62,270 nucleotides of DNA, from positions 1 to 62,270 of the forward strand of contig JAQBNL010000031.1 of NCBI GenBank assembly GCA_028288585.1, read 5' to 3'. The translations under genes and the position numbers were made by a program. Source of the stretch: Chitinophagaceae bacterium (GTDB lineage Bacteria > Bacteroidota > Bacteroidia > Chitinophagales > Chitinophagaceae). The notes beneath the pieces were generated by a model that worked only from the letters and a program-made list of their open reading frames with translations, ran no database searches and was not told the origin of the DNA. This document shows, one piece after another, positions 1 through 62,270 of the stretch (the stretch's first letter is position 1; the number at the start of each line of letters is the position of its first letter).

Positions 1-443
1 TTGCTTTGGGAAAAGGCTTCTGGCAAATTTTTATCGCAGTGGGTTTAACGATGTGGGTTTCTGTTGCAAGACTTATCCGTGGGCAGGTGATCGCATTAAG
101 AGAGATGGAATACATTCAGGCCGCAAAAGCTTTAGGAATAAAAGATATGAGAATAATCGTTCGCCATATTTTACCAAATGTATTAGGCCCTGTTATCGTT
201 ATTGCAGCATCTAATTTTGCAACTGCAATTATTGTGGAAGCCGGTTTAAGTTTTTTGGGAGTGGGGGTGCAGCCACCGCAGCCAAGCTGGGGACTTATGA
301 TAAAGGAGAATTATAATTTCATCATAACACATAATCCAATGCTTGCATTAGCGCCAGGCATTGCAATAATGATACTTGTATTGGCATTTAATCTTTTAGG
401 AAATGGGTTACGGGATGCTTTAGATGTAAGGGGGAAAGTTTAA
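1..443 (+). CDS. ABC transporter permease, DppC/OppC type (5' end cut by window)
   Basis: This is the C-terminal part of an inner-membrane permease subunit of a peptide/nickel-type ABC importer. The open frame runs in from the left edge, so the true start lies outside. The EAA loop that contacts the ATPase is visible (QAAKALGIKDMRI followed by ILPN), and the end GLRDALDVRGKV is typical of DppC/OppC proteins. At least three hydrophobic segments remain. Family membership is secure. The substrate cannot be told from this fragment, and no ATPase or binding-protein gene follows on this strand. Confidence 0.85.
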   Translation, partial: ALGKGFWQIFIAVGLTMWVSVARLIRGQVIALREMEYIQAAKALGIKDMRIIVRHILPNVLGPVIVIAASNFATAIIVEAGLSFLGVGVQPPQPSWGLMIKENYNFIITHNPMLALAPGIAIMILVLAFNLLGNGLRDALDVRGKV

Positions 444-917
444 TTATTCTTTGGCCGCAATTAATACATTCCTGTTGAAACCTTCATCAAGAGAAATGAA
501 TGTCTCTGTTCTTTCTATACCTTTTATGTTTTGAAGATCATCATGCAAAACTGTACGCAGTTCATTAATGTCTTTACAAACTATTTCGATGAACATGCTG
601 TAATTTCCTGTTGTATAATTTAACCGGACTATTTGGGGAATCTTTTCAAGATCTTTTGCAACGGTATCATATAAAGAACTTTTCTCTAAATAAATGCCTA
701 CAAAAGCACTTATATCATACCCTAATTGTTTAAGATCAACGGTGATCCTTTTACCCTTTACAATACCCAATTCTTCCAGTTTCTTGATACGAACATGGAT
801 GGTTCCGCCACTAACAAATAGTTTTTTGCCTAATTCAGCGTATGGGATGTCTTCTCCATGCAACATTTCGTGAATTATCTGGAGATCTAATTTGTCAAGA
901 TTTAATTTAGCTGCCAT
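444..917 (-). CDS. Lrp/AsnC family transcriptional regulator
   Basis: A 157-residue regulator with an N-terminal winged helix-turn-helix (about residues 5-60, LDLQIIHEMLHGEDIPYAELGKKL) and a C-terminal RAM/AsnC effector domain (about 70-150). Length and layout are those of Lrp/AsnC proteins, which form octamers and usually sense amino acids. The frame stays open upstream to 1268, but that extension translates the RNA gene on the other strand and has no Lrp character, so the ATG at 917 is chosen. The gene converges tail to tail with the ABC permease (adjacent stops). Ligand and targets are unknown. Confidence 0.9.
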   Translation of the reverse strand: MAAKLNLDKLDLQIIHEMLHGEDIPYAELGKKLFVSGGTIHVRIKKLEELGIVKGKRITVDLKQLGYDISAFVGIYLEKSSLYDTVAKDLEKIPQIVRLNYTTGNYSMFIEIVCKDINELRTVLHDDLQNIKGIERTETFISLDEGFNRNVLIAAKE

Positions 918-1005
918 TTGTAATATGAATTTTTGAAAGTTTTCAATTAAACACCGGATTTTTGAATAAAACGTATATTTTTCAAATTTATTTTGATTTA
1001 TTTCT

Positions 1006-1032
1006 TTGTATTTAGAACTTATTTTAGATTTG
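1006..1032 (+). promoter_or_regulatory. Possible Bacteroidota promoter for the tRNA-like RNA
   Basis: A TTG at 1006-1008 is followed after 16 nt by TAGATTTG (1025-1032), which matches the Bacteroidota -7 consensus TAnnTTTG. Spacing is slightly shorter than the usual 17-23. Transcription would start near 1039 and run into the RNA gene. It overlaps the inverted repeat at 1014-1048. Weak to moderate support. Confidence 0.35.
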
Positions 1033-1048
1033 TGGTCTAATAAGTTCT
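1014..1048. repeat. Inverted repeat upstream of the Lrp/AsnC gene
   Basis: The arms AGAACTTA+TTAGA and TCTAA+TAAGTTCT pair over 13 bp, with a 2-nt bulge (1022-1023) and a 7-nt loop (1029-1035). It lies about 97 bp upstream of the regulator start and just before the tRNA-like RNA. It could be an operator for the regulator or part of the RNA's leader; the sequence does not decide. Confidence 0.5.
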
Positions 1049-1055
1049 TAAAAAT

Positions 1056-1227
1056 TGTGGGGTGATGAAATTTTTGGCAGACATGCCCTCTTGTCTCGGG
1101 GGTGAGGATAACAGGACAAACGTAGTGTAGAGCCGGATTTATAGCAATATAGATTCGACCAGGGTCGACCACTGAACTTTGCGCTATAGCTAACTGCCTC
1201 GTGGAGGTTCGAACCCTCCCCCTACAG
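1056..1227 (+). ncRNA. tRNA-like RNA with a very long variable arm
   Basis: The ends pair as a 7-bp acceptor stem (TGTGGGG 1056-1062 with CCCTACA 1220-1226, one G-T). T8 and G9 follow, then a 3-bp D stem (1065-1067/1082-1084) with a 14-nt loop containing GG. The anticodon-like arm is CCCTC/GGGGG with loop TTGTCTC (1091-1097). The T arm is GGAGG-TTCGAAC-CCTCC (1203-1219). Between anticodon and T arms, TGAGG (1103-1107) pairs with CCTCG (1197-1201). It encloses about 89 nt with two more nested stems: TATAGC/GCTATA at 1140-1145/1183-1188 and TCGAC/GTCGA at 1155-1159/1164-1168. The 3-bp D stem and paired V arm are type II (Leu/Ser) features. The loop would read GUC at position 34-36, with an unusual U37. 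CCA is not encoded. A terminator follows directly. A tmRNA is unlikely at 172 nt. Function is unknown. Confidence 0.5.
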
Positions 1228-1228
1228 C

Positions 1229-1257
1229 AAAAACTCCCGAAATTCGGGAGTTTTTTA
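1229..1257. terminator. Bidirectional intrinsic terminator
   Basis: A hairpin ACTCCCGA/TCGGGAGT (1233-1251) has an A-run on its left and TTTTTT on its right. It can therefore end the tRNA-like RNA on the plus strand and the secreted-protein gene (1265-1834) on the minus strand. Confidence 0.85.
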
Positions 1258-1264
1258 TTTATGC

Positions 1265-1834
1265 TCAATCATAATCAAAGTCCGGATCATTCACCACTTT
1301 TCCATCCTTATCAAGATATTCACTTCTGAATTTTCCAAGATTCCTGTCACAGATCTTTAATTTATATTTCAGCCTTTCGTCTCTCATATTAAGCCCGGTA
1401 ATGCTATACAATCTTCCCTGGTATCTTTCTTTAAGCATCTTAACCATTTCGGGAGTTACCTTATTTATTACGAGAGGAAGTGTAGGGGCCACCTCAGGTT
1501 TTGACATCAGATCACACATATTCTGTTCTTCTACATAAGGTTTTTTAGGGCGGGGATTCATTGTAAAGGCTGCCCTTGTTTTTATAAAATTTTTACTTGT
1601 ATCTTCTTTAATGGCAACGGGCTTTGCGACAGTATCTTTTGGGATAATTTTTTTCTCTTCAACAACTAGAGGATTTGGTGGTGTGACCTTTACAGTATTA
1701 TCCGGAACAGGAATATTTCCAGAGCCGCCATCTGTTTTGGAGGCCGGTTTCTTTTTATCTCTATACTGGATATGCTGGGCAAATGAAGAAGAGAATAAAA
1801 TAAAGAATAGAAATGAAAGGGTTATTCTTACCAT
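1265..1834 (-). CDS. Secreted hypothetical protein with Pro/Lys-rich linker
   Basis: A 189-residue protein with a Sec signal peptide (hydrophobic core at residues 5-19, ending SSFAQ). A Pro/Lys/Val-rich low-complexity stretch (about 25-95) follows, then a compact C-terminal region (about 105-189) with two Cys (MCDLM, KICDR). No family is recognised. The gene stands alone between the terminator at 1229-1257 and the divergent trmB. It is probably a periplasmic or surface protein. Confidence 0.7.
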   Translation of the reverse strand: MVRITLSFLFFILFSSSFAQHIQYRDKKKPASKTDGGSGNIPVPDNTVKVTPPNPLVVEEKKIIPKDTVAKPVAIKEDTSKNFIKTRAAFTMNPRPKKPYVEEQNMCDLMSKPEVAPTLPLVINKVTPEMVKMLKERYQGRLYSITGLNMRDERLKYKLKICDRNLGKFRSEYLDKDGKVVNDPDFDYD

Positions 1835-1972
1835 GTAAAATATATTAAGGCAATGAATTTCATGCTAAAGTATCTGTTGCAAACTTAAGCAACTTCATTA
1901 GGCTCTCTTCTAATCGTACAAATTTTAGCATACTTTTTATTTTATAAATTCCTGTCATTTACTTTTGCAGGC

Positions 1973-2671
1973 ATGGCGCAAAAAAAACTTATTCGCTTTA
2001 AAGAAATAAAATCATTTCCTAACGTGTTGGAGTATCCTGAAAACATGCCCGGAAAATGGAAAGATATTTTTAAAAATAATAATCCAATAATTCTTGAACT
2101 TGCCTGTGGTAGGGGAGAATATACAGTAGGTTTAGGGCAACTATATCCTGGTAAAAATTTTATTGGGGTTGACATAAAAGGGAACAGGATGTGGATTGGG
2201 GCTAAAGCTGCTCTTACCCAAAAGTTAAGCAACGTGGCATTTTTAAGAACGCAGATAGATAAGATCAACCAGTATTTTAATAAAGATGAAGTAGATGAAA
2301 TATGGATAACATTTCCTGATCCACATTTGCGAAAATCAAAAACAAGAAAAAGATTAACGCATCCAAAATTTTTAAGATTATACAAACAATTTTTAAACAC
2401 GAATGGTTTGATACATCTAAAAACAGATTCGCCAGACCTTTATCATTTTACAAAAACAGTTATAGAGTTGTATGAATTAAAAATTATTGCTGATATTAAT
2501 GATATTTATAAAAATGAGAATATTGCAGCGGAATTAAAAATTAAAACCCACTATGAAGGACTTGATATTGCAAAAAGTAATACGGTTTTTTATTTGTGTT
2601 TTAACCTACCTGAAAAAATAAACGACAATGATGAAAAATTAAATGCAATTTTTTTACCGCAGAGAACATGA
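1973..2671 (+). CDS. trmB: tRNA (guanine-N7)-methyltransferase
   Basis: The enzyme makes m7G46 in the variable loop of tRNAs using S-adenosylmethionine. The 232-residue protein has the SAM-binding loop ELACGRGEYT (about residues 42-51), the acidic IGVDIKG strand, and the TrmB signature FPDPHLRKSKTRKRL (about 114-128), where the aspartate and basic residues bind tRNA. Length fits the family. ATG at 1973 follows a TAnnTTTG-like element (1960-1967), suggesting a very short leader. The 3' end is overlapped by a long hairpin (2658-2743). Confidence 0.95.
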   Translation: MAQKKLIRFKEIKSFPNVLEYPENMPGKWKDIFKNNNPIILELACGRGEYTVGLGQLYPGKNFIGVDIKGNRMWIGAKAALTQKLSNVAFLRTQIDKINQYFNKDEVDEIWITFPDPHLRKSKTRKRLTHPKFLRLYKQFLNTNGLIHLKTDSPDLYHFTKTVIELYELKIIADINDIYKNENIAAELKIKTHYEGLDIAKSNTVFYLCFNLPEKINDNDEKLNAIFLPQRT

Positions 2672-2743
2672 GTTAAATGAGTTACCGCAGAGCTCTGCAA
2701 GAATATTTTCTCTGCGATAACTATGCTTCTCCTGTTCTCTGCG
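2658..2743. repeat. Long nested hairpin overlapping the trmB stop codon
   Basis: An outer pair (CGCAGAGAACA from 2658 with TGTTCTCTGCG ending 2743) encloses an inner pair (GTTACCGCAGAG with CTCTGCGATAAC, 11 of 12). The GCAGAG unit occurs repeatedly. The left arm codes for the last TrmB residues. It resembles a repeated extragenic palindrome and may cap the trmB mRNA; no U-tract follows. Confidence 0.6.
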
Positions 2744-2768
2744 AAAGACCTAATCTAAATTTACGAGT

Positions 2769-2957
2769 TTGAAAGAAGGAGAAGATTATTATATCGACGA
2801 AAATGGCTTATTGGTTTTTACTGAGAAATATCTCTTACAAAGAGGAACATGCTGTGGTAATGGATGCAGGCATTGTCCATACAGTTATGAAAATGTATTA
2901 GAACCCACAAGAAGCAAACTATTATCTTTAAGACAGAATGAAAAAGCCAAAACTTAA
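2769..2957 (+). CDS. Small Cys-rich protein, DUF5522 type
   Basis: A 62-residue cytosolic protein with the pattern GEDYYIDENGLLVFTEKYLL, then CCGNGCRHCPY (Cys 28, 29, 33 and 36). This arrangement is typical of the small conserved DUF5522 family of Bacteroidota and suggests metal binding. The only start that includes the conserved N terminus is TTG at 2769. The last 20 nt overlap the next gene, so translation may be coupled. Function is unknown. Confidence 0.75.
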   Translation: MKEGEDYYIDENGLLVFTEKYLLQRGTCCGNGCRHCPYSYENVLEPTRSKLLSLRQNEKAKT

Positions 2958-3324
2958 AAAAACAACAGAGAAACCCAGGAGCCTGAACAAGGAATACAGT
3001 TTTTTTGAAGATGTATATTCTGTGGTGCGGCAAATCCCAAAGGGAAGGGTGACCTCGTATGGAGCTATCGCAAATTACCTGGGCACAAAATTATCTGCCC
3101 GTATGGTGGGCTGGGCAATGAATGCGGCGCACTCTGCAAAACCAAAAGTACCTGCACACAGGGTAGTAAACAGGAATGGTATGCTTAGCGGAAAAGCACA
3201 TTTTGCAACACCAACTTTAATGGAAGAGCTTCTTGCAAAGGAAAAAATAAAGGTTGAGGAAGATATAATTATTGATTTTGAAAAACTATTTTGGGACCCT
3301 GCAAAAGAACTGGAGATAAATTAA
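2938..3324 (+). CDS. Alkyltransferase-like protein (MGMT fold, no catalytic Cys)
   Basis: A 128-residue protein of the O6-alkylguanine-DNA alkyltransferase C-terminal fold (about residues 20-110). The active-site PCHR motif is PAHR here (residues 72-75). The arginine finger (SARMVGWAM, R55) and the recognition helix are kept. Such ATL proteins bind O6-alkylguanine, flip it out, and hand the lesion to nucleotide excision repair instead of reversing it. The gene overlaps the DUF5522 gene by 20 nt, and its stop abuts the stop of the convergent DUF420 gene. Confidence 0.88.
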   Translation: MKKPKLKKTTEKPRSLNKEYSFFEDVYSVVRQIPKGRVTSYGAIANYLGTKLSARMVGWAMNAAHSAKPKVPAHRVVNRNGMLSGKAHFATPTLMEELLAKEKIKVEEDIIIDFEKLFWDPAKELEIN

Positions 3325-3975
3325 TCAACTGTAATAAGGACTTATCATCAAATAAACTGCAACTCCTGTAATTGCAACATATAACCAAATCGGATAAGTT
3401 ATTCGTGCTAATTTTTTATGCTTTTCATATTCCCCGGTAAGAGAACGGTAGGCCGTAAATAAAATAAAAGGCAAAATAATTCCTGCCAATGGAATATGAG
3501 TTCCTAAAATAAAATAATACACAATTCGCAAAGAGCCTGCAAGTGATTTTTCATCAGTACTAACAATACTATTATGATCAATATCCCCAAACTTTGTTTC
3601 TCCCGCAAATAAATGATGGCAGATGTAAGAAACGAGAAAGAGTACAGAAAGAATAATTGCTGCAATCATTATTTTTTTATGCAGTAAATATTTTTTTGCT
3701 TTGATGCTCCATAATCCAAATAACAATAAAATAAAAACTGTAAAATTTATAATTGCATTTGCCTTTGCAAATAAGTGCGGATCAAATCCCAGGTTAACAT
3801 CCAACTTTACTTTTGAGAGAACAGCAACTGCAACAAAAACAATTACTGAAACGATCCAGATAAATAGTTTTGCCCTGTTATCATTCTTTACTAAATAAGG
3901 CTGAAAGCCAGGGTTTAAATTTTGAATTTCTGAATTTGTGTTTACCTGTAGCATATCCATATTAACTTCTCCCAA
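3325..3975 (-). CDS. DUF420/CtaM-like membrane protein (oxidase maturation)
   Basis: A 216-residue protein with about five transmembrane segments and the DUF420 layout (IMIAAIILSVLFLVSYICHHLF, YYFILGTHIPLAGIILP). The conserved histidines lie in HH and GTHI. The family includes CtaM/YozB, needed for maturation of haem-copper oxidases in Firmicutes. It is the last gene of the respiratory locus and overlaps the SCO gene by 14 nt, which supports an oxidase-assembly role. Starts at residues 6 or 8 are also possible. Confidence 0.82.
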   Translation of the reverse strand: MGEVNMDMLQVNTNSEIQNLNPGFQPYLVKNDNRAKLFIWIVSVIVFVAVAVLSKVKLDVNLGFDPHLFAKANAIINFTVFILLLFGLWSIKAKKYLLHKKIMIAAIILSVLFLVSYICHHLFAGETKFGDIDHNSIVSTDEKSLAGSLRIVYYFILGTHIPLAGIILPFILFTAYRSLTGEYEKHKKLARITYPIWLYVAITGVAVYLMISPYYS

Positions 3976-4678
3976 ATAATTCTTTTAAAAATTCACCAAA
4001 GCTTTTTTTCCTTTCTTTTTCCAGCATCAGCAATGGTATATCTCTTACCAGTTTTTGCTGTGCTGAAGAATCAAATCCATCATACCATCCTCTTATAATT
4101 TTTTCCCTATCCAGCAGGAAAAAATTTGATGTGTGAATAAAACCGGTATCAACATTTGTATCTGCAATGCTGGCTTTTGTTTCCTGTAAAGCAAAATCAT
4201 AAATCTCTTTTTTATCACCGGTTACAAACCACCAGTTATCAGGGCTTGCGTTAAATTTTTCTGCAAACTTTCTTAGCTGTGGCACTGAATCATGTACCGG
4301 ATCAATACTTATAGAAATAAACTGCACAAAAGATGTATCGTTTTTCTTAAAGGCATCCTGCAGCTTTTTCATAGCCTTTGCCATACCCGGACAAAAAGTT
4401 GGGCAACGGGTAAAAAAGAAATCCAGCACAATTACTTTTCCTTTAATATCATATAAAGAAACCTTTTGCCCCAGCTGGTTGGTAAAAGAAATATTTTTTA
4501 CGTGATGCCAGACGGTATCATAAGTTGTTTTACCATTTTTTTCAGTTACCGCTACACTATCATAAAAAAACCTGCGGGGCATATTTACAGCACGTTCACT
4601 ATAAAACTTTACCAGCAGGTAACTTATTGCCGGTACTAATGCTGCTAACAGTAAAGCAAGAATTGCTTTCTTGTTCAT
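3962..4678 (-). CDS. SCO1/SenC copper chaperone for cytochrome oxidase
   Basis: A 238-residue membrane-anchored thioredoxin-fold protein (TM about residues 5-24). The copper ligands of the family are present: CPTFC at 92-96 and His182 in GFIHTSNFF. SCO proteins deliver copper to, or reduce, the CuA site of oxidase subunit II. It lies in the respiratory locus behind subunit IV and overlaps the DUF420 gene. The C-terminal tail is Lys-rich. Confidence 0.93.
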   Translation of the reverse strand: MNKKAILALLLAALVPAISYLLVKFYSERAVNMPRRFFYDSVAVTEKNGKTTYDTVWHHVKNISFTNQLGQKVSLYDIKGKVIVLDFFFTRCPTFCPGMAKAMKKLQDAFKKNDTSFVQFISISIDPVHDSVPQLRKFAEKFNASPDNWWFVTGDKKEIYDFALQETKASIADTNVDTGFIHTSNFFLLDREKIIRGWYDGFDSSAQQKLVRDIPLLMLEKERKKSFGEFLKELFGRS

Positions 4679-4695
4679 GAATTTTCTAAATTAAA

Positions 4696-4719
4696 TAGCC
4701 ATCACAAATGCGATGGCTA
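4696..4719. repeat. Perfect hairpin between oxidase subunit IV and SCO genes
   Basis: TAGCCATC and GATGGCTA form a perfect 8-bp stem with an 8-nt loop. On the minus strand it is followed by TTTAATTT, a weak U-rich tract. It may act as an attenuator or mRNA-processing site inside the operon. Confidence 0.5.
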
Positions 4720-4749
4720 CTGTATTTTAAAGATGTACTCAATATTATA

Positions 4750-5187
4750 TTAATCCTTTTGACCATTTTGCTTTGCAGGAATCGAAGTTTTCTCATGGGT
4801 TTTCTCTATGTAAATCCTGCTGCCTGCATCAGTATTTCTAAGATTCTTCCATGCATTACCATCCCACAAAAAAGCAACAATAAACCAAACAAATAAAGCC
4901 AGGGGTACAACAATTGTCATTATCATATTCCTTATTTCATCACCCAAATGCATAAATACAGAGACGATATAAAATGCTTTTGCAAGGGTGAGAATACAAA
5001 CCAGCCCTTTAAACATCAGCACCAGCGTATGTTGGGGATTTTCGCCTTTGTGAATGGTATATATCGTTAAGCCAATTCCTAATTCAGCAATAGTAATTAT
5101 CAATAATATCCAGAAGGTTTTCCAGATCCTTTTTACCAATGCCCTGTCATCATGATGACCAATATCTGCTGTTGCAACTTGTGACAT
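4750..5187 (-). CDS. Cytochrome c oxidase subunit IV (CyoD/CtaF-like)
   Basis: A 145-residue protein with three predicted transmembrane helices (about 22-45, 54-76, 84-107) and the subunit IV signature AKAFYIVSVFMHLGDE. A hydrophilic C-terminal tail follows. It is the small structural subunit of the aa3/caa3 oxidase. Position directly after the two subunit III genes supports the call. Confidence 0.88.
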   Translation of the reverse strand: MSQVATADIGHHDDRALVKRIWKTFWILLIITIAELGIGLTIYTIHKGENPQHTLVLMFKGLVCILTLAKAFYIVSVFMHLGDEIRNMIMTIVVPLALFVWFIVAFLWDGNAWKNLRNTDAGSRIYIEKTHEKTSIPAKQNGQKD

Positions 5188-5272
5188 ATTTAAAATCGTT
5201 TATTGGTTTATCCGTTAATTAGTTTATTTATTGTGCTTATTTATTTTAAAAATTTTCCTTTCTACTTTAGGG

Positions 5273-6010
5273 CTAAACAAGATAAAAACATAAAAACACA
5301 AATACCCAAACAAGATCTACAAAGTGCCAGTACAATCCTGCCTTTTCTATCATTTCATAATGGCCTCTCTGGTCAAAATGTCCCAGCCTTGTTTTGATCA
5401 GCATTACAGAATTTATAATTACCCCGGAAAATACATGAAAGCCATGAAATCCTGTAATACCGAAAAAGTATCCGCCGAATGCAATAGGACCAGGGGTTGC
5501 CACTTCCTTTCCATTAAATAAAGTTTCAGGTCCCCACGGGTTATGTGTTACTGTGGTTCCCCAATGTTGCACCGCTCCGTTAAACAATACTTCATGATCA
5601 CCAGTAATTAAATGTGTCCACTCCCATGCCTGGCAACCTAAAAATGCAAGCCCGCCAAGGATGGTAAATACCAGCCATCTCTCCACACCCTTTCTGTTCA
5701 TATTATGTCCTTCATGCACAGCCAAAACCATCGTAACTGAACTGAGGATCAAAATAAATGTCATAAGACTCACAAATGCCAGCGGCAAATTTGCATGACC
5801 CATGAAGGGGAATGCATTGAAGACATGATTAGGATCGGCCCATACATTCTGACTAAATCTTATAGTACCATATGATATTAAGAAGGCGCCAAACGTAAAA
5901 GCATCACTCATTAAAAAATACCACATCATTAGTTTGCCATAGCTAACATTAAACGGGCTTTTGCCACCGCTCCATAATTTAGTTGTTGGTTGTGCTGTTA
6001 CTGTCGTCAT
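5273..6010 (-). CDS. Cytochrome c oxidase subunit III
   Basis: A 245-residue protein with about six transmembrane helices and the subunit III signatures (LMMWYFLMSDAFTFGAFL, GITGFHGFHVFSGV, GLYWHFVDLVWVFVFLCFYL). It belongs to the haem-copper oxidase core and stabilises subunit I. It is the second of two tandem subunit III-type genes; the other is 6056-6622. Confidence 0.93.
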   Translation of the reverse strand: MTTVTAQPTTKLWSGGKSPFNVSYGKLMMWYFLMSDAFTFGAFLISYGTIRFSQNVWADPNHVFNAFPFMGHANLPLAFVSLMTFILILSSVTMVLAVHEGHNMNRKGVERWLVFTILGGLAFLGCQAWEWTHLITGDHEVLFNGAVQHWGTTVTHNPWGPETLFNGKEVATPGPIAFGGYFFGITGFHGFHVFSGVIINSVMLIKTRLGHFDQRGHYEMIEKAGLYWHFVDLVWVFVFLCFYLV

Positions 6011-6055
6011 TAAACTAACTTTAAATTGTCACAAAAATAAAAGTTTAAATCTTGT

Positions 6056-6622
6056 TTATCGTATCATCAATAAAAAAAATAATAAATAAATCCAAAGCAG
6101 ATCTACAAAATGCCAGTAAGTGCTCATCATCTCCACAGGAACCGCTGAATACGTTTTTTGCTTCCTGCTGAAAGCCTTTAAAAACATTATCAATAAAGCT
6201 ATCACCCCGCCAATAACGTGTATGGCATGTAACCCTACTATAGGGTATAAAAAAGAGACCGATACATTTCTTGTTAATGTAATTCCCTGATTCCACAATT
6301 GTATAAATCCCAGCACCTGTAAACTCACAAATACAATCCCCAGTACGAATGTTACAATCAGCATTTTGCGATATTTTGCCATTTCTCCCTGGCGGAAAGC
6401 ACGTACAGCAAGCCAGATGGTAATACTGCTTGATACAATAGCCGCTGTTGAATACCAAAATATTACCGGCAGGTCAAACTCAAGCCAGTTAGGCTGGTTA
6501 CGCTTTATTATATAGGCACTGGTTAGCCCTGCAAACATCATTGTAATGCTGCCGATGGCTACCCACAAAGTAAACTTGTGAGGATGTATTTTTTTTCGTT
6601 GCTCTGTCATCACTAATTCCAT
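6056..6622 (-). CDS. Second cytochrome c oxidase subunit III-type protein
   Basis: A 188-residue protein with five predicted helices and the same signatures as subunit III (IVGLHAIHVIGGVIALLIM, YWHFVDLLWIYLLFFLL). It is shorter and lacks the first part of the longer subunit III. Tandem short and long subunit III genes are known in caa3-type loci of Bacteroidota. It probably forms part of the same complex. MTEQRK at residue 5 is an alternative start. Confidence 0.88.
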   Translation of the reverse strand: MELVMTEQRKKIHPHKFTLWVAIGSITMMFAGLTSAYIIKRNQPNWLEFDLPVIFWYSTAAIVSSSITIWLAVRAFRQGEMAKYRKMLIVTFVLGIVFVSLQVLGFIQLWNQGITLTRNVSVSFLYPIVGLHAIHVIGGVIALLIMFLKAFSRKQKTYSAVPVEMMSTYWHFVDLLWIYLLFFLLMIR

Positions 6623-6687
6623 AAATATTTTTATGAGGTCGTTTTTAAATCTTTAATCAGCTTCATTGACAAGTTTATCCTGACACT

Positions 6688-7608
6688 CTACACTTGTTGC
6701 ATCTTATCAAACAATAATGATAGCAGTACAATCATCAAATAAAAATATGAGCTGAACATTACTTTTCTTGCTGCAGCAACATCCATTTTTATAAATAACA
6801 TCACACTCACATATACCATCCACAGGTTACACGCCAGCAATATCCACATGGATGTAACTCCACTTATTTTAAAATAATACGGCAGCATACCAACCGGTAT
6901 CATCAGCATTGAATATATCACAGTTTGTGCTGCTGTAAATTTGGTTGGCCCTTTATCGCTTGGTAATAATTTAAAACCTGCCGCTGAATAATCTTTATGT
7001 GCCACCCATGCAATTGCCCAAAAATGGGGGAATTGCCAAAGAAATTGTATCCCGAATAATATCCATCCACCTGCGCTGAATTCATTTGTGCCGGCTACCC
7101 ATCCGATCAGACAAGGTAAGGCCCCGGGAAATGCGCCCACCAATACAGAAACAGAATTTATTTTTTTTAATGGCGTATAAATAAATGCATACAAAAACAA
7201 GCTGAACAACCCAATCATTGCACTGGCAAAATTGAACCAGTACCACATTATCATTACACCTGCAATTCCTGTTACAATTGCAAATGCAAATGCTTCATTC
7301 TGCGTCATTCTTCCCGCTGCAACCGGCCGGCCTGCAGTTCTTTTCATCATTGCATCTGTATCTTTTTCAACTGCCTGGTTAATTGCATTGGCCGATCCTG
7401 TAATCAGCATTCCTGCTGTAAATAATAAAAGCACTGATAGAAGATCGAACTTAATATTTGGCGCAAGTAAATAACAAACAACACAACTAAACACCACCAT
7501 AAAGCTCAATGTGAACTTTATAAGCTGGAAATAATCTTTCACTTTGCTTGCTAAAGCAAATGATGCAGATCCGGTGAACCCATGTGCCTCTTTATTCATT
7601 GCTATCAA
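6688..7608 (-). CDS. ctaB: Protoheme IX farnesyltransferase (haem O synthase)
   Basis: A 306-residue UbiA-type prenyltransferase with about nine membrane helices. It adds a farnesyl group to haem B to give haem O, the first step towards haem A for oxidase subunit I. The Asp-rich motif NQAVEKDTDAMMKRTAGRP (about residues 79-97) binds the prenyl diphosphate and Mg2+. The gene sits between subunits I and III. ATG at 7599 is an equally good start. No haem A synthase (ctaA) is in the window. Confidence 0.94.
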   Translation of the reverse strand: MIAMNKEAHGFTGSASFALASKVKDYFQLIKFTLSFMVVFSCVVCYLLAPNIKFDLLSVLLLFTAGMLITGSANAINQAVEKDTDAMMKRTAGRPVAAGRMTQNEAFAFAIVTGIAGVMIMWYWFNFASAMIGLFSLFLYAFIYTPLKKINSVSVLVGAFPGALPCLIGWVAGTNEFSAGGWILFGIQFLWQFPHFWAIAWVAHKDYSAAGFKLLPSDKGPTKFTAAQTVIYSMLMIPVGMLPYYFKISGVTSMWILLACNLWMVYVSVMLFIKMDVAAARKVMFSSYFYLMIVLLSLLFDKMQQV

Positions 7609-7621
7609 AATAATCGTATTT

Positions 7622-7650
7622 AAAAATGCCCCGATCCAGTCAGGGCATTT
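7622..7650 (-). terminator. Intra-operon terminator-like hairpin between ctaD and ctaB
   Basis: On the minus strand AAATGCCC and GGGCATTT pair (7643-7650 with 7624-7631) and are followed by TTTTTAAA. This is a good intrinsic-terminator shape placed inside the operon, so it may reduce expression of the assembly genes relative to subunits I and II. Confidence 0.6.
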
Positions 7651-7695
7651 ATCTTTTGAGTATTATAATTTGTTACACTTCAAAATCGATACCCC

Positions 7696-9501
7696 TTAAT
7701 GTTTACTTTCATCTTCGCCTACAGGCTCCGTTTGCGGAATAAAATCCCGTCCGTCTTTTCCATAATCATATGCCCAGCGGTGTACTTCAGGAATTTCTCC
7801 CGGCCAGTTACCATGTCCCGGGCGAATTGGTGTTGACCATTCCAGCGAAGCAGCGCCCCATGGATTAAGCGTTGTAACTTTTCTTCCTTTAAAAATTGAA
7901 TAAAAGAAATTGAACACAAATAAAAGCTGCGCTGCAAAAACTATTATAGAAACAAAACTGATGAATTGATTAAGCCCGCCAAACATTTTGAAAGATTCCC
8001 AATTGCTGAAATCATAATAACGGCGTGGCATACCTGCTAATCCTTCGTAATGCATTGGCCAGAAAATAAGATAAGAGCCGATCATTGTAACCCAAAAATG
8101 GATGTACGCTAACGTATTGTTCATATACCTGCCATACATTTTTGGATACCAGTGATACAGGCCTGCAAACATGCCGAACATACCTGCAACACCCATTACA
8201 ATATGAAAGTGCGCAATAATAAAATATGTATCATGAAGGTGAATATCCAATGCAGAGTTACCAAGAAAAACACCTGTCAATCCTCCTGAAATAAATAGAC
8301 TTACAAACCCGATGGCAAAAAGCATCCCCGGACTAAACCTGATATTGCCCCGCCACAAAGTGGTGAGCCAGTTAAATACTTTTATTGCAGATGGCACCGC
8401 AATTAATAATGTAAGCAGAACAAAGAAAGAACCCAGGAATGGGTTTAACCCTGTTACAAACATGTGGTGAGCCCAAACAACAAACGCCAATGCTGTGATG
8501 GCAAACAATGATCCTACCATTGCCATGTATCCAAAAATTGGTTTTCGTGAATTAATAGACATCACTTCTGAGGCTATGCCCATTGCCGGTAAAATAATAA
8601 TGTAAACTTCGGGGTGACCCAAAAACCAAAACAGGTGTTGGAATAATATCGGACTTCCACCTTCATTAGGTAAAATTTTACCATTAATAACAATGTCACT
8701 CAGGTAAAAACTGGTGCCGAGATTTCTGTCGAACAACAAAAGGATACAACCGGATAATAAAACGGGAAACGATAATACGCCTAATACAGCAGTAAAGAAA
8801 AATGCCCACATTGTTAAAGGCATTCTTGTCATACTCATACCTTTTGTACGAAGGTTAAGTACAGTAGTAATATAATTAAGACCGCCAAGCAATGCATTAA
8901 TAATAAATAATGACATGCTCACCAGCCAGAGATCCAGGCCGATCTTTGATCCGTCAGAAGCCTCGCCCAATGCGCTTAATGGAGGATAGATCGTCCACCC
9001 GCCACTTGCCGGACCTGTTTGTACAAATAGTGAAGCAAACATTACAATTGATGCTGCGAAGAAGAACCAATAGCTCAGCATGTTTAAAAATGGTGATGCC
9101 ATATCTCTTGCGCCAACCTGCAATGGAATTAAAAAGTTTGAGAATGTTCCGCTCAATCCTGCGGTTAACACAAAGAACACAAGCACTGTTCCGTGCATGG
9201 TTACCAATGAATAATAAAATTCAGGATCCAGTTTGCCACCTTTCGCCCAATGGCCTAAAAAATCTTCGAGCCATGGAAAAGTTGATTCAGGATAACCTAA
9301 TTGCAAACGAAACAAAACAGAAAATAATCCGCCTATGATAGCCCATACAATTCCTGTAATTAAAAATTGTTTGGCGATCATTTTATGATCCTGGCTAAAA
9401 ACATATTTGGTTATAAATGTTTCATGATGGTGATGCTCATGAGCATGCCCGGCATCATGTGTTCCTGTTTGGTGTTCGTGCAATATTGCTTCGTTACTCA
9501 T
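7696..9501 (-). CDS. ctaD: Cytochrome c oxidase subunit I
   Basis: The catalytic subunit, 601 residues with twelve or more helices, reduces O2 to water and pumps protons. Visible motifs are the haem a ligand in TMHGTVLVFF, the CuB-site GHPEVYIIILP with cross-linked Tyr and the A1-type glutamate, the CuB His pair WAHHMF, and the haem ligands in HLHDTYFIIAHFHIV. The D-channel region reads GARDMASPFLNMLSYW, keeping the Asp but differing from the usual GAPDMAFPRxNN. The N-terminal tail (residues 8-26) is very His-rich and could bind metal. Confidence 0.96.
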   Translation of the reverse strand: MSNEAILHEHQTGTHDAGHAHEHHHHETFITKYVFSQDHKMIAKQFLITGIVWAIIGGLFSVLFRLQLGYPESTFPWLEDFLGHWAKGGKLDPEFYYSLVTMHGTVLVFFVLTAGLSGTFSNFLIPLQVGARDMASPFLNMLSYWFFFAASIVMFASLFVQTGPASGGWTIYPPLSALGEASDGSKIGLDLWLVSMSLFIINALLGGLNYITTVLNLRTKGMSMTRMPLTMWAFFFTAVLGVLSFPVLLSGCILLLFDRNLGTSFYLSDIVINGKILPNEGGSPILFQHLFWFLGHPEVYIIILPAMGIASEVMSINSRKPIFGYMAMVGSLFAITALAFVVWAHHMFVTGLNPFLGSFFVLLTLLIAVPSAIKVFNWLTTLWRGNIRFSPGMLFAIGFVSLFISGGLTGVFLGNSALDIHLHDTYFIIAHFHIVMGVAGMFGMFAGLYHWYPKMYGRYMNNTLAYIHFWVTMIGSYLIFWPMHYEGLAGMPRRYYDFSNWESFKMFGGLNQFISFVSIIVFAAQLLFVFNFFYSIFKGRKVTTLNPWGAASLEWSTPIRPGHGNWPGEIPEVHRWAYDYGKDGRDFIPQTEPVGEDESKH

Positions 9502-9531
9502 TGTAATATTTTTTAAACCTCGTGGCTATTA

Positions 9532-10578
9532 TTATTTTGTCGTCATCGCTACCGGTTTTACGGCAGTTGCAGCTGAATCTGTTTTAGGTGCTTCAGGTGG
9601 CGCCGTGGCTTTTACATATTCCGGCGTTTGTCCAGCCAGCCATTTGTCAAACTCCTGTTGGGATTCTACGATCATTGTTCCTCTCATACTAAAATGGCTC
9701 TTGCCACATATCTGGTCGCAGGCTATCTCATAAACAAAATTTGGATTGCCCGTCTTTACTTTCATTTCTTCGGTAGTCCATTTTGGTGTAAACCATAATG
9801 TAGTGGGTATACCGGGAACGGCATCCATTTTCATTCTGAAATGCGGAAGCCCTACATCATGAATTACATCCTGCGAATTTATTACGAGTTTAACGGGTTT
9901 GCCAACAATAATATGCATTTGCTGTACATGAATATCATCATGGCTTGACTCATCAGCCCAATCAACACCCAGGGGATTACCTTTGGCGGCATCGGTTAAT
10001 TTAAAATTCTTTTTACCAAGCACACCATCTTTTCCCGGATACCTGATCTCCCATGCAAACTGGTGCCCTGTAATTTCTATTAATTGTGAATCTTTAGGGG
10101 CATCGCCTGTAAACTTAAACCAGTATTTTAATCCAAAAACTACCAGCACCGTCAATACAATTGCAGGTACGCCGGTCCACAATAATTCAAGCTTATTATT
10201 ATGGGTAAAATAATAGGCCTTTCTTTTATCGGTTTCCTGGTATTTAAAGGAGAACCAGAATAATAATATCTGTGTAATAAAAAATACTGCACCGCAAACC
10301 GCAATGGTGATCCACATCATTGTATCAATATTCTCACCTTCAAATGATGCAGAGCCTTGTGGAAATAAGGTTTTGCCATAGTACAATTTATTACACCACC
10401 AGCAACCTACCAATCCTAAAATTAAAAAGGCAACCAAAAGAAATCCATTTATCCGGTTGGTTTGCTTGCGTGATTTTTCCTCTCCTTTTAATACACTTAC
10501 ATATTCACTCGCTTTTGCGATCTGAAATATCAGGAGGAAAATCATTACAACTATCGCTATCAAAAAAAAGTCATTCAT
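9532..10578 (-). CDS. ctaC: Cytochrome c oxidase subunit II (CuA subunit)
   Basis: A 348-residue protein with an N-terminal membrane helix (about 5-20), two further helices (about 45-60 and 90-112; another at 132-150) and a periplasmic cupredoxin domain. The CuA ligands are seen as CDQICGKSHFSM. It accepts electrons from cytochrome c or directly from complex III. No fused cytochrome c domain (CxxCH) is present, so electrons must come from ActE, the ActA haems or a separate cytochrome. The C terminus is Ala/Pro/Thr-rich. Confidence 0.94.
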   Translation of the reverse strand: MNDFFLIAIVVMIFLLIFQIAKASEYVSVLKGEEKSRKQTNRINGFLLVAFLILGLVGCWWCNKLYYGKTLFPQGSASFEGENIDTMMWITIAVCGAVFFITQILLFWFSFKYQETDKRKAYYFTHNNKLELLWTGVPAIVLTVLVVFGLKYWFKFTGDAPKDSQLIEITGHQFAWEIRYPGKDGVLGKKNFKLTDAAKGNPLGVDWADESSHDDIHVQQMHIIVGKPVKLVINSQDVIHDVGLPHFRMKMDAVPGIPTTLWFTPKWTTEEMKVKTGNPNFVYEIACDQICGKSHFSMRGTMIVESQQEFDKWLAGQTPEYVKATAPPEAPKTDSAATAVKPVAMTTK

Positions 10579-10741
10579 GCTAATTATTTTCTAACGTTTT
10601 ATCTTTTATCAAGCTTATTTTTTTAAAAAGATTTTGTTACCCAGCTTCAAATCTTTGTGCATCTTCATTGGCGTCGCACTCTTCTACATTATCTCTTTAC
10701 TCATCGATCCTTCAACATCACACATCTTACTTCTTACATCA

Positions 10742-11995
10742 TCAAGTATGATGTATAATACTTTCTTTTAAGAACGGATGGTTCCTTGGTACCATCGGAT
10801 GCTTTGATAAATATCTTCCAACGCCCCACATTATCAATCCTATATAACCAAGAGGAATACCAAACTCATACCAGCTCATTTTCGGATTTCCCTTTACGGT
10901 TCCCGGCATTACCATCTGGTAAAAATCTATCCAATGTCCAAAAATTATCAGTACCGCCATAAAGGTCATAAGAGTATAATTTCTCTTAACAGATTTCTTC
11001 ATCAGGATTAATATAGGGCACACAAAATTTACGATCAGGTTAAAGAAAAATATCCCTTTGTATGGACCTGCATGCTCAGAAGTTCCTATTCTTTGAATAA
11101 AATAGATTGTTTCTTCAGGCTGGTTACTGTACCATATAAGCATGTATTGAGAGAACCACAGGTATGTCCAGAAAATTGAGAATGCGAACATAAATTTTCC
11201 AAGATCATGTAAATGTTCTTCGGTTACATATTCCAGTTCACCGCGGTTTTTTAAATAAATTACAAACAATACTATTAATGAAACCCCGGAAACGAATGTG
11301 CTTGCAAATGTGTACCAGCTATACATTGTACTGAACCAATGCGGATCAATGCTCATAAGCCAAAGCCATGGCGTGGTAGAGCCTACTGTTAATCCAAACA
11401 CAACTATAAAAGCCGATCCCCAGGTAACATTTTTCCAAACCCATGCTTTTCCTGTTTCATAATCCATAGGGCCTTTTTCATCTGTTTCAAGACTCATCTG
11501 TCTCATCTTCCTGCCTATGAATGCCCATAACCCGATGGTTAATACAGAAGCAACTGTATAAAATGTAGGGTTTAAAAACCCTGATTTACCACTTAATATT
11601 TTATCTGAAGCAACATGTTCTTTATCAAGCCATGGATAAATATCAATTCGATGACCTAATACAATGCATAATATAACAATAAGGGTAAGTAATCCCATTA
11701 TAGGTACAAGAGAAGAAATAGCTTCGGTCACCCTTCTGAACGCCACCTGCCAGCCACCCATAGCAAGTGTAGTTATACAAATAAAGAACATACCTGTGTT
11801 TACCAGTAATAGCCAAAAAATACTATTTTGTAATAATACAGCCCAGAATCTTGTACTGTTTACATCATCCCCGTGTGAACTTCCGCCCGGATGTAAAACA
11901 AATATTCCAACCAGTAATGAAAGTGCGCCTACAATCATGAGGCCGGCCGACCACTTCTTAAATCCCCCCGGTATTACAAAATGATTGTTCATCAA
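10742..11995 (-). CDS. actF: Alternative complex III subunit ActF (NrfD-like)
   Basis: A 417-residue polytopic protein with about ten helices, related to NrfD/PsrC and to ActC. It is one of the two quinol-side membrane subunits of alternative complex III. Segments such as WAFIGRKMRQMS and FSIFWTYLWFSQYMLIWYSNQPEET are typical. It is the last act gene, just upstream of oxidase subunit II. The 163 nt between them (10579-10741) show no clear signal. Confidence 0.9.
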   Translation of the reverse strand: MMNNHFVIPGGFKKWSAGLMIVGALSLLVGIFVLHPGGSSHGDDVNSTRFWAVLLQNSIFWLLLVNTGMFFICITTLAMGGWQVAFRRVTEAISSLVPIMGLLTLIVILCIVLGHRIDIYPWLDKEHVASDKILSGKSGFLNPTFYTVASVLTIGLWAFIGRKMRQMSLETDEKGPMDYETGKAWVWKNVTWGSAFIVVFGLTVGSTTPWLWLMSIDPHWFSTMYSWYTFASTFVSGVSLIVLFVIYLKNRGELEYVTEEHLHDLGKFMFAFSIFWTYLWFSQYMLIWYSNQPEETIYFIQRIGTSEHAGPYKGIFFFNLIVNFVCPILILMKKSVKRNYTLMTFMAVLIIFGHWIDFYQMVMPGTVKGNPKMSWYEFGIPLGYIGLIMWGVGRYLSKHPMVPRNHPFLKESIIHHT

Positions 11996-12014
11996 TTTAT
12001 TTTTAGAATTACTC

Positions 12015-12644
12015 TTATTTTTTTGCTGTACTGCTGCTGTCTTTAGCTGCCGGCGCAGTGTTTTTATTTGCTGATGCTTTTGCCTGTTCTGATTTTATAT
12101 ATTGAATCACCATCCACCTTTGTTTCCTGCTTAACTGGGAAGCATAGCTGCCCATATTATTTCTGCCGTAGGTTACTACATGAAACATTTGTCCTTCGGG
12201 TTCTTTTACATACTGGTCTAATTTTAAATTAGCGATACCACCCACTTTTCCCGAAGTTGCCAAAGGTCCCTGTGCATCCATGTTAGCTCCGTGACAAATA
12301 GCACAATTAATATTAAATAGCCTTTGCGCCTCTAACATTTGATTTGAATCCAAAGCAGGTAGCGGGTCTTTTACTTCTGCTGCCATTTTATACCCGTTGG
12401 AATCATTGGGCAATGTATAAGGAAAAAGATCGCCTCTTCTTATAGTTCCATCTACAGGATAATTAATATAATTAATTCCATCCTGCTTAAGATTGTTTTG
12501 TGCATATGTTTCATAAGCCCTGCTGTAGGCCATATCAGGCATATACACTCTTCCGGGTTCACGCTTATCCCTGCAACTGGTAAATGCAGTTACTGTCATT
12601 ATAAGCACTGTTCCAAAACGAAATATTTTATTATCCATTCTCAT
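12015..12644 (-). CDS. actE: Alternative complex III subunit ActE (monohaem cytochrome c lipoprotein)
   Basis: A 209-residue periplasmic cytochrome. It has a lipoprotein signal (lipobox TAFTSC, Cys 24), one haem site CAICH (about residues 115-119) and a distal Met candidate in NNMGSYASQL. In alternative complex III it passes electrons from ActA towards the oxidase. The C-terminal tail is Ala/Lys/Ser-rich. ATG at residue 3 is also possible. Confidence 0.92.
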   Translation of the reverse strand: MRMDNKIFRFGTVLIMTVTAFTSCRDKREPGRVYMPDMAYSRAYETYAQNNLKQDGINYINYPVDGTIRRGDLFPYTLPNDSNGYKMAAEVKDPLPALDSNQMLEAQRLFNINCAICHGANMDAQGPLATSGKVGGIANLKLDQYVKEPEGQMFHVVTYGRNNMGSYASQLSRKQRWMVIQYIKSEQAKASANKNTAPAAKDSSSTAKK

Positions 12645-12679
12645 ATTAATTCTTCTATATCCGCCTGGGCGGATAGGGT

Positions 12680-13267
12680 TTAATATCCAACTTCTTCGTG
12701 CCTGTATAATTTTTGTTGTTTATCGTACCTGCCAAACCACCAGCCTGCTTCAGCTTCCTGAACATTAACTTCTATGGCGCCGTTGGTTTGTAAAAAACTG
12801 GTGACCTCTGTTTCATTTGTTTTTTCAGTGCATTCAATTACCATTACAAAAAGGTCATCGGTTGCACGTGGATGAAAATGATGTTTTTTAACTCCGGGCA
12901 TCATCTGGCACAAATAACAAAACGTCATTACCATTCCTACTGAAGCAAATAAAACAGTTGTTTCAAAGGTGATGGGTATAAATGCCGGCAAAGGAAAGTG
13001 TGGTTTACCGCCAATGTTAAGCGGCCAGTCACTTGTAAATATCCATCCCATACAACCCAATGCAGTGGCTGTTCCTGTAATACCAAAAATAAATCCTGCG
13101 GTGTGTAAGCTTGTTTCCCTGATGCCTATAGCATGATCTAAACCATGCACAGGAAAAGGTGTATACACATCGTGTATCTTATAACCTGCACGACGAACAT
13201 TTTTTATTGCAGGGAATAAAACCTTTTCATCATCAAAACAACCTACTACAAATTTTTTTACACTCAT
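12680..13267 (-). CDS. actD: Alternative complex III subunit ActD (DUF3341)
   Basis: A 195-residue DUF3341 protein with a soluble N terminus (KKFVVGCFDDEKVLFPAIKNVRRAGYKIHDVYTPFPVHGLD) and two membrane helices (about 58-80 and 93-118). It is a structural subunit of alternative complex III. Gene order C-D-E is the standard one. Confidence 0.93.
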   Translation of the reverse strand: MSVKKFVVGCFDDEKVLFPAIKNVRRAGYKIHDVYTPFPVHGLDHAIGIRETSLHTAGFIFGITGTATALGCMGWIFTSDWPLNIGGKPHFPLPAFIPITFETTVLFASVGMVMTFCYLCQMMPGVKKHHFHPRATDDLFVMVIECTEKTNETEVTSFLQTNGAIEVNVQEAEAGWWFGRYDKQQKLYRHEEVGY

Positions 13268-13282
13268 ATTAATTTAAAATGC

Positions 13283-13329
13283 AAAATTCAAAATGTAAAA
13301 TCAACTAATTGAATCTCCTTTTGAATTTT
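13283..13329. repeat. Inverted repeat between actC and actD
   Basis: The arms AAAATTCAAAA (13283-13293) and TTTTGAATTTT (13319-13329) are perfect 11-bp complements in an A/T-rich spacer between two operon genes. It may help set mRNA stability; there is no proper terminator shape. Confidence 0.4.
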
Positions 13330-13344
13330 TAATTTTTCTTTTAT

Positions 13345-14796
13345 TTAATGCGCATGCTCCACTTCTTCAATATAAAACTTATCAGCATCCATCTTCTCGG
13401 TCTCGGTCATTTTTGCTTTATAATTTTCACCACTTGTTTTTAATATAGCCTTGATCTCTGCCACTGCAATTACAGGGAAAAATTTGGCGAATAAAAAGTA
13501 ACAGGTAAAGAACAATCCAAATGTTCCCAGGTAAAAACCGATCTCCCAAATGGTAGGGCTATAATAAGTACTCCATGCAGATGGAAGATAATCCCTGTAA
13601 ATAGATGTAACAATAATTACAAAACGCTCAAACCACATACCCACATTTATCAATACAGACATGAAGAAAGTGAATGCAATATTTCTTCTCAGTTTTCTTG
13701 ACCAAAATAATTGCGGTGAAACAACATTACAGAACATCATTCCATAATAGCTCCAGCCATAAGGGCTAAAAAGATTTAACCTGTTTTGCCTGAATGCCCA
13801 CCACTCATATTGATTTTGTCCATACCATGCTACAAATAACTCGGTGAGGTATGCACAGCCCACAATAGAACCTGTGAGAACAATTACTTTATTCATTGCC
13901 TCGATATGACCTACTGTTATATAATCTTCCAGCGCTAAAACTTTACGTGTGATGATCAACAAACTTTGCACCATTGCAAATCCTGAAAAGATAGCACCTG
14001 CAACAAAGTAGGGAGGAAAGATGGTTGTATGCCATCCCGGAACTACTGATGTAGCAAAGTCAAAAGATACAATTGTATGAACTGATAATACCAGCGGTGT
14101 ACTTATACCCGCCAATACTAATGATAAACTTTCATGACGTTGCCAATGTTTTGTGCTTCCTGTCCATCCAAAAGATGTAAGGCCATAAAACATTTTACGG
14201 AATTTTGTTCTTGCCCTGTCACGAAGTGTAGCAAGATCAGGCAGTAAACCGGAGTACCAGAATAAAAGAGATACAGTGAAATAAGTTGATACCGCAAATA
14301 CGTCCCACATTAATGGAGATGCAAAGTTTGGCCAAACGGGGCCACGACTATTTGGGTAGGGAAGTACAAAGAAGAACATCCATACACGGCCCATGTGGAA
14401 TATAGGGAATTGACCTGCGCAGATAACAGCAAAAATTGTCATCGCTTCTGCGGCCCTGTTCACTCCTGTTCTCCATCCTTGCCTGAATAATAATAAGATA
14501 GCAGATATTAATGTACCGGCGTGGCCAATACCGATCCACCATACAAAGTTGGTAATATCCCATCCCCATCCTACAGTTTTATTCAGGTTCCATTGCCCTG
14601 TACCGTAAACAACTTCACGATAAACAGAATAAACCCCAAAACATAAAAGAAGAACCGCAATTGTAAATCCAATATACCAAAGCCGCGTAGGCTTTGTTTC
14701 AATAGGACGGCAAATATCTTCAGTAACCTGGTGATAATCTTTATCCCCGTCTACCAAAGGCTCCCTTAATTGTGATTCATATTTTAATAATGACAT
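13345..14796 (-). CDS. actC: Alternative complex III subunit ActC (NrfD-like)
   Basis: A 483-residue NrfD-family membrane protein with about ten helices that carries the quinol-oxidising site. Typical segments are TNFVWWIGIGHAGTLISAILLLFRQGWR, HMGRVWMFFFVLPYPNSRGPVWPNF and LFSPYGWSYYGMMFCNVVSPQ. It is encoded directly after ActB, whose Fe-S domain docks on it. Confidence 0.95.
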   Translation of the reverse strand: MSLLKYESQLREPLVDGDKDYHQVTEDICRPIETKPTRLWYIGFTIAVLLLCFGVYSVYREVVYGTGQWNLNKTVGWGWDITNFVWWIGIGHAGTLISAILLLFRQGWRTGVNRAAEAMTIFAVICAGQFPIFHMGRVWMFFFVLPYPNSRGPVWPNFASPLMWDVFAVSTYFTVSLLFWYSGLLPDLATLRDRARTKFRKMFYGLTSFGWTGSTKHWQRHESLSLVLAGISTPLVLSVHTIVSFDFATSVVPGWHTTIFPPYFVAGAIFSGFAMVQSLLIITRKVLALEDYITVGHIEAMNKVIVLTGSIVGCAYLTELFVAWYGQNQYEWWAFRQNRLNLFSPYGWSYYGMMFCNVVSPQLFWSRKLRRNIAFTFFMSVLINVGMWFERFVIIVTSIYRDYLPSAWSTYYSPTIWEIGFYLGTFGLFFTCYFLFAKFFPVIAVAEIKAILKTSGENYKAKMTETEKMDADKFYIEEVEHAH

Positions 14797-14824
14797 ATCT
14801 TATCAGCTTTAAGCTACCAACTTA

Positions 14825-17800
14825 TTATTTCGTTTTTTCAGAATTAGCTTCTTTAGTTCCATGAAATTCTCCTGTTTCCTCATTTTCGGGATGACTGCCA
14901 ACCTCTCTTTCTGTATTCCTAATCTTGGCAAGATAGTTAACATTGCTAAGCGTATGTAACTGCTCCAGCACATAAAACTTTCTTTCCTTTTGCTCTACAT
15001 TTCTTATTTGTGAAACACGGCTCTCTTTATCATTTACATTACTAAATACAATTGCGTGGGTAGGACAAGCCTGCATACATGCTGTTTGTATCTCTCCATC
15101 TTTTATAGTCCGGTTTTCTTTTTTTGCATTCAATTTTCCTTCCTGTAAGCGCTGAACACAGAAGCTGCACTTTTCCATAACACCATGCGAACGCACCGTT
15201 ACATCAGGATTTAAAACCATCCTTGACAGGTCATCATTCATCATCATCGTAGCATCAGATATTATTCCTCTTTGATTGTCAGGGAAACTATCTGCGCCTG
15301 TATAATCAGCCCAGTTAAATCTTCTTACTTTATATGGACAGTTGTTGGCACAATACCTTGTACCGATACAACGGTTATAAGCCATCTGGTTTAATCCTTC
15401 ACTGCTATGATTTGTTGCAGATACCGGGCAAACATTTTCGCAGGGTGCATTATCACAATGCTGGCAAAGCATTGGCTGAAAAATAACATCAGGATTTTCA
15501 GGGCTGCCGGTGAAGTAGCGGTCGATACGAAGCCAGTGCATATCATGATATCTTGCCACTTCCTGCTTACCCACTACAGGAATATTATTTTCTGCATGAC
15601 ATGCTACAACGCAGGCGCTGCAACCGGTACAGGTATTCAGGTCAATACTCATTCCCCATTTAATGCCGGGCTTATCAAAGTAAGGATACATAGTTGCCTC
15701 CTTTACATAATCTTCTCCAAAGGCTTTAAATTCTTCTTCCTCTTCTTTATTTAATTCTTTAGGGTCTGCAATAAATTTTGAGAGTGTTGTTTCTCTTATA
15801 ATAGGCCTCCCTTCTGTTACATTATGTACCTGAGATTGTGCAACCGGGTAAGTGTCTCCTGTTTTTTCTATTGTTGCATTAGCTGTATAATACTCAACCG
15901 TTGCGCCATTGAAAGTTGCAAGCGGATAAACGTTTACGCCGGAACCATTTGCAGCCTTGCCGATATAATCTCCTGTTTTATCTGCGGCATTGCTTTGTCT
16001 TCCGTAACCAACTGCCAATGCAATTACATTAGGATGAATACCGGGAATTATAAGCACAGGAAGTGTAACACTCTTGCCATTTACTGTAACTTTTACAACA
16101 GGCTTTTCAGGTTTTACTTCATATTTATCAACGTCGTTCTTATTAAATATATCAATGTTGAACAATGACTTTCCCATTGAAGGAGATATCATCGCATAGT
16201 TATCCCAGGTTGCTTTTGTGATAGGATCAGGAAGCTCCTGCAACCATGGATTGTTTGCATGATTACCTGTACCTAAAGAAACTTTTTGATACAACACAAC
16301 TTCATTTCCTCCGCCTTTTATTGCTCCTATTTTTGAAGCTGCATCAGCAATGTTTCCACTGAAAGAGCCGCCGGACATAGAAAGAGAAGTAGTTACTGCT
16401 TTTACAACTCCTGTTGAATCAGATGCTGTTGTTGCAGAAGAAGGATGTATTACACCATCCTGTAATGCTATATTGAAATTATCTGCACCGCCAACTTTTG
16501 CTGTCCAGTAATTTTTAAAATAAGTTTGATAGTCGGATGTATTACCCGTCCATTTTAATAATGAATCCTCAAATTGTCTTGTTTTGAATAAAGGATGAAT
16601 AAGTGGTTGCTGCAAACTGATAAGCCCGGTTTGCGGCTCTGCATCACCCCAGCTTTCCAGCCAGTGATGCGCCGGAAGAATATATTTACACAGCTCTGTA
16701 GTTTCATCCATCTTTTCGTTGAATGAAACAGATACAGGGCATTTTTTTAAGCCTGCTTTAAATTTATCAGCTGCAAAATAATTGTATGCAGGGTTAGGTC
16801 CGTAAATTAATAATGCACCAACGTTACCGGCATTAAGATCATTTACAAGAGTTGTAAAATCTGCATCCACACCCTGGCGATAGTTTGCTGTGGAAGACCA
16901 GTCAATAGTTTTACCGCCTGCGCCAATAGCTTCATTAATTGCATTTACAATTATTTGAATATTGGGGTCATTGCTTCCGCAAACAACTAAGGCTGCTCCT
17001 TTGTTTGCCATTAATTCTGCAGCAGCTTTTTTTACACCTTCTGCGGCATTGCCTGTTAAGTTTGAAGTAACGCTTCCACCAACTGCAGCCAACAAAGCAA
17101 GCGCAACTGCACCGGTTTCGGATGGCTTATGAATATATCTTTCATCTGCATTGGCGCCGGTTAAGCTCATATAACTTTCAAACTGAAAGTGCCTGCTCAT
17201 CTCCGGTTTCTCTGCATTAATCTTCCTGTTTTGAGAATATTGTGTGCTAAAAATAACAGGGCTCAACCAGGTTCCTAAAAAATCCGCACCAAGACTTACA
17301 ATAACTTTCGCATTTTCAAAATGGTAAGATGGAAGCGCTTTTTTTCCGTAAGAAGCTTCATTAGCCTGAAGCATTCCGCTGTAGGAAACAGCATCATACT
17401 GTACATGTTTACTTCCGGGATATTTTGCTAAAAAATCTGTGATTATTTGTTTTGTTGTAGGTGATGTAAGCGAAGATGTAAGCAGCACCAATGGCTTACC
17501 AGCATTTGCAGTTAAGTCATCTGCTATCAATTTATCAATCACTTCAAACGTAGCTTCTTTACCTTTTGCCATTGGATAACGAAGACGCGAAGTATCATAT
17601 AAGTCTAATACTGAAGCCTGCACCTGTGCTGATGTTCCGCCGCCTGTTAATGGAGAAAGTGCATTGCCTTCAATCTTTATTGGCCGGCCATCTCTTTGTT
17701 TAACCACTACAGGAATTACATCGCCATCGCTTACATAAGTGGAAGCGTAATAATTAGAAATGCCGGGGATAATATCATCTCTTTTATTTAAGAAGGGAAT

Positions 17801-18022
17801 TGATTTACGAACCGGTACTTCGCAGCTTGCTGCCAGTGCGGCCGCGGCTGTACTAAATCCAACATATTTTAAGAAATCCCTGCGGGGAGTTTTAGCATCC
17901 AATATCTCACCAACATCTTCTAATGGAAGCAGCTCTTCATTAAACTCATTTTCCAATGACTTTTTAAATTCATCTGATTTATTCAGCTCTCCAAAACTTT
18001 GCCAGTACTTTTTTTGATCCAT
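14825..18022 (-). CDS. actB: Alternative complex III subunit ActB (molybdopterin-like plus Fe-S fusion)
   Basis: A 1065-residue fusion. A twin-arginine signal, RRDFLKYVGF (about residues 48-57), ends in a lipobox-like AASC. A molybdopterin-oxidoreductase-like domain (about 80-750) follows; in known ActB it holds no cofactor. The C-terminal ferredoxin-like part (about 786-1000) carries four Cys groups: CTGCSACVVAC (798-808), CQHCDNAPCENVC (853-865), CIGTRYCANNC (885-895) and CSFC...CMQAC (952-986). It relays electrons from quinol to the haems of ActA. The act genes are spaced by 20-80 nt, as in one transcript. Confidence 0.95.
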   Translation of the reverse strand: MDQKKYWQSFGELNKSDEFKKSLENEFNEELLPLEDVGEILDAKTPRRDFLKYVGFSTAAAALAASCEVPVRKSIPFLNKRDDIIPGISNYYASTYVSDGDVIPVVVKQRDGRPIKIEGNALSPLTGGGTSAQVQASVLDLYDTSRLRYPMAKGKEATFEVIDKLIADDLTANAGKPLVLLTSSLTSPTTKQIITDFLAKYPGSKHVQYDAVSYSGMLQANEASYGKKALPSYHFENAKVIVSLGADFLGTWLSPVIFSTQYSQNRKINAEKPEMSRHFQFESYMSLTGANADERYIHKPSETGAVALALLAAVGGSVTSNLTGNAAEGVKKAAAELMANKGAALVVCGSNDPNIQIIVNAINEAIGAGGKTIDWSSTANYRQGVDADFTTLVNDLNAGNVGALLIYGPNPAYNYFAADKFKAGLKKCPVSVSFNEKMDETTELCKYILPAHHWLESWGDAEPQTGLISLQQPLIHPLFKTRQFEDSLLKWTGNTSDYQTYFKNYWTAKVGGADNFNIALQDGVIHPSSATTASDSTGVVKAVTTSLSMSGGSFSGNIADAASKIGAIKGGGNEVVLYQKVSLGTGNHANNPWLQELPDPITKATWDNYAMISPSMGKSLFNIDIFNKNDVDKYEVKPEKPVVKVTVNGKSVTLPVLIIPGIHPNVIALAVGYGRQSNAADKTGDYIGKAANGSGVNVYPLATFNGATVEYYTANATIEKTGDTYPVAQSQVHNVTEGRPIIRETTLSKFIADPKELNKEEEEEFKAFGEDYVKEATMYPYFDKPGIKWGMSIDLNTCTGCSACVVACHAENNIPVVGKQEVARYHDMHWLRIDRYFTGSPENPDVIFQPMLCQHCDNAPCENVCPVSATNHSSEGLNQMAYNRCIGTRYCANNCPYKVRRFNWADYTGADSFPDNQRGIISDATMMMNDDLSRMVLNPDVTVRSHGVMEKCSFCVQRLQEGKLNAKKENRTIKDGEIQTACMQACPTHAIVFSNVNDKESRVSQIRNVEQKERKFYVLEQLHTLSNVNYLAKIRNTEREVGSHPENEETGEFHGTKEANSEKTK

Positions 18023-18055
18023 TATTTCGATTTGACAAATTTAATATTCAATACA

Positions 18056-19318
18056 CTAATAGTGACACTTCTGACATTCCGTTCCACCAATTTTTTCCAC
18101 CGTTACACTATCATATTTTTTATTTTTTATATCATCATGAAATTTTTCATAGATGCTATAAAATTTATTTCCATTTCCTTTATCATCATTGAACTGAACC
18201 TTGGTTTCCCTGTGACAGTTAATACACCAGCCCATGCTAAGATCGGCAAACTGTGCTACTTCAGGCATCTCCTGGATATTACCATGGCAGGTTTGACATT
18301 TTTGCTGGCCAACCTTTACGTGCTGTGAGTGATTAAAGTAAACGTGATCAGGAAGATTATGAATTCTTACCCACTCAATTGGCTTGCCTGGCTTATCATA
18401 TTTTTTCGAGTCAGGATTCCACCCTGCATATTCATAAAGCTTATGTATCTCAGCAGTACCATTTACTGATGAGCCATCTTCTCTGGTGATTGCATCTCCT
18501 GTATATTCTTTAACAGCCATGTGGCAGTTCATACAAATATTTACCGAAGGTATACCGGCTTGCTTGCTATCCTGGGCGCTGCCATGGCAGTATAAACAAC
18601 TTATCTGGTTGGTGCCTGCATGTACTTTATGAGAATAAAAAATAGGCTGTACCGGTTCATACCCCTGCGTTCTGCCTAAACCAATTGCAGCCTGGATAGT
18701 AAAATAACCACCAATTAAAAACAGTATGATAACGCCCAATAATAAATATGCTTTATTGCGATAAAAAGGAACAGGATTAGGAGTTCTTATTCCCTGTTTT
18801 TCATCACTAAGTTTTTTAAGGTTGCTGTTTACCTGTAATAATATAAGCGCTATAACGGCAAGTATTAATGTTAGTACACCATACAAAAGAGAGTTATCAT
18901 CTCCACCTGAAGGTTGACCTGTGGTGTTTGCACCTGCAACAGCTGCAGGCTTTTCATATTTATCTGCCCATTCCAATACTGCATCTATTTCCGCAGGTTT
19001 TAGGTCAGGGAAAGCGGTCATCACTGAATTAAACTTAGCAAACAACTGCTTCGCATAAGGGTCAGTAGTTACCATAGCCGTGGTGTTATGAACCCATTTA
19101 TATACCCAATCCTTCGGCAGGCCAGCAGCAGCTTGTCTTTCTCTTGCACCTTTTAAAGCCGGACCTGTAAAATCAGCATCGGGCTTATGACAGCTGGCGC
19201 AATACGTTTTAAATATCACCTGGCCATCCTGTGCAAACAAATAATTATGAAAATTAAAAAGAAAAAGAAAGAAAATTCCTGCGGTTGCTTTACAAATAAA
19301 TCTTCTGTAATGGTTCAT
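18056..19318 (-). CDS. actA: Alternative complex III subunit ActA (multihaem cytochrome c) with extra N-terminal haem domain
   Basis: A 420-residue membrane-anchored cytochrome. Six CxxCH sites are visible at residues 40-44, 241-245, 262-266, 341-345, 365-369 and 415-419. The last five form the usual pentahaem ActA domain. The first sits in a separate class I cytochrome c-like domain (about 30-122) behind a signal sequence. Two helices (about 144-163 and 190-212) separate the domains. It is the first gene of the 16-kb respiratory locus, with a promoter-like element at 19364-19371. Confidence 0.93.
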   Translation of the reverse strand: MNHYRRFICKATAGIFFLFLFNFHNYLFAQDGQVIFKTYCASCHKPDADFTGPALKGARERQAAAGLPKDWVYKWVHNTTAMVTTDPYAKQLFAKFNSVMTAFPDLKPAEIDAVLEWADKYEKPAAVAGANTTGQPSGGDDNSLLYGVLTLILAVIALILLQVNSNLKKLSDEKQGIRTPNPVPFYRNKAYLLLGVIILFLIGGYFTIQAAIGLGRTQGYEPVQPIFYSHKVHAGTNQISCLYCHGSAQDSKQAGIPSVNICMNCHMAVKEYTGDAITREDGSSVNGTAEIHKLYEYAGWNPDSKKYDKPGKPIEWVRIHNLPDHVYFNHSQHVKVGQQKCQTCHGNIQEMPEVAQFADLSMGWCINCHRETKVQFNDDKGNGNKFYSIYEKFHDDIKNKKYDSVTVEKIGGTECQKCHY

Positions 19319-19363
19319 GCTCTAAACGTCTTGGTCAAGATGTAAAATTCCTTATGCTGCGTG

Positions 19364-19371
19364 CAAAAATA
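19364..19371 (-). promoter_or_regulatory. -7 promoter element for the respiratory locus
   Basis: On the minus strand this reads TATTTTTG, matching TAnnTTTG, 46 nt upstream of the actA start. No TTG stands at the ideal -33 distance, so support is partial. Confidence 0.4.
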
Positions 19372-19574
19372 AGTCAGGATGTTGATAAACTGTTAACATT
19401 TTAAAAATTTTTTTTCCCTTATCTGGCCTGAGTTTCAGCGAATTCAATAAGATTCCCGGCAATCTTTGTCATTATTTTGTAATCTTGGTAATTACAATTA
19501 TTAATATACTTTACCCGTGATATTTTTTTACCCTTATTTAATTCATCTTTATAAATTGAAACCCGTAGAAAAAA

Positions 19575-20177
19575 ATGATTAAACCCACTACAATTGTGCA
19601 ACAGGAAAAAAAACGAATAGCTGTTTTTGCCTCGGGCACCGGAAGTAATGCACAGAAAATTATCGAGCATTTTAATTATGGAAATAAAGGCGCAACAGTG
19701 GCTTTGGTGGTTAGCAACAATACTGCAACAGGCGTTTTAAAAATTGCTGAAAAAGAAAATATTCCTTCATTAATAATTGAAAGAAATAAATTTTATGAAG
19801 ATGGTTATTTGCCTGCATTAAAAAAAATCAGGATAGATATTATAGTGCTCGCAGGATTTATGTGGAAGGTGCCCGACCAGCTAATTCAATCATACCAAAA
19901 TAAAATAATCAATATTCATCCTGCATTGCTTCCAAAATTCGGGGGGAAAAATATGTATGGAAATTTTGTGCATGAAGCCGTATTAAAGGCAGGTGAAAAA
20001 GAAAGCGGAATTACTATTCACTATGTGGACGAAATATATGACCATGGAAAAATTATTTTCCAGGCAAAATGTACAATTGATGATAATGAAACAACAGAGA
20101 CTTTAGCTGATAAAATTCATGCTTTAGAACATGAATTTTATTCTTCCATAATTGAAAAGGTATTGCTTACTGCGTAA
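19575..20177 (+). CDS. purN: Phosphoribosylglycinamide formyltransferase (GAR transformylase)
   Basis: A 200-residue enzyme of purine synthesis that transfers formyl from 10-formyltetrahydrofolate to GAR. The catalytic triad is present as Asn113, His115 (NIHPALLPKFGG) and Asp152 (HYVDEIYDHG). The phosphate loop GTGSNAQKI is at about 21-29. The extra 12 residues at the N terminus are not conserved, but ATG at 19575 is the only good start. Its 3' end overlaps the convergent TPR-like gene by 11 nt. Confidence 0.95.
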   Translation: MIKPTTIVQQEKKRIAVFASGTGSNAQKIIEHFNYGNKGATVALVVSNNTATGVLKIAEKENIPSLIIERNKFYEDGYLPALKKIRIDIIVLAGFMWKVPDQLIQSYQNKIINIHPALLPKFGGKNMYGNFVHEAVLKAGEKESGITIHYVDEIYDHGKIIFQAKCTIDDNETTETLADKIHALEHEFYSSIIEKVLLTA

Positions 20178-21741
20178 CTGGGCTCATTTTTTTATACAAA
20201 CTCTTTTTGTATTTATTATTAACAACCTCTTCCATAGGTATATCATATACCTTGCTTTCCACCCACGAAATAATATCCAGGTAAGCAAATGAACGTGTTT
20301 CGAAACGATTCTTCTCCAGGTGTTTTATTTTCTCCAAAAACTTTTCTAATTCCGGTTTTAGCTGGTGGGCTTTTACTTTGGTTGAATATCGTAAAAATTT
20401 AAACATCTCTTCTTCTACTATTGTAAGATTTTTCATCCTGGCCATAAACCGATATACAGATTTAATAAGTGAATCAAGGATTTCTTCATTCCCCATTTCA
20501 TAGTGGCAAAGCAGGTGCATAAGGCGGGCATAACATTGCAGGTCGTTTCGCAGTCCCTGTTGGTTATCATTAATTATCTTATACAGAAAATCAATTGCTG
20601 TAGCGTATTGTTCAGCGCCAAAATACAGGGTGGCTATTTTATAATTAAAAACAAGAATGCGATGACTGTCTACAAATAAGGCATATTCCTTTAGCTTACT
20701 TACTATTGCAGGAACCACCAGTAATCCTTTGTGAAAAGTACCCTGCATTATAAATTGGTTGAGCCTGGCGCTATTTAAATAAATAGAAGTATGGGTGCGA
20801 AAATTATCATGCAGATTAGCCATCGGCGTTTTAGAAAATTCTTCAAACTGGTGTAAAGTAATTTCAAATTGTTTATGGTTTCGAAGAACAAAATTGGCAT
20901 TGAGTAAATTATGCATTCCCTTTATATAGTGACCTGTTTCTACAGTAAGCATAACTTCATTTTCAACAAAAAGATTAATCCATTTTTGGCTGTAGCGATA
21001 GTACATTAAAAAATCCTGGCGGATAAAGGCATACCAGCAAAAGCTTTGATATAAATACAGTTTTTCATAAAAGCCGCTTATCGCATGAGGGTCTTCGGGT
21101 AATGAGCTTTTAAAAAAGTTTTTAATATCCTTTTCATCTTCCTCGTTTCGGGCATGGCCGTTTTTTACATACCACCGGTAAAGTAATAATGCCAGGTTAG
21201 AAAGGCGGGTAACCCTGTAAATGTGGCCACTTATATCATCTGCCTCCTTTGCAAGCACTTCAGTTTTTTCCAAAGAACTGCGTGTAATATGAAGCGTTTC
21301 AATTTTCTTTTCTAAAGATATAACCTGTACCAGGAAGTTAAATTTATGATTGGCCCTGGCTAACTCTTTTGCTTTTTCCAATATATGCAGGCTTTGAAGT
21401 TTTAATCCTTTATTATAAAGCAGGCGTGCATTATCAAGGTGTTCACTTAACTTAAGGTCTGTGTTTTCAGTGGTTTTTAATAACCGGAGGCTTGCCAGCA
21501 ACTGTTTGTACAAATGTGCTTTTAAATTATAAAGCTGCGGCTTTGTAATACCCGTTAGTTTTTTAAGCAGTAGCTTTTCATCATACTCCGGCAATTTATC
21601 CAATGCATCAAACAGGCGGATAATCTTAAGGTCTTCTTTTGCTGAACTTCTTTTAATGTAAAGTTTAAAATGCCTTTTTTCTGATTTCTCTAAAGAACTT
21701 ATTAGTTGAAATAAAGTATCTGAAATATTGTTGGCCATCAT
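20167..21741 (-). CDS. Large helical hypothetical protein (TPR-like)
   Basis: A 524-residue soluble protein, all-helical in appearance, with repeated Leu/Ala/Tyr patterns like degenerate TPR or HEAT repeats (for example KGLKLQSLHILEKAKELARANHKFNFLVQ at about 113-141). The N terminus (MANNISDTLFQLISSLEKSEKRHFKLY) resembles a conserved family seen in many Bacteroidota. No catalytic motif and no signal peptide. Function is unknown. MANN at residue 2 is an alternative start. Confidence 0.75.
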   Translation of the reverse strand: MMANNISDTLFQLISSLEKSEKRHFKLYIKRSSAKEDLKIIRLFDALDKLPEYDEKLLLKKLTGITKPQLYNLKAHLYKQLLASLRLLKTTENTDLKLSEHLDNARLLYNKGLKLQSLHILEKAKELARANHKFNFLVQVISLEKKIETLHITRSSLEKTEVLAKEADDISGHIYRVTRLSNLALLLYRWYVKNGHARNEEDEKDIKNFFKSSLPEDPHAISGFYEKLYLYQSFCWYAFIRQDFLMYYRYSQKWINLFVENEVMLTVETGHYIKGMHNLLNANFVLRNHKQFEITLHQFEEFSKTPMANLHDNFRTHTSIYLNSARLNQFIMQGTFHKGLLVVPAIVSKLKEYALFVDSHRILVFNYKIATLYFGAEQYATAIDFLYKIINDNQQGLRNDLQCYARLMHLLCHYEMGNEEILDSLIKSVYRFMARMKNLTIVEEEMFKFLRYSTKVKAHQLKPELEKFLEKIKHLEKNRFETRSFAYLDIISWVESKVYDIPMEEVVNNKYKKSLYKKMSPVTQ

Positions 21742-22112
21742 TAATGATTTATTACGATATGCTTGTCTGCAAAGGATTATAAATACATAATCTCTTTTTT
21801 GGCATTATTAAACAAGCAATAACTTGATTAGTAGTAAATGCCGCAGCAACGTATGTTTGTTAAACAATCTGTTACTAATAAATGGCAGCAATTGTTGAAG
21901 GGGTTATTAAGGTAACCTGACAACACAATAAAATGTGTTATTTACACAAATTATTATCAAGACTTTTCATATAGCAATCAATCGTTGAGGTCGTCCTGTT
22001 TCTACAGGAGGACCTTTTTTGTTTCTGTAGAGATGTAAAAATACTTTTTTTATATACAAAACAAAAAAAATCCGGCTATTCCTTTAAAATAATTTTATTG
22101 GGTAAAATAAAA
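21742..22112. other. Gene-free stretch with an orphan plus-strand terminator
   Basis: No ORF is supported here. A strong plus-strand terminator lies at 21988-22022 with no plus-strand gene upstream as far as 20177, so a small RNA may be transcribed from about 21750-21980. Apart from the two terminators nothing else is recognised. Confidence 0.4.
21988..22022 (+). terminator. Orphan intrinsic terminator
   Basis: AGGTCGTCCTGT and ACAGGAGGACCT pair with one mismatch around a TTCT loop and are followed by TTTTTT. No plus-strand gene precedes it. Confidence 0.7.
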
Positions 22113-22143
22113 AACTTGCCGGTCAAAATAATGACGGCAAGTT
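22108..22143 (-). terminator. Intrinsic terminator of the secreted 136-residue protein gene
   Basis: On the minus strand AACTTGCCGTCA pairs with TGACCGGCAAGTT (one bulged base) and is followed by a T-rich tract. It lies 36 nt behind the stop of the gene at 22179-22589. Confidence 0.75.
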
Positions 22144-22178
22144 AACATTGTTATCAGGCATTTAAATACGCCGCTGCA

Positions 22179-22589
22179 TTAAAGTTTAGCAACGATTATA
22201 TCCTGCACTACGTGATTTTTACGGGTAACATTATAGATGAATACTTCATGCGTTTTTACGCTGGTTATTTCAAACCGAACATTAAAAACATCATTTATTT
22301 CTTCCAGATTGGTACCCAGCTGGTATGTTCTTGAAACATTTTTTCCGCTTAGCTTTTCCGTATAAAGTAAATCCCCATTTTCATCTTTTACTTTTACCAA
22401 AAACTCTCCCGGTACAGCATTATTTACTTTTAATTCAAACAGGGGTTGCTTATTAGGATTTCCAATTGCCTTTAATTCAACCGGATTTTGATTTCCATCA
22501 ATAGATAATGCGACCTGTGTAAATCCCATGATAAAAACCATAATTAATCCCATGGTGATTATTCTTGTGTTCTTAATTGCTTTTTTCAT
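22179..22589 (-). CDS. Secreted hypothetical protein with beta-sandwich-like domain
   Basis: A 136-residue protein with a signal sequence (hydrophobic residues 12-30). The mature part alternates polar and hydrophobic residues like an Ig-like or PorSS C-terminal beta sandwich (GEFLVKVKDENGDLLYTEKLSGKNVSRTYQL). It is a single gene with its own terminator. It is probably a periplasmic or exported small protein of unknown role. No closer family is recognised. Confidence 0.65.
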   Translation of the reverse strand: MKKAIKNTRIITMGLIMVFIMGFTQVALSIDGNQNPVELKAIGNPNKQPLFELKVNNAVPGEFLVKVKDENGDLLYTEKLSGKNVSRTYQLGTNLEEINDVFNVRFEITSVKTHEVFIYNVTRKNHVVQDIIVAKL

Positions 22590-22932
22590 AAATTAAATTT
22601 TTTAGTTAATATTATTTTTTCTATCCATAAAGCAATCATAGTGTAAAAGTAGACTGGTAATATTCAAAGTGCAAACCAACTTAGAGAGAGTTTCTGCATC
22701 TTAAACGGGCTACATAATTTTTGAAATCCTGTTCTGCACTGCGTTTCATTAAAAAAATCTGTTATGCCCAAAAGGGATTATTAAGTAAGAGCCAACGTAG
22801 ATTAAAGCATGTTTAACAGGATATTGAGAAGGCACAGGATATTACTGTGCATATTTATACATTGGCAAATAAAGTATGATTTTTTGCTGATTTATATTGC
22901 GTTCAGGATATTTTGAGTAGGAGATTACGCCA
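22590..22932. other. Gene-free stretch, nothing recognised
   Basis: This 343-nt A/T-rich region holds the presumed promoter of the minus-strand gene that starts at 22589. Only very short ORFs occur and no convincing hairpin or repeat was seen. Confidence 0.5.
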
Positions 22933-23229
22933 TTACATCACCTCTTTCAAAATCTCCCGGTGAGAATAATTTACATGCGATTTAAAATTTTCATACCATT
23001 GTTGCCAATCACCCTGCCCCATACCTTCTGTTAAATGTTTTTCGTAAGCCGCAAGCGTATCAAATCCTTCTTCCAAAATAAGGCGATAGGAGTCTCCCGT
23101 AAAATCAGAAAGCATCCTCATGCTCTTCGATTCAGGAAACATTTTTTTAGTCATGGCTTCATCAAATAAAGCTTTTGCATCTTTATAATGCCCGAATTTC
23201 AAATGGAAAATGTCTCGTACAATAAACAT
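22933..23229 (-). CDS. Small alpha/beta protein, NIPSNAP/ABM-barrel-like
   Basis: A 98-residue cytosolic protein. The start MFIVRDIFHLKFGHYKDAKALFDEA and the later SYRLILEEGFDTLAAYEKHL fit the ferredoxin-like dimeric alpha/beta barrel superfamily (NIPSNAP or ABM type). No active-site residues can be named. It is a monocistronic gene with a non-coding stretch on either side. Confidence 0.65.
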   Translation of the reverse strand: MFIVRDIFHLKFGHYKDAKALFDEAMTKKMFPESKSMRMLSDFTGDSYRLILEEGFDTLAAYEKHLTEGMGQGDWQQWYENFKSHVNYSHREILKEVM

Positions 23230-23351
23230 ACTTACAAGTTTTAAGGATTAAAAAATATATGCTGTACGGAAGTGGTTATGTTATTTCAAAAGGGGGATTA
23301 TAAAAATAAGAATTATTAGTCACAACATTTGCAAACCTGGTGCCCTTCAAA

Positions 23352-26300
23352 TTATTCTACGAGTATAAAAGCTGCCCAATAAAATGGAGAATATTTTTTG
23401 CGCATTGCTGATTGGGCATATTGAAAAGCATCTTCTATTGTTTTGCCTGTTAACCATGTGGAATAAAACAGGGTCATTAATTCAGCTGTTTCTTTATCGG
23501 GAACCTGCCATAAGCTTACAACCATTTTTTTTACACCGGCCATTTTAAAGCCCCGCTGTAAACCAAATACACCTTCACTTCCCTGTACAACACCCAGGGC
23601 TGTTTCGCATGCAGACAAAACCACCAGCTCTGTACCGGAAAGATCAATTTGAGAAATTTCAAAGGCTGTTGCAATTCCATCTTCAACTCCCTGCAAAGGA
23701 GGCCTGCCACCCCATACATAATTAGCCCCGGCTAATACAAGGCCGCTTTGCAATAAAGGATTATCCGCCATGGCATACACATTCCCTGTAACTGCTGTTT
23801 GCTCCCGGGAAACCGGAAGAAAGAAACCATGTGTAGCAATATGAAGTACCTGTGGTGCCTTTGCATTTAATCCTTTCAATGCTTCTTCTGTTGATTGCTG
23901 TTTTGTAAAAATTTGTGTGGCTATACCATTATTAGTGAAAAGCTGTTGCAGTTTTTTCACCTCTTCAGCAGTACCCGGTAAACTGTTCCAGGCACTTGCG
24001 CTGCTGCCCCGGTTTGCGGGAACATAGCTTGTTGTAGCAGGTGCTGTTTTATTGGCAATACTTTTTATTAGTGTAGTATCCATGTTGAATTGTGCATCGC
24101 CAAACAACACAGCTGTTTTTGGTTTGGATAAATTATTTTGCTGTCCTCTTTGCGCTATTAATCTTGTACTGGTGTATTGTTGTAGATCATACATATCCAT
24201 CAGCACTTTATTACTATCCACCGGTAATGCCTGGAAGGCTATTGTATATAGTTTACCTGCCGGTGAATAAGCAATTGTTTTTATGCCTTTAAGATAAGAC
24301 CCGAAGGGCTTCCATATTAATGTATATAATGAATCGCCTTTGGACATTGTAATGTTTTCTTCGCTGGCTGCTCCACGGTATAAACTACTCACCAATGCCG
24401 TGGTGGTGGTCCCACTCCGTGCAAAAAGCTGATTCAGATCTTTTTCAAAACACAGGGGAATAAATGTGGGTACCGAATCATTTTTACGCAACAGGTATGC
24501 AGCATATTTTTCTTCTCCTATATTAAAACCGGCAAACCGTACAAACTCAATCAGCGCTTCGTCTGGTCTCATATTTTTCTGTACATCCCTGTAATCAATA
24601 TTAATATCCTCCCGGGCTTTCCTAAAACCGGCGGAGCGTCGTGTTAATTCTTTTTCCAGCCCTTCAACCTTTTTCTCCAAACTATCTACCGCAGTAATCC
24701 TTGCATCCTTTGGTAAACTATATTGCCTGCCCAGGAAATTTTTACTGTCCTGCCACTGTTTTACCAATTGCTGAACTTCCCTGTCGCTGCTGTTTCTTAC
24801 ATCATTTAATACATTACTGGTGCTGGCAAGCGCCAATGATTTAAGAAGCAACGCTGAATTTAAATTATGCTCTATAAGCATTGAATTGCCGGGCACTTCA
24901 ATTGCAGCTATATTCATTATTTCATGGAAGCCTATTATATCTTCAATTGCTTTACTCTTTTCATTTTCTGATAATACCGAAAAATTTCTGAGCAGGTTTT
25001 GCTGCAATAATTTTTCGGTATTTATCGCAACGGCTATCCCTTTTCTCCAGTCTTCTTTTATAAAATATAAAGAACTTAACATGCGCAATGTGGAAATATA
25101 ATCAGGGTGATTTATTCCTAAGGAAGACCTGCGTAAATCCAGTGCTTTTATAAATCCTGCTTCGGCCTTATCGTATTCTTTTTTATACAGATGCAATTGC
25201 GCTTCATTATTAACTATCCTGGCATATTCATGATGGCCGGGTTTTAAAATTTTTTCTGCCTGCTGATATATAGTAGGAATAAGGGTTTCTGCTTTGTTAT
25301 ACTGCCCTGACTTAAAATATACTTCGGTGAGATCATTTTGTAATTTAATAAAGCGTTCATTGTTTTGTTCGCCTCTATCCTGTAAAGCTTTAATTGCATC
25401 AAAGTACATAGTTTCTATATCAGCATACTGTTTCAGATACATACTGTATGGCACAATCACCTGCAGAAAAAGATCGTAATCAGTTAACCCAAATGAAGAA
25501 CCCATTTGCAGTGCCTGCCTTGCGATTTCAAAAGATTTTTCCCATTGAGATAATTTTTGGTATACCAATGCAAGGTTTAGCAACGACATAAAATATTCAA
25601 GATTATTTTTTCCTGAAATTTTATTGATGATCATTTCTGCCTGCAGCAATAAGGGTTCGGCCAAAGCAAATTCGCCGGATGCAATGTACAGGCCTGCTTC
25701 GCTTATTAATGCTTTTGCATATTGAATACTATTTTCCGTAAAAGCTGTCCTGGTATAAGCGGTTGCGGATTTAAAAAAAGAATCGGCCCTGTTATAAATT
25801 CCATATTCCTTATAAAAACGACCCATTATATCCATCGCCTTAGCAAGATATCCAGGTTTTTCATTTGGTTTATTTAACGTTATGCTTACTGCCTGCTCGT
25901 ATTGCGCCTCAGCTCTTGCATAATCGCCTGATACTTTATAAATATTTGCTACTACGGTAAGATCATCTGCATACATGGGGTCCTGCTCTCCGAAAATTTC
26001 TTTCTCCAGCGGCAATGCTTTATAAAACCAGGTTAATGCATCATTGCGTTTAGCAGGTATATCAGTGTATAATACAGCTATGCGATGAATACTTAGTACA
26101 TACTCTTTTTTATATTTAGCCTTATTTTTTTCATACCAGTTATACGCCTGCAGGTAGAGGGTTTCAGATTTCTCAACCTCTTTTTTTTTCATATACAATT
26201 TAGCAAGATTGTTTACTGACTGCCAGTAATCTGCATGCTCCATGCCTAATAATTCTTTTCTTACCTGCATAGCCTGCAGCAGTAAGGGTTCAGCATTATC

Positions 26301-27545
26301 ATACTTATTTATACCAAGGTATAGTACGCCAAGATTATTTAGGGCTAAAGCATACTGCCTGCTGTTTTCACCGTACAGTTTTTTTCTCAATGCCACCACT
26401 TCCCCATATACTATATCTGCTCTTGCCCACTCTTTTAATGCATCATTTATAAAAGCAACATTAAAGAGAAAATAATCATAATCCCTATCTTCAGCGCCAT
26501 ACATTTTTTTTGCAATTAAAGCACCTGCCTCATATAAGGGAAGTGCTTCTGAATATCGTTTTTGATCAATATAAAAATCGCCTAAAGCATTCAGGCTTTC
26601 TAAATATCCGGGACTACTTTCACCAATAACTTTTTTGCGGAGAGCTAATACTTCTTTAAACAATGTTTCTGCTTCGGCCAATTTATTTATCCGGGAATAT
26701 ATTACCGGCAGGTCTGCCAGCAGAACTGCATAATCGGCATTATCAGTTCCATATTTTTCTTTAAATATTTTTATTGCTTCCACGTAATTGGCTTCGGCAT
26801 TTTTTGTGTCAGCTAATTTTAAATAAATATCTCCGGCAAAATTCAGGAAGAATGCATAATCACCAGAGGCAGGGCCAGCCAGCTTCTTAATGATGGCTCC
26901 TGCTTTTTCCAGTACGGGTAAAGCGGCGGTGTAATTCCTTGTTGAATTATATAGTTCTGCAAGGTCATATAACACCTCTTCATACTCCCAGCTTTCTTCA
27001 CCATATTTTGTTTTTCTTATTTCAGCAGACTGTTTATAAACAGCCTCTGCTTTTTCGTATTCTTTCAGTTTAACGTATGCAAGTCCAAGATTACGAAGCG
27101 TGCCTGCATGGTCTATGCCGCCGTCTGCCGATGCCTTCTCAGTAATTGAAAGGGATTTAAGATATAGTTCAACCGCTTCTTTATTTATATTGTGACGTGC
27201 ATTAAATATGGCTGCATTGCTTAATGCACGGGCATAATCGGGGCTGGCTATCCCATAAATTTTTTGCGAAGTCTGAAGATATTTATCAAACCAGGTACCT
27301 GCCTTTTCTGTATCGTTAATACGGCTGTAGAGTATCGCAAGCTGGTACACCGCTTCCAGGTATGTGCGATGATTATCGCCTGCCTCTTTTAATACCTGCT
27401 GCACATATTGCTCTGCCAGTGGAATGGCTTTTGTCCATTGTTTTTGCTCTGTGAGGGCATCAATCTCTTTCAGGAGCGCTGCATTGTCCTGGCCTTTAAT
27501 AGTGCAGAAACAAAAAAACAGTAACAGGGATAAAACAAGTTTCAT
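23352..27545 (-). CDS. Secreted TPR-repeat protein with C-terminal CHAT peptidase domain
   Basis: A 1397-residue protein from the ATG at 27545 (MKLVLSLLLFFCFCTIKGQ is a clear signal peptide; the 13-codon upstream extension is not). Roughly twenty TPR-like repeats of the kinesin-light-chain/Nephrocystin type fill about residues 30-850, with recurring AEALYKEVLALRKK-like helices. A coiled linker (about 930-1000) leads to a CHAT domain. Its caspase-like dyad is present: His about 1239 in HIATHGFF and Cys about 1313 in SACETALG. CHAT proteins are clan CD cysteine peptidases used in self/non-self or stress signalling. Export makes this one periplasmic or surface-exposed. No CRISPR or gasdermin gene is nearby. 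Confidence 0.88.
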   Translation of the reverse strand: MKLVLSLLLFFCFCTIKGQDNAALLKEIDALTEQKQWTKAIPLAEQYVQQVLKEAGDNHRTYLEAVYQLAILYSRINDTEKAGTWFDKYLQTSQKIYGIASPDYARALSNAAIFNARHNINKEAVELYLKSLSITEKASADGGIDHAGTLRNLGLAYVKLKEYEKAEAVYKQSAEIRKTKYGEESWEYEEVLYDLAELYNSTRNYTAALPVLEKAGAIIKKLAGPASGDYAFFLNFAGDIYLKLADTKNAEANYVEAIKIFKEKYGTDNADYAVLLADLPVIYSRINKLAEAETLFKEVLALRKKVIGESSPGYLESLNALGDFYIDQKRYSEALPLYEAGALIAKKMYGAEDRDYDYFLFNVAFINDALKEWARADIVYGEVVALRKKLYGENSRQYALALNNLGVLYLGINKYDNAEPLLLQAMQVRKELLGMEHADYWQSVNNLAKLYMKKKEVEKSETLYLQAYNWYEKNKAKYKKEYVLSIHRIAVLYTDIPAKRNDALTWFYKALPLEKEIFGEQDPMYADDLTVVANIYKVSGDYARAEAQYEQAVSITLNKPNEKPGYLAKAMDIMGRFYKEYGIYNRADSFFKSATAYTRTAFTENSIQYAKALISEAGLYIASGEFALAEPLLLQAEMIINKISGKNNLEYFMSLLNLALVYQKLSQWEKSFEIARQALQMGSSFGLTDYDLFLQVIVPYSMYLKQYADIETMYFDAIKALQDRGEQNNERFIKLQNDLTEVYFKSGQYNKAETLIPTIYQQAEKILKPGHHEYARIVNNEAQLHLYKKEYDKAEAGFIKALDLRRSSLGINHPDYISTLRMLSSLYFIKEDWRKGIAVAINTEKLLQQNLLRNFSVLSENEKSKAIEDIIGFHEIMNIAAIEVPGNSMLIEHNLNSALLLKSLALASTSNVLNDVRNSSDREVQQLVKQWQDSKNFLGRQYSLPKDARITAVDSLEKKVEGLEKELTRRSAGFRKAREDINIDYRDVQKNMRPDEALIEFVRFAGFNIGEEKYAAYLLRKNDSVPTFIPLCFEKDLNQLFARSGTTTTALVSSLYRGAASEENITMSKGDSLYTLIWKPFGSYLKGIKTIAYSPAGKLYTIAFQALPVDSNKVLMDMYDLQQYTSTRLIAQRGQQNNLSKPKTAVLFGDAQFNMDTTLIKSIANKTAPATTSYVPANRGSSASAWNSLPGTAEEVKKLQQLFTNNGIATQIFTKQQSTEEALKGLNAKAPQVLHIATHGFFLPVSREQTAVTGNVYAMADNPLLQSGLVLAGANYVWGGRPPLQGVEDGIATAFEISQIDLSGTELVVLSACETALGVVQGSEGVFGLQRGFKMAGVKKMVVSLWQVPDKETAELMTLFYSTWLTGKTIEDAFQYAQSAMRKKYSPFYWAAFILVE

Positions 27546-27688
27546 ATAGTTGTTTCGGTATACAAGCAGTGTTATTAAAAGCATTTTAAAAATAAGAATT
27601 ATTAATCATACCGATACGAGCATCCAAAAGCAAAATCAGCGTTAAAAAATATCAGTATACCAAATCGGTAAAGCGGTTTGAAGTAATA

Positions 27689-28444
27689 TTGACGGTGAGC
27701 AAAATTTTACTAAGGCTTAAAACGGCTTTCTTCTTTTTACATTTCCTGCTGTTGGCGAATTTTGTAAGTGGCCAAATCATTATTTCAGGTACTGTTTATG
27801 ATTCAACAAAATTGTACGCAGTGCCGGGGGTAATTGTAAAAAGCACTGGCGGCGGCATCGCAGTTACTGACTCCCTGGGAGCTTATCATATTAACACTAA
27901 TGAAAAGGATTCTATCTCATTTTATTATGCCAATAAGCCTACACAAAAATTTCCTGTAAAGTCAATAAATAATTATAACGACTTTGATATTTCATTGCTG
28001 GTACATGTTTTTGAAAAATATAAACTTTTAAAAGAGGTAAAGATCTTCACTAAAAATTACAGGCAGGATTCTGCAGAAAACCGGCTTACTTATTCTAAAA
28101 TGTTTAATTATGAAAAGCCGGGACTGCGCTCTACCTATACCCCAGGCTCTCCTCCCGGCCTGGACGTTAATGAGCTTATTAATATTTTTCATTTCAGAAG
28201 AAATAAAATGAATCTTGTTTTTCAAAAAAGATTAATAGAGGAAGAAGAAGATAAATACATTAACTACAAATTCAACAGCACGCTTTTAAAAAGAGTAACC
28301 GGGTTAACAGGTGTTTTGCTTGATAAATACAAAATGCAATACAGGCCATCTTATGAATTTATTATAACCGCTACCGAGCTTGAGTTTTATGAATACATTT
28401 TAAATACTTCCGGAAAATTTAAAAAGCAGGAAGGATTAAACTGA
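27689..28444 (+). CDS. Secreted protein with N-terminal carboxypeptidase-regulatory-like domain
   Basis: A 251-residue protein with a signal peptide (ending FVSGQ), then a CarboxypepD_reg-like beta domain (IIISGTVYDSTKLYAVPGVIVKSTGGGIAVTDSLGAYHI, about 30-70). This domain is common at the start of outer-membrane proteins, but no TonB-dependent barrel follows. The rest (about 105-251) is charged and helical. GTG at 27695 is as good a start as TTG at 27689. It is divergent from the CHAT gene across about 143 bp, so the two may share control. Confidence 0.7.
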   Translation: MTVSKILLRLKTAFFFLHFLLLANFVSGQIIISGTVYDSTKLYAVPGVIVKSTGGGIAVTDSLGAYHINTNEKDSISFYYANKPTQKFPVKSINNYNDFDISLLVHVFEKYKLLKEVKIFTKNYRQDSAENRLTYSKMFNYEKPGLRSTYTPGSPPGLDVNELINIFHFRRNKMNLVFQKRLIEEEEDKYINYKFNSTLLKRVTGLTGVLLDKYKMQYRPSYEFIITATELEFYEYILNTSGKFKKQEGLN

Positions 28445-28561
28445 TTCTTGTAAAATGTAGCTATTCATTTTCTGTTCCCATATTTTTTTGTAATTGTTTT
28501 TTGAAAGAAAGTAAAACATGGTCTCACATCTGTAACCACCAGAGAGCATTCTACGCTAAAT

Positions 28562-28590
28562 AAAAAGAGTTCCGAAAATTCGGAACTCCT
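28562..28590 (-). terminator. Intrinsic terminator
   Basis: On the minus strand GAGTTCCGAA and TTCGGAACTC form a perfect 10-bp stem with a 2-nt loop in this reading (likely larger in RNA), followed by TTTTTATTT. It ends transcription of the gene at 28653-29375. Confidence 0.8.
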
Positions 28591-28645
28591 GCGGCTGCTG
28601 GTGGATTCGGACCGACCCCGTTAGTATGACCCAGTCAAACTCAGC
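28591..28645 (-). other. Possible tRNA 3'-end remnant
   Basis: Read on the minus strand, this 55-nt piece has a degenerate T arm (around GGTCCGAATCC) and partial acceptor arms (GGCTG with CAGCC), directly followed by a terminator. The T stem has two mismatches, and no D or anticodon arm fits. It looks like a decayed or truncated tRNA end rather than a working gene. Confidence 0.25.
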
Positions 28646-28652
28646 CAAAAAT

Positions 28653-29375
28653 TTAAGCCATTCTTTTTTTTATACGGTTCATATATTCATCGGTATGCTG
28701 ATGGATATATTGCACTCTTTGATCAAATAATTGTTGCGATGCGATCCATGCATTTCTTTTTGGAATTTTTTTTATTTGAGAAATATCAGCATCTTTTATT
28801 GCATTATTGAATGTTGCCCACTTATCGGCTTCAGCCACTGCAGTGTTCAATGTTATCAATTGTAAAAGCAAATGGTATCCTCTCCAGTTATGAATATTTT
28901 GTTTTACGTAACCTGTTTTAAAACTCCTGCCAAGGATAGCGGCTGACCTGTTAAGGTTCTCATTATTGACATCTGCCGAAAGATTTTTTAATGCAAGCCT
29001 TTCAAATATCAATGCTGATTTTTCTTTTGTAAAATGGGCGCCGTTCTCATCCAGTTGTTTTTCCCAGTCATTAGTGTTTACCGGGGTCACATGCTCTTCC
29101 CTTAATTTATCATAGGTTTTAAATACATAAGGGTAATGCAGTGCCTTGGTTTTATTATGCAAAAACATTTCATCTCTCCCTGCATATGGGTTGCCTCTTT
29201 GAACAGGTGTTTTTTTTGGTTTCCGTAGATGATTATTTGCTGCGCCGTTATCTTTCTGTGCCGTTTTATTTTTGCAGGATGAAAATAGTTCAGCCAATCC
29301 ACCGGCATAAATAATTCCTGCTGCCGGCATGCCTAATTGTAATACTCTTCTCCTGGAAATTTTATGTGGTGCCAT
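28653..29375 (-). CDS. Tat-type lipoprotein of unknown function
   Basis: A 240-residue protein from the ATG at 29375 (MAPHKISRRRVLQLGMPAAG). The Arg-rich stretch followed by a hydrophobic core and SSC suggests a twin-arginine lipoprotein signal. The mature part is basic, mostly helical and rich in Trp, Asn and Lys (NWRGYHLLLQLITLN). No family is recognised. The frame extends 20 codons further upstream without signal character. It shares its direction with the next secreted gene. Confidence 0.65.
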   Translation of the reverse strand: MAPHKISRRRVLQLGMPAAGIIYAGGLAELFSSCKNKTAQKDNGAANNHLRKPKKTPVQRGNPYAGRDEMFLHNKTKALHYPYVFKTYDKLREEHVTPVNTNDWEKQLDENGAHFTKEKSALIFERLALKNLSADVNNENLNRSAAILGRSFKTGYVKQNIHNWRGYHLLLQLITLNTAVAEADKWATFNNAIKDADISQIKKIPKRNAWIASQQLFDQRVQYIHQHTDEYMNRIKKRMA

Positions 29376-29488
29376 AAATTTTATTGAGATACTGAAATAA
29401 TTCCAGGCTATGGAGCAGGGAGACAGGCTAATCAATCACGATCACTATGTCTAAAGTAAAACATCCTTATAAATAATGCAAGAAATTT

Positions 29489-30073
29489 TTAAGGCTTTGG
29501 CCTGTGGGCATCCATAAATATTTTTTGGGATGCATTCCAGTTATATAAAGTTAGCTTCCTGCTGCCGCTGATAAAAGTAGTAAGTTGTGTATAGTGGGTT
29601 ATAGCTGCATTGTATTTTTTAATCTCGTTATTGTAAGCATATATTTCCTCTTTAGTATGTTTTTTGGCAGGCTTCTTTTCAAATTCGTTTTTACTCTTAA
29701 GAAACTTTTCTTCTGCTATAAAAAAATCACTGACCTGTGGAATATCAGATTCTGCCAGTTGTTTGTAAAATTTCAACACATCGCGGCAACTAAATTTTAA
29801 TGCCGGGTCTCCATCAAAACTTTCGAGTGCATCCAGCTGATGCATACCATCATTTGCGCATTGCAGCAATGCTATCCTGCCGACTTCAATTTCGCTCACA
29901 TTTTTATCTTTGATGGCCTGGCCTATGGCATCGTCCTGCGAATTGCATTTATAAAATACAAGCAAAACTTTATCCCTGTAATTATTTAGTCTTGCGCTTG
30001 CAGTATCATTTGTTTGGGCAAAACAATTACAGGAAGAAAATAAAAAGAAAATTAAAAAGAGTTTTTGTTTCAT
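29489..30073 (-). CDS. Secreted hypothetical helical protein
   Basis: A 194-residue protein with a signal peptide (MKQKLFLIFFLFSSCNCFAQ). The mature part is helical, with three Cys (YKCNSQ, LLQCAND, FSCRDV) and a Lys/Glu-rich middle. No family is recognised. It lies 17 nt downstream of the start side of the E1 gene's neighbourhood (E1 stop at 30091), so both may be on one transcript. Confidence 0.65.
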   Translation of the reverse strand: MKQKLFLIFFLFSSCNCFAQTNDTASARLNNYRDKVLLVFYKCNSQDDAIGQAIKDKNVSEIEVGRIALLQCANDGMHQLDALESFDGDPALKFSCRDVLKFYKQLAESDIPQVSDFFIAEEKFLKSKNEFEKKPAKKHTKEEIYAYNNEIKKYNAAITHYTQLTTFISGSRKLTLYNWNASQKIFMDAHRPKP

Positions 30074-30090
30074 ATTATTTTAATATTAAA

Positions 30091-32076
30091 TCAATAATTA
30101 ATTAGCTTCTGTACACATTCATGCAGCCGTGCATTGGCCATAAAATTTTTTTCTAACGCTAAATTAAACGGAATTGGTGTATCCAGTGAACCACATCGCA
30201 TAACCGGAGCATCAAGCCATTCGAAACAATTCTCATTTATCCAGGCAGATATTTCTCCGCCAATACCACCAATGAGTGTGTCTTCATGCAGAACCAATAT
30301 TTTTCCAGTACTTCTCACGGCTTGTTTTATTGCTGAATAATCCAATGGCAATAATGTTCGCAAATCCAAAATATGAATGGAAATATCTTTGTGCTGTTCA
30401 GCATATTCAACGGCCCAATGAACGCCTGCGCCATAAGTAATGATACTTATATCTTCTCCCGGTTGAATAATTTTGGCTTTACCGATCTCAATTTCATAAT
30501 ATTCCTCCGGCACATTACCGGTAATACTCCGATACAAACCTTTATGTTCAAAAAACATTACCGGGTTGGGATCATTAATGGCGGCAATCAGCAATCCTTT
30601 TGCATCTCCGGGAGAAGATGGATAAACAACTTTTAATCCCGGCGTATGAACAAACCATGCCTCATTACTCTGGCTGTGAAAGGGGCCTGCACCTACGCCG
30701 CCACCCGCAGGCATCCTGATAACAACATCAGCATTTTGCCCCCAGCGGTAATGGATCTTGGCAAGATTATTTACAACCTGGTTAAACCCCACGGTTACAA
30801 AATCTGCAAACTGCATTTCCATTACACTTTTATATCCTTCTAAACTTAAGCCCAATGCAGTGCCAACAATTGCACTTTCGCAAAGAGGTGTATTGCGCAC
30901 TCTTTCTTTTCCAAACTCTTCTACAAAACCTTCTGTTATTTTAAAAGCTCCGCCATATTCAGCAATGTCCTGTCCCATTAAAATTAAATTGGCGTGCTGA
31001 TGCATGCTTTGATGCAGGCCTTCTTTAATTGCTTCGAAAAAACGCTTTTCCTTTGTAGTTTGTAGTTTGTAGTTTGTAGTTTGATGTGCATCATTCCTCT
31101 TAGCATATACCTCGTTTAATTCTTCGTTCATATCAGGCATTACAGTTGGAACTTCAAAACCAATTTTCAATTCAGATTCGATATGTGCTTTAAATTCATT
31201 TCTTATATCTGCTATATCCAATTCATTCAAAATATTTTCTTCTATTAAAAAGCGCTCATAATTTTTTATGGGATCTTTTTTGTTCCACTCTTCAAACATT
31301 TCTTTAGGAACATATTTAGTGCCGCTGGCTTCTTCATGCCCACGCATCCTGAATGTCATACATTCTATTAAATATGGCTTTTGATTTTTTATACAATACT
31401 CACGAACGCCTTTAATAGTGTCGTAAACTTCAAGAATATTGTTACCGTCTATCTGCACACCTTCCATTCCATATCCTTTGGCTTTATCAATTAATTTTTC
31501 GCAACGGTATTGTTCATTTACAGGAGTGCTTAAGCCGTAGCCGTTATTTTCAATAATAAAAATCACAGGCAGGTCCCACACTGCAGCCACATTTAATGCC
31601 TCATGAAAATCACCTTCACTTGTTCCTCCTTCGCCGGTAAATGCCAACGAAACTTTGTCCTGTTTTTTAAGCTTGTACGCCAATGCAACACCATCAGCAA
31701 TGGCTAACTGCGGACCAAGATGAGATATCATTCCGCAGATAAAATGTTCTTTGCTTCCAAAGTGGAAACTTCTTTCTCTTCCTTTACTATACCCCTCTTT
31801 ACTGCCCTGCCACTGCATAAACAATTTATGCAAAGGCATTTTACGTGAGGTGAAAACGCCAAGATTTCGATGCAAAGGCATTATCCATTCATCTTGTTGT
31901 AAAGCAAGTGTAGCGCCCACCGAAATGGCTTCCTGTCCTATTCCGCTAAACCATTTTGATACCTTCCCCTGCCGCAATAAAAGCAACATCTTCTCCTCTA
32001 TCATCCGGGGGAAAAGCAAATTTTTATAGAGATCGATCAGCTCATCATCACGAAGATCCTTACGGTTGAAATGCAT
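30091..32076 (-). CDS. 2-oxoacid dehydrogenase E1, fused alpha and beta subunits
   Basis: A 661-residue fusion of E1 alpha (about 1-325) and E1 beta (about 345-661), as in branched-chain 2-oxoacid or acetoin dehydrogenases. The alpha half has the thiamine-diphosphate motif GEGGTSEGDF...ENNGYGLS. The beta half has GQDIAEYGG, ESAIVGTALGLSLEG and the C-terminal LIGGIGGEISAWI. It decarboxylates 2-oxoacids and passes the acyl group to an E2 encoded elsewhere. The linker between halves is partly coded by a heptamer repeat (31052-31083). Confidence 0.92.
   Translation of the reverse strand: MHFNRKDLRDDELIDLYKNLLFPRMIEEKMLLLLRQGKVSKWFSGIGQEAISVGATLALQQDEWIMPLHRNLGVFTSRKMPLHKLFMQWQGSKEGYSKGRERSFHFGSKEHFICGMISHLGPQLAIADGVALAYKLKKQDKVSLAFTGEGGTSEGDFHEALNVAAVWDLPVIFIIENNGYGLSTPVNEQYRCEKLIDKAKGYGMEGVQIDGNNILEVYDTIKGVREYCIKNQKPYLIECMTFRMRGHEEASGTKYVPKEMFEEWNKKDPIKNYERFLIEENILNELDIADIRNEFKAHIESELKIGFEVPTVMPDMNEELNEVYAKRNDAHQTTNYKLQTTKEKRFFEAIKEGLHQSMHQHANLILMGQDIAEYGGAFKITEGFVEEFGKERVRNTPLCESAIVGTALGLSLEGYKSVMEMQFADFVTVGFNQVVNNLAKIHYRWGQNADVVIRMPAGGGVGAGPFHSQSNEAWFVHTPGLKVVYPSSPGDAKGLLIAAINDPNPVMFFEHKGLYRSITGNVPEEYYEIEIGKAKIIQPGEDISIITYGAGVHWAVEYAEQHKDISIHILDLRTLLPLDYSAIKQAVRSTGKILVLHEDTLIGGIGGEISAWINENCFEWLDAPVMRCGSLDTPIPFNLALEKNFMANARLHECVQKLINY
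31052..31083. repeat. Heptamer tandem repeat inside the E1 linker
   Basis: The unit TTTGTAG is present in four perfect copies plus a partial fifth. On the coding strand it gives a Gln/Thr/Asn/Tyr/Lys linker between E1 alpha and E1 beta. Seven is not a multiple of three, so a copy-number change would break the beta half. Confidence 0.85.
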
Positions 32077-32120
32077 ATTGCGAATTTCAACTATTCAGCG
32101 TAAAAAACAAGATGGCAAAT

Positions 32121-32471
32121 CTATTTGTTTGTATCCTTTGTAAGCTTTTGAAGAAGAGATGAAAGAAGAGATATTAAAAATCCGAATATCAGTGCCCAAA
32201 ACCAGCCATCTACATAGATGCCGCCAACTAACGAATCGGCCAGTTTTATTATCAGGATGTTTATTATTAAAAGGAATAGCCCTAATGTAACAATGGTTAT
32301 TGGCAAGGTGAGAATTATAAGCAGTGGCTTAACTATAGCATTTAAAATAGCAAGGACCAATGCAAAAATTATTGCTGTAGCAAATGAATTTATTAATACA
32401 TGCGGCTCTAAGAGTTTTGACAATACATACACCACAACAGCGGTAATAAGTAAATTAATAATCCATCTCAT
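32121..32471 (-). CDS. Four-helix membrane protein, phage holin superfamily IV type
   Basis: A 116-residue protein with four hydrophobic helices (about 3-20, 28-50, 55-82, 90-110) and the pattern AILNAIVKPLLIILTLPITIVTLGLFLLIINI typical of PF04020 (YvlD/holin IV). Despite the family name there is no phage context. It is a common bacterial inner-membrane protein of unknown role. Confidence 0.85.
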   Translation of the reverse strand: MRWIINLLITAVVVYVLSKLLEPHVLINSFATAIIFALVLAILNAIVKPLLIILTLPITIVTLGLFLLIINILIIKLADSLVGGIYVDGWFWALIFGFLISLLSSLLQKLTKDTNK

Positions 32472-32496
32472 AAAAATAAATTTTATGAAAGCTACT

Positions 32497-33774
32497 TTAA
32501 ATTACCACCAATTCAAAAAATTCTTCGGGTACCAGGTATTTATCAGCAAGCTCTTGTATTTCTTTAGCAGTGATATTTTTTATAGTGTTCATTGAATCAT
32601 AAAAATAGTTTTCATCAAGGTTATTAAGGATAAGATTTTTCCAGCGGTTAATAATTTGAAATGGACCATCAAGGTCGCCAAGGTTACTGCCCATCATATA
32701 ATTTTTCACCAGTAACAATTCTTCCTCATCCACCAGGTCTTCTTTTAATAAATTCATTTCTTTATATACTTCGGCAATTGTTGCGTCGCAAACATCTTTG
32801 CCTGCTTCTGTACTTATCATCCATGCCGTTTGCTGAATATGGTTTTGAATATAACTGTGTATGCCATAAGTATAGCCTTTTTCTTCCCTGATATTTGCCA
32901 TAAGGCGTGAGCCGAAAAAACCGCCAAACAAAGTATTTAATATCATCACTTTTTTAAAATCAGGATGATGCCGGTTGGGAAACGGGCGGGCAATGCGAAT
33001 GGCTGCCTGCACTCCATTGGGATCATTATTTATACGAAATTTTTTTTCTGTTGCCTGCTCTGCAATATTTTGAGGAGATGGAACGGGTTGATTTATATCC
33101 AGGTCTCCAAAAAAATTATTTACCTGTTCTTCAAAATCAGCGGGCAATTTTCCTGCAGCAAATAAGATGCATTTTCCTTTAAGATAATAGTCTTTATAAA
33201 AATCCCTCAGCTGCCCTGCCTGCAATGCATCATAAGCTTCGGCAGTACTAAATTTTCCATAGGGGTGTGCGGCCCCATACAGGTATGTATCAATTAAACG
33301 ATTGGCAACAAAATCGCCTTTTTGTAAATTAACAGAGAGCTGTTGTTTACTGTTTTGTTTAAATATTTCAAGCTCCTGTTCCGGGAAAATTGAATCCGTT
33401 AGTATTTCCCGTACTACCGGCAACAGTTCATTTAAATGTTTGGTAAGGCAATGCAGGGTAAGCGTTGCGGTTTCATTATAGCAGGCCCTGTTTAAATATG
33501 CGCCGTAATATTCAAAGTGCTCATTTATTTGAAAAGCAGTTTTTTTAGAAGTGCCGTTCTTTAATAAATTATTGGTTGCAGCGGCAATAATATTTGCCTG
33601 TTCATAACAATTGCCTGCATAAAAAACAAACTCGAGCATCATTACTTCTTCCACACCTGCATTAATTGCATATACAGGGGCATTGTTTTTTAATACGATC
33701 TTTTCGTATGGCTTTAATGTAAGGTTAAGATCAACTGCATTTTTTATTGGCGGAGAAACGGTTCTGTTTAGCAT
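32497..33774 (-). CDS. M16 peptidase-like protein lacking the zinc motif
   Basis: A 425-residue protein with the paired M16 domains (about 25-190 and 195-400). The position of the HxxEH zinc site reads NNLLKNG, so the protein is probably non-catalytic. It matches the inactive partner of two-subunit M16 peptidases. The catalytic partner is the next gene upstream on the same strand (33829-35067, 54-nt gap). The pair probably forms one heterodimer. Confidence 0.88.
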   Translation of the reverse strand: MLNRTVSPPIKNAVDLNLTLKPYEKIVLKNNAPVYAINAGVEEVMMLEFVFYAGNCYEQANIIAAATNNLLKNGTSKKTAFQINEHFEYYGAYLNRACYNETATLTLHCLTKHLNELLPVVREILTDSIFPEQELEIFKQNSKQQLSVNLQKGDFVANRLIDTYLYGAAHPYGKFSTAEAYDALQAGQLRDFYKDYYLKGKCILFAAGKLPADFEEQVNNFFGDLDINQPVPSPQNIAEQATEKKFRINNDPNGVQAAIRIARPFPNRHHPDFKKVMILNTLFGGFFGSRLMANIREEKGYTYGIHSYIQNHIQQTAWMISTEAGKDVCDATIAEVYKEMNLLKEDLVDEEELLLVKNYMMGSNLGDLDGPFQIINRWKNLILNNLDENYFYDSMNTIKNITAKEIQELADKYLVPEEFFELVVI

Positions 33775-33828
33775 ATTTATTTAGAGAGGTATTAAATGAC
33801 TTGGGTTAAAAAATTTATTGCAGCGGGG

Positions 33829-35067
33829 TTAATTTTCTGAATAATAATACAAAGTGTTGCAGTTCTCTTTTATAAAAATATTTTTGCTTTCCTGTTGAAT
33901 ATCCTGTGCTGTTACCGCATGGTAATGTTCCAGTTCTTTATTCATCAGGTCAGCGTCTCCCAAAAGTTCATAAGTGGCCAGGCTGCCTGCACGGCTCATT
34001 AAGGGAACATCTTCAAATGCCATAAGGCTTTCGGTTTTGTTCTTTACCTTTTCCAGTTCCGCTTCGCTTACCATTTCATTTTTCATTTTTTCTAATTCTT
34101 CTTCAATTGCTTTTTCAGCATCTTCCATTTTTACGCCTTTAATCAGTTTGCCATCTATCGCCAGCAGCCCTGCATCTGCGCTTCCAAAATGAAAACAGTT
34201 AATGTTACTGAACAATTGCTTTTCTTTTACAAGGCTTTGATATAATCTGGATGATCCTCCCCCGCTTAAAAGGTCTGTTATAAGGTCGGCAGTGTAATAT
34301 CTTTTATCCAGCCTGGGATAAATATGCCAGCATTTATACAATGCATCCAAAGGAACTTTTGCTTTTACTTCCAGTTTGCGTGCTTCCTTTTGTTTTGGTT
34401 CCTGCGGAAGTTTGCGCTCATATTTTTCTCCTGCGGGAATATCGCCAAACCATTTTTGTGCAAGCGCCTTTACCTGCTCAACAGTTACGTTTCCTGCTAC
34501 ACATAAAACTGCATTGGCAGGTGTATAATGTTTAAAGAAAAAATTCTTTACGTCCTGTAATTGTGCGTTCTCTACATGGCTTAACTCTTTACCGATCGTC
34601 ATCCAGCGGTAGGGATGAACTTCATAAGCAAGGGCACGCATTTTATGCCACACATCCCCGTATGGCTTGTTGAGATAGTGTTCTTTAAATTCTTCAACTA
34701 CTACTTTTCGCTGAACCTCTAAACTATTTTCATCAAATGCAAGAGACAACATACGGTCACTCTCCAGCCAGAAAGCTGTTTCTAAATTTTCTGCAGGCAA
34801 TTGAATATAATAATTGGTAAGGTCGTTGGTTGTGTAGGCATTATTTTCTCCGCCTGCCATTTGCAAAGGCTCATCGTACGAGGGAATATTTACACTTCCG
34901 CCAAACATAAGATGTTCAAATAAATGAGCAAAGCCGGTTTGGCCAGGGTCTTCGTCTCTTGCGCCTACATCGTACATTACATCCAGCACAGCCATAGGCG
35001 TTGTGGTATCCAGGTGAACGAGAACACGTAACCCGTTATCAAGAATGAATTTCTCAAATTGTATCAT
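33829..35067 (-). CDS. M16 family zinc metallopeptidase
   Basis: A 412-residue peptidase from the ATG at 35067 (MIQFEKFILDNGLRVLVH, the usual start of this group; the frame opens five codons earlier at a TTG). The inverted zinc motif HLFEH is at 48-52. The third ligand region VVVEEFKEHYLNKPYG lies about 75 residues on. No signal peptide, so it is probably cytosolic. It is encoded just before its inactive partner. Confidence 0.92.
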   Translation of the reverse strand: MIQFEKFILDNGLRVLVHLDTTTPMAVLDVMYDVGARDEDPGQTGFAHLFEHLMFGGSVNIPSYDEPLQMAGGENNAYTTNDLTNYYIQLPAENLETAFWLESDRMLSLAFDENSLEVQRKVVVEEFKEHYLNKPYGDVWHKMRALAYEVHPYRWMTIGKELSHVENAQLQDVKNFFFKHYTPANAVLCVAGNVTVEQVKALAQKWFGDIPAGEKYERKLPQEPKQKEARKLEVKAKVPLDALYKCWHIYPRLDKRYYTADLITDLLSGGGSSRLYQSLVKEKQLFSNINCFHFGSADAGLLAIDGKLIKGVKMEDAEKAIEEELEKMKNEMVSEAELEKVKNKTESLMAFEDVPLMSRAGSLATYELLGDADLMNKELEHYHAVTAQDIQQESKNIFIKENCNTLYYYSEN

Positions 35068-35125
35068 GGGCGCAAAATTCAATTAATTAAGCGCTAATTC
35101 CCAAAAAGTTTTGGAGAAAATTTTT

Positions 35126-36313
35126 CTAAAATATCTTACCTACTTTAAGATATATTACAAGGGGGACACCTTTCCTGATTATTACCACCTTCACTCTTTC
35201 TCCCCCCGATTGCAAAAGATTTTTATAAGCTGAAATATCATTGCTGATATTATTATTAATAGCCATTATTACATCGTCCTTTTTAAAGCCTGCCTTAAAT
35301 GCCGGTGAGCCGGGTATCACATCGTCTATAAGTATTTCCCCCTCCACATTATAAATGCTCATGCCTGTATACGAATAATCAAAAGATTCTCTAAAATGAC
35401 TATTGGGTAAAAGATGAACTTCTCTTTTTTGATAATTAAATACCAGGTTGAACCTTCTTAAAATATCATTGCCTATTAAACCTCCCAGGTAAGGATAGGA
35501 GGTAACATTGTATTCATCATCCAGTATATGTGTTGGCACTCTGCGAAAACTATAAGGCCCTATTTTCACTTCCTTTACAATTGTCAGCATCATTCTTTTT
35601 TTGCCGCCAAGGCCCTGCGCTTCTACGGGTACAGGTACTCTTTTTTTTATAATAAACCCGCTGTCATCAACAAAGTCTTTGCTTACTAAAAAAGAAAGAC
35701 CGGCGCCTGTATCCAAATAAAAATTAGCATTAACAGTACGTGTATCCTTTATTCTTAAAGACTGGATGGGCAATGCTGTAAACAAAGGGTGTAATAAAAA
35801 TCCGCCGGATGGATAACGGATGCTGCCGGGTGCATAAACCTTAATATTGGTACTGTCAAAATCAATCTTTACAATATACCTGCTGAAAAAAGTATAGCCG
35901 ATAATTCCATCAATTTTAATCCCGTATACGCTGGTAAGTATTTCATAATTATTTACATAAAAATCCAATCCTTTAATTTTTAAGCCCGGCAAATTAAGTT
36001 CATGATTTTTTGCAAAGTCCACCTCCCTTATTCCTGCTATACCATTAATGGTTCTGCCGGATGGTGAATGGGGGATTTTATGTTCTGTACAGGTAGTGGA
36101 ATCAAGTGAAATACCGCCGCTCCCGGTATCCAAAATAAAATTCAGGGTATCAGGAATGTTGTTAAGGGTAGCTTTTATAAGCATAACGCCCCCTGTTAGC
36201 TGTTTAAAAGGAAATGTTGTAATCAGTTTGGCGGGTTGCTCTATAAACAGCTCCTGTGCTTTTGCAGGTAAAGTAGTTAACCCAAATAAAATGTAAAAAA
36301 AAAACCGTTTCAT
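35126..36313 (-). CDS. Secreted retropepsin-like aspartic protease with PDZ domain
   Basis: A 395-residue exported protein (signal peptide to about residue 19, TLPAKAQ). Two aspartic-protease half motifs are visible: LDTGSG at 61-66 (Asp62) and LDTGAG at 200-205 (Asp201), so a single chain carries both catalytic halves. A C-terminal PDZ domain (about 310-390, IDDVIPGSPAFKAGFKKDDVIMAIN) probably binds substrate C termini. The arrangement is common in Bacteroidota. The substrate is unknown. Confidence 0.88.
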   Translation of the reverse strand: MKRFFFYILFGLTTLPAKAQELFIEQPAKLITTFPFKQLTGGVMLIKATLNNIPDTLNFILDTGSGGISLDSTTCTEHKIPHSPSGRTINGIAGIREVDFAKNHELNLPGLKIKGLDFYVNNYEILTSVYGIKIDGIIGYTFFSRYIVKIDFDSTNIKVYAPGSIRYPSGGFLLHPLFTALPIQSLRIKDTRTVNANFYLDTGAGLSFLVSKDFVDDSGFIIKKRVPVPVEAQGLGGKKRMMLTIVKEVKIGPYSFRRVPTHILDDEYNVTSYPYLGGLIGNDILRRFNLVFNYQKREVHLLPNSHFRESFDYSYTGMSIYNVEGEILIDDVIPGSPAFKAGFKKDDVIMAINNNISNDISAYKNLLQSGGERVKVVIIRKGVPLVIYLKVGKIF

Positions 36314-36362
36314 AAGCAGCCGCCAATTTACAGTTAATGCGTGTATTTTTGCATTATCTTAT

Positions 36363-37487
36363 ATGAATTTATCAATCATTTTTAAAAAGGCTCTTGATTT
36401 TGAATTCCTTTCTGTGGAAGAAGGCATGTTTTTGTTTAACAATGCTGCATTGAGTGAACTTATGCTGGTTGCTGATGAGCTAAGAAAAAAACAGGTGCCC
36501 CACGGAAAAGTTACCTGGATAATTGACCGCAACCTGAATACGACCAATGTTTGTATAGCCAATTGTAAGTTTTGTAATTTTTATCGCATCCCCGGTCACC
36601 CGGAAGCTTACATTACTGATATTGAAACATACAAAAGAAAGATAGATGAAACGATACGATATGGCGGCGAACAATTATTGCTGCAGGGGGGCCATCATCC
36701 TGACCTTGGTTTAAGTTATTATGTTAGCCTGTTTAAACAGCTTAAGCAATTATATCCCAATATAAAACTGCACGCTTTAGGCCCGCCTGAGGTAGCGCAT
36801 ATTACAAAGCTTGAAAAATCTACTCACCGCGAAGTATTGATGGCATTGAGAGAAGCAGGACTGGATTCATTACCCGGACCTGGCGCCGAAATATTAACCG
36901 ACAGGGTTAGAAGGCTCATCAGCAAAGGAAAATGCGGCACACAGGAATGGCTGGATATAATGACCGAAGCTCATAAACAACACATCACCACTTCGGCCAC
37001 CATGATGTTTGGACATGTGGAAACAGTGCAGGAACGTTTTGAACACCTGGTAAAACTGAGAGAGGTGCAGGCAAAAAAACCAACGGATGCAAAAGGTTTT
37101 ATAGCATTTATCCCATGGACTTTCCAGGACGTGGATACATTACTGGCAAGAATAAGAGGCGTGCATAATTTAACCACTGCCGAAGAATACATCCGTATGA
37201 TAGCGATGAGCAGGATAATGTTACCCAATGTAAAAAATATACAGGCCAGCTGGCTTACTGTTGGCAAACAGGTAGCGCAATTATGTTTGAATGCCGGCGC
37301 CAATGATTTTGGAAGTATAATGATAGAAGAAAATGTAGTAAGCGCCGCAGGTGCCCCACACCGTTTTACAAGTTCCGGCATTCAGCAAGCTATAAGAGAA
37401 GCAGGCTTTGAACCACAACTGCGCAACCAGCAATATGAATTTAGAAAGATGCCGGAGGTGATGGAAGAGCAGGTGATAGCATATTGA
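36363..37487 (+). CDS. mqnC: Dehypoxanthine futalosine cyclase (radical SAM)
   Basis: A 374-residue radical SAM enzyme of the futalosine menaquinone pathway. It cyclises dehypoxanthine futalosine to cyclic DHFL. The 4Fe-4S site is CIANCKFC (Cys 64, 68, 71). ALGPPEVAHI, GLDSLPGPGAEIL and FIPWTFQD are typical of MqnC rather than MqnE. Menaquinol made by this route would be the electron donor of the alternative complex III locus. A TATTTTTG element is at 36344-36351. Confidence 0.92.
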   Translation: MNLSIIFKKALDFEFLSVEEGMFLFNNAALSELMLVADELRKKQVPHGKVTWIIDRNLNTTNVCIANCKFCNFYRIPGHPEAYITDIETYKRKIDETIRYGGEQLLLQGGHHPDLGLSYYVSLFKQLKQLYPNIKLHALGPPEVAHITKLEKSTHREVLMALREAGLDSLPGPGAEILTDRVRRLISKGKCGTQEWLDIMTEAHKQHITTSATMMFGHVETVQERFEHLVKLREVQAKKPTDAKGFIAFIPWTFQDVDTLLARIRGVHNLTTAEEYIRMIAMSRIMLPNVKNIQASWLTVGKQVAQLCLNAGANDFGSIMIEENVVSAAGAPHRFTSSGIQQAIREAGFEPQLRNQQYEFRKMPEVMEEQVIAY

Positions 37488-37552
37488 CAAAAATAGTTTA
37501 CTACTTTTTTTGATTTTAAATAATGAGAACAATCAATCTCTTTCCATTATTT

Positions 37553-37723
37553 CATAACAGAGCAGAACAAATAGGTTTACTCGGGCTTGACTTGCTTCGT
37601 TGCGTCAATAAAATGTTTATAGCATTTGTAATTCTATTTATCTTCGGTAACGGGCTGGATAACTTGTCCCGACTTTTTCGGGATTATAAAATATCCCGCC
37701 TTCGGCAATACCTGAACGTTATG
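37553..37723. repeat. attC-like palindromic element A
   Basis: The outer boxes CATAAC (37553-37558) and GTTATG (37718-37723) are exact complements 160 nt apart. Inside are a hairpin TCCCGACTTTTTCGGGA and weaker pairing. The right end and the next 13 nt (37716-37736) are identical over 21 nt to the right end of element B. The short ORF across it has no protein character. Confidence 0.4.
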
Positions 37724-37772
37724 CGTCATGCTTTGGCTACCAACCTAACAATTCAAAATAAAAGTGAAAACC

Positions 37773-38279
37773 CTACTTTATTCTTTCACTTATACTATAC
37801 ACTTTCTTTGATGTAGAAATAAGAAAATCAAGCGACCTTCTTCCGGCACCTTCTATCAACAGGAAAAGGCAGGTAAGTATTTGTGCATAGTCTGAACGTA
37901 TTTCATGTTCAACTGCCCAAAATCCTATTTTAGGAAGGGCAGGAGGTAACGGCAAAGGGCTTATACCCAAATACAAATCAATTTTTGTACTAAGCACAGC
38001 AACTATCATCTGTATAATAAAATAGAAAGCTGTTATTCTTGTGAATAGCCCAAAGATTAGGAATAAACCACCGATAATTTCACCTGCTCCTATAAAATGT
38101 GCAGTAGTTTCGGGGAAGGGAAAGCCTAACTTTGTAAATCTTCCTACACCCTGATTTACGTAAACGAATTTTAATATCCCTTCCATAAAAAATACGCCTC
38201 CTGCCATTAAGCGTATGATTAAAATGGTGGATTGTCCTGTTACAGGCGGATGGAGAAACCAATTGATAACTTTTTTCAT
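37773..38279 (-). CDS. DoxX family membrane protein
   Basis: A 168-residue DoxX/DoxD-type protein with four membrane helices (about 18-35, 60-80, 85-105, 130-145). The family signature is visible as LIIRLMAGGVFFMEGILKFVY, GAGEIIGGLFLIFGLFTRITAFYFIIQM. Members act in redox or thiosulfate-related membrane functions, but the role here is not known. Confidence 0.85.
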   Translation of the reverse strand: MKKVINWFLHPPVTGQSTILIIRLMAGGVFFMEGILKFVYVNQGVGRFTKLGFPFPETTAHFIGAGEIIGGLFLIFGLFTRITAFYFIIQMIVAVLSTKIDLYLGISPLPLPPALPKIGFWAVEHEIRSDYAQILTCLFLLIEGAGRRSLDFLISTSKKVYSISERIK

Positions 38280-38348
38280 TGCTTTTTTGTCTTAAATATA
38301 ACGATGGTGCATAGTTCAATACTTCTAATCATTCTAATTATTCGTGAA

Positions 38349-38376
38349 GAAAAAGCAGCCGCCCTGTACGGGCAGC
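38349..38376 (-). terminator. Intrinsic terminator
   Basis: On the minus strand GCTGCCC and GGGCGGC pair over 7 bp with loop GTACA, followed by TGCTTTTTCTTC. It lies 41 nt behind the stop of the gene at 38418-38852. Confidence 0.65.
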
Positions 38377-38417
38377 CCTTTTGCTTATAAAGTCCCAAAC
38401 TGAGACACTACCATATT

Positions 38418-38852
38418 TTAATTCAACCCCTTCAGGTGAAACATTGCCTCTCCTACTATTTTTAATGTTTCCTGTATAGCAAGGTGTACAGGTGAATCCT
38501 TTTCAGGAATGGCCTTATATTCAAGGTCAAGTATTTTTTTTGACGTTTCCTTTAAATACTTCCACGGGTTTCTATCCCAAAGTAACTTCGGATATTGATA
38601 TTCAGGCAATTCCTTGTCGTACCATCCCTGCCAAGATTCAGAGGCAAACTCTGTCGCCTCCCCTATCATATCAGCAAACCTTGCCGTTAACTGCTTTGCT
38701 GGCGGTGTCTTACAGTTAACATGGTAGTGCATTAACTGAGCCCTCATAAAGCACATATTTGAAAATAGATCAGCTACACTTTTATCATCCTGGGCCTTTG
38801 CAACAAAGCCAATGGTGAATGTAAGCATTACAAGAAATAATAACTTTTTCAT
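38418..38852 (-). CDS. Secreted hypothetical protein
   Basis: A 144-residue protein with a signal peptide (MKKLLFLVMLTFTIGFVAKAQ). The mature part is helical, with two Cys (MCFMRA, NCKTPP) and several Trp (WQGWYDKELPEYQYPKLLWDRNPWKYL). No family is recognised. It has its own terminator and is divergent from the sensor kinase gene across about 200 bp, which suggests a possible target of that system. Confidence 0.65.
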   Translation of the reverse strand: MKKLLFLVMLTFTIGFVAKAQDDKSVADLFSNMCFMRAQLMHYHVNCKTPPAKQLTARFADMIGEATEFASESWQGWYDKELPEYQYPKLLWDRNPWKYLKETSKKILDLEYKAIPEKDSPVHLAIQETLKIVGEAMFHLKGLN

Positions 38853-39055
38853 GTTTTTTTTTAGTGATTAATAATTTGTTTTGAATATTACAATTTGATT
38901 CCGCAAACATCATTTGTTTAGTAGTTTCTTTAAAACTATTTACAGCAACCGAGGGTTTTACTTGATTAAGTACCCATTTATCAAGTATTTTACCTGCTTA
39001 ATGTAATAAGTAGGAAAGGCCAGCATAGAGTTATTATTTTTGCTAAAATCTCGTT

Positions 39056-40072
39056 TTGAAAAAAAAGAAGACCATATATCATGTACTGTTTTGGGCAAGC
39101 ATATATCTCTTGTGGGTGCTGGTTTTTCGGAGTTATTCGTTTTCACTTACTAAAACCATGACAATTGAGTTTTGTTATTTGCTTTTTATAACAGTCGATT
39201 ATTATGTGATCGCTAATCTCATAGTTCCCCATTTTTTGCTTAAAAAAAGATATGCTCTTTTTGTATCAGCAATAATAGTAGTGATTGCCCTTTCGGCGTG
39301 GCTCAGGGCCTTGGTAGCATTACAAATGAACCTGCATTTTTTTAATACTGTTCAAATACCTGACTTTGCAACATTGTATTTGAATTCAATTACCAATATT
39401 TCGCTTTGGGTATTGCTCGTTACGATTGTAAAAATGCTTATTGACAGGGCACAGACCCAGCAACAAGTGGAGCTATTGGAAAAAAACAGGGTGAAAAATG
39501 AGTTGGATTATTTAAAAGCCCAAATAAACCCTCATGCGCTTTTCAACTCATTAAATACCATTTACGGACATATCGATAAAAGTAACCAGGTTGCCCGGAA
39601 TATATTATTGCAATTTTCAGAATTATTACGGTACCAGCTCTATGATTGTGATGCGGAGAAGGTAAGCCTGGAAAAAGAAATGGAGTATGTAAAAAATTAT
39701 GTAGCCTTTCAACGTTTACGAAAAGATGAAAAATTAGTTGTAACACTGGATATAGGAACTATTGAAACGGGCCTGGAAATCGCCCCGCTTTTGTTAGTGG
39801 TGTTAATTGAAAATGCTTTTAAGTTTACCAGCAACTTTTCTGACAAAGAAAATACGATTCAAATTAAAATATTTACAAAAAATAATTCCTTGCATTGCTC
39901 TTTTTTCAATACCAAAGAATTGCAACAAGCCTATACTGCTAAAAATGCCAACGGAATTGGGATCACAAATTTAAAAAGAAGATTAGAGTTATTATATCCT
40001 GAAAAATATAAGCTTTCTTCCAATACTGAAAATGAATTTTATGAAACAAATTTAATTCTTGATTTAACATGA
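39056..40072 (+). CDS. LytS-type sensor histidine kinase
   Basis: A 338-residue membrane kinase. Four helices (about 8-25, 38-58, 66-88, 108-128) are followed by a coiled segment and a His_kinase domain with the phospho-acceptor His160 in QINPHALFNSLN (usually PHFLFNSLN). The ATPase region has LVVLIENAFKF and GIGITNLKRRL. TTG at 39056 is the likely start. The stop overlaps the regulator start by 4 nt, so the two form a pair. No sensor domain outside the membrane is present. Confidence 0.92.
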   Translation: MKKKKTIYHVLFWASIYLLWVLVFRSYSFSLTKTMTIEFCYLLFITVDYYVIANLIVPHFLLKKRYALFVSAIIVVIALSAWLRALVALQMNLHFFNTVQIPDFATLYLNSITNISLWVLLVTIVKMLIDRAQTQQQVELLEKNRVKNELDYLKAQINPHALFNSLNTIYGHIDKSNQVARNILLQFSELLRYQLYDCDAEKVSLEKEMEYVKNYVAFQRLRKDEKLVVTLDIGTIETGLEIAPLLLVVLIENAFKFTSNFSDKENTIQIKIFTKNNSLHCSFFNTKELQQAYTAKNANGIGITNLKRRLELLYPEKYKLSSNTENEFYETNLILDLT

Positions 40073-40788
40073 AGCTGAAATGCATTATTATCGATGATGA
40101 ACCAATCGCAAGAAAGGTGCTACAGGAATTTATAGAAGAAATAGACTATTTGGATTTGGTTGGTCAGGCCGAAAACCCCTTAAAAGCCATGTCGTTAGTA
40201 AATGACAATGATATTGATATTATCTTTTTAGACATTAATATGCCTAAAATAAATGGCATAGAGTTTTTAAAAACCACAAAATTAAATGCAAGCATTATTA
40301 TGACTACTGCTTATACTGATTACGCTGTTGAGGCTTTTGGGTTGGAAGTCCTGGATTATTTGGTAAAGCCGATTGCGTTTGATAGGTTTTTAAAAGCATG
40401 TAATAAGGCAAAGGAAACAGTAGGGCTCAAAAAAACAATACAGCTTCAACCGAATAAAGCAAATGATCACTTTTTTGTTAAATGTAATAATCAAATTGAA
40501 AAGATATTTTATGATGATTTAGTGTATGCGGAGGCCATGCTGAATTATGTAATGCTTTACACGAATTCAAAAAAAATGATGGTTTATGTTACTATTAAAA
40601 ATCTGGAAGAGCAATTGCCTGCCGACACTTTCATTAAAGTTCACAAATCTTTTATAGTGAACATAAACAAAATAAAAAGTATAGAAGGCAACATTTTGGA
40701 CATCGGAAATGAAAAGATTGCAATAAGCCAAAACTTACGAGAAAAAGTAATTAGTGAAATTGTTAAAGACAAAATGATAAAACGTTGA
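40069..40788 (+). CDS. LytTR-family response regulator
   Basis: A 239-residue regulator. The receiver domain (about 1-120) has the acidic pair DD at 9-10 and phospho-acceptor Asp55 in IIFLDINMPKING. The C-terminal LytTR DNA-binding domain (about 140-235) has HFFVKCNNQIEKIFYDDLVYAEAMLNY and FIKVHKSFIVN. It is translationally coupled to the kinase gene. Targets are unknown. Confidence 0.94.
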   Translation: MKLKCIIIDDEPIARKVLQEFIEEIDYLDLVGQAENPLKAMSLVNDNDIDIIFLDINMPKINGIEFLKTTKLNASIIMTTAYTDYAVEAFGLEVLDYLVKPIAFDRFLKACNKAKETVGLKKTIQLQPNKANDHFFVKCNNQIEKIFYDDLVYAEAMLNYVMLYTNSKKMMVYVTIKNLEEQLPADTFIKVHKSFIVNINKIKSIEGNILDIGNEKIAISQNLREKVISEIVKDKMIKR

Positions 40789-40802
40789 CAGAATAAAACA
40801 GC

Positions 40803-40941
40803 ACACAACAAAAATCGGCTTGGCAATAGTGGGGCAAACAATTGTAAACTCAACATTTGATATTTTATCCAGCATTTATGCAAATGTTGAGCTGACGTTT
40901 TTCAAATATCTCGCTGAACGCAAAGCCGATAGACGTTATGC
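40803..40941. repeat. attC-like palindromic element B
   Basis: The outer boxes are ACACAAC (40803-40809) and GTTATGC (40935-40941). The next arms, ATCGGCTTGGC (40814-40824) and GCAAAGCCGAT (40920-40930), match at 10 of 11 positions. An inner pair, CTCAACATTTG (40849-40859) and CAAATGTTGAG (40881-40891), is perfect. Box-spacer-arm order resembles an integron attC site. Its right end (40933-40953) is identical over 21 nt to that of element A. Confidence 0.5.
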
Positions 40942-40982
40942 GTCATGCTTTGGTGGCATTGCAAACATAACTAACCACAAGA

Positions 40983-41918
40983 TCAAATTTCCAGCACATT
41001 AACTTTCTTATTCTCTTTCATTTCTTCCGGTATAACAGCCAGAATCGTCTCTTTTAAAACGGCTATCAGTTTATCCTTAACATACTGCCGGTGTGTTGCA
41101 ATACTTATTTCACGAACCGGTGTTGGTGGCTTAAAATAACGCAGACGTTTTTTTTGTGTGGCAGTTAAATTATAGGTAGCCAGTTCAGGAACGATGGTGA
41201 TACCAAAGTTTTTTTCAACCAGGTTCTTTAATGTTTCAATACTACCTGCTTCATAATGTAGCTTTCCCTCCGTTTCATGCTGCTTTTTCAATTCGCAAAG
41301 ATTGAGTATCTGCGAACGCATGCAATGCCCTTCTTCCAGCAGCCAGAGCCTGTTAATATCAATATCAGCAGGTAAAACATACTGCTTCTTAAATCCGCTT
41401 TCATTATCATTAACGTATAAAAAATATTTTTCGTAAAACATCACCTGCTCTTTTACTGAATTGTCATTTAAGGGTGTGGCCAATATTCCTGCATCCAGTT
41501 GCCCGGCATTTAACCGTTTAATAATAGTGCTGGTCGTAAATTCGTTGATGAGGAGTTTTACCTGTGGGTAATCAGTTACAAATTTCTTTAAGAACAGGGG
41601 CAACAGGTAAGGAGCAAGCGTAGGAATAATCCCGATCCTTAACTCACCACTCACCTCTCCTTTTTCTTCTTTGATGAGTTCTTTAACCCGTGCTGCTTCT
41701 GCTGCAATCCGCCGGGCCTGTGCAATTATTTTTTTACCTATATCGGTTGGCTTCACCGGTTTTTTACTTCGGTCAAAAATTTTAACGCCCAGTTCTTCTT
41801 CAAGCTTTTGAATCATCATGCTCAGCGTTGCCTGTGTTACAAAACATTTTTTTGAAGCTAGTAAAAAATGCCTGTGTGTGTCAACGGCTATAATGTAATC
41901 CAGTTGTTGCAGGTTCAT
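40983..41918 (-). CDS. oxyR: OxyR-type LysR regulator of peroxide response
   Basis: A 311-residue LysR regulator: HTH (about 1-60, TQATLSMMIQKLEEELG) and effector domain (about 90-300). The peroxide-sensing cysteines are present at 199 and 208 (EEGHCMRSQILNLC), the same positions as in E. coli OxyR. It is divergent from katA, and an OxyR-like operator starts 3 bp upstream of its start codon, so it probably represses itself and activates katA under peroxide. Confidence 0.93.
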   Translation of the reverse strand: MNLQQLDYIIAVDTHRHFLLASKKCFVTQATLSMMIQKLEEELGVKIFDRSKKPVKPTDIGKKIIAQARRIAAEAARVKELIKEEKGEVSGELRIGIIPTLAPYLLPLFLKKFVTDYPQVKLLINEFTTSTIIKRLNAGQLDAGILATPLNDNSVKEQVMFYEKYFLYVNDNESGFKKQYVLPADIDINRLWLLEEGHCMRSQILNLCELKKQHETEGKLHYEAGSIETLKNLVEKNFGITIVPELATYNLTATQKKRLRYFKPPTPVREISIATHRQYVKDKLIAVLKETILAVIPEEMKENKKVNVLEI

Positions 41919-41920
41919 AC

Positions 41921-41958
41921 AGATAGATATTATCTATGTAAAGATAGATAATATCAGT
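41921..41958. promoter_or_regulatory. OxyR operator between oxyR and katA
   Basis: A perfect inverted repeat, GATATTATCTAT (41926-41937) and ATAGATAATATC (41944-41955), also fits the tandem OxyR pattern ATAG-N7-CTAT, 6-nt spacer, ATAG-N7-CAGT. It lies directly upstream of oxyR and 67 bp before katA, as expected for autorepression and divergent activation. Confidence 0.8.
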
Positions 41959-42024
41959 TTGATTGATAGTTTATAAAAGCACATTTTTACATAAATCATC
42001 TTTTAAACTTAATACAATCTACAT

Positions 42025-43512
42025 ATGGAAAAGAAAAAATTAACTACCGCAAGCGGCAAACCTTACTATGAATTTGAAAATTCAATGACGGTTGGCAATC
42101 GTGGCCCCGTTTTATTGCAGGATTTTTTACTGCACGAAGACATGGCTCATTTTAACAGGGAAAGGATTCCCGAAAGAGTAGTGCATGCGAAAGGCTCAGG
42201 AGCATACGGTACATTGACCGTGACCAATGATATTTCTCAATATACCAGAGCTAAAATATTCTCGGGAGTTGGCAAGCAAACAAAAATGTTTATCCGTTTC
42301 AGCACGGTAGGTGGAGAAAAAGGCAGTGCCGACACTGAAAGGGACCCCCGTGGTTTTGCCATGAAATTTTATACCGAAGACGGGAACTGGGACCTGGTAG
42401 GCAATAACACACCGGTATTTTTTATTAAGGACCCCAAAAAGTTTTCACATTTCATACACACACAAAAGCGTGACCCTAAAACAAATTGTAAAAGCCCAAC
42501 CATGATGTGGGATTTCTGGAGCCTGAACCCCGAAAGCCTGCACCAGGTCATGATACTGATGAGCGACAGGGGAACTCCTTTCTCTTACAGGAATATGCAC
42601 GGGTTTGGAAGTCATACCTTTTCTTTAATTAATAAAGACAATGAAAAAGTTTGGGTAAAATTTCATTTTATAACCGCACAGGGTATTAAAAATTTTAATG
42701 GCCGGGATGCAAGTGATATGCGGGGTATTGATCCCGACCATGCACAAAGAGATTTGGTTGATGCCATTGAAAGAAAAGATTTTCCGAAATGGAATATGAA
42801 GATACAGGTGATGACACCCGAACAGGCCAAAACCTTTAAATGGAATCCGTTTGATCTTACCAAAGTATGGCCCCACAGCGATTTCCCCATGATTGATGTA
42901 GGTGTAATTGAACTGAATGAAATACCGCAAAATTATTTCAGGGATGTAGAGCAGGCTGCTTTTGCACCGGCACATGTTGTTGATGGCATCAGCTACTCAC
43001 CTGATAAAATGCTGCAAGGCCGTTTGCTTTCTTACCCCGATGCTCACCGTTACCGATTGGGTGTTAATTACGAACATTTGCCCGTGAATAAATGCCCTTA
43101 CCTGGTTGCCAATTACCAACGTGACGGACAGATGCAGGTTGGTGATAATGGTGGTGCAGCGCCAAACTACCGCCCAAACAGTTTTGATGATATTACAGTT
43201 GATGAAAACTATAAAGAACAGACCATGGAGTTGGATTCTGTCATAGCAGATTTTTATGACCGCAACGAAAATGACAACGATCATTACACCCAACCGGGCA
43301 TGTTGTATCGTAAAGCCATGAATGACCAGGACAGGAAAAACCTGGTAAATAACATTGTTGGCGCAATGAGTGGAATCAGCGGCGAAAAGAAAGATGAGAT
43401 TATCAACAGGCAGTTATGCCATTTTTTCCGGGCCGATATTCAGTTGGGAATGGCCATTGCTTTGGGCTTGGGTGTTGCCATTGATGATAAGGTGAAGGAG
43501 CATGTGCATTAG
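42025..43512 (+). CDS. katA: Monofunctional haem catalase
   Basis: A 495-residue clade 3-size catalase that turns hydrogen peroxide into water and oxygen. The active-site motif FNRERIPERVVHAKGSGAYG holds the catalytic His54. The proximal haem Tyr lies in RLLSYPDAHRYRLG (about 331-344). No signal peptide, so it is cytosolic. It is controlled by the OxyR operator and followed by a terminator. Confidence 0.96.
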   Translation: MEKKKLTTASGKPYYEFENSMTVGNRGPVLLQDFLLHEDMAHFNRERIPERVVHAKGSGAYGTLTVTNDISQYTRAKIFSGVGKQTKMFIRFSTVGGEKGSADTERDPRGFAMKFYTEDGNWDLVGNNTPVFFIKDPKKFSHFIHTQKRDPKTNCKSPTMMWDFWSLNPESLHQVMILMSDRGTPFSYRNMHGFGSHTFSLINKDNEKVWVKFHFITAQGIKNFNGRDASDMRGIDPDHAQRDLVDAIERKDFPKWNMKIQVMTPEQAKTFKWNPFDLTKVWPHSDFPMIDVGVIELNEIPQNYFRDVEQAAFAPAHVVDGISYSPDKMLQGRLLSYPDAHRYRLGVNYEHLPVNKCPYLVANYQRDGQMQVGDNGGAAPNYRPNSFDDITVDENYKEQTMELDSVIADFYDRNENDNDHYTQPGMLYRKAMNDQDRKNLVNNIVGAMSGISGEKKDEIINRQLCHFFRADIQLGMAIALGLGVAIDDKVKEHVH

Positions 43513-43530
43513 AATTCCGTCATAACATAA

Positions 43531-43567
43531 AGAGAGTAATGTTTATTTACTCCCTCTAATTTTTTTA
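43531..43567 (+). terminator. Intrinsic terminator of katA
   Basis: AGAGAGTAA pairs with TTACTCCCTCT (two bulged bases) and is followed by AATTTTTTT. Confidence 0.65.
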
Positions 43568-43586
43568 ACAAACAAAATTAAATTAC

Positions 43587-43760
43587 ATGAAAAATAACGA
43601 AGTGGCAAAAGCAGCATTTAACCAAAAATTATACGAACTTAATAAACTTGCCAAACCATCACATATTGGGCAGAATTTGAAAGAAATTGTGCTTTATGAA
43701 AAATTGCTGGAAATTGAGGAACAGGTCACTAAGCTGGTAAACAAGGTTGAAAAAAAGTAA
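43587..43760 (+). CDS. Small hypothetical protein downstream of katA (57 residues)
   Basis: An ATG-started ORF of 57 codons ending TAA. The product (MKNNEVAKAAFNQKLYELNK...KKVEKK-like, Lys/Glu-rich) is a two-helix, possibly coiled-coil protein with no signal or Cys. It follows the katA terminator by 20 nt, so it has its own promoter or is read through. Codon use and amphipathic pattern look protein-like, but no family is recognised. Confidence 0.5.
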   Translation: MKNNEVAKAAFNQKLYELNKLAKPSHIGQNLKEIVLYEKLLEIEEQVTKLVNKVEKK

Positions 43761-43912
43761 TAAGCTAACTCAAAAATACTCACTTTTCCCTACACACTTA
43801 CATGTGACTGCAAACTAAAACGAAAGTGTTGCTATTATCATGCATTGTGGTCATTTAGTAACTTTGGTGCCGAACGAAACATGGTTGACTAATGTATACA
43901 ATCAGCACGAAC

Positions 43913-44110
43913 GCATAACAAAAGGTTTTGTGCAATTGGGGCATAACGTTGAAGCAATCATCGGCAGTGCATATCCAGGCTTTGGTTTCAGCGGACGGAA
44001 TTCTGCCGGGCTTTTGTTGGTTAACTTCGGCTTTTAGTAATAAATTTAGCTTCGGTTCCGGGCAGACAGTTGGTCAATTCCCCAACTGCACAAAGCCTCG
44101 CTCGTTGTGC
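43913..44110. repeat. attC-like palindromic element C
   Basis: The outer boxes are GCATAAC (43913-43919) and GTTGTGC (44104-44110). Long inner arms, GGTTTTGTGCAATTGGGG (43924-43941) and CCCCAACTGCACAAAGCC (44080-44097), pair at 16 of 18 positions. The element is 198 nt long and lies just before the HxlR gene. The short ORF across it is not protein-like. The rest of 43761-44164 holds nothing else I recognise. Confidence 0.55.
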
Positions 44111-44164
44111 TACAATCTTAGATAGTTCTTAGCCATAAATATAGAGTAGTCTAAATTTGACATT

Positions 44165-44566
44165 ATGAGCGATACAGATAGATTATATATTGGCTGCCCG
44201 GTTCAGCATGCCCGGCAATTTATTGCCGGTAAATGGCAAATCGGCATTCTGTGGAATTTAAGCAATCAATCCATGGGTTTCAGTGAAATTAAAAGTAAAC
44301 TTCCCGGGCTTTCAGATAAAATACTTATGCAGGAACTGGACTTTTTTGTTCAGAAAAAAATCATTCACCGTAACGCTTTCGAATTTCCATCTGCCAAAAC
44401 TGAGTATGCATTATCGTCTATAGGCCAGAGTTTAATCCCTGTCATCAATTCAATAGTGGAATGGGGTTATCTATTCTTACAGGATGAACAGGTTAATAAA
44501 GAAATGAGCCTGACACCCGTATCGGCTATTGAAGCGATAGAAAATAGTGTGGCTGAAAGAGAATAG
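44165..44566 (+). CDS. HxlR-family transcriptional regulator
   Basis: A 133-residue winged-helix protein of the HxlR/YodB type. The N-terminal Cys (GCPVQHARQFIAGKWQIGILWNL, Cys11) is the usual redox- or electrophile-sensing position. The recognition region is FSEIKSKLPGLSDKILMQEL. It converges with the cupin gene (12-nt gap). TAAATTTG at 44152-44159 is a possible -7 element, which gives a very short leader. Confidence 0.9.
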   Translation: MSDTDRLYIGCPVQHARQFIAGKWQIGILWNLSNQSMGFSEIKSKLPGLSDKILMQELDFFVQKKIIHRNAFEFPSAKTEYALSSIGQSLIPVINSIVEWGYLFLQDEQVNKEMSLTPVSAIEAIENSVAERE

Positions 44567-44578
44567 TGTTTTTATTAC

Positions 44579-45148
44579 TTACAGCTTTGGAAACTTAACT
44601 CCATATTTTGACGCTGTTGCTACCAGTTTTTTAATATCAGGCGGCCCTTCAGGCATCGGCGGCAGCTGCACGTCCCCGGCAGGTTGGCTCATTTCCACAA
44701 AGTAATTCTCCAATCCACCAGGGGTAAGCAGTATCAATGTTTCCAGTTTTTCAGATTGTATTTTAAATGAGTGCTGGATGTTTTTAGGCAAAAACATGAC
44801 ATCGCCTTCTTTGGCGTGAAAAGTTTTATTGCCTGCTGTGTACACTACTTCACCTTCCAGTATCAAAAAAGCTTCGTCCTCTTTTGTATGCGTGTGAGGC
44901 GGAGGTTCTAAACCTCTGCGTTCAGTGGCACGAAGCAAAGCGAACCGGCCACCAGTTTCTTTTGACGTAAGGAGTAATGACATTAGATGACCTATATACC
45001 AATAGGAATTTTCTTTATTCCTGTTGGTAAGCATGGGCGTCAGTTCTGTGTCCTCCTTTTTCATATTCGCAAATGCTTCAGGAACCATAAACATGCTGCT
45101 CATTATTCCCATTGTATTTAAAAATGCTTTTCTCGTTGGCATAACCAC
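44579..45148 (-). CDS. Exported cupin-domain protein
   Basis: A 189-residue protein with an N-terminal signal-like sequence (MPTRKAFLNTMGIMSSMFMVPEAFA, better start at 45142) and a single cupin domain (about 70-140). Metal ligands are visible in PPPHTHTKEDEAFLILEGE and later PKNIQHSF. It may be a quercetinase- or isomerase-like enzyme or a binding protein; the substrate is unknown. Confidence 0.85.
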   Translation of the reverse strand: MVMPTRKAFLNTMGIMSSMFMVPEAFANMKKEDTELTPMLTNRNKENSYWYIGHLMSLLLTSKETGGRFALLRATERRGLEPPPHTHTKEDEAFLILEGEVVYTAGNKTFHAKEGDVMFLPKNIQHSFKIQSEKLETLILLTPGGLENYFVEMSQPAGDVQLPPMPEGPPDIKKLVATASKYGVKFPKL

Positions 45149-45269
45149 TAATTTTTGGCTTTATGGAACAAACTTACATGATTACCAATGCAAATTTATT
45201 GCACTTACCAAAAGGTAAGATGCCCGAAAGACAAGATTGCTTTTTGTACTGTTGATGTAAAAGGCGTGC

Positions 45270-45467
45270 GGCTAACAAGGGTATTGCCAAAATGCAGGCT
45301 GACGGAAATATTGTTACAACTATAGTGCTCTGTTCAGCCACACATCCAACTTGGCCATATCCATGGAGCAATGTACAGCTCCGCATTTTTGTTATCTTTA
45401 CTCAGCACCGTTTAGTGGTCTGCCGGAATTCTATTTCCTGCACTTCGGCAATACTTTGCCGTTAGTG
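45270..45467. repeat. attC-like palindromic element D
   Basis: The outer boxes are GCTAAC (45271-45276) and GTTAGTG (45461-45467). Long inner arms, GTATTGCCAAAATGCAGG (45281-45298) and CCTGCACTTCGGCAATAC (45437-45454), pair at 16 of 18 positions. An inner hairpin GGAGC/GCTCC lies near 45365. The length of about 198 nt equals element C. It ends 43 nt before the acetyltransferase gene. The rest of 45149-45510 holds no gene. Confidence 0.55.
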
Positions 45468-45510
45468 GTCAGGCCATGACACACCCAACTTAGACAAAGT
45501 AAATGACAGA

Positions 45511-46086
45511 ATGATAACTAGAAATTTCACTTCTTTCCCAATCCTGACAACTGAACGGCTTACTCTTAAACAATTGTCAATTGATGATCAGCAAAATATT
45601 TTTGCTTTGCGTTCTGACACAGAAATAAATAAATATCTTGACAGAGAACCATGCAAAACAATTGAAGATGCAGTAAACTTTATCACCAAGGTTAACGATA
45701 ACATTAAAAAAAACAACTCACTTTATTGGGTAATTACCTTGACAAAGACAAAAACATTTGTTGGAACAATTTGCCTTTTTAACTTTTCAAACGAAACAAA
45801 TAGTTGCGAAATTGGATATGAACTTATGATAAAATTTCAAGGGAAGGGAATTATGAAAGAAGCGGCAGAAAAAGTTATTGACTATGCTTTTCAGATATTG
45901 CAGTTTCAAAAAATAGTAGCGCATACTCACAACAAAAACCAGAATTCGACTAAACTATTAACGAGATTTAACTTTCTTCAATCCACAGAGGCTAACAAAG
46001 AAAATCCTGATTTTAATATTTTCACACTGACTTACTTAAATTGGCAAACAATAAAATATATTAGTACCAAAAACCCGAACCGCTAA
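45511..46086 (+). CDS. GNAT acetyltransferase, RimJ/RimL type
   Basis: A 191-residue acetyltransferase with the RimL-like N terminus (FPILTTERLTLKQLSIDDQQNIFALRSD) and the acetyl-CoA region (YELMIKFQGKGIMKEAAEKVIDYAF, about 108-132). The substrate may be a ribosomal protein N terminus or a small amine, including antibiotics; this is not decidable. It stands alone between element D and a CTAAC box that overlaps its own stop codon, like a cargo gene of an integron cassette. Confidence 0.88.
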   Translation: MITRNFTSFPILTTERLTLKQLSIDDQQNIFALRSDTEINKYLDREPCKTIEDAVNFITKVNDNIKKNNSLYWVITLTKTKTFVGTICLFNFSNETNSCEIGYELMIKFQGKGIMKEAAEKVIDYAFQILQFQKIVAHTHNKNQNSTKLLTRFNFLQSTEANKENPDFNIFTLTYLNWQTIKYISTKNPNR

Positions 46087-46103
46087 CAGGGGGCTTTCTG
46101 CTG
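46082..46103 (+). repeat. Left half of an attC-like element overlapping the GNAT stop
   Basis: GCTAAC contains the TAA stop of the acetyltransferase and is followed by AGGGGGCTTTCTGCTGTGC, like the left arms of elements C and D. No matching right arm was found up to 46400, so the element is truncated or decayed. Confidence 0.35.
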
Positions 46104-46176
46104 TGCCCGATTTAGTCATTCAGGTGGGGACACCTGCCGGGAAGACGGCAAAAGACAAATGATTATGAAGAGTATG

Positions 46177-46201
46177 TTTACAACAAGCTGTTTGTTGTAA
46201 A
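46177..46201. repeat. Perfect hairpin
   Basis: TTTACAACAA and TTGTTGTAAA form a 10-bp stem with a 5-nt loop. There is no U-tract behind it. A smaller hairpin CAGGTG-GGGA-CACCTG lies near 46122-46137. Confidence 0.5.
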
Positions 46202-46316
46202 TAAAGTAGAATTACTTAGCAATAATCTCAATAACTGTAAGGGTTTTACTTTTTTAATAATCTTTTACAATAATTTTTATTTAGTCTCGTTGTAAGCATA
46301 TATAAATCCATTTTAT

Positions 46317-46463
46317 ATGAATACAAATACCTCAAGCCGTAACCTGGTAGTAAGAATTATTCAAAATTTCTTTACTAAACTTTCACAGCATCCCGAGTTT
46401 TACAACACGAGGTATTATAAAAAAATGCATAAAAATAACAGGCATGGGCATGTCGTCTGGTAA
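46317..46463 (+). CDS. Small basic protein (48 residues)
   Basis: An ATG-started ORF of 48 codons in an otherwise gene-free stretch. The product begins MNTNTSSRNLVVRIIQNFF and ends in a His/Asn/Lys-rich tail (HKNNRHGHVVW), with a net positive charge. No signal or known domain. It may be real but cannot be confirmed from one sequence. Confidence 0.4.
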   Translation: MNTNTSSRNLVVRIIQNFFTKLSQHPEFYNTRYYKKMHKNNRHGHVVW

Positions 46464-46545
46464 CTTCCCCCCTAAAAAATGGTTTAAACTCACTGAATCT
46501 CAACCTAAATAAAATTTGCAGCTATTAATTTAAATCCTATTTTAG

Positions 46546-46689
46546 ATGCCCTTATTGAGAAAAAGCTTTTTTAAACCAAAACCAATGCTTAGTTTTTTTA
46601 AATTTATTGTACGTGTGCTCAGGCCGTATTTTGTTTCCAGTTCACAAAGAGAATTCAGAAGACTTAAAGATTTTATCGCCAGTAATTAA
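46546..46689 (+). CDS. Small basic protein (47 residues)
   Basis: An ATG-started ORF of 47 codons, 82 nt after the other small ORF and in the same direction. The product (MPLLRKSFFKPKPMLSFFKF...) is basic and amphipathic with many Phe and Arg residues. It overlaps the end of the convergent SNF2 gene by 4 nt. It looks like a membrane-surface or nucleic-acid-binding peptide, but this is only an impression. Confidence 0.4.
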   Translation: MPLLRKSFFKPKPMLSFFKFIVRVLRPYFVSSSQREFRRLKDFIASN

Positions 46690-49600
46690 CTGAACAGGTA
46701 TTCAACATCCTCCTTGCTCAAACTCTTCACAAAAGAAGTATCATCTGCTATGAGTTCTTTTGCAAGTATCCTTTTGCGCTCCTGCAGCTGTAAAATTTTA
46801 TCCTCAATAGTGTCTTTACAAATCATCCTGTAAGCAAAAATATTTTTGGTTTGGCCAATACGGTGTGTACGGTCAATAGCCTGTTGCTCTACGGCAGGGT
46901 TCCACCAGGGGTCAACGATATATACATAATCCGCGGCTGTTAAATTTAATCCCACACCACCGGCTTTTAATGAAATAAGAAATACCCTGCACTCATCATT
47001 CTCCTGGAAATTCTGGATAGCCCGCTGCCTTTCGGGTGGAGAAGTGCTGCCATCAAAATATTCAAATACCACGTTATTCTCTCTAAGCTTTTCTTTTATC
47101 AATGCCAGCATGCCCAGGAATTGTGAAAATATCAATGCCTTGTGCTCGCCGATGTTCTCTGTAATTTCCCTTGTAAGCTCCTCAAGCTTTATGGAGTGAT
47201 TAGGATATTTTTCTTCTTCGTTTAAAATTGCCGGGCTGTCACAAATCTGCCGGAGCTTCATCAACCCCTGTAATATGGTAAGCTGCGACCTGTCAATTCC
47301 CTGTTCGTCAATAACCCCCAATATCTTATCCCTGTATGCATTTTTGTAAGCTTCGTACACTTTTCTTTGCTCGTCTTCCATTTCACAAAAAAGGATCGTC
47401 TCCATTTTTTCAGGAAGGTCTTTTGCAACCTGCTCTTTTGTTCTTCTTAAAATAAAAGGATATAAGAGTTTTCTTAAGTGGTCTTTCTGTTGCGGCTCTC
47501 CAAACTTATCGATGGGTGTTGCAAATTCATTCCTGAAAAATTCCATTGAGCCCAGCAGGCCGGGATTTAAGAAATTCATTTGGGCAAAAATATCAAACGT
47601 ATTATTCTGCAAAGGGGTACCGCTCATGCATAAGCGGTTTTTTGCCGTTAGCAAACAAGCTGCTTTTGCCACCTTTGAGCCGGGATTTTTTATGGCCTGC
47701 GACTCATCCAGTATCACATAATCAAAATTTGTTTTTGATAATACCATGATATCGCTTCGCAGCGTACCATACGTTGTAATAATAATATTGGATTGCTCTA
47801 ACTCTTCAGTATTCCTTGTTCGTATACTTCCATGATGAATACGATACGTAAGCGATGGTGTGAATTTTTTTATTTCGTTCTCCCAGTTATAGATAAGTGT
47901 TGTTGGGCAAATAACCATTGCTTTTAATCCGCCATTCGCTTCTTTATAATGCCTTAGCATGGTTAACGCCTGCACGGTTTTACCAAGCCCCATATCATCT
48001 GCAAGAATACCGCCCCAGCCAACATCATTAAGATAATTGAGCCAGTGATAGCCTGAAGTTTGATAAGGACGAAGCACCTCTGCCAAACCTTCGGGCACAT
48101 CTATTTCAGGTATGCTTTTAAAATTTCTAAGGCGCTCATATTTTGCATCCAGCTCAAATGAAAGTTCTTTTTCATCACGCTGTTCATAAAGGTCATCAAT
48201 AACACTTAAATGATATTTTGATAAACGCAGCTGGTTGCTTTTTCCTTCACCCACTTTAAAAAGCAATGAATATTTTTTTATCCATTCATCAGGCAGTATA
48301 CCTAATGTTCCATCATTTAACTGTACAAATGATTGCTTGTTTGCCAGCGCTTTTTTAATATCAATAATCCCAATCCGTTGATCGCCGAAAGCAAGTTCCA
48401 CTTTAGCATCAAACCAATCGAGCCCGCTGCTTACATGTATGTGGGTAGAAGGCTTGGCTGTATTAAAACGGAAATTTTTCAATGCCTCAAATCCATATAC
48501 CGGCACTTTCATTTCCTTCATTGCATCTACAAACAAAAAGAACCAGTTATTTTTTAAAACATCTGCCCCTTTTAGTACAAGGCTGTTACCATCCTGCGGC
48601 CGGACGAATTGAGAATGAAGAGCCTCCAGTTTATCGGTAAATTTCTTTTCTGCTTCTTTATTGCGGTGCACCAGTAATACTTTATCGCCTTCAGGGATAA
48701 TTATTACATCTTTATCATTGGCTTTAGTTTCAAACCCTTTGTAACTAAACAGCGGCTGAAACATAAGATAGTCGCCCTTTTCAATCAGCATTAACCTTAC
48801 TTCCGGTTCGCCTTCTTTAATTTCTTTTATCAGCGTTTTATCAAATTCAACCTGGTATTCTTTAGTAAGAGGCAAAACAATTTGCTGGTATTGCTCTGCC
48901 CATTTATCTTTTGATAATATTACGGGTTTATTAAAATATTTTTCAGCATTCAAAACATCTTCAGGCTTTTGCCATTGATAAAACCTGTGATTGTATAAGA
49001 ATAACAAGCTGCTGCTCCATTCATTATTATCCAGGTGCGTTACCTGTCCTTCAATTTTTACGGCGCAGGTAAGTTCGTAATGACCATTCTTTGCTGCAAT
49101 TTTAAAAATAGGAGAAATGGTATTCTGTGATAAGGATATTTCTCTCAGGTTCTCTGTTTTAAAATTTTTACCCTTCGGTAAATAAAACACAAAAGAGCTG
49201 GAGGCATTTTCTTCAAATATTTTTTTGAGTTTAGGATGCAGGTACTCAATCATTAATGCTTTTGTCTCTTCCGGCAATTCATCCTTTTCATCATGAATTA
49301 TGTTTTCCCAAAAACCACTGAATGGTGAATTACGATCGAGGTATTTATTAACTTCTGATGCCTGCAGTTTACGTACCTGCTGTACCAGTTGTTTGTCAGC
49401 ATCGGAAAATATATCTGTATTTATAAATTTGGTAAGATCCGCCTTCTCTACATTATTGATAAATTTTTTGGCTTCTTCATCAGCTTCTCCCTGTATAATA
49501 TCCACTGAGAAAAAGGGGAATACTCTTTCGTTTGCATTAAATACTATACCCACTTTTTTACTGGTAGAAATAGTCTCCACTTCCGTTGCCTCTTCTTTTA

Positions 49601-50429
49601 CCATTGCCACAACAGGGCGTGCATTGGAGGCAGGGGCTAATCTTTTTATTGAAGAATCAAGCACCCTTAAAAAAGGCTTTCCTTCTTTATAAGCAAATTC
49701 AAATTTGCCTTTCAGGTCTTCGCTAAGGCTGTAGCCATACGCTTCCAGCAATTTATTTTTTTCTTTATCCCAGTTACGGATAGAATCAAAATAATGCGGA
49801 CCGTAAGAATTTAATAACTGAACAAATAGTGCTGTTTTATGCGCACATAAAGGATGTTCAGATTCATCACAGGTGCAGGAAGTATCAAAAGTCTTCTCCT
49901 CGTTTTTTTGAATTACCAGTTTATACTTTTCACCATTATGCTCTAATGTAGCTTCTATTTTTTCATTACCCGCCTGTGATATATTGGCTTTGCTTCCCCG
50001 TAATATCTCTTCGGCAGTTTCATAATTTTTGGGGCCGGCCAGCATCCTGATCATTTTCAGATCAATGAATCGCATCTTGGCAATTGTATGTTTTTGATTG
50101 TACACAATTGCTTCGTTGCTTCCCAATAAATTTTTATCAACAAGATCCTGCAATTGGAAAAGCGCAGCAGCTTCATGACGGCAGATATCACCTAAATTAT
50201 AAGGGCAACTGCATCTAAGCATCACCGTTTTAGGATCATTATATTTCTGGATGTGAACTTTATAAAAGGTAGTATAGCTGTCATCTCTTACCCTAAACGT
50301 TACTGAATTCATCAGCTCATCATGCTCCACCAATTCTACATAACCAAAGGCATGGATTTTTTTACCACGACGGATTACTTCATCAGTTCCTGTATTATAA
50401 ACGTATTTGATTAGGTGCGGTAAAGCCAA
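46686..50429 (-). CDS. SNF2-family helicase with two SWIM zinc fingers
   Basis: A 1247-residue DNA translocase. Two SWIM-type zinc motifs lie at the N terminus: Cys73/75/83-His85 (CSCPYNLGDICRH) and Cys185/187/195-His197 (CTCDESEHPLCAH). A long middle part (about 250-770) follows, then the SNF2 ATPase with Walker A DDMGLGKTVQ (about 790), box II DESQ and the C-terminal motifs FDGSTSPPERQ and DRTHRIGQT. Family members remodel protein-DNA complexes in repair or transcription. A consensus promoter lies upstream (50489-50518). Confidence 0.93.
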   Translation of the reverse strand: MALPHLIKYVYNTGTDEVIRRGKKIHAFGYVELVEHDELMNSVTFRVRDDSYTTFYKVHIQKYNDPKTVMLRCSCPYNLGDICRHEAAALFQLQDLVDKNLLGSNEAIVYNQKHTIAKMRFIDLKMIRMLAGPKNYETAEEILRGSKANISQAGNEKIEATLEHNGEKYKLVIQKNEEKTFDTSCTCDESEHPLCAHKTALFVQLLNSYGPHYFDSIRNWDKEKNKLLEAYGYSLSEDLKGKFEFAYKEGKPFLRVLDSSIKRLAPASNARPVVAMVKEEATEVETISTSKKVGIVFNANERVFPFFSVDIIQGEADEEAKKFINNVEKADLTKFINTDIFSDADKQLVQQVRKLQASEVNKYLDRNSPFSGFWENIIHDEKDELPEETKALMIEYLHPKLKKIFEENASSSFVFYLPKGKNFKTENLREISLSQNTISPIFKIAAKNGHYELTCAVKIEGQVTHLDNNEWSSSLLFLYNHRFYQWQKPEDVLNAEKYFNKPVILSKDKWAEQYQQIVLPLTKEYQVEFDKTLIKEIKEGEPEVRLMLIEKGDYLMFQPLFSYKGFETKANDKDVIIIPEGDKVLLVHRNKEAEKKFTDKLEALHSQFVRPQDGNSLVLKGADVLKNNWFFLFVDAMKEMKVPVYGFEALKNFRFNTAKPSTHIHVSSGLDWFDAKVELAFGDQRIGIIDIKKALANKQSFVQLNDGTLGILPDEWIKKYSLLFKVGEGKSNQLRLSKYHLSVIDDLYEQRDEKELSFELDAKYERLRNFKSIPEIDVPEGLAEVLRPYQTSGYHWLNYLNDVGWGGILADDMGLGKTVQALTMLRHYKEANGGLKAMVICPTTLIYNWENEIKKFTPSLTYRIHHGSIRTRNTEELEQSNIIITTYGTLRSDIMVLSKTNFDYVILDESQAIKNPGSKVAKAACLLTAKNRLCMSGTPLQNNTFDIFAQMNFLNPGLLGSMEFFRNEFATPIDKFGEPQQKDHLRKLLYPFILRRTKEQVAKDLPEKMETILFCEMEDEQRKVYEAYKNAYRDKILGVIDEQGIDRSQLTILQGLMKLRQICDSPAILNEEEKYPNHSIKLEELTREITENIGEHKALIFSQFLGMLALIKEKLRENNVVFEYFDGSTSPPERQRAIQNFQENDECRVFLISLKAGGVGLNLTAADYVYIVDPWWNPAVEQQAIDRTHRIGQTKNIFAYRMICKDTIEDKILQLQERKRILAKELIADDTSFVKSLSKEDVEYLFS

Positions 50430-50488
50430 GTTCGGTTTTTAGATTTTAACCCGATAATTACCGGGGCTGTTCAAAAAAGGGCAATTTG

Positions 50489-50518
50489 CAAAAGTAAAAC
50501 AAATTTGCTGTGGTTCAA
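50489..50518 (-). promoter_or_regulatory. Consensus Bacteroidota promoter for the SNF2 gene
   Basis: On the minus strand TTG (50518-50516) is followed after exactly 19 nt by TACTTTTG (50496-50489), the textbook TTG-N19-TAnnTTTG pattern. Predicted start of transcription is near 50482, giving a leader of about 53 nt. Confidence 0.7.
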
Positions 50519-50675
50519 TTTGTAATTGAAAGTTTGTGGAGAAATTTATCGCGGTATTTATCATAATGAAAATAATATTATTGGCAACTCCTGACACATG
50601 TGTAAATATAAAAAGGAGCCATACACTTCCCATCTTCCATTTCACGATTAAATAAAGCTGGCATAATTTTACCGC

Positions 50676-51929
50676 ATGCTACAAGCCATGAAAGGAAGGA
50701 ATAAATTTTTTATGATTGTTATCCTGGGAATGCTGTCTGCAATAGGGCCGTTCTCAATTGATATGTATCTGCCTGGGTTCCCTGCAATAGCTGCAGACCT
50801 GCATACTACAGTAGCACATATTGCACTTTCTTTATCCAGTTTTTTTATAGGCATTTCAGCAGGCCAATTATTATATGGCCCTTTGCTGGACAGGTATGGA
50901 CGTAAAAGACCTCTATATACAGGCCTTACTGTTTACTTACTGGCCTCAATTGGCTGTGCATTATGTACCTCTGCAGATATGTTGATAGCATTGCGTTTGG
51001 TGCAGGCATTAGGTGGATGTGCCGGTATGGTTGCTGCAAGAGCAATGGTTCGTGATCTCTTCCCTGTGGAAGAAAATGCAAAAATATTTTCTTTGCTGAT
51101 GTTGGTAATTGGTGTGTCTCCTATAATTGCGCCTACGCTGGGAGGCTATGTTACCGCTGCATTTGGATGGCATTACATTTTTATTATTCTTGCCCTTATG
51201 TCTGCTTTAATATTAGCGGCAGTTCATTTTGCTTTACCGGAAAGCAGGAAACCTGATCTTACTATTTCGCTATTGCCTGCACCAATCATTAAAGGATTTT
51301 TATCAGTGTTCAAAGAGCCGCAATTTTATACCTATGCTTTTACCGGCGCTATTTCTGCAGCAGGTTTATATGCATACATTTCGGGGTCACCACACGTATT
51401 TATGGAACTGTATAAAGTAACCGAAAGGCAATACGGATGGATATTCGCAGGTATAGCACTCGGCCTGATAACCAGCAGCCAGCTAAATAGTTTTTTATTA
51501 AGAAGATTTAAAAGTGAGCAGATAATCCGCGTGGCATTATTTTGTCAAACACTTACAGGGCTAATACTGGTACTGGGAACAGCATTTCATTTCCTGGGAT
51601 TATATTCTACCATATTTTTTATCCTGGTATTTTTAAGTTGCCAGGGATTTGTATTTCCTAATTCATCAGCTCTCTCTATGGCACCCTTCAGCAGGAATGC
51701 AGGAACAGCTTCCGCATTAATGGGCGGCATACAGCTCGCTGTTGGGGCTCTTACATCTGGTATAGTAAGTGTTTTAACCAATAGCACAGCATTGCCAATG
51801 GCAGCAGTTATGGCTGCATGCGCCCTGCTTAGCTTTTGTGTTTTATTGACAGGCAGAAAAGTTATCCCCTATAACACCACTATTTTAAAAGTACAGGAAG
51901 AAAGTGCTGAAATGATAAGTACTTCGTAA
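50676..51929 (+). CDS. Multidrug efflux MFS transporter, Bcr/CflA type
   Basis: A 417-residue transporter with twelve predicted helices. The DHA1/Bcr signature is visible: GPFSIDMYLPGFPAIAADL near the N terminus, GRKRPLYTGL after helix 2, and RLVQALGGCAGMVAARAMVRDLF in helix 4. It exports drugs or small metabolites by proton antiport. The start at residue 4 (MKGRNK) is also possible. Confidence 0.92.
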   Translation: MLQAMKGRNKFFMIVILGMLSAIGPFSIDMYLPGFPAIAADLHTTVAHIALSLSSFFIGISAGQLLYGPLLDRYGRKRPLYTGLTVYLLASIGCALCTSADMLIALRLVQALGGCAGMVAARAMVRDLFPVEENAKIFSLLMLVIGVSPIIAPTLGGYVTAAFGWHYIFIILALMSALILAAVHFALPESRKPDLTISLLPAPIIKGFLSVFKEPQFYTYAFTGAISAAGLYAYISGSPHVFMELYKVTERQYGWIFAGIALGLITSSQLNSFLLRRFKSEQIIRVALFCQTLTGLILVLGTAFHFLGLYSTIFFILVFLSCQGFVFPNSSALSMAPFSRNAGTASALMGGIQLAVGALTSGIVSVLTNSTALPMAAVMAACALLSFCVLLTGRKVIPYNTTILKVQEESAEMISTS

Positions 51930-51971
51930 TTGATTTTCTTAACCGTGCAAAAGTTTTCTTAACTTAATCTT

Positions 51972-53021
51972 ATGGCAACAGCACGCAGGTCAATTAAACG
52001 AATTACCGACATCTCTTATAAATTATTCTTTCCATTCATAATTATAGGCGCTATTATTTTAACGGGGGTTATTGGCTTTATTGTAATAGAAGGCTTTAGC
52101 CTGCTTGATGCGATTTACATGACGATCGTAACCGTTACTACAGTTGGCTACGAGGAAGTGCATGCATTAAGCAAGGCGGGGAAAATTTTTAATATACTGC
52201 TCATCATTTCAAGCTTTGCTACGTTTGCATATGCGCTTGCAAAGCTTACTCAGTATGTTGTGGATGGAGAGATAAATAAATTTTTTAAAAACCGTAAAAT
52301 TATGTCTGCAATTAAAGAATTAAAAGATCATGTAATTATATGTGGTTATGGCCGCAACGGAAAACAGGCTGCAAAAATATTGGGCCATCATAAAGTAAAG
52401 TTTGTAGTAATAGAAAGCAATGATGAACGTATTGAACAGGAGCTTTCAAAAAAAGATGGGATATTATACATAAAGGGAGACGCCACAGATGATGATGTTT
52501 TATTAAGCGCCGGCATCCAAAACGCTAAAGCCCTGATAACTGCATTGCCCGAAGATGCTGACAATGTATATATAGTTTTATCCGCCAGATCATTAAGCGA
52601 CAGCATCCAGATAATAAGCCGCTCATCACACCCCGGTTCAGGAATAAAACTTAAAAAAGCAGGCGCTGACAATGTAATATCTCCTGATAAAATTGGAGGC
52701 ACGCATATGGCAACGCTTGTTTCCAAGCCAGACGTAATTGAATTCATAGATTATTTATCCGGCGAAGAAGGTGAGTCTATTCATCTTGAATCAGTAGGGT
52801 ATGAAATTCTTCCAACAGAATTACAAAATAAATCCCTGCAGGAAATAATGGCATGGCGCAAGACAGGGGTTAACTGCATCGGCATTAAAGATGCGGAAGG
52901 AAAATTTATTATCAATCCCCCCGAAGGAACATTAATAAACAGCATGATGAAAGTAATAGTGCTGGGCACCCGGCAGCAGATAGAAGAGATGAAAGGCAAT
53001 GTGGAAGAACAACAAAAATAG
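51972..53021 (+). CDS. Potassium channel with RCK (TrkA-N/TrkA-C) domains
   Basis: A 349-residue ion channel. Two membrane helices (about 17-40 and 70-90) flank the selectivity filter TVGY (57-60). The cytosolic part has a Rossmann TrkA-N domain (about 112-230, VIICGYGRNGKQAAKIL) and a TrkA-C domain (about 260-345). The layout is that of MthK-like channels gated by a ligand on the RCK domain. Confidence 0.93.
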   Translation: MATARRSIKRITDISYKLFFPFIIIGAIILTGVIGFIVIEGFSLLDAIYMTIVTVTTVGYEEVHALSKAGKIFNILLIISSFATFAYALAKLTQYVVDGEINKFFKNRKIMSAIKELKDHVIICGYGRNGKQAAKILGHHKVKFVVIESNDERIEQELSKKDGILYIKGDATDDDVLLSAGIQNAKALITALPEDADNVYIVLSARSLSDSIQIISRSSHPGSGIKLKKAGADNVISPDKIGGTHMATLVSKPDVIEFIDYLSGEEGESIHLESVGYEILPTELQNKSLQEIMAWRKTGVNCIGIKDAEGKFIINPPEGTLINSMMKVIVLGTRQQIEEMKGNVEEQQK

Positions 53022-53102
53022 TTATGAAACATTAACGCTCATTAAGGCGAATAACGTCAGTTATAGCTTACCTTCAGGCACATTATTTTTTTAAGATTCT
53101 TT

Positions 53103-53333
53103 ATGAATATAGAAATAGATCAACAACAAAAATTTACCGAGCAATTTTTTAAAATGGTACATGATGCGCCGCAAAGATTTAAAGATAAATGGGATGGTAA
53201 TATCAGGTTCATTAATCCTACCCGTACAAAATATATCCCGTCATTTAATGGAAATGCAATAGACCTTCTTTCCGTTGAATTAAGAAACAAGTTTGAGATA
53301 CTTCGTAATAAGTATTATTCAAAATCTCTTTAA
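53103..53333 (+). CDS. Small hypothetical protein (76 residues)
   Basis: A 76-residue cytosolic protein, charged and with several aromatic residues (FFKMVHDAPQRFKDKWDGNIRFINPTRTKYIPSF). No signal, Cys or known domain. It is followed after 6 nt by the thioesterase gene in the same direction, so the two are probably co-transcribed. Confidence 0.6.
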   Translation: MNIEIDQQQKFTEQFFKMVHDAPQRFKDKWDGNIRFINPTRTKYIPSFNGNAIDLLSVELRNKFEILRNKYYSKSL

Positions 53334-53339
53334 TAAGGC

Positions 53340-53777
53340 ATGTATAAAAAAAGCGTAGAGGTAAGATGGAGTGATATGGATCCTAACTTTCACGTTAGGC
53401 ATAGTATTTACTACGACTGGGGCGCTTTTTGCCGGATAAGCTTTTTACATGAACATGGTCTTACCCCGGAGGCTCTCACCCAATACCAAATAGGACCAAT
53501 CCTTTTCAGGGAAGAATGCATTTTTAAAAAAGAAATACGGCTTGATGATAAAGTTGAGGTGAATGTAATGCTGCTGAAATGTAATAAAGATGCAACCCGC
53601 TGGTCTATGGTACATGAGATATGGAAGAACAAAACTGTTCTTGCTGCTGTTATCACTATCGATGGTGCATGGATAGATCTTACAAAAAGAAAATTAGGCA
53701 CCCCGCCACAGGTTGTAATAGATGGATTTGACCTAATGCCAAAGGCTCCAGGCTTTACATGGCTTGATAGCGAATAG
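53340..53777 (+). CDS. Hotdog-fold acyl-CoA thioesterase (4HBT type)
   Basis: A 145-residue hotdog protein. The start VEVRWSDMDPNFHVRHSIYYDWGAFCRISFL matches the 4-hydroxybenzoyl-CoA thioesterase pattern (RWSDMDxxxHV...Y), with Asp17 and the following His as the usual catalytic area. It hydrolyses acyl-CoA thioesters; the acyl group is not known. Confidence 0.88.
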   Translation: MYKKSVEVRWSDMDPNFHVRHSIYYDWGAFCRISFLHEHGLTPEALTQYQIGPILFREECIFKKEIRLDDKVEVNVMLLKCNKDATRWSMVHEIWKNKTVLAAVITIDGAWIDLTKRKLGTPPQVVIDGFDLMPKAPGFTWLDSE

Positions 53778-53822
53778 TTAATAACCCTGTTATTTTTATT
53801 GATTTATATCTATCTTTCTCCT

Positions 53823-54245
53823 GTGAAAAAGATCCTACTTACGGCTTTGTTATTGGTATCAGTTGCGTACGCACAAAAGATGAAATATGTTGTTGCGTAT
53901 TGTACGCTGCAAGGAATTAATGGTAGCATAGATACTGTATTTAATGGGAACGGGGGAAGTATAACAGTATTTGCTGACCTTGATGCAAAAACAATAGCTT
54001 TTGATTGGAAGATGCCGGATTACAGCACGGTTAAAAAGTATACAATAGTACAAAGCAATACCAAAAAAGAAGAGATTTATACAACAATGGGTATCTACAG
54101 TATACAGTTAAAGTGTAAGAACAAAGACGGGAAAGATTGCACCGTTGAAATAGCCATAAATGAAAGAATAAATAAAATAGATATTATAGTAGTGGATGGA
54201 AGTTTTGTGCTTAATTACAGCGCTGTAGAGGTAAACTTAAAGTAA
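53823..54245 (+). CDS. Secreted hypothetical protein
   Basis: A 140-residue protein when read from GTG at 53823 (MKKILLTALLLVSVAYAQ, a clean signal peptide). The frame opens eight codons earlier at TTG (53799), but that would bury the signal. The mature part is beta-rich (GSITVFADLDAKTIAFDWKMPDYSTVKKYTIV). No family recognised. Confidence 0.65.
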   Translation: MKKILLTALLLVSVAYAQKMKYVVAYCTLQGINGSIDTVFNGNGGSITVFADLDAKTIAFDWKMPDYSTVKKYTIVQSNTKKEEIYTTMGIYSIQLKCKNKDGKDCTVEIAINERINKIDIIVVDGSFVLNYSAVEVNLK

Positions 54246-54394
54246 TTTTTCTGGCCTGCCTGGCGTTATTAACAAGTCCTTTTTATTTTTAAATACCCTC
54301 TCTGGAAAAAGGAAAGTTAAAATAAACTTTTTAACTAAATTTCTTAAACGTTTCAGCACGGATTTTGTCTTATATCTATATAAAAAATCAACAA

Positions 54395-54832
54395 ATGAAA
54401 ACACTCATATTGGCAGCATTTATAATTACAATAGGCCTCGCAAGCTGCAGCGTTACACAGCCTAATGACAGGGTTTATTATCCACAACAAAGGGTATACA
54501 GCAATCCGAATTATCAATACGATCCCTACTATAACCCCGTATATGATAACAGGTATAATACCCAGCGTGTTTACGATTATAACACCGGCCGTTATTACGA
54601 TGTCCCGGTTTATAGCGCCCCGGTTTACTCTAACCGTAATAATAGAAGAGATAATTACAGGAGAGATAACAACTACAGAGATAATGTAAGGAGAGACAAT
54701 TATCAGAATACACAACCCCGCAATCAACAACGGGTTGAACAACCAAGAGAAAAAAGGCTTCCCGATGGAACAAGGGTTTCTCCTGATGGAACTGTTACCT
54801 TACCAAATGGTGAAGTAAAACGCAGACAATAA
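54395..54832 (+). CDS. Tyr/Asn/Arg-rich lipoprotein
   Basis: A 145-residue lipoprotein from the ATG at 54395 (lipobox IGLASC). The mature protein is low-complexity, rich in Tyr, Asn, Arg and Asp, with repeats like RRDNYRRDNNYRDN. It ends in a charged PDGTRVSPDGTVTLPNGEV repeat of the MORN-like or RHS-tail kind. It is probably a surface or outer-membrane-attached protein of unknown role. A terminator follows. Confidence 0.7.
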   Translation: MKTLILAAFIITIGLASCSVTQPNDRVYYPQQRVYSNPNYQYDPYYNPVYDNRYNTQRVYDYNTGRYYDVPVYSAPVYSNRNNRRDNYRRDNNYRDNVRRDNYQNTQPRNQQRVEQPREKRLPDGTRVSPDGTVTLPNGEVKRRQ

Positions 54833-54853
54833 TTCACGATTTATTTTAATAGT

Positions 54854-54880
54854 AATGCCCTCCTGAAAGAGGGCATTTTT
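54854..54880 (+). terminator. Intrinsic terminator
   Basis: AATGCCCTC and GAGGGCATT form a perfect 9-bp stem with loop CTGAAA, followed by TTT. It ends the lipoprotein gene. Confidence 0.85.
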
Positions 54881-54905
54881 CATTGCTTAAAGAAAAATAT
54901 CAATG

Positions 54906-55355
54906 TTATTTTTGAAGCTTTTTATGTATCTCAAATGTTTGCTGCAACGCTGCCGTTGCATACCAGGGATAATACTCTGCATCAAACACTTTTGATTGCA
55001 CAGCAGGGTCGGTGGCAACCATTTTTTCAGCCTCCTCTTTACTTGCCGTGTTAAAAATAAAAATGCCTCTGTATGCTTTATCATTTTTGCCAAGCGGCCC
55101 GGCAACTACCAGCTTATTTTCAGAAGCAAGCCTTTGAATATTTTTCATATGCCCTGCAAAAATGCTGTCATTCTTTACTTTGTCGGTAATGTTTGCGGTT
55201 CCTGTTTTAAGTATTACCAGGTAATATTTCTTCATACCGTAATCATCGGCATTTAATTTTTTAGCAAGAACGGAATCATAATCTTTATTTATAGTTTGTG
55301 CATTTGCACAGGTATTTACAAAAAGAAGAACAGCCGCCAGGATAATTATCTTCAT
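54906..55355 (-). CDS. Exported YciI-like protein
   Basis: A 149-residue protein with a signal peptide (ending CANAQ) and a YCII-type ferredoxin-like domain (about 40-140): YYLVILKTGTANIT, LVVAGPLGKNDKAYRGIFIFN and the C-terminal DPAVQSKVFDAEYYPWY. The conserved active-site-like His is in GHMKNIQ. YciI relatives are small enzymes or binding proteins; a secreted form is common in Bacteroidota. The role is unknown. Confidence 0.82.
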   Translation of the reverse strand: MKIIILAAVLLFVNTCANAQTINKDYDSVLAKKLNADDYGMKKYYLVILKTGTANITDKVKNDSIFAGHMKNIQRLASENKLVVAGPLGKNDKAYRGIFIFNTASKEEAEKMVATDPAVQSKVFDAEYYPWYATAALQQTFEIHKKLQK

Positions 55356-55408
55356 ACGTTTATTTTAAAATTGAAAATATAAATTCTTATCTTTTAAAGA
55401 GATACCAT

Positions 55409-55690
55409 TTAAATAAACGCAGTTACTATTTCTTCCCATTCTTTCTCTAAAGAAACCGAAGGTCTTTTTTTACCGGCACGCCTATACCAGTAATCTGCAT
55501 TTGAAATATCTCCTTCTTTGCGATGGAGATAGGCATGTATCCATGCTGCATTTTCATCCTCAATATCCTGTATTAATTTATGGGCTTTGTCCCAGTCTGC
55601 TTTAGCATCGTACCATAAAGCTTTTAAGTAAACGGAACCTTGCGGAGGTTCACTATTTATTAAGCTTTGTTTAAACGATAACAAATTCAT
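55409..55690 (-). CDS. Small hypothetical protein (93 residues)
   Basis: A 93-residue cytosolic protein with a pattern recurring in Bacteroidota and Proteobacteria (YLKALWYDAKADWDKAHKLIQDIEDENAAWIHAYLHRKEGDISNADYWYRRAG). It looks like one or two TPR-like helix pairs. Function is unknown. Its start codon overlaps the open frame of the divergent gene, whose real start is 123 nt further on. Confidence 0.75.
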   Translation of the reverse strand: MNLLSFKQSLINSEPPQGSVYLKALWYDAKADWDKAHKLIQDIEDENAAWIHAYLHRKEGDISNADYWYRRAGKKRPSVSLEKEWEEIVTAFI

Positions 55691-55812
55691 TGTATAAAAT
55701 TAAGCGCTTTCTATTCTACATTCTTAACACAACTTTCAATAATAGCAATGTATTAAAAGGGTATAAATGGCATCTTATATACGAGGTTTTTAAAACAAAT
55801 AAATCTTTTGTT

Positions 55813-56136
55813 ATGAAAGCACAATCTACACAACAGGAAATACTTCTTATCACCGGTACCAGGTTCTCCGAAAGGGAATGGGCTGAGAAAATTGTAGAGG
55901 ATAAGAACAAACTTTCTGCAATCGAAAAACTTGAGGATGCCTGCTGGAATGGATTACTGGATGAAATGCTTCCGGAGATTGTTCAAAAAGCTGAAGATGG
56001 TAAAAAGCTTTTTCTTTGGAATGTTAGGAACTGTAAATCTTTTTTAGAGATTGAACTTAGCGATTCTTCCCCGGTAATTGAGAGAGAAAATTCTATTGAT
56101 CCATACCTGTTTGTATCTGAAATACCGTTAAATTAA
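55813..56136 (+). CDS. Small hypothetical protein (107 residues)
   Basis: A 107-residue protein from ATG at 55813 (MKAQSTQQEILLITGTRFSEREW). The frame opens 41 codons earlier, but that part has no conserved look and overlaps the opposite gene's promoter. The sequence is acidic and helical with a central CWNGLLDEMLPEIV. No family recognised. It ends one base before the convergent permease gene. Confidence 0.6.
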   Translation: MKAQSTQQEILLITGTRFSEREWAEKIVEDKNKLSAIEKLEDACWNGLLDEMLPEIVQKAEDGKKLFLWNVRNCKSFLEIELSDSSPVIERENSIDPYLFVSEIPLN

Positions 56137-56137
56137 T

Positions 56138-57541
56138 TTATGAAACGGGGATTTCGCTTTGCACGTTTTTCTTTTTGAACCACCAATACATAGGTACACC
56201 TGTAAGCATAAGCATAACGCCTATTGCGGCTTCACGGGGGCGGCTGAAAACTGTATTGAATACAAGGCATGCACAAAACAAAATAACAATTGCAGGTACA
56301 ACAGGATAACCCCAAACTTTGTATGGCCGCGGAGCATCAGGCATTTTTTTACGAAGAATAAAAACACCTAAAGTAGTTGCGCCATAATAAATAAATACAG
56401 CAAAGATGATCATGTCCGTCAGCTGATCGAAAGTTCCTGAAAGTACAAGCAGGCAGGCCCATACACATTGATACAATAAAGAATTGGCAGGTGCATGTTT
56501 ATCATTAAGCTTTGCAACTTTCTTAAAGAACAATCCTTCTTTTGCCATTGCATAATAAGGCCGGCAGCTGGAGAACACAGTAGCATTACAACAACCCAAA
56601 GTAGTAACAAGGATAAGTAGTGAGATAAACAATGCACCGTTTGCACCCCAAAAAGTTCTTACTGCCTCAACGGCTGCAATCTTATTTCCCGCTTTATAAA
56701 TTTCATCAAGCTGCTGCGTAGATAATAATGAGAGATAAGTTGTATTTACCAAAAGGTATACAGCTATAACAGTTAAAATACCAATTGCAATCCCCCTGGG
56801 AATATTGCGGTGTGGGTTCTTTATTTCGCCACCAACGTAACCAACGGCAGCCCAGCCCTGGTAAGCCCAGAATGCTGCGAGCATTGCTGTAAACACAGCA
56901 CTTACAGTAATGGGCAAATGATTGGTTGTCTGCATTTGTATATTACTGATATTTACCTGGGAGCTTGTTAGTCCAAACGCAATGATGGTAAATATCCCGG
57001 CGAACACTAATAAAAGTATTGCCATACTCATGCCTGCCCCTGTCTTTATTCCTTTGGCATTTATCCAGGTAAGAATTATGATAAGAACTATTGCAGTAAG
57101 TTTTACATTAAGATCAGCAAAAGGATAAAATACTTCACCAATATGTATGGCAGCCAATGATGGCAGCAATTGCGGTAAATGAATGATACTGTTAAGTGAT
57201 TGTGCAAATAAATATGCCAATGCAGAGATAGCTGCAGTTTGTATAACTGTAAACAAACTCCAGCCAAACATGAATGCAAAAAACCGGTTGTATATCTTTT
57301 TATAATAAACATATTCACCACCGGTATCTGCCAAAATTCCTGCAACTTCTGCATTGCATAATGCGCCAAACAAACTTATAATACCGGCCAGTACCCATGC
57401 GATCAATACCCATCCGGATGAATGAAGTTCGGCAGCCATTGGCGCAACTTTTTTGTATACGCCAGAGCCAATAATATTTCCTATAACTACTACTACAACA
57501 AGCTTAAGACCGAGCGATCTTGAAAGGGTGGAAGTACTCAT
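56138..57541 (-). CDS. Amino-acid permease (APC family)
   Basis: A 467-residue transporter with twelve predicted helices. The APC motif VVVVIGNIIGSGVYKKVAP (about 15-33) in helix 1 and FWAYQGWAAVGYVGGEIKNPHRNIPRGI (about 223-250) are visible; they resemble SteT-like amino-acid exchangers. It lies directly downstream of the DUF1989/YcgG gene group on the same strand (47-nt gap), so it may import that pathway's substrate. Confidence 0.92.
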   Translation of the reverse strand: MSTSTLSRSLGLKLVVVVVIGNIIGSGVYKKVAPMAAELHSSGWVLIAWVLAGIISLFGALCNAEVAGILADTGGEYVYYKKIYNRFFAFMFGWSLFTVIQTAAISALAYLFAQSLNSIIHLPQLLPSLAAIHIGEVFYPFADLNVKLTAIVLIIILTWINAKGIKTGAGMSMAILLLVFAGIFTIIAFGLTSSQVNISNIQMQTTNHLPITVSAVFTAMLAAFWAYQGWAAVGYVGGEIKNPHRNIPRGIAIGILTVIAVYLLVNTTYLSLLSTQQLDEIYKAGNKIAAVEAVRTFWGANGALFISLLILVTTLGCCNATVFSSCRPYYAMAKEGLFFKKVAKLNDKHAPANSLLYQCVWACLLVLSGTFDQLTDMIIFAVFIYYGATTLGVFILRKKMPDAPRPYKVWGYPVVPAIVILFCACLVFNTVFSRPREAAIGVMLMLTGVPMYWWFKKKNVQSEIPVS

Positions 57542-57587
57542 GCAATTAATTTTGCATCAAGCTAATAAAACAATTTGAAAACAAACA

Positions 57588-58178
57588 TTATTCTTCTATA
57601 AGATAGCCGATAGGCTTATAAGAAAAGTTATTGCTCATACCTGCAGAGCATGATGTCATACCCACTATAAGGTCCATTCTCGCCTGCAGAACAACATGAT
57701 CACCTGCCTTGCTTTGGGGAGGAAGAACAGAAACTTTCCCTGTTGTTCCATCAACAGGTACGTTCATAAAAATATTAAAACAGGTCGGAATATGGTCAGG
57801 AGTAATTCCATATTCTTTCAGCGCTTCACAAAGATTTCCAAAACAACCGCGGTGTGGTTCAGTATGCCCATAAATTATCCTGAACATTTCAGCGCTGCAG
57901 GGAGTGAGTAAAAAATCGTGTTTGCCAACTGTATCTTCTATCATATCAAACATTACATTGCTGCGGTTTGAATAAAAAGAATGGCCCCTGGTTAAATAGA
58001 TCGTTTCTGCATAATCTATTGTTCTTCCCGAAGAAAGATATTCATGGGTATCAAGTAAATTATAACAGATAAAATCAGATACCTGCTCGCCTTCTATATC
58101 CACAACTTTTAATCGTTGCCCTTTTTTTAATATAAATGAAGTGCCGCTACGTGGAGGAATTATGTTGAGTTGTTGCAT
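57588..58178 (-). CDS. DUF1989 protein (urea carboxylase-associated/carboxyguanidine deiminase family)
   Basis: A 196-residue DUF1989 protein. Family residues are visible: PPRSGTSFILKKGQRLKVVD at the N terminus, TPCSAEMFR, HRGCFGNL, PTCFNIFMNVPV and the C-terminal QARMDLIVGMTSCSA. Some Cys and Glu/Asp residues bind metal in known members. Characterised relatives are urea-carboxylase-associated proteins and the CgdAB carboxyguanidine deiminase, so guanidino or ureido chemistry is suggested. The gene overlaps the YqcI/YcgG gene by 32 nt. Confidence 0.88.
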   Translation of the reverse strand: MQQLNIIPPRSGTSFILKKGQRLKVVDIEGEQVSDFICYNLLDTHEYLSSGRTIDYAETIYLTRGHSFYSNRSNVMFDMIEDTVGKHDFLLTPCSAEMFRIIYGHTEPHRGCFGNLCEALKEYGITPDHIPTCFNIFMNVPVDGTTGKVSVLPPQSKAGDHVVLQARMDLIVGMTSCSAGMSNNFSYKPIGYLIEE

Positions 58179-58836
58179 GCGTAATTTTTAAGGGGCATTC
58201 CCAGGTTTCATCATATTTACGGCCGCTGTATTGGTATACTTCTGATGATTGGCCAAAATCGTGAAGCATGGGGTTTACACAACCGGATAATGCAATATCC
58301 TTTTTTCTTACTGCATTTTTCATCGCCTCATATTTTGTTGTTGCTCTCAATTGTTCAAATTGTGAATGGGGATTAAACACTAATGTTGGGTACATGAATT
58401 TCCTGGCCTCCCTGCTGCTTGCAGGGTGAAGCCCGATAATATAAAATGCTTCTTCCTTAATGCTGAAACTGAATTTGGCAGAAGACGGATCTGCTTCCAC
58501 ACGGCTATCATACATATAATTTTTTGCATCCAGTATCTCTAACGCCTGCAAGCGTTGCCAGAGTAAAGCATCAAACATTTCTTCGTTACCTGTTTGCGGA
58601 CCGGTAAATATGATCGTAGCACTATGATAAATATCTTTTGAATTTCTAAACTCATCAACAAAGTCATAAAGGAATTTAAGAATGTCACTATCATCTTTGG
58701 GACAAGCCATGTTACCTGCCACTTTACATCTTACATTTTGCTTTGCAAGAGCTGCTTTTGCTGCTATACATGGAAATTGTTTTTGCTCTATATAATCCAA
58801 ATATGCTTTAATAATTGCTGTATTTACTAACGCCAT
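58147..58836 (-). CDS. YqcI/YcgG family haem-dependent N-oxygenase-like protein
   Basis: A 229-residue PF08892-type protein with the family pattern FPCIAAKAAL at the start (Cys23), SATIIFTGPQ, LWQRLQALEILDAKNY, YIIGLHPASSREARKFMYPTLVFNPHSQFEQLR and the C-terminal WECPL. Characterised relatives (GntA of guanitoxin and an arginine N-hydroxylase of argolaphos synthesis) hydroxylate guanidino nitrogens using haem. A Gly-Leu-His (GLHPASSR) is the likely haem-binding His. Strong overlap with the DUF1989 gene points to a common step. Confidence 0.85.
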   Translation of the reverse strand: MALVNTAIIKAYLDYIEQKQFPCIAAKAALAKQNVRCKVAGNMACPKDDSDILKFLYDFVDEFRNSKDIYHSATIIFTGPQTGNEEMFDALLWQRLQALEILDAKNYMYDSRVEADPSSAKFSFSIKEEAFYIIGLHPASSREARKFMYPTLVFNPHSQFEQLRATTKYEAMKNAVRKKDIALSGCVNPMLHDFGQSSEVYQYSGRKYDETWECPLKITHATTQHNSST

Positions 58837-58874
58837 ATTTACTATATACGCAAAAGCATGCCGTAAAGATCATT

Positions 58875-59933
58875 TTATAATTCGGTTTCTGCATCTATCT
58901 TTTTAAGCATGTTATATTCCTTTCTTGCAGCTTTTAAGAACTTCCATCCACGTTTAAAATCCCAGTAATGGATGCCATGCTGATGATTATACTTTGCGAT
59001 GCTGTATAATATTTTCCAATGGTGTAGAAATATTTTCTGCGCCTGCCACAAGGTATTCCCGTTACCATAGGCATGATGAGGCTCGGCGCCGCTGCCGTTG
59101 TACTCCAGGATCGTATAATTTTTCCCTTCTTTCAGGTCATCCACAGAAGTACATTTTATATCATAGCGGCCATAATAGAAATACTTTGTGTAATTGCTAA
59201 GCCCGTCAAACACTTTTAACAATCGCTCATCTTTTTCATGCTCCAGGTTTACCAGCTTCCCCCCACGGCTGAGATTTAATGCCTGGGATAAAATATAAAT
59301 TTCCCCTGCAGGAAGTATCTCATTTAATTTATGTGCATGCTTTGCTTTCATCTCATCAAGCCTGAATTGCACACGATCATAATTTTGTATCAATTGCCAT
59401 AAGGTTGAGATACCATCACCTTTTACTTCCAAAAATTCTTTTTTTAAAAACCCGGTTATGGTTCCTTTTTTCTCATTCGGGAAACGATAATAAAATACAC
59501 TTACTTCAAGGGGGTAGGTTACCCATTCCTGTATAATATAATCAGAAGGTATTTTGCTGTGATATTTTTCCAGTTGTTCGGCATTGTCAATTTTCCTGAA
59601 CATAAAACCCATCGTACCAACATCAGGTTTTACAGCAAATGGATAGGAGAAATTATTGGAAGCAACTTCTTTTTCAACTTCATTAAAAGTTAGCGCCGGC
59701 GATATATAAATACTTTTAGGATAAGTGCCTGGTGGTAATTGTTCATACATTTCTTTTTTACCCTCCCCTTCAAACCCGCCGAAAGCCAGTGAAGGGTTTG
59801 ATGGAGTAAAGAACCACCATGATCCGGAACGCAGGCAATACCAAAGCCATGCAGGGATTAACGGAATATATTTAATACGGTAGGGCCAGGTTTCCCAATG
59901 CCTGATCTTATAAAATATTTTTTTGAGATCCAT
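58875..59933 (-). CDS. ATP-grasp ligase-like protein
   Basis: A 352-residue protein of the ATP-grasp fold. The lysine strand PFAVKPDVGTMGFMF (about 97-111), the adenine-binding DYIIQEWVTYPLEVSVFYYR (about 130-150) and the metal-binding GRYDIKC...ILEYNGSGAEPHHAYG (about 253-290) resemble D-Ala-D-Ala ligase or carboxylate-amine ligase enzymes. The N terminus is Trp-rich. It probably joins a carboxylate and an amine at the cost of ATP. Only 3 nt separate it from the ComB-like gene upstream, and 38 nt from the YcgG gene. Confidence 0.8.
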   Translation of the reverse strand: MDLKKIFYKIRHWETWPYRIKYIPLIPAWLWYCLRSGSWWFFTPSNPSLAFGGFEGEGKKEMYEQLPPGTYPKSIYISPALTFNEVEKEVASNNFSYPFAVKPDVGTMGFMFRKIDNAEQLEKYHSKIPSDYIIQEWVTYPLEVSVFYYRFPNEKKGTITGFLKKEFLEVKGDGISTLWQLIQNYDRVQFRLDEMKAKHAHKLNEILPAGEIYILSQALNLSRGGKLVNLEHEKDERLLKVFDGLSNYTKYFYYGRYDIKCTSVDDLKEGKNYTILEYNGSGAEPHHAYGNGNTLWQAQKIFLHHWKILYSIAKYNHQHGIHYWDFKRGWKFLKAARKEYNMLKKIDAETEL

Positions 59934-59936
59934 TAT

Positions 59937-60662
59937 TTATTTAGCGATCAGCCTGCCACTATCATACATAGGTAAAACATTATCAACATCTATTGTAAGA
60001 CAATAACGAATGTCCTTTTCAAGCCCAAAGTTTGTGAGGCGATGATAATGTGAGGCATCTTTGTTTTTCATGAATTCATATAAGTCATCTTTTGCTTCGT
60101 TATATAATGTTTCAGCAATTTTGGATGCATCGCAATTAATGGAAAAATGTTCTTTTACACGATTGATAACTGCGCCGGCAAATAAAGTGTCTTCCAGGTT
60201 TACCCTGTCCTTCCATGCAGCGCAGGCAAGTACTACGTTTTGTTTTTGTTGTATTATATAATTACAAACTGCAGATAAATTAGAGAATGACCCGGTAATG
60301 ATCCCTTTTGCATTTTCGGCCAATGCCATGTGAAGTAACTTTGTTCCATTGGTTGTAGTAAGCACTAAAGTTTTTCCTGCAATAAATTCTTTTGGATATG
60401 TAAATGGAGAGTTGCCATACGTTAATCCTTCTGCAATTTTTCCATCACGTTCCCCGGCTGTTATCACTTCCATCTGTTTTCCCAGCTTTATGCATTCGGC
60501 AATACTATCAACCGGGATAATGCTTTTTGCTCCATTATGTAATGCAGCAGCAATGGTTGAGGTTGCCCGAAGTACATCAATAATTACAACAATACTTGTG
60601 CTCACCTCATATAAATGTAAAAGTGCAGGAGATAAAGAAGTATACAGGAAAGGCTTTTTCAA
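59937..60662 (-). CDS. comB: ComB-like 2-phosphosulfolactate phosphatase
   Basis: A 241-residue protein of the ComB family. The signature IIDVLRATSTIAAAL (about residues 28-42) and LTTTNGTKLL (about 101-110) are clear. In methanogens and some bacteria ComB makes sulfolactate for coenzyme M; in Bacteroidota without coenzyme M the role is not settled. It is the first gene of the ATP-grasp/YcgG/DUF1989 run and may provide or process a phosphorylated intermediate. Confidence 0.9.
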   Translation of the reverse strand: MKKPFLYTSLSPALLHLYEVSTSIVVIIDVLRATSTIAAALHNGAKSIIPVDSIAECIKLGKQMEVITAGERDGKIAEGLTYGNSPFTYPKEFIAGKTLVLTTTNGTKLLHMALAENAKGIITGSFSNLSAVCNYIIQQKQNVVLACAAWKDRVNLEDTLFAGAVINRVKEHFSINCDASKIAETLYNEAKDDLYEFMKNKDASHYHRLTNFGLEKDIRYCLTIDVDNVLPMYDSGRLIAK

Positions 60663-60696
60663 ATGACTTCTTTTTGAATTATAATAAAATTAAAAA

Positions 60697-61176
60697 TTAA
60701 TTTTTATTGAGAATGATCTTCCATTCGCAGGATTCAGCGTACAATTTAATACACTCATTTCTTTTTATTGTAAGATCTTTTAAATAATGGGTAAGATATA
60801 TTTTATTAAAAACTTTGCCAATGATATTATATGGGCTTTTAAATTTAATAAGATCACGCATAATTGTTCCTCCCTCAACCGGATCAAAATAATGGTCATG
60901 TTTAAAGGATGCAAAATCACCCGCGGTCATTTCATCACAAAAATGTACAGGAGTTGTCATGCTGGTTATTTCAGAAGTGAATCTTCGTTTTTTAAAAAGA
61001 TGATTTGCCTGCCAGGTAACCGTTTCATTAATATTAATTAATCCTTTTGTTATCCCGGCAATTGCTTCTTCATTGGAATGCTTTGTAGAAATTTTATGCA
61101 GGTCAATGCTCCTGCTCAGGTCAAAAACTCTTTCCACGGGAGCTTTTATAAAAGTTGATAATTTAATTACAGGCAT
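60697..61176 (-). CDS. SRPBCC (START/Bet v 1-like) protein
   Basis: A 159-residue protein from ATG at 61174-61176 (MPVIKLSTFIKAPVERVFDLSRSIDLH); the frame opens 11 codons earlier inside gcvT. The START-like ligand-binding fold is shown by APVERVFDLSRS and by MRDLIKFKSPYNIIGKVFN near the end. It could bind a lipid or polyketide. It lies 1 nt after the gcvT stop, so the two genes are co-transcribed. Confidence 0.85.
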   Translation of the reverse strand: MPVIKLSTFIKAPVERVFDLSRSIDLHKISTKHSNEEAIAGITKGLININETVTWQANHLFKKRRFTSEITSMTTPVHFCDEMTAGDFASFKHDHYFDPVEGGTIMRDLIKFKSPYNIIGKVFNKIYLTHYLKDLTIKRNECIKLYAESCEWKIILNKN

Positions 61177-61177
61177 C

Positions 61178-62263
61178 TTATACAAATGGCATTTTAACCA
61201 CTTTTGCAATTAATAATTTATCACGAATCTTTATATATACCTGTTGGCCGATGGGAGAATAAACAGTATTTACATATCCCATTGCAATAGCCTTTCCTAA
61301 TGAGGGTGATTGAGTGCCGCTGGTTACCCTACCAATAGCAGCACCCATATGATCTTTTATTTCATAATCATGTCGCGGTATTCCTTTTTCCACCATCTCA
61401 ATTCCTACTAGCTTTTGTTCTACACCTTCTGCCTTTTGTTTTTCTAAAATGTCTTTGCCTACAAAATCTTTTGTGAATTTTGTTATCCAACCCAGCCCTG
61501 CTTCCAAAGGTGATGTAGTATCATCAATATCATTTCCATATAAACAATAACCCATTTCCAAACGCAATGTATCCCTTGCACCAAGACCGATCGGCTTTAT
61601 TCCCTCTGCAGTTCCTGCAGCAAAAACTGCATCCCATATTTTATCTGCGTCATTATTTTTGTCTTCAAAATAAATTTCCACTCCGCCTGAACCAGTGTAA
61701 CCTGTTGCGCTTATTAATACATTATCAACGCCGGCAAATTTTCCTTTTACGAATGTGTAATATTTTAAATTCATGATATCAATCTCTGTAAGCGGCTGCA
61801 ATATTTTGGTTGCATTAGGGCCCTGTATTGCAAGCAAACAGGTTTTATCAGAGATGTCATGCATCTCTACATCTTTGGTATTATTTTTTTTTATCCAGTC
61901 CCAGTCCTTTTCAATATTGCCGGCATTTACCACCAGCATGTAAACTTTATTTTCTTCGATGCAATAAACAATAAGGTCATCTATTATTCCTCCTTTTTCA
62001 TTTGGTAAACAACTGTATTGCGCTTTGCCTGCTGTTAGTTTTGAAGCATCGTTACTGGTTACCCTTTGGATAAGGTCTAATGCATTTTCTCCTTTCAGAA
62101 TAAATTCTCCCATATGGCTCACATCAAAAACACCGGCGTTGTTACGAACTGCAGCGTGTTCATCATTTATGCCTGTATAACTGATAGGCATAGTGTATCC
62201 TGCAAACTCAGCCATCTTTGCACCGAGAGCAATATGTTTTTGGGTGAAAGGAGTATTTTTCAT
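61178..62263 (-). CDS. gcvT: Aminomethyltransferase (glycine cleavage system T protein)
   Basis: A 361-residue protein that moves the aminomethyl group from lipoylated H protein to tetrahydrofolate. Typical motifs are [22 protein letters not shown] with the catalytic Asp, [29 protein letters not shown] and [18 protein letters not shown]. The gene is complete; its ATG is at 62261-62263, seven bases from the window edge. H, P and L protein genes are not in the window. Confidence 0.95.
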
Positions 62264-62270
62264 GAAGAAA

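Follow-up and report, generated by a model that had tools for sequence, protein, structure and literature searches.

A tRNA-like RNA with aspartate identity elements and a very long variable arm beside asnC in Bacteroidota: a candidate RNA carrier for asparagine synthesis

Results

A tRNA-like RNA gene and a divergent asnC-type gene

As listed in Table 1, the window (the whole stretch of 62,270 nucleotides from a Chitinophagaceae contig analysed here) has a tRNA-like RNA gene and, divergent to it, a gene for an Lrp/AsnC-type regulator. A landmark check on the sequence confirmed the tRNA-like RNA noticed at 1056-1227. The 7-bp acceptor stem, T8, the 3-bp D stem, the GG of the D loop, the 5-bp anticodon-like stem with a 7-nt loop, and the TTCGAAC loop are all found where the initial annotation had placed them. 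The cloverleaf has a 7-bp acceptor stem, a T arm with a TTCRA loop and a D-loop GG, and the acceptor/T-stem composition is 7/5, not 8/4 or 9/3. The variable region, which had been noticed as a very long arm with nested stems, spans 1103-1202 and exceeds the ordinary type II length with its 100 nucleotide residues and nested helices. A single C follows the discriminator base, as in most of the ordinary tRNAs printed for this genome, whose tRNA-Gln has CCA. The strong terminator proposed previously was recovered by terminator prediction. As for the proposed promoter-like element, it is plausible in that the sequence TAGATTTG at 1025 is like the Bacteroidetes TAnnTTTG box, while a sigma-70 scan, which is not built for Bacteroidetes promoters, gave no site on the RNA strand.

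Table 1. Features of the tRNA-like RNA locus in the window
Feature	Position	Strand	Basis
asnC-type Lrp/AsnC regulator gene, divergent to the RNA	444..917	-	PDB and NCBIfam matches; conserved linkage
Promoter-like TTAGATTTG, presumably of the Bacteroidetes -7 type	1024..1032	+	Sequence; same element in many same-genus loci
Whole tRNA-like RNA gene	1056..1228	+	Covariation in 29 homologues; full-length model match (L086, 1056-1227, 136.4 bits)
Acceptor stem, 5' strand TGTGGGG	1056..1062	+	Covariation; U1-A72 and G2-C71 are GatCAB and AspRS features in the accessible text of PMC9976931
D arm, 3-bp stem (1065-1067/1082-1084), loop GGCAGA, no 20a insertion	1065..1084	+	Covariation, sequence
Anticodon-like arm CCCTC-TTGTCTC-GGGGG with G34, U35, C36, U37, C38 (loop 1091-1097)	1086..1102	+	Alignment, sequence
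Variable-arm helix V1, 5' strand (partner 1197-1200)	1104..1107	+	Covariation
Variable-arm helix V2, 5' strand (partner 1194-1196)	1112..1114	+	Covariation
Internal loop GAYAAA (opposite CTAA, 1190-1193)	1115..1120	+	Largely conserved in two homologue alignments
Helix V3, 5' strand (partner 1177-1187)	1122..1132	+	Covariation, 32 long-type homologues, 92.6-95.3% of cells paired
Variable hairpin V4	1134..1157	+	Predicted fold of the window sequence; length and sequence differ among homologues
Conserved terminal hairpin V5, GG-UNGA-CC with a bulged A (CAGGGTCGACCACTG)	1160..1174	+	Alignment and covariation, outermost pair weak
CTAA strand of the internal loop, conserved	1190..1193	+	Alignment; source of one TAAC motif of the initial annotation
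T arm, TTCGAAC loop at 1208-1214	1203..1219	+	Covariation, sequence
Acceptor stem, 3' strand CCCTACA	1220..1226	+	Covariation
Discriminator G73; encoded C74	1227; 1228	+	Sequence
Intrinsic terminator of the RNA gene	1229..1255	+	Terminator prediction

ARAGORN called 0 tRNA genes and no tmRNA in the window, and the RNA locus is absent from the 33 RF00005 matches listed for the genome. No Rfam family, RF00005 and tmRNA included, reached its gathering score in the window; a permissive Rfam search of 900-1400 gave eight matches, all below the gathering score and to unrelated families. No tag reading frame was called in the RNA, which has an anticodon-like arm. The tmRNA model gave two matches below the cut-off in the source genome, C40:4567-4656 and C22:3711-3749, the former of which is an ordinary tRNA-Ser. 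Folded by itself, the window RNA does not stand out (z -1.67; equally good folds in 13 of 200 shuffles).

The cloverleaf and the variable arm covary

A trimming pattern requiring TG..CAG ends kept 56 copies. I aligned 28 of them together with a second copy in L044, leaving out L047 and the truncated L027. In these 29 homologues, 99.3% of the 812 pair cells (cloverleaf, V1, V2 and one pair past the internal loop) are standard pairs, compared with 90.5% in shuffles, and sliding the 3' partners as a control lowered pairing to 50-61%. The covariation that had been suggested as a check is present: compensatory cells number 85 versus 22.1 in shuffles, and pairs with double-sided changes number 14 versus a shuffle mean of 8.3. 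In 32 long-type homologues, the variable-arm helices are 97.7% paired with 84 compensatory cells versus 23 in shuffles; V1, V2, V3 and V5 all covary, V5 weakly at its outermost pair. A V5-hairpin sequence resembling GGGTTGACCAC is present in many viral copies, too. The tRNA-like RNA is not a chance resemblance but a structured and conserved RNA.

Distribution in Bacteroidota and their viruses

Of 99 relatives searched by blastn, 81 had a match at E <= 1; the strong ones are mostly in the same family, and several genomes have two or more copies. With the covariance model, a strong match (E <= 1e-14) was found in 69 of 395 Bacteroidia genomes, a count that leaves out matches of about 50-61 bits and about 80-88 nt, taken as ordinary tRNA-Leu by length and bits. 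At some similar weak viral matches, ARAGORN calls a tRNA-Leu gene. When named genomes were scanned with a pattern, at least 119 loci were found. Most of these belong, by record title, to Chitinophagales, Cytophagales and Saprospiraceae; a few are from Flavobacteriales MAGs and one is from an Ignavibacteriales MAG. The same pattern found the RNA on 104 predicted viral contigs. The model search covered 100 of the 119 named-genome loci and 100 of the 104 viral loci, and all 100 viral loci matched at 83 bits or more.

The variable region is 39-131 nt long (median 86) in 143 bacterial copies and 48-102 nt (median 78) in 103 viral copies, and the forms with a 39-40-nt variable region share the same core. 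At L031, L036, L155 and L218, a short-arm form is followed in tandem by a long-arm form, which suggests two paralogues with a shared job. At L034 (G089:C44, locus 727-1220), two tandem copies starting like the RNA (TGTGAGGTGATGAAACAGGCAGA) but diverging past the D loop lie just before an intact copy.

In 52 of the 104 viral loci, a terminase-like family (phrog_6681 for the member tested) lies within 4 kb of the RNA. By ARAGORN, 21 of 36 viral loci have further tRNA or tmRNA genes (tmRNA in 7) and 15 have none; a normal tRNA-Asp(GTC) accompanies the RNA at L288 and L297. The phage contigs with tmRNA and tRNA genes beside the RNA are L277, L297, L306, L310, L311, L313 and L332, and L297 has as many as 19 tRNAs. 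BLAST of two viral copies against annotated phages gave no match, so no annotated phage carrier was found, and BLAST of the window RNA against plasmids also gave no match.

Aspartate and amidation elements in a body with eroded decoding features

Canonical elongator tRNAs have U33 and a purine at position 37 in the anticodon loop. In 225 distinct copies of the RNA, U37 is found in 218 and a purine at this position in 2, and U33 is kept in 190 and lost in 35. The initial annotation had pointed out the odd GUC/U37 loop in a type II body, and its suggestion of a non-translating tRNA gains support from these counts and from an ordinary tRNA-Asp(GTC), with G1-C72 and G73, in the source genome. G10 is a determinant in Escherichia coli tRNA-Asp, and position 10 of the RNA is mostly A.

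According to the accessible text of PMC9976931, the strong determinants of aspartate identity are G73, G34, U35, C36 and C38; a U1-A72 pair makes an RNA a substrate of the tRNA-dependent amidotransferase, whereas G1-C72 and U20a block amidation. A set of 37 distinct copies was obtained without pattern selection, although with a family-trained model and so with a mild bias; in this set, U1-A72, G2-C71, G73, G34, U35, C36 and C38 are each present in 37 of 37, as is U37, and U33 is present in 32. The 225 distinct copies were mostly selected by a pattern that sets positions 34-36 and 38; U1-A72 is found in 223 of them and G2-C71 and G73 in all 225. Bacterial and viral copies found with this pattern are no test of the four positions that it sets. 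In the position tallies, 41 of 140, 0 of 38 and 4 of 129 rows were skipped, with 31, 1 and 4 duplicates merged, respectively. The D loops are of the GGCAGA type with no 20a insertion. The G1-C72 pair of bacterial tRNA-Asp is not matched, since the RNA has U1-A72, while G2-C71 is. Judging from these residues, the RNA combines the AspRS code, which would explain GUC as aspartate identity, with the GatCAB code; neither tRNA-Asp (G1-C72) nor tRNA-Asn (U36) has both.

The RNA stands where some relatives keep an asparagine synthetase gene

AsnC is an asparagine-responsive regulator in E. coli, and in strain K-12 its gene is divergent to asnA. The neighbour of the RNA, called an Lrp/AsnC regulator in the initial annotation, proved closest to AsnC: its best PDB match is E. 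coli AsnC (2cg4, 111.7 bits; next 73.9), and it scores 154.3 bits with NCBIfam AsnC, below the cut-off of 227 (next 62.4). Is this linkage common? An AsnC-type gene is adjacent, upstream and divergent in 76 of the 119 bacterial loci listed. The next cluster among them has 21 members, which lie over the RNA itself on the other strand and are probably spurious, followed by one of 20. In the other 43 of the 119 listed loci, 11 of which have less than 900 nt of upstream sequence, no asnC neighbour is visible; many are Saprospiraceae and Cyclobacteriaceae by title, and no common neighbour was seen. At the genome level, the AsnC model (E <= 1e-25) matches 68 of 69 RNA genomes versus 61 of 326 others, and the sole miss is G458, an assembly of 1,670 contigs. 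In the window, trmB, encoding tRNA (guanine-46-N7)-methyltransferase, lies close downstream of the RNA at 1973-2671, and TrmB-like genes are near the RNA in 16 of the 119 listed bacterial loci.

I also analysed 20 asnC loci of genomes without the RNA. The divergent neighbour is asnB in 4 (L345, L346, L349, L352) and an AsnRS-like AsnA gene in 3 (L347, L348, L351); no asparagine synthetase was seen beside asnC in the other 13, of which L354 is partly masked. Thus, the RNA stands where some relatives keep an asparagine synthetase gene. At L337-L339 (family f61), a small RNA-like element (ATAATTGGTTAG or similar) is followed by a terminator-like hairpin; the genomes of these loci and of L355 have no GatB. 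At L343 (G224:C137), a 113-nt tRNA-like element is found on the strand divergent to asnC, about 140-255 nt upstream of that gene; its acceptor is of the TGTAGGA/TCCTACAGC type as in the RNA, and it has a T arm, a different middle and no GUC loop that could be seen. At L355 (G260:C30), a tRNA-like element divergent to asnC has a T arm and a CAT-like loop but seems to lack a D arm; its genome has AsnB and no GatB.

Asparagine synthetases and GatB in genomes with and without the RNA

I compared 39 genomes with the RNA and 28 without it, a sample of my own choosing. A recognised asparagine synthetase is present in 1 of 39 RNA genomes versus 17 of 28 RNA-less genomes. AsnB (NF006949, E <= 1e-100) is found in 0 of 39 versus 13 of 28, AsnRS-like AsnA (NF005054, E <= 1e-45) in 0 of 39 versus 3 of 28, and E. 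coli-type AsnA in 1 of 39 (G282) versus 5 of 28. GatB, by which GatCAB was scored, is present in 39 of 39 versus 14 of 28. All 39 and all 28 genomes have AsnRS, although the match is divergent in G144, G157, G164 and G193 with the RNA and in G105, G108 and G224 without it, and consists of two overlapping pieces in G154 (with the RNA). GlnRS occurs in 23 of the 39 RNA genomes and in 14 of the 28 others. A GlnRS-like match in G244 (L399, G244:C67:93500-95500) is a broken fragment that runs into a cupredoxin-like frame and was not counted; the 239-kb contig around it seems foreign to this Bacteroidia genome.

GatCAB is not known to serve in the charging of decoding tRNAs when AsnRS and GlnRS are both present. 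Among the genomes having both enzymes, GatB is found in 23 of 23 with the RNA versus 1 of 14 without it (Fisher p 3.9e-9, phylogeny ignored). In RNA-less genomes without GlnRS, GatB is found in 13 of 14, as expected from the duty of GatCAB for tRNA-Gln. G392, G099 and G455, which are 99-100% complete, have the RNA, AsnRS, GlnRS and GatB, and none of the four queries, TIGR01536 included, matched an asparagine synthetase in them. TIGR01536 paralogues occur in 36 of the 39 RNA genomes. In the source genome, three such genes share a contig, and two of the three are in a polysaccharide-like cluster among glycosyltransferase-like genes.

Family f61 includes both kinds of genomes: the members with the RNA (G176, G269, G323, G455) have GatB and no AsnB, and those without it (G137, G239, G348) have AsnB and no GatB. 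H at the AspRS position of E. coli L30 is a marker of the non-discriminating type. The aligned residue is L, K or F, never H, in 24 RNA genomes and L or K in 5 RNA-less genomes. One AspRS was found in 29 of the 30 genomes searched, and the search of the source genome's assembly found none. The AspRSs of G176, G323 and G455 share 69-82% identity with the AspRSs of G137, G239 and G348, which must presumably be discriminating if GatCAB is absent there.

Discussion

A possible carrier RNA for asparagine synthesis

From the structure, sequence features, asnC linkage and gene-content correlation observed above, I infer that the RNA is rather probably a dedicated, non-decoding adaptor for making asparagine. 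The AspRS of the cell would charge it with aspartate via G73, G34, U35, C36, C38 and G2-C71. GatCAB, which takes U1-A72 and refuses G1-C72, would then amidate Asp-RNA to Asn-RNA with glutamine, and hydrolysis would free asparagine, which AsnRS would load onto ordinary tRNA-Asn. The unusual anticodon loop and the oversized variable arm may bar the RNA from the ribosome or anchor it on a partner, and the conserved arm may recruit an enzyme or aid release. AsnC would control the RNA gene as it controls asparagine synthetase genes elsewhere. RNA-dependent asparagine synthesis is the simplest account of the combined AspRS and GatCAB identity, the erosion of decoding features, the position beside asnC and the gene content. 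Moreover, a carrier with an aspartate anticodon would avoid the mischarging of tRNA-Asn, so that AspRS need not be non-discriminating.

Several observations speak against the carrier. The TIGR01536 paralogues of 36 of the 39 RNA genomes might make asparagine, and G282 has both the RNA and AsnA. GatCAB is explained by tRNA-Gln in 16 of the 39 RNA genomes, which lack an intact GlnRS. The AspRSs could be non-discriminating, in which case asparagine would be made on tRNA-Asn. Charging of the RNA by AspRS could be weak because pair 1-72 is U-A instead of G1-C72 and position 10 is mostly A. No known enzyme would free the asparagine. U33 is still kept in 190 of the 225 copies, RNA-asnC adjacency is not visible in 43 of the 119 listed loci, and no asparagine synthetase is visible next to asnC in 13 of the 20 RNA-less loci, some of them having other small RNA-like elements in genomes without GatB.

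The main rival of the carrier is a regulatory RNA of asparagine/aspartate metabolism under the control of AsnC, acting by AspRS binding, its charging state or mRNA pairing, with no biosynthetic intermediate. The divergent asnC would suit such an RNA, as would the other small RNA-like elements at asnC in some RNA-less genomes, four of which (L337-L339, L355) have no GatB, and the conserved hairpin and internal loop of the variable arm could bind a partner. Nevertheless, U1-A72, the missing asparagine synthetases and the distribution of GatB (23 of 23 versus 1 of 14) are left unexplained, phage carriage is harder to account for, and I consider this reading unlikely. The sensor RNA of the initial annotation is likewise less probable than the carrier: the regulator next to it was confirmed, but the gene-content pattern fits a biosynthetic carrier better. 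It is still more doubtful that the RNA is an aspartyl- or asparaginyl-RNA donor for another non-ribosomal reaction, such as peptide, lipid or cell-wall modification. The aspartate identity with eroded decoding features would allow this, and the long arm could recruit a transferase; however, no conserved neighbouring transferase was seen, asnC being the sole dominant bacterial neighbour, and a donor does not predict the loss of asparagine synthetase.

Might the RNA still decode, inserting Asp, Asn or Ser at GAC/GAU or recoded codons? Its acceptor and T arms are sound, and 21 of the 36 viral loci scanned have other tRNA or tmRNA genes. A SerRS identity, which G73 and the long arm would also allow, was considered and set aside; the two unpaired bases before the T stem are, in my reading, Leu-like and not Ser-like. 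With U37 in 218 and U33 lost in 35 of the 225 copies, and with an ordinary tRNA-Asp(GTC) available in the source genome and in the phage loci L288 and L297, an unusual decoding tRNA seems highly improbable. Least credible of all is a tRNA gene interrupted by an insertion, which the initial annotation had suggested, or a decaying pseudogene. TAAC-like motifs do flank the arm in the window, but the strong covariation of the core and the arm contradicts this reading, and the many lineages, the tandem intact copies and the phage carriage also speak against it; the long arm is characteristic of the family and has covarying helices of its own, and the 39-40-nt forms keep the same core.

If the carrier model is true, the RNA is an undescribed family that is common in several Bacteroidota lineages and their phages. 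It would be a present-day example of an amino acid made on a non-coding RNA, which comes near to ideas on a joint origin of tRNA and metabolism, and would explain both the asparagine supply of many such bacteria that lack a recognised synthetase and the GatCAB kept beside AsnRS and GlnRS. The chances are about even that this is a widespread class of non-decoding bacterial RNA whose only job is that of a reusable RNA cofactor for a free amino acid, which replaces the protein asparagine synthetase under AsnC in much of Bacteroidota and which phages carry as a metabolic RNA gene. No earlier description was found in the literature covered, with bioRxiv preprints and most subscription papers outside its scope, which is weak evidence of novelty.

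Comparison with known systems

Like the RNA, tmRNA (RF00023) is tRNA-like, and it adjoins the RNA in 7 of the 36 phage loci scanned. Unlike tmRNA, the RNA has an anticodon-like arm, no called tag reading frame and no Rfam match. The staphylococcal tRNA-Gly for the cell wall is a non-translating amino-acid donor, in which a tRNA body has likewise been kept for metabolism with altered decoding features; the product proposed here is a free amino acid instead. The E. coli asnC-asnA pair has the same divergent layout around an AsnC-type regulator, but here an RNA gene stands in for the enzyme gene.

Allo-tRNAs and selC* tRNA-Cys, as far as the accessible text of PMC7609411 goes, are also tRNA-like with long variable arms and unexpected anticodons including GUC. 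However, theirs are of the 8/4 or 9/3 type with Ser, Ala or Cys identity, whereas the RNA is of the 7/5 type with aspartate identity elements and has a far longer arm.

In the accessible texts of PMC4206432 and PMC6523644, Deinococcus, Thermus, Staphylococcus and Bdellovibrio make asparagine on tRNA-Asn by a non-discriminating AspRS and GatCAB. The former text also lists 18 genera, including some Bacteroidetes, that have AsnRS, GlnRS and GatCAB but no asparagine synthetase, and its authors suggest tRNA-Asn as the site of synthesis. The proposed enzymes and chemistry are the same as here, with aspartate on a U1-A72 RNA amidated by GatCAB in hosts that have AsnRS but neither AsnA nor AsnB. In contrast to tRNA-Asn, the carrier proposed here would be a separate and non-decoding RNA with an aspartate anticodon, encoded beside asnC, and an RNA of this type would offer another site of asparagine synthesis in Bacteroidetes.
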